The notes below the pieces were generated by a model, which saw nothing but the letters and a program-made list of their open reading frames with translations, ran no database searches and was not told the origin of the DNA. Shown piece after piece: positions 1 to 39,848 of a DNA stretch of 39,848 nucleotides; the first letter of the stretch is position 1, and every line of letters starts with the position of its first letter. The DNA comes from an uncultured Trueperaceae bacterium (GTDB lineage Bacteria > Deinococcota > Deinococci > Deinococcales > Trueperaceae). The position numbers were made by a program, and so were the translations under genes. Location of the stretch: the NCBI GenBank assembly GCA_913057685.1, contig CAJXOA010000020.1, forward strand, positions 1 through 39,848. Reading direction: 5' to 3'.

Positions 1-1
1 C

Positions 2-1165
2 CGCGCCGTCTTCGTCCCCCCCGTCATCCTGGCGATGTCGGCCGCCGTCACCCTCGTGTTCTGGGTCGGGGGTCGCGAGGTGCTCGCCGGCACCCTCGCG
101 CCCGGCGACCTGGTGGCGTTCTTGCTCCTCACGCTGTTCGTGGCCGGCGCCGTCGCCAGCTTCACGGGGCTGTTCGCGCAACTCCAGGAGGGCCTGGGCG
201 CCTCGCGACGGATCTTCGACCTGCTGGACGAACCCAGCGACCTGCCGGCCCCCACCGCCCCGGTCCCCCTCCCCGCCGGCGTGCCCGAGGTCCGCTTCGA
301 GGACGTCTGGTTCCGCTACGGGCCCGCCCTCGCCGGGCCGGACGGCGCGGCGCCCGCGGAGGACGGCGCGACCGACGACGGGGCCGCCGACGACGCGGCG
401 CGCGACCCCTGGGTGCTGCGCGGCGTCACCCTCACCCTCGCGCCCGGCGAGGTCGTCGCCCTCGTGGGGCCGTCCGGGGCCGGCAAGAGCACCCTCGCGG
501 CGCTCCTCCCCCGCTTCTTCGATCCGCAGCACGGCCACGTCCGGCTCGGCGGCGTCGACGTGCGCGACGCCGCCCCCGCGGAGGTCCGCGCCGCCGTCGG
601 GCTCGTCCCGCAGGAGACGCAACTGTTCTCCGGCAGCGTGCGCGAGAACGTCCGCTACGGCCGGCCCGACGCCGGCGACGACGCGGTCCGCGAGGCGCTG
701 GTCGCCGCCCGCGCCGACGGCTTCGTCGACGCCCTCCCGCAGGGGCTCGACACCGTCGTCGGCGAACGCGGCCTGCGGTTGTCGGGCGGGCAACGCCAAC
801 GCATCGCCATCGCCCGCGCCTTGCTGGAGAACCCCGCCGTCCTCGTCCTCGACGAGGCGACGTCCAGCCTCGACGCCGAATCGGAGGCCGCCGTCCAGGC
901 GGCCCTCGACGTCCTCATGCGCGGCCGCACCAGCCTGGTGATCGCGCACCGCCTCTCGACGGTGCGCGGCGCCGACCGCATCGCGGTGGTCGACGACGGG
1001 CGCATCGTGCAACTCGGGTCGCACGACGCGCTCGTCGACCAGCCCGGCCTCTACCGGACGCTGTTCGAAACGCAGTTCCGCCACGGCGGCGCGCCCGACG
1101 CCGCCGCCGGCGCCGCAGACGACGCCGCGGCGTCCGTCACTCGAGCAGGGTCGCCTCGAGGCTGA
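2..1165 (+). CDS. ABC exporter, C-terminal part (membrane domain end plus ATPase domain), 5' end outside window
   Basis: This is the 3' part of a fused membrane-ATPase ABC exporter half-transporter; the reading frame is open from the window edge, so the true start lies upstream. The first 60 or so residues are the last hydrophobic helices of the transmembrane domain. The nucleotide-binding domain follows, with Walker A GPSGAGKST, Q-loop LVPQE, signature LSGGQRQR, Walker B VLVLDEATS and the H-loop IAHRLS. These motifs are typical of MsbA/LmrA-type exporters, which use ATP to move lipids, drugs or peptides across the inner membrane; the substrate cannot be told. An Ala/Asp-rich low-complexity insert of about 30 residues splits the first beta-strands of the ATPase domain, between FRYG and WVLRG. 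The 3' end overlaps the convergent osmC by 29 bases. Confidence 0.93.
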   Translation, partial: RAVFVPPVILAMSAAVTLVFWVGGREVLAGTLAPGDLVAFLLLTLFVAGAVASFTGLFAQLQEGLGASRRIFDLLDEPSDLPAPTAPVPLPAGVPEVRFEDVWFRYGPALAGPDGAAPAEDGATDDGAADDAARDPWVLRGVTLTLAPGEVVALVGPSGAGKSTLAALLPRFFDPQHGHVRLGGVDVRDAAPAEVRAAVGLVPQETQLFSGSVRENVRYGRPDAGDDAVREALVAARADGFVDALPQGLDTVVGERGLRLSGGQRQRIAIARALLENPAVLVLDEATSSLDAESEAAVQAALDVLMRGRTSLVIAHRLSTVRGADRIAVVDDGRIVQLGSHDALVDQPGLYRTLFETQFRHGGAPDAAAGAADDAAASVTRAGSPRG

Positions 1166-1562
1166 TCGGCACGCCCGCCAGCGCCTTGCTGATCGGGCAG
1201 CTCTCCTTCGCCTGCTCGGCGTACCCCTGGAACGCCGCCGCGTCGAGGCCGGGGACCTCCGCTTCGCACACGAGCTCGATGCGCTCGAGGTGCGCCCCAC
1301 CCTCGGTGCTCAGGTGCACCCGCGCCTCCGCGGAGACGCGGTCGGGGGTGTGCCCCTCCCCCGCCATCAGGTTGCTCAGCGCCATCGCGAAACAGCCGGC
1401 GTGCGCCGCCCCGACGAGCTCCTCGGGGTTGGTGCCCTCGCCCTGCTCGAAGCGCGAGGGGAACGAGTAGGCGGCGTCGAACGTGCCGCTCTCGACGTCG
1501 ACCCGCCCCTCTCCGGACTTCAGATCGCCGCGCCAGGTGGCGCGACCGGTACGCATCGGCAT
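1137..1562 (-). CDS. osmC: OsmC family peroxiredoxin
   Basis: This 141-residue protein matches the OsmC/Ohr family of thiol-dependent peroxidases, which reduce organic hydroperoxides in the cytoplasm. Both catalytic cysteines are present: the first in AHAGCFAMAL, the second in ESCPISKAL. The N-terminal segment (ATWRGDLKSGEG) and the GTNPEELVGAAHA stretch favour the OsmC rather than the OhrA branch. I chose the ATG at 1562 because a purine-rich GGAGGGAGAGG stretch lies just upstream; the ATG at 1556 is an alternative that would remove two residues. The gene stands alone, divergent from the CarD-like gene and convergent with the ABC exporter, whose coding end it overlaps. Confidence 0.93.
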   Translation of the reverse strand: MPMRTGRATWRGDLKSGEGRVDVESGTFDAAYSFPSRFEQGEGTNPEELVGAAHAGCFAMALSNLMAGEGHTPDRVSAEARVHLSTEGGAHLERIELVCEAEVPGLDAAAFQGYAEQAKESCPISKALAGVPISLEATLLE

Positions 1563-1602
1563 GTCCTCTCCCTCCGCCCGCGGCGTTGCGCGGGACGCCG
1601 TG

Positions 1603-1608
1603 AGGATA
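1603..1608 (-). promoter_or_regulatory. Candidate -10 box for osmC
   Basis: The minus strand reads TATCCT about 40 bases before the osmC start. No convincing -35 hexamer is visible at 16 to 18 bases upstream. Assignment rests only on the hexamer and its placement. Confidence 0.4.
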
Positions 1609-1642
1609 CCGGACGCGTACGGAAAGCGACGGCGCGCCGTGG

Positions 1643-1648
1643 TACCTT
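1643..1648 (+). promoter_or_regulatory. Extended -10 box for a leaderless mRNA (CarD-like gene)
   Basis: TGG-TACCTT ends 7 bases before the GTG start at 1656, and no ribosome-binding site fits between them. With a transcription start about 7 bases after the -10 box, the mRNA would begin at the start codon. The TGn just upstream of the hexamer fits an extended -10 promoter. Confidence 0.65.
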
Positions 1649-1655
1649 TCCCGGC

Positions 1656-2147
1656 GTGAACTTCGAGGTCGGCGACGCCGTCGTGTACCCCGCGCAAGGC
1701 GCCGGCACGGTCCTGGACGTCGAGACCCGCGACGTCCTCGGCGAGCGCCACACCTACCTGAAGATCGGCTTCGTTCGCGGCGGCATGGAGATGCTCGTGC
1801 CGCTCGCGAAGGTCGCGGACGTCGGCCTTCGCCCCGCCGTCGGTGCGAGCGAACTGGACCGCCTCGAGGACGTCCTCGTGCACGAGGAGGTCCGCCTGCC
1901 CAACGCCTGGCCGCCCCGCCACCGCGCCGAACAGGAGATCCTCGACGGGGGCGACGCCTACGCCCTCGCGCGCCTCGTGGGGACCCTCACGCGCCGCGAC
2001 CGGGAGAAGGGCCTGGCCTCCACCGAACGGGACCTGCTGGAGGCCGCCAAGGCGCGCCTCACCGGCGAGTTCGCGGTGGTCTCCGGCGCGTCGCTCGACG
2101 ACGCCGCCGCCCGCCTCGACGCCGCCCTCGCCCGCCGCGAGGCGTGA
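1656..2147 (+). CDS. CarD/CdnL family transcription regulator (CdnL-type)
   Basis: This 163-residue protein has the CarD_CdnL_TRCF architecture: an N-terminal RNA-polymerase-interacting Tudor-like domain (residues 1-60, beginning NFEVGDAVVYPAQGAG) and a helical C-terminal domain (70-163). The helical part has the LxSTERDLLExAK pattern seen in Myxococcus CdnL and mycobacterial CarD. Such proteins bind the RNA polymerase beta subunit and stabilise open complexes at promoters, especially rRNA promoters. The length excludes the TRCF helicase. The GTG start at 1656 is supported by the leaderless -10 box 7 bases upstream and by the domain beginning there. The stop overlaps the rsmA start as GTGA, so both genes probably form one transcript. 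A second, distinct CarD protein is encoded at 26920. Confidence 0.92.
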   Translation: MNFEVGDAVVYPAQGAGTVLDVETRDVLGERHTYLKIGFVRGGMEMLVPLAKVADVGLRPAVGASELDRLEDVLVHEEVRLPNAWPPRHRAEQEILDGGDAYALARLVGTLTRRDREKGLASTERDLLEAAKARLTGEFAVVSGASLDDAAARLDAALARREA

Positions 2148-3007
2148 GCCGACCCGACCTGGGTTCGCTCCGCGACGTCCGCGCCCTCCTCGCGCGCCAC
2201 GGCCTGACGCCCGACAAACGCTACGGCCAGAACTTCCTCGTCGACCGCGCCGCCCTGCGCGCCGTCGCCGACGCCGCCGACCCACCCCCCGGCGCGCACG
2301 TCCTCGAGGTCGGGCCCGGCCTCGGGGCGCTCACGGCGGAGCTCGCCGCGCGCGACCTGCACGTCCTCGCCCTCGAGCTGGACGGGCGGCTCCTGCCCGC
2401 CCTCGCCGAGGTCGTCGGCGACGCGGCGAACGTCGAGGTGCGCCGCGCCGACGCGGTCGCCTTCGATCACGCCACCATGCCGCAGGGCGCCTACCTGATC
2501 GCCAACCTCCCCTACCAGGTCGCGACCGCCGTCCTGGGGAACGCGCTCGCGTCGGGGCGCTACGCGCGCATCGCGGTGCTGGTGCAGCGCGAGGTCGCCG
2601 AACGGATCGTGGCCGACCCCGGCGACGCGCAGTTCGGCGCGTTCAGCCTGGTGTGCCGCCACTACGCCGACGCCGTAATCGTCCGCGACGTCGCCCCCGG
2701 CGCGTTCCTCCCGCCCCCGAAGGTGACGAGTTCGATTCTCCGGCTCGACCCGCGCCCCGGCGTCGGGCCGGACCCCACGACGTTCGCGTGGGTGCGGGCC
2801 GGCTTCCGGCACCGCCGCAAGACCCTCCGCAAGAACCTGACGGCGGCGGGCGTGGACGGCGCCGCCCTCGACGCGGCGCTCGCGAGCGAAGCGCTCGACC
2901 CGCGCGTGCGCGCCGAAGCGCTGGACTTGGCGACCTGGCGGCGGCTCGCCGCGCGGCTCGGGCCGCCGCCCGGCGGGCCGGACGACCCTGCGCTCCGCGA
3001 TGCCTGA
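2144..3007 (+). CDS. rsmA: 16S rRNA (adenine1518-N6/adenine1519-N6)-dimethyltransferase RsmA (KsgA)
   Basis: The 287-residue product is the universal dimethyltransferase that methylates two adjacent adenosines in helix 45 of 16S rRNA, using S-adenosylmethionine, late in 30S assembly. The sequence shows the N-terminal KRYGQNFL motif, the SAM-binding VLEVGPGLGALT loop, the catalytic NLPYQ motif and the C-terminal FLPPPKVTSSIL segment. The length is normal for the family. The GTG start overlaps the stop of the upstream CarD-like gene by four bases, giving translational coupling of an RNA-polymerase regulator with an rRNA-modifying enzyme. Confidence 0.97.
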   Translation: MSRPDLGSLRDVRALLARHGLTPDKRYGQNFLVDRAALRAVADAADPPPGAHVLEVGPGLGALTAELAARDLHVLALELDGRLLPALAEVVGDAANVEVRRADAVAFDHATMPQGAYLIANLPYQVATAVLGNALASGRYARIAVLVQREVAERIVADPGDAQFGAFSLVCRHYADAVIVRDVAPGAFLPPPKVTSSILRLDPRPGVGPDPTTFAWVRAGFRHRRKTLRKNLTAAGVDGAALDAALASEALDPRVRAEALDLATWRRLAARLGPPPGGPDDPALRDA

Positions 3008-3018
3008 GGCGGCATCCG

Positions 3019-3048
3019 TCGACAGTCCCCCGGCACCCGGGCTATCCT
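3019..3048 (+). promoter_or_regulatory. Promoter of the PfkB kinase gene
   Basis: A TCGACA hexamer (3019-3024) and TATCCT (3043-3048) are separated by 18 bases, a good match to a housekeeping sigma promoter. They lie just after the rsmA stop and give a leader of about 40 bases before the ATG at 3096. Confidence 0.65.
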
Positions 3049-3095
3049 CTCGGTCGCAACCCCTCCAGGCCGGCGCGCGCCGGCGGAAAGGCACC

Positions 3096-4040
3096 ATGGC
3101 CAACCTCCTCGTCGTCGGGGACGCCACCGTCGACCAAATGTACTTCGTGGACGCCGTCCCCGAACCGGGGGGCGAGATCACCGCGACCCGCTCGATCCTC
3201 GAGCCCGGCGGGGCCGGCGGGACGCTCGCGACCGCCCTCGCCCGCCTCGGGCACGACGTGCGCATCGCCACGCGCGTCGGGACCGGCCCGTTCTCCGAGC
3301 TGGCGCTCGCGAACGTCCGCGCCGCCGGCGTGTCCGGCGACCTGATCCAGGTCGACGACGACCGCCAGACGAGCAGCGTGACGATCCTCGTCACGCCCGA
3401 CACGCAACGCACGATGGTGACCGCGATCGGCGCCAGCCGCGAACTCGACGCCCGCACCCTCACCGAAGCGACGTTCGAGGGGCTCGACGGCCTGGTGATG
3501 AGCGCCTACAGCCTGGTCGGGGGGCCGCAACGCGACTACGCCGTCAAGGCGCTGGAGATGGCGGCCGCCGCGGGCGCCACGACGTTCGTGGACATGGGGA
3601 CCGGCGCGGTGAACGCCCTGAAGGGGCGCCTCATCGGGCTGGTGCGCAAGGTCGACCACCTGCTGCTGAACGAGAAGGAACTGTTCGCCCTCACCGGCAC
3701 GACCAGCATCTCCGAAGCGGTGTCCGGCCTCGCGGAGCAGGGCATCGACCACCTCGTCGTGAAGGTCGGCGAGATGGGCTCGATCGTCATCACGCCCGAA
3801 CGCTCCGAACTCGTCGATCCGTACGAGATCGACGGCGTCGTCGACACGACGGGGGCGGGCGACTACTACACCGCCGCCTTCGCGCACGCCACGGTCCTCG
3901 GCTACGACCTGCTCGAGGCGGCGGCGTTCGGCAACGTCGCGGGCGCCTGGAACACCACCGAGATCGGTGCGCAACGCCGCGACCTCGACGCCGCGACGTT
4001 GCGCCGCGAAGCGCGCGCCTTGGCGTCGGAAGGCGCGTGA
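3096..4040 (+). CDS. PfkB family carbohydrate/nucleoside kinase
   Basis: This 314-residue protein belongs to the PfkB/ribokinase family, which transfers phosphate from ATP to a hydroxyl of a sugar or nucleoside. The glycine-rich N-terminal signature (GGAGGTLATALARLG) and the C-terminal signature DTTGAGD, carrying the catalytic aspartate and anion hole, are both present. Substrate-contacting residues cannot be assigned by eye, so the substrate is unknown. The ATG at 3096 is preceded by GGAAAGG and begins the typical MANLLVVGD strand; in-frame sequence further upstream lacks family features. The stop shares GTGA with the following metallo-hydrolase. Pseudouridine kinase is a possible role, because the window has psuG without a neighbouring kinase, but that is speculation. 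Confidence 0.9.
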   Translation: MANLLVVGDATVDQMYFVDAVPEPGGEITATRSILEPGGAGGTLATALARLGHDVRIATRVGTGPFSELALANVRAAGVSGDLIQVDDDRQTSSVTILVTPDTQRTMVTAIGASRELDARTLTEATFEGLDGLVMSAYSLVGGPQRDYAVKALEMAAAAGATTFVDMGTGAVNALKGRLIGLVRKVDHLLLNEKELFALTGTTSISEAVSGLAEQGIDHLVVKVGEMGSIVITPERSELVDPYEIDGVVDTTGAGDYYTAAFAHATVLGYDLLEAAAFGNVAGAWNTTEIGAQRRDLDAATLRREARALASEGA

Positions 4041-4909
4041 GCGCGGAGCGCGAACGCCGCCTCGCGAGCGGCCTGTGGCAGCGCGCCCTGGCGAGCGACA
4101 CCCTCCCCCCGTTCGACGCGACCTGGAGCGGCCTGATCACGTTCGGGGGGCGCGGCCTCCTGATCGATCCGGGGTTCCGCGACCCGAGCGACGCGGACGT
4201 CCTGCTGGCGTGGGCGGCGGCGCGCGGCGCGACGGACGTCGACCGGGTCGCCCTCACGCACACCCACCCCGATCACGTCGCCGGCCTCCCCGCCCTCCTG
4301 GAGCGCCTCGGGGCCGTCCCGGTGCACGTCCACCCCGCCGAGATCGACCGCCTCCCGAGCGGCGTGCGGGGCGTCGCCACCGGGGACGACCGCGTCCTGC
4401 CGCTGGCGGGGCGGCGGGTGCGGGCCCTGCACACCCCCGGGCACGCGCCCGGGCACCTGACGTTCGCCGTCGAGACCGACGCGCCGGAGGAGGCGGACGC
4501 GAACGACGCGCTGTTCGTCGGGGACCTCCTGACCGGGCGCGGGGGGGCGTGGGTCGGTCTGCCCTACGGCGACGTCGACGCCTACCTGGCGAGCCTCGCC
4601 CGCATCCGAGCGCGCGCGCCGGCGCGGTTGGGGCCGGCGCACGGCGACGCGATCGACGACCCCGCCGCCGCCCTGGACGCGGCGGCGGCGCACCGCCGCG
4701 ACCGGCTGGAGGGGATCGTCGCGGCGCTGGCGACGCCGCGCACCCTCGACGAGCTCCAACGCGAGCTGTACGGCGAGGTGCCGCCCGACGCGGAGCGGTT
4801 CGTGCGCGGGGCGCTCCTCGCGTCGCTCGCGTCGCTCCTGCGCGCGCGGCGCATCGCGCACGTCGGGACGGACGAGGCGGGGCCGTACCAGGCGATGCCG
4901 GGCGCCTGA
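4037..4909 (+). CDS. Metallo-beta-lactamase fold hydrolase
   Basis: This 290-residue hydrolase carries the full metal-binding set of the metallo-beta-lactamase fold: THTHPDH (the HxHxDH motif), the third histidine in TPGHAPGH, the bridging aspartate in FVGDLL and a late histidine in GPAHGD. The C-terminal 65 residues look like a winged-helix domain, as in LACTB2-type and related hydrolases. The family includes thioesterases and RNA-processing enzymes; the substrate here cannot be told. The GTG start overlaps the PfkB kinase stop, so the two are co-translated and may act in one salvage or detoxification step (inference). A bulged hairpin lies across its stop codon, facing the convergent thrC. 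Confidence 0.9.
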   Translation: MSAERERRLASGLWQRALASDTLPPFDATWSGLITFGGRGLLIDPGFRDPSDADVLLAWAAARGATDVDRVALTHTHPDHVAGLPALLERLGAVPVHVHPAEIDRLPSGVRGVATGDDRVLPLAGRRVRALHTPGHAPGHLTFAVETDAPEEADANDALFVGDLLTGRGGAWVGLPYGDVDAYLASLARIRARAPARLGPAHGDAIDDPAAALDAAAAHRRDRLEGIVAALATPRTLDELQRELYGEVPPDAERFVRGALLASLASLLRARRIAHVGTDEAGPYQAMPGA

Positions 4910-4921
4910 GCGCCGCCCGGC
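4897..4921. terminator. Hairpin between convergent metallo-hydrolase and thrC genes
   Basis: GCCGGGCGC and GCGCCGCCCGGC can pair with a bulge across the 13-base gap between the two convergent stop codons. There is no U-tract, so its role as a bidirectional terminator is only probable. Confidence 0.4.
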
Positions 4922-4922
4922 G

Positions 4923-6284
4923 TCAGGGGGCCGAAGCGTCCCCGTCCCGGAGCGCCGCGCGGAGCGCCGCGAGGGTCGGCGCGAGCCGCTCGACGCGGCG
5001 GGGGGCGTCGCGCAGGCGGGCGAGGCCGTCGGGCTCGTCCGGCGTCGCGCCGGTCGCGGCACGCACCGCGTCGGGGAACTTCGCGGGGTGCGCCGTGGCC
5101 AACACCAACGCCGGGGCGTCGCGCAGCTCGGGCCGCGCCTCGCGGAGGGTGGCGAGCCCCTCGAGGCCGACGGCGGTGTGCGGACAGACGGTCTCGCCGT
5201 CCTCGGCGCGGGTGGTCGCCATGCGCCGAAGGGTGGCGGCGTCGTCGCTGGTCGTGGCGTGCAGGGTGCGGGGCAGGTCCGTCCCGAACCAGGCGTCGAG
5301 ACGCTCGAAGTTGCTGGGGGCGCCGACGTCCATGGCGTTCGCGTGCGTCGCGATGGTCGCGGGGCGGGCGTCCTTCGCGCGGCGGCCGGCGAGGACGTCG
5401 GGCAGGAACCGGTTGGCGTTGTGCGCCGCCAACCAGCCGGCGACCGGGAGGCCGGCGGCGGCCGCCAACCGGCCGCCGGTGAGGTTCCCGAGGTTCCCCG
5501 ACGGCACGACGATCCACGGCGCCGCCTCCACCCCCTGGCGGCGCAGCTGCGCGACCGCCCAGGCGTAGTACGTCGCTTGCGGAATCAGGCGACCGACGTT
5601 GATCGAGTTGGCGCTCGTGAGGTGCAGGTCGGCGAGGTCGGGGTCGACGAACGCCTCCTTGACGAGGCGCTGGCAGGCGTCGAAGTCGCCGTCGACGGCG
5701 AAGGCGCGGACGCCGGGGCGTTCGGCGACGAGTTGGCGTTCCTGGACGTCGCTGACGCGGCCGCGGGGGTAGAGCAGCGCGACGCGGACGCCGGGGATGC
5801 CGGCGAACCCGTCGGCGACGGCGGACCCGGTATCGCCGCTGGTGGCGACCAGCACCGTCGCCGTCGCGCCCCGCCGGGCCAGCGCGCGCCCCGCGAGGCG
5901 CGCCATGGTGCGCGCCCCGACGTCCTTGAACGACAGGGTGGGGCCGTGGAACAGCTCGACCAACCAGCGGTTCCCCCCCAACGGCACGAGCGGGACCTCG
6001 AAGGCGGTCGCGTCGCGCACGAGGGGCGCGACCTCGTCCGCCGCGTCCCCCCACCAGGCCGCCACCATGCGCGACGCCAGGTCGGCGAAGGTCGGGGCGT
6101 CCGCCCACCCGTCGGGCAGGGGCGGCACGACCGTCGGCAGGTACAACCCCCCGTCGGGCGCCAACCCGCGCAGGAGGGCGTCGTCGAGGGCGACGTCCGG
6201 CCCGTCCGGCGCGCGGGTGCTGCGCAGCGGCACGCCGCCGGGCGGCGCCGGACCGCGGCGGGGGGCGAGCGCGCCGCCGTTCAC
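4923..6284 (-). CDS. thrC: Threonine synthase
   Basis: This 453-residue enzyme converts O-phosphohomoserine to threonine and phosphate, using pyridoxal phosphate. The sequence shows the N-terminal threonine synthase domain (LAPDGGLYLP), the PLP-lysine motif FHGPTLSFKD, the TSGDTGSA phosphate-binding loop and PSGNLGN. It is the longer threonine synthase class, like those of enteric bacteria and yeast. The GTG at 6284 overlaps the hom stop as GTGA, so hom and thrC form a coupled unit. The homoserine kinase gene thrB is not in this window. Confidence 0.97.
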   Translation of the reverse strand: MNGGALAPRRGPAPPGGVPLRSTRAPDGPDVALDDALLRGLAPDGGLYLPTVVPPLPDGWADAPTFADLASRMVAAWWGDAADEVAPLVRDATAFEVPLVPLGGNRWLVELFHGPTLSFKDVGARTMARLAGRALARRGATATVLVATSGDTGSAVADGFAGIPGVRVALLYPRGRVSDVQERQLVAERPGVRAFAVDGDFDACQRLVKEAFVDPDLADLHLTSANSINVGRLIPQATYYAWAVAQLRRQGVEAAPWIVVPSGNLGNLTGGRLAAAAGLPVAGWLAAHNANRFLPDVLAGRRAKDARPATIATHANAMDVGAPSNFERLDAWFGTDLPRTLHATTSDDAATLRRMATTRAEDGETVCPHTAVGLEGLATLREARPELRDAPALVLATAHPAKFPDAVRAATGATPDEPDGLARLRDAPRRVERLAPTLAALRAALRDGDASAP

Positions 6285-7297
6285 GCCGGGTCGATCTCCC
6301 CGAGGTCGTCGAGGCGGGCGGCGCGGGGGGCGGGCGCGGGCGCGGCGAGCGGTGCGGGGCCGGGCCGGCCGGCGGCGGCCGCCAGCACGTCGCCGAGGAC
6401 CGCGGCGGCGGTCTCCGTGCCGCCCGCCCCGGGGCCGGTCAATAGGACCTCCCCACCGACCCCGCGGTACAGCAGCGCGGCACCGGCGCGGCCCTCGAGG
6501 GGGTGCCCGGCGGGCAGGTAGACCGGGCGGACGCGCGCCGCCCAGGCGCCGTCCTCGTGCACGAGGCTGCCGACCAGCTGGACCTTGCCGCCGTCCTCCA
6601 TCGCCTCCTGCACCACGGCGGGCGTCAGCGCGTCGATGCCGCGCGTCGCGGCGCGCACGCGGTCCCAGCCGAGGTCGGGATCGACGGCGAGGCGGGCGAG
6701 GATCGCCAGCTTGTGCGCCGCATCGATCCCGCCGACGTCCAGCGTCGGGTCGGCCTCGGCGTAGCCGAGGTCCTGCGCTTCGCGGACGGCGGCGTCGTAC
6801 CCGACGCCCTCCTCGAGGCGCTGCAGTACGAACGTGCAGGTGCCGTTCAGGATCGCGTGGAGTTCCGTGGGGGCGGACCCGCGCAGGGGGCCGGCGACGG
6901 GAAGAACGGCGGGCGTGCCCGCCATGACGGCCGCCTCGAAGTGGATTCGGCCGGCGTGCAGGGCGGGCAGGAACGCCTCCCAGCGTTCGGCGAGCGCCGC
7001 CTTGTTGGCGGTGACGACCGGGCGGTCCTGCGCCAGGGCGGCGAGCATCGCGTCGGTCGCGACGTCGACGCCGCCCATCACCTCGACGACGACGTCGGCG
7101 CCGTCGATGACCGCCTGCGGGTCGGTCGTGAGGTGGCGCTGGGGGTCGGCGAGGCGGCGGGGCTTGTCGAGGTCCCGGACCGCGACGGGGCCGAGCTCGA
7201 GGTCGGGGCGGGCGGCCAGCAGGTCGGCGAGGGCGCTGCCGACCGTCCCGAACCCCAGCAGCCCGACGCGGACGGGTCCGTCGTGCACGCGCGTCAT
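6281..7297 (-). CDS. hom: Homoserine dehydrogenase
   Basis: The 338-residue enzyme reduces aspartate semialdehyde to homoserine with NAD(P)H, the branch point to threonine and methionine. It has the nucleotide-binding GFGTVG motif, the TANKAALA strand, the NGTCTF motif and the DPTLDVGGIDAAHKLAIL substrate-binding helix. It stops after the catalytic domain and lacks a C-terminal ACT domain, so threonine feedback through that domain is not expected. I chose the ATG at 7297 because a TACCCT -10 box ends 7 bases before it and the Rossmann strand starts 10 residues later; in-frame sequence upstream belongs to the intergenic region. It is followed by thrC with a four-base overlap. Confidence 0.97.
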   Translation of the reverse strand: MTRVHDGPVRVGLLGFGTVGSALADLLAARPDLELGPVAVRDLDKPRRLADPQRHLTTDPQAVIDGADVVVEVMGGVDVATDAMLAALAQDRPVVTANKAALAERWEAFLPALHAGRIHFEAAVMAGTPAVLPVAGPLRGSAPTELHAILNGTCTFVLQRLEEGVGYDAAVREAQDLGYAEADPTLDVGGIDAAHKLAILARLAVDPDLGWDRVRAATRGIDALTPAVVQEAMEDGGKVQLVGSLVHEDGAWAARVRPVYLPAGHPLEGRAGAALLYRGVGGEVLLTGPGAGGTETAAAVLGDVLAAAAGRPGPAPLAAPAPAPRAARLDDLGEIDPA

Positions 7298-7304
7298 GGC
7301 GGGC

Positions 7305-7310
7305 AGGGTA
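7305..7310 (-). promoter_or_regulatory. Extended -10 box for leaderless hom-thrC mRNA
   Basis: The minus strand reads TGC-TACCCT, then 7 bases, then the hom ATG. There is no Shine-Dalgarno sequence, so the transcript is probably leaderless. Confidence 0.65.
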
Positions 7311-7341
7311 GCACGCGGCCGGCGGCCGCCGGCGCCTCGGG

Positions 7342-7347
7342 TACGAT
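7342..7347 (+). promoter_or_regulatory. Candidate -10 box for ychF
   Basis: TACGAT lies 47 bases before the ychF ATG. No clear -35 is seen. It lies back to back with the hom promoter in a 97-base divergent gap. Confidence 0.45.
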
Positions 7348-7394
7348 GCGCGGCGCTGCGCCGGGGGCCACCCCGCGCGCCCCAAGGAGTCCGC

Positions 7395-8480
7395 ATGCTG
7401 GGAATCGGGATCGTCGGCCTACCCAACGTCGGCAAGAGCACCCTCTTCAACGCCATCACGAAGGCGGGCGTGGAGGCCGCCAACTACCCGTTCGCGACGA
7501 TCGACAAGAACGTCGGGGTGGTGCCGGTCCCCGACCGGCGCTTGGCGGCGTTGGCGGAGCTCTACCGCCGCGACGGGACGTTGCCGCCGATCCACCCGAC
7601 CACCGTCGAGTTCGTCGACATCGCCGGCCTCGTGAAGGGGGCGTCGCAGGGGGAGGGGCTCGGCAACCAGTTCCTCGCGAACATCCGCGAGGTGGCCGCC
7701 ATCGCGCACGTCGTGCGCTGCTTCGAGGACGACGACGTCGTGCACGTCGCCGGGCGCGTCGACCCGCTGGCCGACGTCGACGTCATCGATACCGAGCTGG
7801 CGCTCGCCGACCTCGCGACGCTCGAGCGGCGCGCGGACAAGCTCCGCCGCAGCGCGAAGGGCAACCCCGACGACGCCGCCCTGCTGGCGCTCACCGAGCG
7901 CCTGCGGGAGGGCCTGGATGCGGGCGTCCCGGTCCGCGCGCAGGGCGAGACGGTGCCCCCCGACCTGGGGCTGTTGACGGCGAAACCGGTGATCTACGTC
8001 GCGAACGTCGCGGAGGACGACCTGGTCGGGGGCAACGCGCACGTCGAGGCGGTCCGCGAACGCGCGGCGAAGGAGGGCGCGGAGGTCGTGGTGGTGTCGG
8101 CCCGCATCGAGGCCGAGCTCGCCGAGCTCGACGCCGAGGAGGCGGCGGCGTTCCTCGCGGACCTCGGCGTGGAGCGCTCCGGCCTCGAGCGGTTGATCGA
8201 GACCGGCTACCGGACGCTGGACCTGATCACGTTCTTCACCGCCGGCGAGAAGGAGGTGCGGGCGTGGACGGTGCGCGACGGCGCCCTCGCGCCCGAGGCG
8301 GCCGGCGAGATCCACAGCGACATGGAGCGCGGCTTCATCCGCGCCGAGACCGTCCTGTGGGACGTCCTGGTGGAGGCCGGCTCGATCGCCGCGGCGCGCG
8401 CCGCCGGCCGCCTTCGGACCGAAGGCAAGGGCTACCGGGTGCAGGACGGCGACGTGATGCACGTCCTCTTCAACGTCTGA
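7395..8480 (+). CDS. ychF: Ribosome-binding ATPase YchF
   Basis: This 361-residue protein is the OLA1/YchF subfamily of the Obg-like P-loop proteins, which prefers ATP and binds ribosomes. It has the G1 motif GLPNVGKST, the G3 region [10 protein letters not shown] (where YchF has a hydrophobic residue replacing the usual catalytic Gln), a coiled-coil insert in the middle and a C-terminal TGS domain that ends in the family pattern [13 protein letters not shown]. The ATG at 7395 is preceded by AAGGAG with ideal spacing, so this gene is led rather than leaderless. It is convergent with bamA, with two hairpins between them. Confidence 0.97.
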
Positions 8481-8493
8481 CGCGCGCACGCGA

Positions 8494-8522
8494 ACGCCGG
8501 GGCCGCGGTGCGGCCCCGGCGT
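8494..8522. terminator. Perfect 13-bp hairpin after ychF
   Basis: A 13-base arm (8494-8506), a three-base loop and its exact complement (8510-8522) lie 14 bases after the ychF stop. No T-run follows on either strand. It is the first of two tandem hairpins between convergent genes. Confidence 0.65.
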
Positions 8523-8526
8523 CGGT

Positions 8527-8547
8527 GGGTCCCCGGGCGGGGGACCC
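8527..8547. terminator. Second hairpin between ychF and bamA
   Basis: GGGTCCCC, a five-base loop and GGGGACCC form a perfect 8-bp stem just downstream of the bamA stop on the minus strand. Together with the preceding hairpin it probably ends transcription from both sides. Confidence 0.55.
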
Positions 8548-8552
8548 GCGCG

Positions 8553-11240
8553 CTAGAAGACGTTGCCGATGCGGAAGGTGAACACCCCGCTCGGGTTGCG
8601 TTCGCTCCAGCCGTAGTCGAACCGCAGCGCGGGCAACGCCACGCCGGAGAAACCGAGGTTGACCTGCACGCCCAGCCCCCCGCTGGCGACGAGTTCGCCG
8701 TCGGCGTCGTCCGCGCCGGTCGACCAGGCGGCGTCGCCGAACACCACGCCGATCAGCGTTTGGGTGGCCACGGTCGTCAACTGGAAGTCGTAGCGGTACT
8801 CGAGCGACGCCGTCGCGTAGCTGCGGGTGAGGTCGAAATCGTCGTCGGCGAAGCCGCGCACCTGCGTCGCTTCGCGCAGCGTCTGGCCGAGCGTGAAGCG
8901 TTCGGCGTCGGGGTAGTCGCTCCCGAACTGGGTGCCGACGTTCAGGCGGGCGGCGAAGACGTGCGCGTCGTCCGTCACCACGCCGCGCGTGAGGTTCTCG
9001 AGCGTCAGGTAGCCCTTGCCGCCCGCCTCGACGGGGACGTAGACGTAGCCGCGGCGTTCGCCGTCCACCTCGAAGTCGTTGCCGAACCCGACGCCGGCCG
9101 ACGCGTTCGCCGCGACCCCGTCGCGGGGGTACGCCGGCCGGTCGCGCGCGTCGTACGTCAGGTCGGTCCCGACGAAGCCCGCGGCGCCGTCGACGGGGGC
9201 GTACGCGGCCGCCAGGTCGCGCGGCAGCGAGCAGTTCTCCGGGTCGTCGACCTCGCCGTCGACGACCTCGCACGGGTCGTCGGGCGGCTCGACGTCGATC
9301 GCGACCTGGCTGGCGCGCGCCCGCACCCGGACCGACAGGTCGTCGGCGAGGGCGCGGCCCACGCCGACCCCGAAGCCGGTCGTGCGGCGGGTGTACTCGC
9401 CGATCGCGACCTCCGGCCCGCCGTCGAGGCCGGGGTACGCCACCGACGTCGCACCGCCGCTGGAGAGGCGTTCGTTGCTGACGACGTCGCTGAACAGGCG
9501 GACGGAGGCGGACGTGGGGCGCTCGCGGAAGAACGGCGCGTCGAGGTACACCCACGGGATCTCGTACGACACGCTCCCGCCGAGCAGGAAGCCGACGTCG
9601 CCGTTGCGGGCGTCGAGCTCCCCCTCGATCGCGTGCGCGCGGCCCCACAGGTTCACGTCGCTCAGCGCGAGGGAGGCGGAGAAGCCGTCGAGGGTGCTGT
9701 ACGACGCCGCCGGTTGGAACAGCCCGGTCTGGGCGGGCTCGACGACGATCTCCACCGTCACGGCGTCGGCGTCGTCGCCCTCCGGCGGGAGGATGCGGCG
9801 GTCGACCGGCCGCACGGCGCCCTCCTGCAGGACGCCGCGCAGCGCGTCGTCGAGCGCGTCGAGCGAGACGACGGTGCCGACGTCGGGGAGGCGGCGCAGC
9901 ACCACGAAGTCGCGGGCGCTGGGCTCGACGCCCGCCCAATCGAGGCGGTACTGCCCGATCGTGTACTCCCGGACGCGGACGACGTACGTCCCGTCGACCC
10001 ACGTGAAGTCGGGCTCGGCCGCGATGAGGTAGCCCTCGCGGTCGTACGCCTCGACGACCCGTCGGTAGTCCTCCTCCGCGACGGTGGAGGTGAACGTGTC
10101 GCCCTCGCGGAGCGCGAGGACGTCGCGCAACGTCGCGTCGTCCAGGACGGTGTTGCCTTCGATGCGGACCGCGTCGATGGCGCCGGCGGTGTCGGGCGGC
10201 CCGAGTTCGAAGCCGACGCGTACGCCGCCGTCGGCGTTCACGCGCGGGACGAGGCGGACGTCGCCGGTCCGGCCGCTCGCGAGGCGGCGGACGTCGGCGA
10301 GGACCGCGTCGTAGTCGAACAGGTCGCCCGGCGCGAGGCTGAGTTCGTCGGCGTCGATGCCGAGCGGGGTCGTGTCGATCGCCGCGATCCGCAGTTCGCG
10401 GAGGTGCACCTCCAGGCGACCGCCGCGAAGCGTGGTCGCCTCGAGGTCGACGCCGGACCCGCGGTAGCCGAGCTCCTCGTAGCGTTCCGCGACGCGCCGC
10501 ACCGACGCGCGGTAGAGCGCCAGGTCGAACGCGTCGGCCTGCTCGACGGCGGCGAACGACCCGGCGAGCTCCTCGGCGGTGAAGACCGTCGCACCCTCGA
10601 ACACGACCTCGTCGACGCGCGCGGCTTCGTCGACGCGGTAGCGCACCCGCAGGGGCGGGTCCTCGCCGCGGTCGGCGAGTTCGGGCGCGACCTCGGTCTC
10701 GAGCAGGACGTCGGGATCGAACGGGAAGCCGTCGGCGCGGTAGGCGGCCTGCACGGTCGCGACCGCGTCGTCGGCGCGGTTGGTGTTGAACACGCGGCCG
10801 GGCGCGAGCAGGTGCTCGTCGGCGACGAGGGTCCGCAGGCGGGCGGCGGACAGCGCCTCGACCCCGTCGAAGACGACCTCGCCGACGACCGGGTTCTCCT
10901 CGACGCGGACGACGAGGACCGGACCGTCGCGGCCGGGCTCGAGCGACACGCTGACGGTCGCGAACGTCCCCAGGCCGTACACGCGGTTGCGTTCCGCCTC
11001 GAGGTCGACGCGGTCGGCGGGCGTCCCGGGGCGGGTCGTGACGAGGGTCCGCACGATGTCGGCGTACGTCTCGCTGCCCTCGACGCGGACCTCCGCGATG
11101 GGTCCCGCGACCTCCGGGGCCTGCGCGAACGCGGCGCTCGCGGGGAGGACGGCGGCGAGGAACGCGAGGGCGGCGAGGAGGGGGCGGAGGGGCGGCGCGA
11201 CGACGTGGGCGGCGCGGGCGCGAACGGCGATTCGAAGCAT
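8553..11240 (-). CDS. bamA: Outer membrane protein assembly factor BamA
   Basis: This 895-residue protein is an Omp85 family outer-membrane insertase, which folds beta-barrel proteins into the outer membrane. A signal peptide runs to about residue 39 (cleavage after AFA). Six POTRA-like repeats follow (about 45-118, 119-210, 211-287, 288-357, 358-440, 441-508), one more than in E. coli. The rest, to 895, is the beta-barrel and ends in a C-terminal phenylalanine (IGNVF). A barrel loop holds two cysteines (DPCEVV and ENCSLP) that could form a disulfide. The ATG at 11240 is set by the TATGCT box 6 bases upstream and by the signal peptide. Neighbours are unrelated. The gene shows that the organism has an outer membrane. 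Confidence 0.94.
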   Translation of the reverse strand: MLRIAVRARAAHVVAPPLRPLLAALAFLAAVLPASAAFAQAPEVAGPIAEVRVEGSETYADIVRTLVTTRPGTPADRVDLEAERNRVYGLGTFATVSVSLEPGRDGPVLVVRVEENPVVGEVVFDGVEALSAARLRTLVADEHLLAPGRVFNTNRADDAVATVQAAYRADGFPFDPDVLLETEVAPELADRGEDPPLRVRYRVDEAARVDEVVFEGATVFTAEELAGSFAAVEQADAFDLALYRASVRRVAERYEELGYRGSGVDLEATTLRGGRLEVHLRELRIAAIDTTPLGIDADELSLAPGDLFDYDAVLADVRRLASGRTGDVRLVPRVNADGGVRVGFELGPPDTAGAIDAVRIEGNTVLDDATLRDVLALREGDTFTSTVAEEDYRRVVEAYDREGYLIAAEPDFTWVDGTYVVRVREYTIGQYRLDWAGVEPSARDFVVLRRLPDVGTVVSLDALDDALRGVLQEGAVRPVDRRILPPEGDDADAVTVEIVVEPAQTGLFQPAASYSTLDGFSASLALSDVNLWGRAHAIEGELDARNGDVGFLLGGSVSYEIPWVYLDAPFFRERPTSASVRLFSDVVSNERLSSGGATSVAYPGLDGGPEVAIGEYTRRTTGFGVGVGRALADDLSVRVRARASQVAIDVEPPDDPCEVVDGEVDDPENCSLPRDLAAAYAPVDGAAGFVGTDLTYDARDRPAYPRDGVAANASAGVGFGNDFEVDGERRGYVYVPVEAGGKGYLTLENLTRGVVTDDAHVFAARLNVGTQFGSDYPDAERFTLGQTLREATQVRGFADDDFDLTRSYATASLEYRYDFQLTTVATQTLIGVVFGDAAWSTGADDADGELVASGGLGVQVNLGFSGVALPALRFDYGWSERNPSGVFTFRIGNVF

Positions 11241-11246
11241 GCGGCG

Positions 11247-11252
11247 AGCATA
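11247..11252 (-). promoter_or_regulatory. -10 box for leaderless bamA mRNA
   Basis: The minus strand reads TATGCT, six bases, then the bamA ATG. The same GCGGTATGCT context recurs before recF at 15219-15228. Confidence 0.65.
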
Positions 11253-11357
11253 CCGCCCGCCCGCGCCGGGAACGTGAAGCATCCCGCATGGAGCGGAGGC
11301 GGCGGGCGGCGCGGGGGTGGGGCGTCCAGCGCCGCCCGAGCGCGCGGGGGTCGGGTG

Positions 11358-11363
11358 TAGCAT
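11358..11363 (+). promoter_or_regulatory. -10 box for leaderless purine phosphorylase mRNA
   Basis: TAGCAT is followed by six bases and the ATG at 11370. No ribosome-binding site lies between, which fits a leaderless transcript. Confidence 0.6.
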
Positions 11364-11369
11364 GCGGGC

Positions 11370-12209
11370 ATGACCGACGCCGCTGCGTTCCAGACCGCCC
11401 ACGGCCTTCGCGAGGACGCCGTCGCGACGATTCGCGAGGCGTCGACCCTCCGTCCCGAGGTCGCCATCGTGCTCGGGTCCGGCCTCGGCCCGCTCGCCGA
11501 CGCGATCGAGGTCGATGCGGAGCTGCCCTACGACCGCCTCCCCGGGTTCGCGGCGGCGACCGCGCCGGGGCACGACGGCACCCTGATCCTGGGGACGCTG
11601 GACGGCCGTCCGGTCGTCGCGATGCGGGGGCGCCTGCACCCGTACGACGGGCTGCCCGCCGCCCAGGTGGCGTTCCCGGTGCGCGTCATGCATGCGCTCG
11701 GGGCGGAGGCGCTCGTCGTCTCGAACGCCTGCGGGGGCTTGCGGCCCGAATGGTCGGCGGGCGACCTGATGCTGCAGCGGGACTTCATCAACTTCACGTT
11801 CGACAGTCCGTTGGTCGGCCCCAACGACCCGGCGCTCGGGCCGCGCTTCCCGGTGACGTTCGACGCGTACGACCCGGACTACCTCGAGCTCGCCCGGAGG
11901 ACCGCCCGGAGCCTCGACGTGCCCCTGCGCGAGGGGGTGTACCTCGCGGTGTCGGGCCCGTCGTACGCCACCCGCGCGGAGTTGCGCGCCTTCCGGGCGT
12001 GGGGGGCGGACGCGATCGGCATGTCGACCGTGTACGAGGTGCTCGCCGCGCGGCACGAGGGCATGCGGGTCGTGGGGTTGTCGACGGTCACCGACCTGGC
12101 GATCCCCGACCGCGACCATCACGCCGACGAGGCGGAGGTCCTCGCCACCGCCGAGGCGAGCGGCGCGACGTTCCGCCGGCTGGTGCGCGCCCTCGTGCCG
12201 CACCTGTGA
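11370..12209 (+). CDS. punA: Purine-nucleoside phosphorylase (PNP/MTAP family)
   Basis: The 279-residue enzyme is a trimeric-type purine nucleoside phosphorylase, cleaving purine nucleosides with phosphate to the free base and (deoxy)ribose-1-phosphate. Phosphate-binding GSGLG, GRLHPYDG and the SNACGGL strand are present, and the GPSYATRAE and GADAIGMSTVYEV motifs form the base site. The residues that in mammalian PNP read Glu201 and Asn243 (which select 6-oxopurines) are here Ala200 and Asp242, closer to methylthioadenosine phosphorylase. Adenosine-type specificity is therefore a reasonable inference, and the symbol is only provisional. The stop overlaps the yggS start as GTGA. Confidence 0.92.
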   Translation: MTDAAAFQTAHGLREDAVATIREASTLRPEVAIVLGSGLGPLADAIEVDAELPYDRLPGFAAATAPGHDGTLILGTLDGRPVVAMRGRLHPYDGLPAAQVAFPVRVMHALGAEALVVSNACGGLRPEWSAGDLMLQRDFINFTFDSPLVGPNDPALGPRFPVTFDAYDPDYLELARRTARSLDVPLREGVYLAVSGPSYATRAELRAFRAWGADAIGMSTVYEVLAARHEGMRVVGLSTVTDLAIPDRDHHADEAEVLATAEASGATFRRLVRALVPHL

Positions 12210-12877
12210 GCGTCGCGGCGGTCCGGCGGCGGATCGCGGCCGCCGCCGCCTCGGTCGGGCGCGATCCGGACGCCGTTCGCCTGATCGCGGTGACGAAGGG
12301 GCACGCGGCGGACGTCGTCGCCGACGTCGTCCTCGCCGCGGGCGTGCGCGACCTGGGGGAGAACCGCGTGCAGGAGTGGCGCGACAAGGCGGCGGCCCTC
12401 CCGGACGACGTCGTCTGGCACCACGTGGGGACGCTGCAGCGCAACAAGGTGAAGTACCTGGCGGCGGCGCGGGTCCCGTGGATCCACTCGCTCACCTCCG
12501 CGCGGTTGGCGGACACCCTCGAGGCGCAGGGCGCGAAGCACGACCACGTGTTCACGGCGTTGGTGGAGGTGAACGTCGCCGGCGAAGCGGCGAAGCAGGG
12601 GGTCGCGCCCGAGGAGGTGGACGCCCTCCTCGCGCACGCCGCACCGCTTGCGCACGTCGACGTCGTGGGCCTCATGACGATGGCGCCGTACGCCTCCGAT
12701 CCCGAGGTCGCGCGGCCGGTCTTCCGGACGCTGGCGGCGTTGGCCGACGCCCACGACCTGCCGGAACGGTCGATGGGCATGAGCGGCGACCTGGAGGTCG
12801 CCGTGCAGGAGGGCGCGACGATGGTGCGGGTGGGGTCGGCGACGTTCGCGCCGGACGCGGAAGGAGACCACTCGTGA
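12206..12877 (+). CDS. yggS: YggS family pyridoxal phosphate homeostasis protein
   Basis: This 223-residue protein is the single-domain alanine-racemase-fold PLP-binding protein YggS/PROSC, which buffers free PLP and affects amino-acid pools. The PLP lysine is in LIAVTKGH; LGENRVQEW, IHSL and the phosphate-binding end MGMSGDLEVAVQEGATMVRVGSATF are conserved. It overlaps the purine phosphorylase upstream (GTGA) and the divIVA gene downstream (GTGA). yggS next to divIVA and division genes is a widespread bacterial arrangement, which supports the assignment. Confidence 0.95.
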   Translation: MSVAAVRRRIAAAAASVGRDPDAVRLIAVTKGHAADVVADVVLAAGVRDLGENRVQEWRDKAAALPDDVVWHHVGTLQRNKVKYLAAARVPWIHSLTSARLADTLEAQGAKHDHVFTALVEVNVAGEAAKQGVAPEEVDALLAHAAPLAHVDVVGLMTMAPYASDPEVARPVFRTLAALADAHDLPERSMGMSGDLEVAVQEGATMVRVGSATFAPDAEGDHS

Positions 12878-13398
12878 AGCTCACGCCGTTGGACGTCGAG
12901 AACGCCCGGTTCGACCGCAGCGTCGCGGGGTACGCCCCGAAGCAGGTTCGGCAGTTCCTGGCGGACGTCGCCGACGAACTGGAGACCGCCCGGCGGGAGG
13001 CGGCCGAGGCGCGCGACGCGCTCGAGGCGCGCGACGCCCGCATCGAGGAGTTGCGCTCGGTCGAGCGCGAACTGCGCGAAGCGATCGTCTCCGCCGAACG
13101 CGTCGGGGAGCAGGTGAAGGCGAACGCGGAGGCGGAGGCGGCGCTCGTGCGGGAGCGCGCGGCGTTGGAGCGCCGCGAGGCGGAGGCGGACGTCGCGCGG
13201 CTGCGGCGGTTGGAGGGCACGATCCGCGAGCGGTTGCGGGGGATGCTGCAGGCGTTCGAACGCAGCCTCGACCTCGACGTCGCGGCGGAGGGCGACGCGG
13301 AGGGCGACCCGGACGCCGGCGGGGCGGAGGCGCGGGACGCGACCGCGCCGGAGGCGCTGCGTCCCGAGGACCTGCACGACGCCGGCGGCGGCGCCTAG
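12874..13398 (+). CDS. divIVA: DivIVA domain protein
   Basis: The 174-residue protein begins with the DivIVA signature (LTPLDVENARFDRSVAGYAPKQV), the membrane-binding and dimerisation segment, followed by a long coiled coil of about 100 residues rich in Glu, Arg and Ala. The last 40 residues are acidic and probably disordered. DivIVA proteins gather at curved membranes near poles and septa and recruit division or polarity partners. The GTG start has AAGGAG at good spacing and overlaps the yggS stop. It ends 7 bases from the convergent sufU. Confidence 0.93.
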   Translation: MKLTPLDVENARFDRSVAGYAPKQVRQFLADVADELETARREAAEARDALEARDARIEELRSVERELREAIVSAERVGEQVKANAEAEAALVRERAALERREAEADVARLRRLEGTIRERLRGMLQAFERSLDLDVAAEGDAEGDPDAGGAEARDATAPEALRPEDLHDAGGGA

Positions 13399-13407
13399 CG
13401 CGGCGTC
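13378..13407. terminator. Possible hairpin between divIVA and sufU
   Basis: GACGCCG (13378-13384) and CGGCGTC (13401-13407) are complementary across the two convergent stop codons. The 16-base loop is long and no T-run follows, so this is weak. Confidence 0.3.
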
Positions 13408-13855
13408 AGGCTTCGTCGCTGACGGGGCCGGTCGCGCCGTCGAGGGCCGCTTCGAGGGTGGTCCAGGGCAGCGTCGCGCACTTCACGCGGGCGTGCAGGT
13501 GGCGGATCCCCTCGAGCGCCGTGAGTTCCCCGAGGTCGAGGTGGGTGGGGACCGGTTCGCCGCGGATCATCGCCTTGAAGGCTGCCGAGAAGCTGCGCGC
13601 CTCCTCGACGGTCGCGCCGTGCAGGGCGTCGAGCATCAGGTCGGCGGACGCCGCACTGATGGCGCAGCCGTGCCCCTCGAACTTCGCGTCCTGCACCACG
13701 CCGTCCTCGATGCGGAGGCTGAGGGTGAGTTCGTCGCCGCAGGAGGGGTTGACGCCCTCCTGGCGGATGGCGGGGTCGTCGAGCACGCCGCGGTGGCGGG
13801 GGGTGCGGCTGCGCTCGAGGATGACGGTCTTGTAGATCTGCTCCATCAACGACAC
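13406..13855 (-). CDS. sufU: Fe-S cluster assembly sulfur-transfer protein SufU
   Basis: This 149-residue protein is an IscU-fold SufU, the zinc-dependent sulfurtransferase partner of SufS. The three cysteine ligands are visible in PSCGDELTL, HGCAISAAS and VKCATLPW, along with the conserved aspartate two residues after the first cysteine. SufU accepts persulfide sulfur from SufS and passes it to the SufBCD scaffold. The GTG at 13855 is preferred because GGAGG lies 7 bases upstream; the internal ATG at 13846 would be too far from it. It follows sufS by 34 bases on the same strand, so the two are one operon. sufBCD are not in this window. Confidence 0.95.
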   Translation of the reverse strand: MSLMEQIYKTVILERSRTPRHRGVLDDPAIRQEGVNPSCGDELTLSLRIEDGVVQDAKFEGHGCAISAASADLMLDALHGATVEEARSFSAAFKAMIRGEPVPTHLDLGELTALEGIRHLHARVKCATLPWTTLEAALDGATGPVSDEA

Positions 13856-13889
13856 GAATCGGCCTCCGGATCGGGGGGAAGGGCGAGGG

Positions 13890-15140
13890 TCAGGGGCGGG
13901 GCGCGAAGAAGTCGCGGGCGCGGACGACGGCGTCGGCGAGCGCCTCGATCTCCGCGTCGGTGGTGGTGACGTGGGTGCTGGCGCGCACCGTGGAGGGCAC
14001 GCCCAACGCCGCCATGAGCGGTTGGGCGCAGTGGTGGCCCGACCGCACCGCGATGCCCTCGGCGTCGAGGGCGGTCGCCACGTCGTGCGGGTGGACGCCG
14101 TCGACGACGAACGGCAGGATGCCGCCGCGATCGGCGCCGCGCGGACCGAACGTCGTGACGCCGTCGATGGCGTCGAAGCGCGCGATCATCGCCTCCCCGA
14201 GCGCGTGGTCGTGCGCCCACACGGCGTCCATGCCGATCTCGCGCAGGACGTCGGTGGCGGCGTGCCAACCGACCGCTTCGGCGACGGCGGGCGTGCCCGC
14301 CTCGAAGCGGTTCGGGATGTCGGCGTACGTCGAGCGCTCCATGTCGACCTTCGCGATCATCTCGCCCCCACCGAGGAACGGCGGGAGCGACGCGAGCAGG
14401 TCGGCGCGGACCCACAACGCCCCGATGCCGGTGGGGCCCATCATCTTGTGGCCCGAAACGGCGTACGCGTCGACGCCGAGGTCGGCGACGTCGACGGGGA
14501 GGTGCGGGGCGGCCTGCGCCCCGTCGACGAACACCTGCGCGCCGACTTCGTGCGCGCGTTCGGCGATCTCCGCGACGGGGTGGACGACGCCGAGCACGTT
14601 CGACATGTGACCGATCGCGACGAGCTTCGTGCGGCCCGAGAGGCGCTCGGCGAAGGCGTCGAGGTCGAGCCGGTGATCGGCGCGCAGGGGGATCGGCACG
14701 ATCCGCGCCCCGGTCCGCTCCGCCGCCATCTGCCACGGCACCAGGTTGGCGTGGTGCTCGGAGACGGGGATGAGGATCTCGTCGCCGGGGCGGAGGTGCG
14801 TGTCGCCCCACGCGCGGGCGAGGAGGTTGATCGCTTCGGTGGCGTTGCGGACGAACACGAGCGAGCGGGCCTCGGGCGCCCCGAGGAACGCCGCGATCGC
14901 GGCGCGCGCCGCCTCGTAGGCGTCGGTCGCTTCGGCCGACAGCTGGTGGGCGCCGCGGTGGACGTTGGCGTGGTGGCGTTCGTAGTGCCGCGCCATCGCG
15001 TCGATCACCGCGCGGGGGCGTTGCGCCGAGGCGGCGTGATCGAGGTAGACGAGCGGCCGGCCGTGCACCTCGCGCCCGAGGATCGGCGTCTCGGCGCGCA
15101 GCGCCTCCGGATCGAGGGACGCGGGCGGGGGGAACGTCAT
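13890..15140 (-). CDS. sufS: Cysteine desulfurase SufS
   Basis: The 416-residue enzyme is a class II (SufS/CsdA) cysteine desulfurase that takes sulfur from cysteine and forms an enzyme persulfide using PLP. The sequence shows LVYLDHAASAQRP near the N-terminus, the histidine region PVSEHHANLVPW, the PLP lysine in VSGHKMMGPTG, and the active-site cysteine in the short class II loop RSGHHCAQPLM. The ATG at 15140 is fixed by the TACCGT -10 box ending 7 bases upstream. It is divergent from recF across a 94-base gap with back-to-back leaderless promoters, and is followed by its partner sufU. Confidence 0.96.
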   Translation of the reverse strand: MTFPPPASLDPEALRAETPILGREVHGRPLVYLDHAASAQRPRAVIDAMARHYERHHANVHRGAHQLSAEATDAYEAARAAIAAFLGAPEARSLVFVRNATEAINLLARAWGDTHLRPGDEILIPVSEHHANLVPWQMAAERTGARIVPIPLRADHRLDLDAFAERLSGRTKLVAIGHMSNVLGVVHPVAEIAERAHEVGAQVFVDGAQAAPHLPVDVADLGVDAYAVSGHKMMGPTGIGALWVRADLLASLPPFLGGGEMIAKVDMERSTYADIPNRFEAGTPAVAEAVGWHAATDVLREIGMDAVWAHDHALGEAMIARFDAIDGVTTFGPRGADRGGILPFVVDGVHPHDVATALDAEGIAVRSGHHCAQPLMAALGVPSTVRASTHVTTTDAEIEALADAVVRARDFFAPRP

Positions 15141-15147
15141 GGCCGTC

Positions 15148-15153
15148 ACGGTA
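15148..15153 (-). promoter_or_regulatory. Extended -10 box for leaderless sufS-sufU mRNA
   Basis: The minus strand reads TGC-TACCGT, then 7 bases, then the sufS ATG. No ribosome-binding site is visible. Confidence 0.65.
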
Positions 15154-15222
15154 GCAACCCGGGGGCGGTTCGCGCACCCGCCGGACGACGAGCGCGAACG
15201 GGGGCGGGCGGGGTGCCGGCGG

Positions 15223-15228
15223 TATGCT
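15223..15228 (+). promoter_or_regulatory. -10 box for leaderless recF mRNA
   Basis: TATGCT is followed by six bases and the GTG of recF at 15235. It sits in the same GCGG context as the bamA box. Confidence 0.65.
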
Positions 15229-15234
15229 GACGCG

Positions 15235-16326
15235 GTGATCCTCGAGGGGCTGCGCCAGTTCGCGTTCCGGAACCTCGCGACCGGCGAACTTGCGTTTCCG
15301 CCGGGCGTGACGGCGGTCGTGGGGCCCAACGCGGCGGGCAAGTCCAACCTGTTGGATGCGTGCTACCTGGCGACGACCGGCGACCTGCCGAGCGGCACGG
15401 TCGCCGACGCCCTGCGGTGGGGGGAGGCGGAGGGGTTCGTCGCCGCCGACGTCCGCCGGGACGACGCGACGCAGCGGGTGCACGTCGGCCTCGCCGCCGG
15501 CCGGAAGGTCGTGCGGCTCGACGGCCAGACGGTGCGGCGGGGCGACGTCGCCCGCCGCTTCGCGGCGGTCCGCATGACGCCGCAGGACGCCGACCTGGTG
15601 CACGGGTCGCCGTCGCGCCGGCGGGGCTGGCTCGACGACCTGCTCGACCGCCTGTCGTCGCGGCATGCGGCGCTGGCGCGGGAGTACGCGCGGGTCCTGG
15701 AGCAGCGCAACGCCGGCCTGAAGTCCGGGGCGGCACCGGACCTCCTGGCGGTCCTCGGGGAGCGCCTCGCGGCGGTCGGGGACGAGATCGGACAGTTGCG
15801 CCTGCGCGCCGTCGCGCGGGTCGATACGGTCGCGGCGGAGGTGTACGGCGACGTCGCGGGGGGCGCGAAACGCTACGGGGTGGCGTTGGTGCGCGCGCAG
15901 GGCGACGCGCCGTTGGCGGAGGCGTTGCGCGCCACCGCGGCGGAGGAGCGCGCGCGCGGCGTGACGGTGGTCGGGCCGCACCGCGACGACCTGGCGCTGA
16001 CGTTGGACGGTCGCGCGGTGCAGACGTTCGGGTCGCGCGGCGAGGCGCGGACGGCGGCGCTGGCGTTGCGCGTCGCGGAACTGCGGCTGCTCGAGGAGAA
16101 GCACGGGGCGGCGCCGTTGTTGCTGCTGGACGACTTCTCCGCGGAGTTGGACGCCGACCGGCGCGCCTACCTGTTGGCGCTCTCGGGGCGCCTCCCGCAG
16201 GCGTTGGTGTCGGGGACCGAACCGCCGCCGCACGCCGCGCGGGTGCTGCGCATCGCGGCGGGCGTCGTGCGCGAGGACGACGGCGAGGCGGACGTCGCGG
16301 GGGAGGACGGGGGCGCAGGTGGCTGA
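15235..16326 (+). CDS. recF: DNA replication/repair protein RecF
   Basis: This 363-residue SMC-like ATPase loads RecA at gaps together with RecO and RecR. It begins with the family strand LRQFAFRNL, has Walker A GPNAAGKSN, an ABC-type signature in the region of SRGEARTAALALRVAEL, and the D-loop/Walker B LLLLDDFSAELD. The length is normal for RecF. The GTG at 15235 is chosen because the TATGCT box ends 6 bases upstream and the family N-terminus begins there; longer in-frame starts lie in the intergenic region. It overlaps the DciA-like gene by 8 bases. The recF-dciA pairing is known from dnaN-recF-dciA-gyrB clusters, but dnaN and gyrB are absent here. Confidence 0.95.
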   Translation: MILEGLRQFAFRNLATGELAFPPGVTAVVGPNAAGKSNLLDACYLATTGDLPSGTVADALRWGEAEGFVAADVRRDDATQRVHVGLAAGRKVVRLDGQTVRRGDVARRFAAVRMTPQDADLVHGSPSRRRGWLDDLLDRLSSRHAALAREYARVLEQRNAGLKSGAAPDLLAVLGERLAAVGDEIGQLRLRAVARVDTVAAEVYGDVAGGAKRYGVALVRAQGDAPLAEALRATAAEERARGVTVVGPHRDDLALTLDGRAVQTFGSRGEARTAALALRVAELRLLEEKHGAAPLLLLDDFSAELDADRRAYLLALSGRLPQALVSGTEPPPHAARVLRIAAGVVREDDGEADVAGEDGGAGG

Positions 16327-17221
16327 GCACGTCGCGAACGTCGTCGCGAAGTTCTTCGCGCGGGGCGGGCGGACGCGCGCCTACCGGCGGGCGGCGGCGG
16401 TCGTGGCGTGGCCGGAGATCGTCGGGGCGACCCTCGCCCGCTTCGCGGTCGCCCGGTCGGTGCGCGACCGCACGCTGTTCGTCGACGTGAGCGACAGCGA
16501 GACGGCGATGCACCTGTCGCTGCAGCGTCCGCGCTTCCTGCGGGCGTACGCCGAGCGGTTCGGGCCGGGCGTGATTCAGGACGTCCGCTTCGTCGCCGGC
16601 CGGCCGGCCGACCGGGCGCCGGGGGGCCCGCCGCCCCCCGAACCGAGCGGGTCGGCGGGGTCCGCGGGGGACGACGCCGCCCCCCCGGCGCCGGTGGACG
16701 CCGACGAGCGGGAGCGCTTGCTCGCGTCGCTCGGGCGGCTGGAGCTGCCCGAGGCGGTGGCGACCCCGGCGCTCGAGGCGGGCGAGGCGTGGTTGCGGCA
16801 CCGCGCGCGGGCGGAGGCGGCGGGCTGGACGCCGTGCCCGCACTGCGGCGCCCTCTCCCCCGACCCGGGCCCGTGCGACGCCTGTCGTCGGTACCGTGCG
16901 GCGCCGGCGGTGCGGCGGGCGGCGGAGCGGTTGCGGGTCGACCCCGCCGCCGCGACGCCGGACCTGTCGGAGGACGAGCGGCGGGTCGCCGCGGCGTTGG
17001 CGGTGGAGGCCCTCGACGAGGCGTTGCTCGGGTTGCTGCCGCAGGTGCTGGCGTCGCCGGCGTTGGCACCCCAATTGCGCGAGGCGGCGACGGTGCGCCT
17101 CGCGTTGAGCGAAGACAAACCGCGCGAGGCGGTCGACGCAGCCGACGTCGATCGCCTCGATGCGCGGGTGGCGCGCGCCCTGGGTCGATGGGGCGCCGGC
17201 GCCGGAGAGGACGGGACATGA
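16319..17221 (+). CDS. dciA: DUF721/DciA-like protein with C-terminal zinc ribbon
   Basis: The 300-residue product starts with a DUF721/DciA domain (about residues 1-90, including WPEIVGATLA and LFVDVSDSETAMHLSLQR). DciA is the widespread loader of the replicative helicase DnaB in bacteria without DnaC. After a Pro/Gly/Ala linker (95-125) comes a four-cysteine zinc ribbon, C173-xx-C176 and C186-xx-C189, then a helical Ala/Arg-rich tail of about 110 residues. Most DciA proteins I know of are a short DUF721 domain with or without a disordered tail, so this extension is unusual. It overlaps recF upstream by 8 bases and shares ATGA with gpmI downstream. The DUF721 assignment is firm; helicase loading is inferred from family and recF context. 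Confidence 0.8.
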   Translation: MAEHVANVVAKFFARGGRTRAYRRAAAVVAWPEIVGATLARFAVARSVRDRTLFVDVSDSETAMHLSLQRPRFLRAYAERFGPGVIQDVRFVAGRPADRAPGGPPPPEPSGSAGSAGDDAAPPAPVDADERERLLASLGRLELPEAVATPALEAGEAWLRHRARAEAAGWTPCPHCGALSPDPGPCDACRRYRAAPAVRRAAERLRVDPAAATPDLSEDERRVAAALAVEALDEALLGLLPQVLASPALAPQLREAATVRLALSEDKPREAVDAADVDRLDARVARALGRWGAGAGEDGT

Positions 17222-18780
17222 CCGACGCAGCGACGCAGGAGCACACCGAACGGGGCCGGACGCCGGTCGCCTTGATCGTGCTGGACGGGTTCGGCTTGGC
17301 GCCGGACGGGGAGGGCAACGCCGTCGCGCGGGCCGCGACGCCGGTGTTCGACGCGGCGTGGCGGGACGCGCCGCACACGACGTTGCAGGCGTCGGGACCG
17401 GCGGTGGGGCTGCCGGAGGGCCAGATGGGGAACAGCGAGGTGGGGCACATGAACCTGGGGGCGGGCCGGGTGGTGCAGCAGAGCCTGAGCTACCTGACGT
17501 CGATCATCGAGGACGGGAGCCTCGCGCGGACCGACGCGTTCACCGACCTGTGCGACGCGGCGGAGGGGGGGACGCTGCACCTGATGGGGTTGGTGAGCGA
17601 CGGCGGCGTGCACGCCGACCTTGGGCACCTGACGGGCCTGGTGGACCTGGCGGTCGCGTCCGGCGTCCGGCGGATCCGCGTGCACGCCTTCACCGACGGG
17701 CGCGACACCGCACCGGACGGGGGCCGCGGCTACCTGGCGACGCTGGAGGCGCACCTGGCGGGGGTGGAGGCCGACGCGCGGATCGCGACGGTGGTCGGTC
17801 GCTACTACGCGATGGATCGCGACGAGCGGTGGGAGCGGACCGAGGAGGCGTACCGCGCGGTCGTGTGCGGCGAGGGGGTGCACACGGCGGCGTCGGCGGC
17901 GGAGGCGATCGACGCGGCGTACGCCCGCGGGGAGACCGACGAGTTCGTCCGCGCGACGGTCGTCGTCGAGGACGGCGCGGCGGTCGGGCCGATCCACCCG
18001 GGGGATGCAGCGTTGTTCTTCAACTTCCGCGCCGACCGCGCGCGGCAGCTGACGCGGGCGTTGAGCGACCCGGACTTCGCGGGGTTCGTTCGGTGCGCGG
18101 AACCGACGGTGCACCTGGCGACGTTGATGCCGTACGACGACGCCTGGCCGCTGCCGGCGCTCGCCACCGCGCCGCAGGTGGAGCGCTGCTTGGCGGACGT
18201 CCTCGCCGCGGCGGGGCGGACGCAGTTCCATGCGGCGGAGACCGAGAAGTACCCGCACGTGACGTACTTCTTCAACGCGAAGATCGAGGCGCCGTTCCCC
18301 GGCGAGACGCGGCACATCGAGCCGTCCCCGAAGGTCGCGACGTACGACCTGCAGCCGGAGATGAGCGCGCCGGCGTTGACCGACGCGGTGGTGGCGCGCC
18401 TGGAGGGGCACGACGACGATTTTCTACTGGTGAACTACGCGAACCCGGACATGGTGGGGCACACCGGCGACCTGGCGGCCGCCATCCGGGCGTGCGAAGC
18501 GGTGGACGTCGCGCTGGGGCGGCTGCTGGAGGCGGTCCGCGCGAAGGGGGGCGTGGCGATCGTGCTGGCCGACCACGGCAACGCCGAAACGATGATCGCC
18601 GCGGACGGTGGGCCGCACACGGCGCACACGACCAACCCGGTGCCGTGCATCGTGACGGGGGCGGGCCCGGTCCGCCTCCGCGAGGGGGGCGTGCTGGGGG
18701 ACGTCGCGCCGACGGTGTTGGCGCTCGCCGGCGTCGCGGCGCCGCCGGAGATGACGGGGCGGTCGTTGCTCGAGGACTAA
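17218..18780 (+). CDS. gpmI: 2,3-bisphosphoglycerate-independent phosphoglycerate mutase
   Basis: This 520-residue glycolytic enzyme interconverts 3- and 2-phosphoglycerate through a phosphoserine intermediate and two manganese ions. The serine nucleophile is in GNSEVGHMNLG; metal and substrate motifs LIVLDGFG, SDGGVHAD, FTDGRDT, FNFRADRARQLTRAL, NPDMVGHTG and ADHGNAE are all present. In the EKYPHVTYFFN motif the usual following Gly-Gly is replaced by Ala-Lys, probably neutral. The ATG at 17218 overlaps the DciA-like stop, so it is coupled to recF-dciA even though its function is unrelated. A strong hairpin follows the stop. Confidence 0.97.
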   Translation: MTDAATQEHTERGRTPVALIVLDGFGLAPDGEGNAVARAATPVFDAAWRDAPHTTLQASGPAVGLPEGQMGNSEVGHMNLGAGRVVQQSLSYLTSIIEDGSLARTDAFTDLCDAAEGGTLHLMGLVSDGGVHADLGHLTGLVDLAVASGVRRIRVHAFTDGRDTAPDGGRGYLATLEAHLAGVEADARIATVVGRYYAMDRDERWERTEEAYRAVVCGEGVHTAASAAEAIDAAYARGETDEFVRATVVVEDGAAVGPIHPGDAALFFNFRADRARQLTRALSDPDFAGFVRCAEPTVHLATLMPYDDAWPLPALATAPQVERCLADVLAAAGRTQFHAAETEKYPHVTYFFNAKIEAPFPGETRHIEPSPKVATYDLQPEMSAPALTDAVVARLEGHDDDFLLVNYANPDMVGHTGDLAAAIRACEAVDVALGRLLEAVRAKGGVAIVLADHGNAETMIAADGGPHTAHTTNPVPCIVTGAGPVRLREGGVLGDVAPTVLALAGVAAPPEMTGRSLLED

Positions 18781-18799
18781 GGCGCGCCGGGCCCACGCA

Positions 18800-18827
18800 A
18801 ACGCGCCCCGGAGATCCGGGGCGCGTT
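18800..18827. terminator. 12-bp terminator hairpin between gpmI and groEL
   Basis: AACGCGCCCCGG, loop AGAT and the exact complement CCGGGGCGCGTT lie 20 bases after the gpmI stop and 48 bases beyond the groEL stop. The arms end in AA/TT, giving a short T pair on each strand. It fits a bidirectional terminator for the two convergent genes. Confidence 0.75.
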
Positions 18828-18875
18828 CGGTTCGCTCGTGCGGCGCGCGGGGCGCCGCGCGTTCGGGGGCGTGGA

Positions 18876-20853
<1,978 letters not shown>

Positions 20854-20867
20854 GGTCTCCTCCTACG

Positions 20868-20897
20868 TGCGTGGGAATCTGCGTGGCCTCGCCACGC
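20868..20897 (-). repeat. Repeat and inverted repeat in the groES 5' leader
   Basis: On the plus strand TGCGTGG occurs at 20868-20874 and again at 20880-20886, and CCACGC follows at 20892-20897. The second copy forms a perfect 7-bp stem (GCGTGGC, loop CTC, GCCACGC, 20881-20897). Either copy could pair with the single complement, so the leader RNA has two competing hairpins, one nearer the groES ribosome-binding site. Whether this has a function is unknown. Confidence 0.55.
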
Positions 20898-20899
20898 GT

Positions 20900-20926
20900 T
20901 TGGCACTCCCCGGAGGAGAGTGCCAA
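20900..20926. promoter_or_regulatory. CIRCE operator (HrcA binding site)
   Basis: TTGGCACTC-N9-GAGTGCCAA is a perfect 9-bp inverted repeat with the canonical nine-base spacer. It differs from the consensus TTAGCACTC-N9-GAGTGCTAA at one symmetrical pair. It lies immediately downstream of the predicted groES transcription start, so HrcA binding would block initiation or clearance until heat shock. The hrcA gene is not in this window. Confidence 0.95.
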
Positions 20927-20934
20927 CTGCGACC

Positions 20935-20963
20935 ATGGTACGGACGCGCACCTCGAATGTCAA
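20935..20963 (-). promoter_or_regulatory. Consensus promoter of groES-groEL
   Basis: The minus strand has TTGACA (20963-20958), 17 bases, and TACCAT (20940-20935). This is the best -35/-10 pair in the window and places the start of transcription next to the CIRCE operator. In contrast, most other promoters here have a -10 box only. Confidence 0.88.
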
Positions 20964-20993
20964 GTCGGTTGAGCGCGAGCCGCTCAGATGTTG

Positions 20994-21323
20994 TCAGCCG
21001 CGGCGGAGGCCGAGGAGGAGCCCCGGAACGAACGCCGCCGCGAACGGCAGATTGTACGTCAACACGTCCAGGAGCGCCCCCCACCCCTGCCGCAACGACG
21101 CCTCCTCGAGCCACGGCGCGGCGTCCGCCTGCACCGCCGACCAGTTCACCTGCACGTAGCCGACCCAGGCGAGCCCCTGCACCACCACGAACAACGTCCC
21201 GAGCAGCAGCGCCGCCAGCTTGCCGATCTTCTTCACCGCGAAGCCGGCGACGAACCCCGCCAGCGCACCGAACCCCACCTGTTCGACGAGCGGAAGAAGC
21301 GGTCCGAGCGCGGGAAGGTCCAC
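20994..21323 (-). CDS. FUN14 family membrane protein
   Basis: This small protein (109 residues from the GTG at 21323) has the FUN14 pattern: a glycine-rich helix [24 protein letters not shown], a second hydrophobic segment with [16 protein letters not shown], and a third near the C-terminus ([22 protein letters not shown]). Mitochondrial FUNDC1 shares the fold, but bacterial members have no known function. I prefer the GTG at 21323 because TAGCGT (21332-21337, minus strand) lies 8 bases upstream and the family N-terminus needs no more; a start at 21359 would add 12 residues. It lies upstream of groES on the same strand but ends before the groES promoter. Confidence 0.8.
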
Positions 21324-21331
21324 CGCGCGCG

Positions 21332-21337
21332 ACGCTA
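21332..21337 (-). promoter_or_regulatory. Candidate -10 box for the FUN14 gene
   Basis: The minus strand reads TGG-TAGCGT, eight bases, then GTG. It fits the extended -10 leaderless pattern seen elsewhere in the window and helps choose the start. Confidence 0.5.
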
Positions 21338-21381
21338 CCACGCCCGCGGCCGCGGCCACGGAAGACGCGCCGCCCCTGGGC

Positions 21382-21387
21382 TATCAT
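21382..21387 (+). promoter_or_regulatory. -10 box for the psuG operon
   Basis: TATCAT lies nine bases before the psuG ATG. The transcript would have a leader of at most 2 or 3 bases, so it is nearly leaderless. Confidence 0.6.
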
Positions 21388-21396
21388 GCGCGGCGT

Positions 21397-22305
21397 ATGG
21401 CGTTCTCCGTCGCCCCCCGCGTCCGCGCCGCCCTCGACGAGGGCCTCCCCGTCGTGGCGCTCGAATCCACGGTCGTCACCCACGGCCTCCCCCGCCCCGA
21501 CAACCTCGCCCTCGCCCGCGACCTCGAACGCACCGTGCGCGAGGCCGGCGGCGAACCCGCCACCGTCGGCGTCCTCGACGGCACCGTCGTCGTCGGGCTC
21601 GACGACGACGAGCTCGTGCGCCTCGCCGAACCCGGCGCGGACAAGGCGTCGACCTGGAACCTCGCCGCGCTCGTCGCGCAGGGGCGCGACGCCGGCACCA
21701 CCGTCGCCACCACCCTGTACGCCGCCCAACGCGCCGGCATCGAGACCTTCGCCACCGGCGGGATCGGCGGCGTGCACCCCGGCGGCGGGTACGACGAATC
21801 CGCCGACATCGCCGCCCTCGCCCGCACCCCCGTCGTCACCGTCTGCGCCGGCCCGAAGAGCCTGCTCGACGCGCACGCCACCCTCGAGCGCCTCGAAAGC
21901 GCCGGCGTCGCGGTCGTCGGGTACGCCAGCGACCACCTCGCCGGCTTCCACGTCGCCACCACCGACCTGAAGGTGCCCGCCCGCGCCGACGACGCCGCCA
22001 CCCTCGCGCGCATCAAGCGCGCCCAGGACGCCCTCGGGCAACCCCAGGCGCTGCTGGTGACGCAACCGGTCGACCCCGGCCTCGACCCGGGCGCGTACGC
22101 CGACTGGCTCGCGGCGGCGCAGGCCGACGCCGACGCCGCCGGCATCGCGGGGCGCGACGCCACCCCGTTCCTGCTCGACGCGCTCGCGCGGCACTCGGAC
22201 GGCGCCACCGTCGACGTGAACCTCCGCCTCCTGCACGCCAACGCCGCGCTCGCCACGCGCGTCGCCGCGGCGCTCACGTCCACCCCGACCGGAGGGACCG
22301 CATGA
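21397..22305 (+). CDS. psuG: Pseudouridine-5'-phosphate glycosidase
   Basis: The 302-residue enzyme matches PsuG (IndA/YeiN), which breaks the C-C glycosidic bond of pseudouridine 5'-phosphate to give uracil and ribose 5-phosphate. Family motifs include ALESTVVTHGLPRP with the catalytic glutamate near residue 23, Lys83 in GADKAS, TTLYAAQRAGIETFATGGIGGVH, and GPKSLLD with the Schiff-base lysine at 154. The pathway also needs a PfkB-type pseudouridine kinase, often adjacent or fused; none is next to it here. It is the first gene of a long coupled run, and its stop shares ATGA with the RodZ-like gene. Its codons end in C far more than those of gpmI or eamA. Confidence 0.95.
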   Translation: MAFSVAPRVRAALDEGLPVVALESTVVTHGLPRPDNLALARDLERTVREAGGEPATVGVLDGTVVVGLDDDELVRLAEPGADKASTWNLAALVAQGRDAGTTVATTLYAAQRAGIETFATGGIGGVHPGGGYDESADIAALARTPVVTVCAGPKSLLDAHATLERLESAGVAVVGYASDHLAGFHVATTDLKVPARADDAATLARIKRAQDALGQPQALLVTQPVDPGLDPGAYADWLAAAQADADAAGIAGRDATPFLLDALARHSDGATVDVNLRLLHANAALATRVAAALTSTPTGGTA

Positions 22306-23531
22306 GCTACGACGCCGAACGCCCGGACGACCGCCCCACCCCCCCGAGCGGCGCGGTCCGTCCCCAACCCGGCGGGCCCGGCCTCGGCGACTGGTTGCGT
22401 ACCGCCCGCGAGGAGGCCGGCCTCGACCTCGCCGCGATCGCGAGCCACACGCACGTCCGCGCCGCCTACCTCGAGGCGCTCGAGCGCGAGGACCTCGCGA
22501 AGCTCCCCGAGGACGTCTACGCCCGCAACTTCCTGCGCCTCCACGCCCGCGCCCTCGGGCTCGACGAAGCCGAAGCGCTGGAGCGCTTCGCGGCGCTTCG
22601 CCGCCTCCGCGACGACGGCCCCGCCGACGCCGTGCGCGACGCGCCCGAGGCGCCGCCCCGCGCGACCCGCAGCGCCCCCCGCACCGCACCCCGAAGCGCC
22701 CCGCGGACCGCCGGCCGCCCGCGCGGCGGCGCCCGGCCGGCCGACGGCGGCGCCCTCGCCGACGCGCTGCGCGCCGCCGGACCGCTCCTCGCGACCGTCG
22801 TCGTGGCCGGCGTCGTGATCGGCACCGCCGTGTGGGGCTTCAACCAGCTGCTGTTCGACCCCACGCCCGCCGCGGTGCCCGCCACGGCGCCCGCCGCTGC
22901 GGACGCCCCCGCGGGCGACGCCCCGGCGGCACCCGCCGACGTCGCGTCCATCGGCGACGGCGGGCCCCTCGCCGGCGCCGACGCGACCGACGCCCTGGCG
23001 GCGCCCGCCGGATCGCCCGCCGCGAACGCCGACGTCGCACTCAGCGTCACCACCGATCCGCCCGGCGCCCGCGTCACGGTCGACGCCTTCGGGCTCCCGG
23101 GCGTGACGCCCATCCGCAACGTGCCCGTCACCGCGCAGGCCGAACGCACCGTCCGCATCGAACGCGACGGCTACCTGCCGGTCGAGACGACGCTCGCCTT
23201 CGACCGCGACCGCGAGATCGTCGTCACCCTCGAGCCGGAACCCGACGCGCCGGCCCCGACCGCGGCCGCCGGCGGCGCCGACGCGGTCCGCGTCGTCGTC
23301 GAGGAGGCCAGCTGGCTGGAGGCGTACCAGAGCACCGCCCGCGGCGAGGGGGAACGCCTCGCCTACACCACCGCCCAACCGGGCGACACGTTCACGTTCG
23401 AGCGTCCCGTGTACCTGCACGTCGGCAACGCCGGAGGGCTCGAGGTGTTCGTCGACGGCGAGCCGCTCGTGCCGTCCCTCGGCTCGCGCGGCGCCGTCAC
23501 CGGCCGCGCCTTCCCGGAGGCCCCTCGTTGA
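22302..23531 (+). CDS. rodZ: RodZ-like HTH membrane protein with PEGA and DUF4115 domains
   Basis: This 409-residue single-pass protein has a cytoplasmic RodZ-type helix-turn-helix (about 28-95, GLGDWLRTAREEAGLDLAAIASHT to RNFLRLHARAL), an Arg/Ala/Pro linker, one transmembrane helix (161-180), an Ala/Pro-rich stretch, a PEGA domain (about 246-310, TDPPGARVTVDAFGLPGVTP to RDGYLPVETTLAF) and a C-terminal DUF4115 beta-domain (329-403). RodZ links MreB filaments to the wall-synthesis machinery. The PEGA insertion is not part of ordinary RodZ; PEGA domains are found in surface and envelope proteins. It shares ATGA with psuG upstream and TTGA with the permease downstream, so it is co-translated with an ABC exporter. 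mreBCD is not in this window, so the RodZ role is inferred from domains only. Confidence 0.82.
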   Translation: MSYDAERPDDRPTPPSGAVRPQPGGPGLGDWLRTAREEAGLDLAAIASHTHVRAAYLEALEREDLAKLPEDVYARNFLRLHARALGLDEAEALERFAALRRLRDDGPADAVRDAPEAPPRATRSAPRTAPRSAPRTAGRPRGGARPADGGALADALRAAGPLLATVVVAGVVIGTAVWGFNQLLFDPTPAAVPATAPAAADAPAGDAPAAPADVASIGDGGPLAGADATDALAAPAGSPAANADVALSVTTDPPGARVTVDAFGLPGVTPIRNVPVTAQAERTVRIERDGYLPVETTLAFDRDREIVVTLEPEPDAPAPTAAAGGADAVRVVVEEASWLEAYQSTARGEGERLAYTTAQPGDTFTFERPVYLHVGNAGGLEVFVDGEPLVPSLGSRGAVTGRAFPEAPR

Positions 23532-24685
23532 TCTGGAACCTCGCGCTGCACTCGCTGCGCCACCGTCCGCTCCGCACCTTCCTCACCGCCACCGGCATCG
23601 CCATCGCCGTCGGATCCATGGTCGTCTTCCTCTCCCTCGGGGAGGGGTTGCGGCGCGCCTTCGCCAGCGAACTCTCGAACATCGGCGCGGAGCTGCAGAT
23701 CAGCTACGGCTCGTTCGAGACCAGCGGCTTCGGCGGCGTCCCCGAACTCCCGCTGGAGCTGCTCGACGACGTCGAAGCCGCCGCGGAACCGTTCGGCGTC
23801 ACGAAGGTCGTCCCCCTCATCCTGTACGTGCGCGGCGGCTTCACCGCCTCCAGCTCGTTCGCCTTCCAGGGCCTCCCCGCCGACGTCGACGTCGCGACGA
23901 TCTACCCCGGCTACCAGGTGGTGGAGGGGGTCGGCATCGGACCCGACGACGCAGGTAGGAACGTCGCGGTCGTCGGCACGCAGGCGGCGGAACGGTCCGA
24001 CCTGGAGGTCGGCGACGTCCTGCGCCTCAGCGCCGACGCGACCTTCGAGATCGTCGGCCTCGCCGAGGACGGCGGCGGCTTCCTGAGCAACGGCATCTTC
24101 GTCCCCATCGACGCCCTCCAGGCCGCCATCCAGAGCCCCGACCGCGTCAGCTTCTTCGTCGTCGACCTCGCCGACCCCAGCCGCGCGCAGGAGGCGGCGA
24201 CCGCCCTCGAGGAACGCTTCCCCGAGCTCGGCGTCCAGACCGCCGGCGACGTCCTCTCGGTCGTCGAACGCGGGATCCGCATCACCGACGTCGTACGCCT
24301 CGGCATCAGCGCCATCGCCCTGATCGTCGGGGCGATCGCGGTCGCGAACACCGTCCTCATGAGCGTCTTCGAACGCACCCGCGAGTTCGGGGTGGTGCGC
24401 GCCGTCGGCGCGCGCCCCCGCTTCCTGTTCGGGGTGGTGCTGGCGGAGAGCGTGCTGCTGTCGGTCTTCGGGGGCGCCGCCGGCGTCCTCCTGGGGCAGG
24501 GCGGCGCGTGGGCGGTGAACGTCGTCTCCGCCGACCTGATCGGCCTCGACGTCGCCGCGGTCACCCTCCGCCTCGTCGCCTTCTCGCTCGTCGTCGCGCT
24601 CGCCATGGGCCTCCTCTCCGGCCTGGCCCCCTCGGCGCGCGCCGCCCGCATTCAGATCGCCGACGCGGTCTCCCAGGGAGGCTGA
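23528..24685 (+). CDS. MacB/FtsX-like ABC transporter permease
   Basis: The 385-residue protein has the four-helix layout of type VII ABC systems (MacB, LolCDE, FtsX): helix 1 at about 17-37, a large periplasmic domain to about 250, then helices at about 256-279, 299-323 and 346-366. The coupling-helix motif ERTREFGVVRAVGA is conserved. Such permeases do not move substrates across the bilayer like classical transporters but pass force to periplasmic or outer-membrane events, such as lipoprotein release, peptide export or wall hydrolase control. The start is TTG at 23528, supported by GGAGG upstream and the TTGA overlap with the RodZ-like gene. The ATPase gene follows after one base. Confidence 0.92.
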   Translation: MIWNLALHSLRHRPLRTFLTATGIAIAVGSMVVFLSLGEGLRRAFASELSNIGAELQISYGSFETSGFGGVPELPLELLDDVEAAAEPFGVTKVVPLILYVRGGFTASSSFAFQGLPADVDVATIYPGYQVVEGVGIGPDDAGRNVAVVGTQAAERSDLEVGDVLRLSADATFEIVGLAEDGGGFLSNGIFVPIDALQAAIQSPDRVSFFVVDLADPSRAQEAATALEERFPELGVQTAGDVLSVVERGIRITDVVRLGISAIALIVGAIAVANTVLMSVFERTREFGVVRAVGARPRFLFGVVLAESVLLSVFGGAAGVLLGQGGAWAVNVVSADLIGLDVAAVTLRLVAFSLVVALAMGLLSGLAPSARAARIQIADAVSQGG

Positions 24686-24686
24686 G

Positions 24687-25379
24687 ATGCTGCGCGCCGA
24701 AGGGTTGGTCCGCACCTACGCCACGCCCGCCGGACCGGTCCACGCCCTGCAGGGCGTCGACCACGCCTTCACCCCCGGGCGGGTCACCGCCGTCATGGGG
24801 CCCTCGGGCTCGGGGAAGTCGACGCTGCTGAACCTGCTCGCCGGCTTCGACCGGCCCGACGCCGGCCACGTCCGCCTCGACGACCTCGCCCTCGACGCGG
24901 TGAACGAAACCCGCCTCGCGGCGCTCCGCCTGCGCCACTTCGGGTTCGTCTTCCAAGCGTCGAACCTGATCTCGGTCCTCCCCGCCCGCGCCAACGTCGC
25001 CTTCCCCATGGGGTTGGCCGGCGTCGCGACCGGGGAGCGCCTGCGCCGCGCCGACGCGCTCCTGGAACGCTTCGGGGTGGCGCACCGCGGCGGCGCCCTG
25101 CCCGCGAAACTCTCGGGCGGGGAACGGCAACGCGTCGCCCTCGCGCGGGCGCTCGCCAACGACCCGCAGGTCGTCTTCGCCGACGAACCGACCGGCAACC
25201 TCGATCGCGCCAGCGGCCGCGAGGTCATCGGGGCGCTGCGCGAGGTCGCGGCGGACGGCCGCACCGTGATCGTCGTGACGCACGACGCGGCCGTCGCCGA
25301 CGCCGCCGACGTCACCCTCGCCATCGCCGACGGCCGCATCACGTCGGTCGAGGGCGGGGACGGCGCCGAGGCGGCGTGA
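24687..25379 (+). CDS. ABC transporter ATP-binding protein (MacB/LolD type)
   Basis: This 230-residue ATPase powers the preceding permease. Walker A is GPSGSGKST, the Q-loop FVFQASNL, the signature LSGGERQRVALARAL, Walker B VVFADEPTGNLD and the H-loop VIVVTHD; the EPTGNLD form is typical of the LolD/MacB/FtsE group. The ATG has GGGAGG six bases before it, inside the end of the permease gene. The stop shares GTGA with the DUF423 gene. The substrate or partner is not evident from sequence. Confidence 0.95.
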   Translation: MLRAEGLVRTYATPAGPVHALQGVDHAFTPGRVTAVMGPSGSGKSTLLNLLAGFDRPDAGHVRLDDLALDAVNETRLAALRLRHFGFVFQASNLISVLPARANVAFPMGLAGVATGERLRRADALLERFGVAHRGGALPAKLSGGERQRVALARALANDPQVVFADEPTGNLDRASGREVIGALREVAADGRTVIVVTHDAAVADAADVTLAIADGRITSVEGGDGAEAA

Positions 25380-25765
25380 GCGGCGCGGAGGCGTCCGACG
25401 CCCGCTGGGCGGCGGTCGGGGCGCTCCTCGCCGGGGCGGGCGTCGCGCTCGGTGCGTTCGGGGCGCACGCCCTCGCACCGGTCCTGAGCGAGGCGCGCCT
25501 GGCGACGTTCGAGACGGCGGTCCGCTACCAGACGGTGCACGGCGTCGCGCTCCTCGCGGTCGCCGCGTGGGGCCCGCCCGGCCGGGCGGCCCGCCCCTGG
25601 CTGCTGGCCGGCGCCCTCGTGTTCGCCGGCGCCCTGTACGCCCTCGTCGCGACCGACGTCTCCGCCTTCGGGGCGGTCGCGCCGGTGGGCGGCGTCGCGC
25701 TGATCGTGGGGTGGGCGCTGCTGGCGTGGCGCCTCCTGCGCGCCGGCCGGCACGCGCCGTCGTGA
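25376..25765 (+). CDS. DUF423 family membrane protein
   Basis: A 129-residue protein with four hydrophobic segments and the DUF423 (YgdD) signature: GALLAGAGVALGAFGAHAL near the N-terminus and the ETAVRYQTVHGVALL helix. The family is widespread and of unknown function. It overlaps the ATPase gene (GTGA) and the EamA gene (GTGA). Confidence 0.93.
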   Translation: MSGAEASDARWAAVGALLAGAGVALGAFGAHALAPVLSEARLATFETAVRYQTVHGVALLAVAAWGPPGRAARPWLLAGALVFAGALYALVATDVSAFGAVAPVGGVALIVGWALLAWRLLRAGRHAPS

Positions 25766-26688
25766 GCGCGGCTCCCTCGCGGGCGGACGGCGGTACGCCG
25801 TCCGCCGCCACCGTCACGGCGGTCCTCGTCGCGGTCGTCGCCGCCATCAGCCTCGGGGCGATCTTCGCGCGCCTCGCCGAGGCGCCCGGCGCGGTCGTGG
25901 CGCTCTGGCGCATGGCGTTCGCGTCGCTGTTGATCGTGCCCGCCGGCATCCGGGGGTTGCGCCGCGCCCCACCGACTGCCGCCAGCCTCCGCCCGGCCCT
26001 CCTCGCGGGGCTGCTGCTCGGCGTGCACTTCGCGACGTGGTTGACCTCCCTCGCCTACACGACGGTCGCCGCCAGCGTGACGCTGGTGACGACCGTCCCC
26101 ATCTGGGTGGCGCTCGCGCGCTGGTGGGGCGGGACGCCGCCGACGCGCGGCGTGCTGGTGGGCTTGGTCCTGGCGATCGGCGGGGGCGTCGCGATCGGGC
26201 TGGGCGACCTGCAGGGCGGCAGCGCGCCGCTTTTGGGCGACGCCCTGGCGTTGGTCGGCGCCTGGTCGGCGGCGGGGTACTTCCTGCTCGGGCGCCGCGC
26301 GCAACGCGCCGGCCTGTCGACGTCGGGCTACGCGACGATCGCCTACCTCGTCGCCGCCGTCGTCCTCGTTCCCCTCCCCGCGATGCTCGGTGCGGCGTAC
26401 GTCGACTGGCCGCTGGCGACGTGGGGGTGGATCCTGGCGATGGCGCTCGCCCCGCAGTTGGTGGGGCACGGCGGCCTGAACTGGGCCAACCGCCATTTGG
26501 ACCCGACCGTCGTGGCGACCGTGACGTTGCTGGAGCCGATCGGGGCCGGCGTCCTCGCGTGGCTCGTGTTCACCGAGATCCCCGGGACCGGGGTGCTGCT
26601 CGGGGCGCCGGTCCTGCTGGCCGGGGTCGCGCTGGTCGTGCGGTACCGGCGGCGGGAGGGGCCGGGCGCCGCCCACCCCGCCCCCTGA
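25762..26688 (+). CDS. EamA/DMT family transporter
   Basis: The 308-residue protein has about ten hydrophobic helices arranged as two EamA repeats, the fold of drug/metabolite exporters. The first repeat includes LWRMAFASLLIVPAGIRGL and the second ends with TLLEPIGAGVLAWLVFTEIPG, a typical EamA motif. The substrate is unknown; members export amino acids, nucleosides or drugs. It begins with GTG overlapping DUF423 and is the last gene of the psuG run. Its codons are G-ending, unlike the C-ending psuG-to-ATPase block. Confidence 0.92.
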   Translation: MSAAPSRADGGTPSAATVTAVLVAVVAAISLGAIFARLAEAPGAVVALWRMAFASLLIVPAGIRGLRRAPPTAASLRPALLAGLLLGVHFATWLTSLAYTTVAASVTLVTTVPIWVALARWWGGTPPTRGVLVGLVLAIGGGVAIGLGDLQGGSAPLLGDALALVGAWSAAGYFLLGRRAQRAGLSTSGYATIAYLVAAVVLVPLPAMLGAAYVDWPLATWGWILAMALAPQLVGHGGLNWANRHLDPTVVATVTLLEPIGAGVLAWLVFTEIPGTGVLLGAPVLLAGVALVVRYRRREGPGAAHPAP

Positions 26689-26742
26689 GCCGTCCTGGAC
26701 GCGGCACCGGCCGCGCGACCGACGGCGAAGGATGGGGGTTCG

Positions 26743-26751
26743 TGCTACACT
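26743..26751 (+). promoter_or_regulatory. Extended -10 promoter upstream of carD
   Basis: TGC-TACACT ends 7 bases before a GTG that opens a 52-codon frame leading into carD. The extended -10 form and the 7-base spacing match the leaderless promoters of the window. A second hexamer TACCCT at 26835-26840 could be a weaker alternative start. Confidence 0.6.
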
Positions 26752-26758
26752 ACGGGGC

Positions 26759-26917
26759 GTGACCGAGCAGCGGGTGCGCACGTCGCGATTCCGGGTCCGC
26801 GTGCGCCACGGTCCCTCGAGGCCCTCGCCCTGCCCTACCCTACGTCGGGACGACGCCCCCGTCGGGTGCGCCTGCACGGCGCACGTCGACCGCTCGCCCC
26901 CGCGCGACGAGGAGTGA
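26759..26917 (+). CDS. Possible leaderless leader ORF before carD (52 codons)
   Basis: A GTG at 26759 lies exactly 7 bases after the TACACT box and opens a 52-codon frame whose stop falls three bases before the carD GTG. The product is Arg- and Pro-rich with three cysteines and matches no family I recognise. Its codon use is not convincing as a normal protein. It may be a leader peptide coupling translation to carD, or chance in a GC-rich leader of about 160 bases. Placement is the only evidence. Confidence 0.3.
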   Translation: MTEQRVRTSRFRVRVRHGPSRPSPCPTLRRDDAPVGCACTAHVDRSPPRDEE

Positions 26918-26919
26918 AC

Positions 26920-27423
26920 GTGGACAAGGCCAGCAAATTCAAGAACGGCGACCAGGTGGTCCTCCCGCCGTACGGCGTCGGCATCGTCTCCGGAACGACG
27001 ACGAAGACCGTCGCCGGCACCGACTTCACGTACTACCAGGTCGACTTCCCGAACGGCACCTCCCGCGCCTACGTGCCGGTGCACGCCCCGCAGGAGGCCG
27101 GCCTCCGTGCGGCGTTGACGAACGACGAGGTCCAAAGCGTCCTCGAACGCCTCACGCACGGTCGCCTCACCCTCCCCAAGCAGTGGGCCGCCCGCCACCG
27201 CCGCGTCACCGACATCCTCACGTCGGGCGACCCCTACCAGATCGCGACGCTCGCCAGCGAACTCCGCCGCTGGGACCTCGAGCGCGGCCTGCCCGACCTC
27301 GACCGGCAGGCGTACCGGCGCGCCCTCCGCCTCCTCGCCGGCGAGATCAGTGCGGTGCTGGACGTCACGACCGAGGAGGCCCGCAGCATGATGGAGGTCG
27401 GCGAGGACGAAGTCCTCAACTGA
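26920..27423 (+). CDS. carD: CarD family transcription regulator (Thermus type)
   Basis: This 167-residue protein is the counterpart of Thermus CarD, which binds the RNA polymerase beta protrusion and wedges the upstream edge of the promoter bubble. The N-terminal RNA-polymerase-binding domain begins KNGDQVVLPPYGVGIVSG and includes YYQVDFPNGTSRAYVPV; the DNA-binding helical domain contains LPKQWAARHRR and RGLPDLDRQAYRRALRLLAGE. I place the start at GTG 26920, with GAGGAG five bases before it; GTG 26914 is possible and would overlap the upstream stop. It differs clearly from the CdnL-type protein at 1656. It lies next to, but divergent from, the rpoBC end of the ribosomal block. Confidence 0.95.
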   Translation: MDKASKFKNGDQVVLPPYGVGIVSGTTTKTVAGTDFTYYQVDFPNGTSRAYVPVHAPQEAGLRAALTNDEVQSVLERLTHGRLTLPKQWAARHRRVTDILTSGDPYQIATLASELRRWDLERGLPDLDRQAYRRALRLLAGEISAVLDVTTEEARSMMEVGEDEVLN

Positions 27424-27490
27424 CCCCGCGGGCGACGCCGCCCACCCCGCGCACGCACCGTCCGCCGCGCCCCCACTCGGGGCGCGGCGT

Positions 27491-27922
27491 TCACGTGCCC
27501 CGCTGCGCCGCCACCGCCGCGTCGAGCGACACCCCCACCACCCGCAGCGCGATCGCCCAGGCGGCGTAGTCGTCGATCGGTTCGCGGGGCGCCCGCAGGC
27601 CGGCCGGCCAGAACCGCGCGAGGCCGCGCGGCGGGACGCTCCGCCGCCACAACGCGCGCCCCTCGAGGCTGGTGCCGACCTCGTCGACGAGGTCCGGCGC
27701 CAGGCCGGCCGCACGAAGCGCCGCCACCACCTGCGCCGCCCCGGTGCCCGCCCCCACCACGACGTGGACGCCGCTCGGGAGGCGCGCCCGGACGACGTCC
27801 CCCGCGAGGTCGGCGACGTCGAGGACGGCGGCGTCGAGGCGCCGCCCGTCGGGGGCGACGAGGGCGTACCCGACGTTCCGGCCGGGATCGAAGGCGGCGA
27901 CCGTCCCGCGCGGTGCGTTCAC
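27491..27922 (-). CDS. RNase H-fold protein, YqgF/RuvC-like
   Basis: The 143-residue protein begins with a first beta-strand and catalytic aspartate in AAFDPGRNVGYALV, and ends with an acidic helix IDDYAAWAIAL, both features of the YqgF/RuvC RNase H-like superfamily of nucleases. The central part is not close to canonical YqgF, so processing of pre-16S rRNA or Holliday junction cleavage cannot be claimed. The start is GTG at 27922, with TACGCT ending six bases upstream and no ribosome-binding site. It lies downstream of rpoC on the same strand but has its own promoter and a hairpin in front. Confidence 0.75.
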   Translation of the reverse strand: MNAPRGTVAAFDPGRNVGYALVAPDGRRLDAAVLDVADLAGDVVRARLPSGVHVVVGAGTGAAQVVAALRAAGLAPDLVDEVGTSLEGRALWRRSVPPRGLARFWPAGLRAPREPIDDYAAWAIALRVVGVSLDAAVAAQRGT

Positions 27923-27928
27923 GCGAGG

Positions 27929-27934
27929 AGCGTA
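27929..27934 (-). promoter_or_regulatory. -10 box for the leaderless RNase H-fold gene
   Basis: The minus strand reads TACGCT, six bases, then GTG. There is no Shine-Dalgarno sequence. Confidence 0.6.
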
Positions 27935-27960
27935 CCGCGGGCCCGCCCTCCCCGACGCGA

Positions 27961-27987
27961 CCGGCCCGCGGCGGAGCCGCGGGCCGG
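27961..27987. terminator. 12-bp hairpin after rpoC
   Basis: CCGGCCCGCGGC, loop GGA and the exact complement lie 23 bases beyond the rpoC stop, before the RNase H-fold gene promoter. It is the likely end of the ribosomal-rpoBC transcript, although there is no T-run. Confidence 0.65.
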
Positions 27988-28010
27988 GAACGAACGGACG
28001 GGGAGGGGCG

Positions 28011-36013
<8,003 letters not shown>

Positions 36014-36230
36014 CATCACCCCTTCGTCGCATGCGCGGAGTCCGCACCTCGGGGGGTGCGGGCCGCTGGGTCGTCGTGGAGACGCAGGTCCCGGCGCACG
36101 GGGCCGGGGGTCGTGGTGCGGGGGGTCGTGCCCGCCCGGAGTGCGTCGCTCCGGTCGGGGGTCGCCGTCAGGTTCCGCGCGCTTCGCAAAGCCACCTCCG
36201 CAGGGTCGGGTGCGTACGGCTCAAAGAAAT

Positions 36231-36236
36231 AGGGTA
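36231..36236 (-). promoter_or_regulatory. Candidate -10 box upstream of rpoB
   Basis: TACCCT on the minus strand lies inside the A+T-rich island. A -35 is not seen. A start here would give an rpoB leader of roughly 210 bases. Confidence 0.35.
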
Positions 36237-36310
36237 CGGCCAAATAGAACGACGGGACGTCGCGTGGCGTGGGGCGCCGGGGGCGTGGGGTCGGTTCGGG
36301 GGGCGGGTCG

Positions 36311-36334
36311 GCCCGGCCGGGAGTCCGGCCGGGC
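36311..36334 (-). terminator. 10-bp hairpin after rplL (terminator or attenuator)
   Basis: GCCCGGCCGG, loop GAGT and CCGGCCGGGC form a perfect 10-bp stem 34 bases after the rplL stop. In many bacteria partial termination here sets the ratio of ribosomal proteins to RNA polymerase. No T-run follows. Confidence 0.65.
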
Positions 36335-36368
36335 GTCGCCGCATGCATCCGGTGCGAACCGCGGGACC

Positions 36369-36761
36369 CTACTGGACCGTGACGGTCGCGCCCGCGGCTT
36401 CGAGCTTCTCCTTGATCTCGTCGGCTTCGTCCTTCGCGACGCCTTCCTTGACGACGCCGCCGCCTTCGACGAGCTCCTTGGCCTCCTTGAGGCCGAGGTT
36501 CGTGATGCCGCGAACCTCCTTGATGACCTGCAGCTTCTTGTCGCCGGCATCGCCGATGCTGACGGTGAACTCGTCCTGCTCCGCCGCGGCGCCGCCGCCT
36601 TCGGCGGGGGCGGCCGCGCCGGCGGCCATCATCGCGCCGGCCGGCATGGCGGCCGCCGCCTCGACGCCCCAGGTTTCCTTCAGGGCATCGACGAGTTCGG
36701 TGAGTTCCAGGACGGTGAGCGCCCCGAGTTCTTCGACGAGTTTGTCCTTATCGAACGCCAT
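36369..36761 (-). CDS. rplL: Ribosomal protein bL12 (L7/L12)
   Basis: The 130-residue stalk protein has the N-terminal dimerisation domain ([22 protein letters not shown]), an Ala/Gly-rich hinge and the C-terminal domain with [25 protein letters not shown], the surface that binds translation factors. It is slightly longer than usual because of the hinge and a Gly-Gly-Gly stretch after ELVE. It follows rplJ by one base. Confidence 0.98.
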
Positions 36762-36762
36762 G

Positions 36763-37293
36763 TCAGTTTCCCTCCTCGAGTGTCTGCTTGTAGTTGGTCA
36801 TGACGGACACCAGGTCGCGCGGCGGGCCGGAGAGGACCCCCACGAGCTGCTGCATGGGGGCCTGAAGCACCCCGACCAGCTCGGAGAGGATCTCGTCGCG
36901 GGACGGAAGCTTCGCGATCTTCGCGAAGGCCTCCGGTCCGACCTGCCCCCCTTGGAGCAGGCCGCCCTTGGCGACGGGTAGATCGGCATCGTGCTCTTCG
37001 GCGAAGTCGCTGAGCGCCTTGACGGGCGCGACGGGATCGTCGCCGACGAGGACCAGTGCGGTCGGTCCCGTCAGCGTCTCGTCGAACCCCTCGACGCCCT
37101 GCTCCTGCAGGACGACGCGGATCAGCGTGTTCTTCGCGACGAGCAGGCGACCTCCGGCGTTGCGCACCGAGGCGCGCAACGTCCCGAGTTCTCCCGCCGA
37201 GAGCCCCTGGTAGTCCACGACGAAGAAGGTCGACGCATCCGCGAGGGACTCGCGGAGCTCGGCGACCATCGCTTCGTTCTTCGGATTCGCCAT
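36763..37293 (-). CDS. rplJ: Ribosomal protein uL10
   Basis: The 176-residue protein forms the base of the ribosomal stalk, binding 23S rRNA through the N-terminal domain ([48 protein letters not shown]) and bL12 dimers through the long C-terminal helix. The L10-L12 complex represses its own mRNA at the leader just upstream. The ATG has GGGAGA ahead of it. It is followed closely by rplL. Confidence 0.98.
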
Positions 37294-37339
37294 GGTGGTC
37301 TCCCGATTCGTGTTCGTTCGTTCCCCGGGGGAACGTGCC

Positions 37340-37437
37340 GCGAGGCGTAGCGAGGACGGCGGATGCCGTACCGTTGCGCCTCGGCAGGATCTTTAAGCCT
37401 GGCCGGCCCCTGCTGTCTCCAACGCCATCAGGTGGTT
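37340..37437 (-). promoter_or_regulatory. Ribosomal protein L10 leader (autogenous control element)
   Basis: In the minus strand the leader contains GGAGACAGCAGGGGCC, then GGCTTAAAGAT and CCTGCCGAGG. This matches the conserved L10 leader, where GACAGCAGG pairs with CCTGCCGAGG around an UUAA-containing internal region that binds the L10-L12 complex. A further stem (CGAGGCG with CGCCTCG) follows towards rplJ. The element lies between rplA and rplJ and should lower rplJL expression when L10-L12 is in excess. Boundaries are approximate. Confidence 0.85.
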
Positions 37438-37453
37438 CGGGACGCGCCCGAGA

Positions 37454-37469
37454 GGGACGCGTACGTCCC
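37454..37469. repeat. Short inverted repeat after rplA
   Basis: GGGACG, CGTA and CGTCCC form a 6-bp stem 22 bases beyond the rplA stop, just ahead of the L10 leader. It may be a weak attenuator or part of the leader fold. Confidence 0.35.
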
Positions 37470-37490
37470 CGCTACGCACCGGGATGCCGA

Positions 37491-38174
37491 TCAGACCGCC
37501 ACCGGGACGCTCGGGCCCATGGTGGAGGTGAGATGGACGGTCTTGACGAAGATCCCCTTCGCCGCCTCGGGGCGCGCCGCTTCGAGCGCCTCCTGCAGGG
37601 CGGCGAGGTTCTCCGCGAGGTGGGTGGCGTCGAACGACGCCTTGCCGATGGGGGCGTGGACGACCCCGGTCTTGTCGGCCCGGAACTCGATCCGTCCCGC
37701 CTTGAGGGCGGAGACGATGCCGGCGACGTCGGGGCCGACGGTGCCGGCCTTCGGGTTGGGGAGGAGGCCTTTGGGGCCCAGCACGCGGCCCAACTTCGAG
37801 CCGATGGCGGCCATCATGTCGGGCGTCGCGACGACGGCGTCGAACTCCATCCAGCCGCCGGCGATGCGGTCGACCATCTCGTCGGCGCCCGCGGCGTCCG
37901 CGCCGGCCTCGAGGGCGGCGTCGACCTTGTCGGCGCCGGTGATGGCGACGACGCGGACGGTCTTGCCGGTCCCGTGGGGCAGGGCGACGGTGCCGCGCAC
38001 CGTCTGGTCGCTCTTGCGGGGGTCGACGCCGAGCCGCACGTGCGCCTCGATCGTCTCGTCGAACTTCGCGGTCGCGAGGTCCTTGACGAGGGCGGCGGCG
38101 TCCGCCGCGGCGTAGCTGGCGTCGCGGTCGACCTTGCCGACGAGGTCGCGGTAGCGCTTTCCGTGCTTAGCCAC
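37491..38174 (-). CDS. rplA: Ribosomal protein uL1
   Basis: The 227-residue protein is nearly co-linear with Thermus L1: [14 protein letters not shown] at the start, [42 protein letters not shown] in the middle and LTSTMGPSV at the end. It forms the L1 stalk that guides deacylated tRNA out of the E site and can repress its own operon. The GTG at 38174 overlaps rplK by 8 bases and begins the family N-terminus; longer in-frame starts lie within rplK. Confidence 0.98.
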
Positions 38175-38607
38175 GATCCGGCGCCCCCTCCACCTCGACG
38201 CCCATGGAGCGGGCGCTGCCGGCAACGATCCAGGCGGCCGCCCGTTCGTCCCCGGCGTTGAGGTCCTCCATCTTCGTGCGGCCGATCTCGAGGCACTGGT
38301 CCCACGTGATCGAGCCGACCTTGTTCGTGTGCGGTTCGCCCGAGCCCTTCTCGATGCCCGCCGCCTGCTTGATGAGGAAGCTGGCGGGCGGCGTGCGCAT
38401 CACGAAGGTGAACGACCGATCGGCGTAGATGGTGATCTCCACCGGCACGACGGCGCCCGCCTGGTCGGCGGTCGCGGCGTTGTACGCCTTGACGAACTCC
38501 ATGATGTTGGCGCCGTACTGCCCCAACGCGGGCCCGACCGGCGGGGCGGGGGTCGCCCCTCCGGCGGGCAGTTGGAGCTTGACGATGCCTTCGACCTTCT
38601 TGGACAT
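38167..38607 (-). CDS. rplK: Ribosomal protein uL11
   Basis: The 146-residue protein binds the GTPase centre of 23S rRNA. It has the proline-rich N-terminal domain ([25 protein letters not shown]), the [13 protein letters not shown] linker and the RNA-binding C-terminal domain ending [10 protein letters not shown] plus a five-residue tail. The ATG at 38607 is set by AGGAGG upstream. It follows nusG by 66 bases and overlaps rplA. Confidence 0.98.
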
Positions 38608-38673
38608 GCGGCCTCCTGTACGCTCCCCCACCGCGGGCGGGCGGCGGGGTCCGGACGCGTGGACGCGCGGGCG

Positions 38674-39231
38674 TCAGCCCTTGACGACCTGCGCGAAGTC
38701 GAGTTCGACGGGGGTTTCCCGTCCGAAGATGGATACGAGCACCTTCAGGGTGCCTCGCTCGGGGTTGACCTCCGAGACGATGCCGGTGAAGTCGGCGAAC
38801 GGGCCGGAGGTGACCTGGACCGTGTCGCCGGCGTGGTAGGTGACTTGGATCTTGGGGGTCGCGCGGGCGCCGGTGATGCCGAGGCTCCCGAGCATGCTCT
38901 GCTCCTCCTCGGGCGTCAGCGGCACGGCGCGACTGGCGGTCCCGACGAAGCCGGTGACGCCGGGGGTGTAGCGCACGACCTCCCACGCCTCGTTCGGTTC
39001 GTCGGGGTTGTCGCCGAGGTCCATCTGCACGAAGATGTACCCGGGGAAGCTCTTGCGCTTCACGACCTCCTGCTTGCCGCCCGCGGCATGCTCGACCGTC
39101 TCCTCGCTCGGCACGACGACCTGGTAGATGCGGTCCTGAATGCCGAGCGTCTGCGCCCGGCTCATGATGTTCGCCTTGACCTTGTCCTCGTGGCCGACGT
39201 AGGTGTGGACGGCGTACCATTCGATGCTCAT
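38674..39231 (-). CDS. nusG: Transcription termination/antitermination protein NusG
   Basis: The 185-residue protein has the NGN domain ([41 protein letters not shown]) that binds the RNA polymerase clamp and a KOW domain ([26 protein letters not shown]) that contacts Rho or ribosomal S10. The length is as in Thermus. The ATG at 39231 follows GGGAGGACC; in-frame sequence upstream lies within secE and rpmG. It lies 41 bases after secE. Confidence 0.98.
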
Positions 39232-39272
39232 GGGCAGGGTCCTCCCAGGGTCGCCGCGGGCGACCCGCGGGG

Positions 39273-39452
39273 TCAGGTGATCAGGCCGATCAGGTTGCCG
39301 AGCGTCGTGTCGGCGACGAGCAGGAACGCCACCGTGATCAACACGAACAGCAGCGTCGCTTGGGTCGCTTGGACCACCTCGCTGCGGGTCGGCCACGTCA
39401 CGCGCCCGAGTTCCGCCCGCGAGTTGCGCAGGTACTGCAGCAGGCCCTTCAC
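39273..39452 (-). CDS. secE: Preprotein translocase subunit SecE
   Basis: A 59-residue protein with one transmembrane helix. It begins [23 protein letters not shown], where the RVTWP motif of the amphipathic helix is the SecE hallmark, followed by a single hydrophobic helix at about 33-50. SecE clamps SecY in the inner-membrane translocon. The GTG start follows directly after the rpmG stop (TAA then GTG, no gap), so its translation is probably coupled to rpmG. The secE-nusG order is conserved across bacteria. Confidence 0.95.
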
Positions 39453-39617
39453 TTAGACCTTCACCTCTTTGTGGACGGTGTGCTTGCGCTCCCAGGGGCA
39501 GTACTTGCGCAGCTCGATCTTGTCCGTCGTGTTGCGCCGGTTCTTGTGCGTCGCGTAGTTCCGGCGCTTGCACTCGGTGCACTCGAGCAGCAGTTTGATG
39601 CGAACGTCGCTGGCCAT
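39453..39617 (-). CDS. rpmG: Ribosomal protein bL33
   Basis: The 54-residue protein matches Thermus L33 ([20 protein letters not shown] at the start, [25 protein letters not shown] at the end). The first zinc pair, C13 and C16, and C40 are present, but the position of the fourth cysteine holds Glu43 (YCPWER). It may bind zinc weakly or use another ligand. The ATG follows GAGGAG at good spacing. It is the first gene of the rpmG-secE-nusG-rplKA transcript. Confidence 0.96.
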
Positions 39618-39680
39618 GGTTCGTCTCCTCGGCGTCCTCGGGGGACGCGGTCCACCTACCGCCGGGGCGGCAAGAGGGTG

Positions 39681-39686
39681 AGTGTA
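39681..39686 (-). promoter_or_regulatory. Candidate -10 box of the rpmG-secE-nusG-rplKA operon
   Basis: The minus strand reads TACACT about 63 bases before the rpmG ATG. The -35 region offers only a weak TTCCCC. The leader carries a normal ribosome-binding site. Confidence 0.5.
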
Positions 39687-39722
39687 CCCGATGCGCGCCC
39701 CAGGGGGAAGCGCACGGCACGG

Positions 39723-39758
39723 CGGTCGGCCGGACCCGATGCCGGGCCCGGCCGACCG
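39723..39758 (-). terminator. Terminator hairpin after tuf
   Basis: CGGTCGGCCGG (39723-39733) pairs with CCGGCCGACCG (39748-39758), and an inner CCC/GGG extends the stem after one mismatch. It lies 13 bases beyond the tuf stop and separates tuf from rpmG. Confidence 0.7.
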
Positions 39759-39771
39759 CGCGCGGGGGGGC

Positions 39772-39848
39772 TTACTCCTCGATGCCCGTCACGACACCCG
39801 CACCCACCGTACGACCCCCCTCACGAATCGCAAACCGCAACCCCTCCT
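39772..39848 (-). CDS. tuf: Elongation factor Tu, C-terminal end (5' part outside window)
   Basis: The last 25 codons read [23 protein letters not shown], the conserved end of domain 3 of EF-Tu, which delivers aminoacyl-tRNA to the ribosome. Only the C-terminus lies in the window. A tuf gene just upstream of rpmG-secE-nusG is a common bacterial order. Confidence 0.95.

Follow-up and report, generated by a model that had tools for sequence, protein, structure and literature searches.

CarD is an RNA polymerase factor which promotes rRNA synthesis in mycobacteria. The classical trp and his attenuators have a leader frame whose coding part forms one hairpin, with another following the stop. Leaderless small upstream open reading frames (uORFs) have been described in mycobacteria; they open with an RTG where the transcript is predicted to begin, and an ordinary gene with its own Shine-Dalgarno sequence follows them (PMC4633059). 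The Mbox leaders of M. tuberculosis combine an upstream ORF with Rho-dependent termination in a structured leader (PMC12810186), and the control of mycobacterial carD has been described to involve an antisense RNA and the Clp protease (PMC8820732). In Deinococcus deserti, up to 60% of genes may have leaderless mRNAs, whose translation is enhanced by CA repeats close to the start (PMC9031893). No leader frame before carD was found in the titles and abstract openings of the literature searched, which is weak evidence of absence since subscription journals were mostly uncovered.

The carD locus considered here lies in a stretch of 39,848 nucleotides, the whole of which is referred to as the window. 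The gene itself (26920 to 27423, plus strand, GTG start) encodes a transcription factor, and its identity is secure, as both CarD Pfam domains were matched (CarD_C, 2e-14; CarD_TRCF_RID, 1e-9). The window has another CarD-like gene at 1659 to 2120 (plus strand), with 33% identity to this one, and two such matches were present in most genomes of the family. Upstream of carD, the plus strand carries an extended -10 element, TGC-TACACT, at 26743 to 26751 (TGC, 26743 to 26745; TACACT, 26746 to 26751), followed by the seven-base spacer ACGGGGC (26752 to 26758) and a frame of the leaderless type (26759 to 26917) which opens with GTG (26759 to 26761) and runs for 52 codons to a TGA (26915 to 26917). 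Direct reading thus confirmed the seven-base spacing and the 52-codon frame that the preliminary description had reported. The gap to carD, given there as three bases, is two bases (AC), position 26922 being the end of the carD start codon. The frame is contained in a longer, ATG-started frame (26732 to 26917), and the carD Shine-Dalgarno sequence GAGGAG (26909 to 26914) lies within its final codons. Consistent with the earlier statement that the product has no family resemblance, the 52 amino acids gave no Pfam match. The GC content of the window leader is 76%, and 83% of its dinucleotide shuffles also open at least 18 codons, so that an open frame in the window alone is unremarkable.

To place the frame among relatives, the upstream region of carD was taken from all 39 genomes of the window's family, representing 17 genera; CarD is present in all 39 and in 61 of 61 relatives. 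The element TGNTANNNT followed by GTG was found upstream of carD in 37 of the 39 family genomes, with a spacer of 7 bases in 30 and of 6 bases in 7, and in these 37 leaders the pair sits 121 to 214 bases upstream of carD. A -10 element 6 to 7 bases before an RTG, the spacing expected of a leaderless start, was therefore seen in the window and in 37 of the 39 family genomes. The 37 leaders were searched with GTG and never with ATG, and none needed ATG; at other -10-like sites before frames of at least 100 codons, GTG occurred 37 times and ATG 24 times. Two genomes were left out of the 37-leader counts. L022, from the window's genus, keeps TGCTACAAT without a GTG there, retains hardly any leader and uses ATG as its carD start, and in L035 the motif is present before a CarD with a longer N terminus. 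Across the family, carD starts with TTG in 32 of the 39 genomes, with GTG in 4 and with ATG in 2, one being unresolved. About 20 bases upstream of the -10 element, where a -35 box would be, most relatives carry a GTGCA element (genus-weighted, G 0.86, C 0.81 and A 0.87), which is absent from the window at 26720 to 26742 (L001) and from its nearest relative (L002).

The spacing had also been likened to that at leaderless genes, and it recurs at other candidate leaderless genes of the window's own genome, with 15 TGCTANNNT-N7-GTG sites versus 2 for the reversed control pattern. Sites were read in the correct strand for 8 of these 15 and for 10 of 21 in genome G016, and 5 of the 8 own-genome sites read open plausible long gene frames. 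A start inside the leader at TACCCT (26836 to 26841) was considered and rejected, as this element is not conserved in the nearest relative, which reads CATCCT at the aligned place.

All 37 family leaders keep the frame open over 18 codons or more, against 25.2 expected, and its length was 21 to 30 codons in 27 of 37, against 4.3 expected, this band having been chosen after the lengths had been seen. With one leader per genus, at least 18 codons were open in 16 of 16 (about 9.5 expected; p about 1e-4), and 10 to 12 of the 16 frames were 21 to 30 codons long (about 2.1 expected). Relatives thus keep the promoter-spaced frame (37 of the 39 family genomes) but not the sequence of its peptide. In g16, the indels found in the frame span three bases each, L011 and L012 are separated by a 2-base gap inside the frame, and L008 has a net +1 shift and a lost stop, its frame running beyond the carD start. 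Synonymous-biased substitutions, the check put forward in the preliminary description, were not found. The comparison covered 23 pairs from within genera with identities of 70% or more, which are not independent of one another and do not include L001/L002. Their in-frame changes comprised 92 synonymous and 196 others (32% synonymous), and the two alternative frames gave 30% and 25%. A functional peptide was rejected, the codons being without constraint.

The nucleotides gave a different result. In eight within-genus pairs, the window's pair excluded, identical bases were found at 464 of 589 leader positions in the frame and 441 of 535 after it, versus 433 of 691 four-fold sites in carD, with p = 4e-10 for the frame and 1e-14 for the part after it (the leaders are related to each other, so these and the other p-values are too small and overstate significance). 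Frame bases were significantly above four-fold sites in six of the eight pairs, with no difference in L004/L010 and L032/L050. Since the nucleotides are constrained beyond four-fold sites and the codons are not, the family leader is under selection as RNA or DNA and not as a peptide.

The first 58 leader bases folded better than their shuffles (mean z of -1.92, with 34 of 41 leaders below -1), and the mean z was -0.29 for sequences just upstream (35), +0.21 within carD (37) and +0.38 at 27 other promoter-like sites. The 41 leaders tested were the 37 family leaders, L035, L037, L042 and L043. The last three belong to two other families of the order and were those with the motif among 13 loci from other families of the order (L037 to L049); all three have the promoter-GTG pair and a significant 5' hairpin, designated P1. 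L040, a looser match, was left out of the tests and, when checked afterwards, had a z of -1.36 for its first 58 bases. The P1 helix has its 5' arm near base 9 and the end of its 3' arm near base 41, and its p value was at most 0.05 in 24 of the 41 leaders and at most 0.1 in 32, with 37 different 5' arms represented.

Leader bases 59 to 116 also folded well (mean z of -1.37). The linker from base 43 to the stop is poor in G (G 0.17, C 0.41), with G rising to 0.34 after the stop (p = 5e-6 in 30 of the 37 leaders, seven with fewer than 15 bases after the stop, including the window's, being left out); over all 37 leaders the G content of the linker is 0.20. A second hairpin, P2, was assessed in the 24 short-frame leaders; a long frame or an extended leader kept 13 of the 37, including the window's, out of this count. 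The stop lies at most 10 bases from the P2 foot in 14 of the 24 (versus 22% of shuffles), P2 ends 0 to 9 bases upstream of the Shine-Dalgarno sequence in 18 (versus 45%), and P2 was better than all eight shuffles in 11 (2.7 expected). Column covariation within two genera was weak, being seen in 1 of 12 and in 2 of 35 pairs. Rfam gave no match at gathering scores in 16 loci, no leader match in six loci up to E = 1, and none in window positions 26500 to 27100 up to E = 5. Together these data suggest that the carD upstream frame is part of a leader RNA conserved in the family, in which the start signal and the predicted folds are kept and the peptide is not.

We tentatively favor, while stopping short of calling it probable, a model in which carD is preceded by a structured 5' leader RNA whose upstream frame is leaderless and neutral in sequence, and in which passage of the ribosome rather than the peptide would gate carD. 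According to this model, carD would be transcribed from the extended -10 promoter, with the mRNA 5' end probably at or beside the GTG. The first 121 to 214 bases would consist of P1 (about bases 9 to 41), an unstructured G-poor, C-rich linker and P2, whose 3' foot would adjoin the carD Shine-Dalgarno sequence and its weak start codon, which is TTG in 32 of the 39 genomes. A ribosome would load at the 5' GTG without a Shine-Dalgarno sequence, open P1, cross the linker and halt at the foot of P2; it may then open P2, or bridge or restart across the P2 base, leading to carD initiation. In the window's genome and its nearest relative, where the stop lies two bases before carD, the coupling of frame to carD would be a direct stop and restart. 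Ribosome passage is favored over a peptide because the start and the openness of the frame are kept and its codons are not, and because the stop tends to fall by the base of P2, which adjoins the carD ribosome-binding site. Counting against gating, a P1 hairpin in bases 9 to 41 would be expected to hinder leaderless loading, P1 is not significant in L001 to L003, the frame is not strictly kept, covariation is weak, and L022 is without the leader. Further points against it are that P2 outdid every shuffle in only 11 of 24 leaders, that two of the eight pairs show no constraint when taken singly, that the window's leader shows none relative to L002, and that Shine-Dalgarno accessibility barely shifts.

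The preliminary description had suggested a leader peptide whose translation exposes the carD ribosome-binding site. The leader itself stands, with the promoter-spaced frame in 37 of 39 genomes, a GTG specific to carD and a stop that tends to the P2 foot; the conserved peptide and the simple unmasking do not. Over 37 leaders, the mean unpaired probability of the Shine-Dalgarno sequence was 0.43 in the whole leader versus 0.49 once a ribosome occupied the stop, so accessibility hardly changes, and simple unmasking is not supported; the window's values were 0.34 and 0.55.

The window's own copy is indicated by these comparisons to be a derived variant of the family leader, its frame apparently lengthened until it touched carD. 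The P1 position (26773 to 26807, plus strand; arms 26773 to 26779 and 26801 to 26807) is not above chance here (p = 0.32), and P1 was likewise not significant in L002 (p = 0.52) and L003 (p = 0.60), with L036 of the same genus at p = 0.025. A C-rich stretch within the frame (26808 to 26846) is the counterpart of the relatives' G-poor linker; between base 43 and the stop, the window leader contains G 0.31 and C 0.48 and, unlike most relatives, is not G-poor. The putative P2 position covers 26847 to 26899 (leader bases 89 to 141) and ends 9 bases upstream of the Shine-Dalgarno sequence. For this long frame, direct coupling to carD and a relic appear about equally probable. It is a serious possibility that the leader of the window's genome is such a relic, without constraint and with its 52-codon frame open by chance at 76% GC. 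Frame identity between L001 and L002 is 97 of 153 bases (63%) versus 74 of 100 at four-fold sites (74%; p = 0.10), their frame changes are 17 synonymous and 39 others, P1 is not above chance and the GTGCA element is missing, as noted above, and L022 of the same genus has lost its leader. Opposed to this, L001 and L002 share the promoter, the GTG, the frame length and the stop beside carD, and the comparison covers a single close pair. Over this pair, the window leader showed no measurable conservation beyond promoter and start codon.

For the family leader, the main rival to ribosome gating is protection from termination. Translation of the frame may shield the C-rich, G-poor linker from Rho; in lineages of lower GC content it may instead stop P2 from acting as an intrinsic terminator. 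Without translation, the transcript would then end before carD. The linker composition (C 0.41, G 0.17 in 30 of 37 leaders) agrees with this, as does a Rho RNA-binding domain in 34 of 39 genomes, the window's included, and M. tuberculosis offers a precedent for pairing upstream frames with Rho (PMC12810186). Furthermore, a hairpin with a T-rich tail occurs in 15 of 41 leaders and was unmatched by any of ten shuffles in six of these (L004, L015, L018, L019, L020 and L042). However, such a hairpin is missing from the other 26 leaders, including the window's, and the use of Rho is judged from composition alone. We regard attenuation of this kind as somewhat unlikely.

An RNA-only leader is a little less probable again, and we consider it unlikely. 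Here P1 and P2 would stabilize the mRNA or bind a factor, the GTG would simply be the first transcribed bases, and the frame would be a by-product. The constraint is equal within and after the frame, regardless of codon position, as such a leader would have it, and in L042, outside the family, the promoter, the GTG and P1 are present with a frame of only 10 codons. In the window's own genome, moreover, the 21 bases TGCTACACTACGGGGCGTGAC of the carD promoter, GTG included, recur exactly before secA (G000:C6:41312-41332, locus L138), where the ATG start lies 61 bases after that GTG. The family secA promoters nevertheless argue the other way. Of 30 secA loci compared, a start was assigned in 28 and an extended -10 element in 27, and a GTG followed 6 to 7 bases on in only 2 of the 27, both from the window's genus, suggesting that the GTG is a feature of carD and not a habit of such promoters. 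The GTG as a mere promoter habit is thereby weakened, while the identical 21 bases before the own-genome secA keep that idea alive. The openness and length of the frame, both above chance in the family, also stand against an RNA-only leader.

Returning to ribosome gating, a more specific form of it would have the neutral leaderless frame in its 5' hairpin gauge free ribosomes, the contest between P1 and ribosome loading at the GTG deciding CarD synthesis and ribosome supply thereby feeding back on the transcription machinery; we find this form distinctly unlikely. A leader peptide that responds to one amino acid, as in trp or his, is most improbable, as its position and size fit but no residue run common to genera was seen by eye and there was no synonymous bias.

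If ribosome gating is correct, a general RNA polymerase factor would be under leaderless-translation control through a leader RNA which keeps its start, frame and folds and discards its peptide, offering a clean, testable case of control through ribosome passage alone. The lineage is a relative of Deinococcus deserti, in which leaderless mRNAs abound, and this would be a kind of carD control unlike the mycobacterial antisense and protease routes.

Compared with known systems, the carD leader resembles the trp and his attenuators in having a hairpin in the coding part of the frame and a second one after the stop, and differs from them in having no amino acid run and a T-rich tail in only 15 of 41 leaders. 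With the mycobacterial control of carD it would share post-transcriptional control of the same gene family, although that route, in the available portion of the report, consists of antisense RNA and proteolysis, with no leader frame described (PMC8820732). The Mbox leaders are similar in their structure, their short frames and the possible masking of a pyrimidine-rich stretch by ribosomes; as presented in the accessible text, they differ in being a metal-sensing riboswitch with a conserved peptide, whereas the carD leader has no known RNA family or conserved peptide (PMC12810186). The mycobacterial leaderless uORFs are alike in consisting of a short RTG frame before a gene with its own Shine-Dalgarno sequence, the 5' end being predicted in both. 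Their conserved examples, as far as that account extends, keep their amino acids (cysteine-rich), whereas the carD-leader peptide is not kept, and the putative carD leader frame belongs to another phylum and lies within predicted RNA hairpins (PMC4633059).
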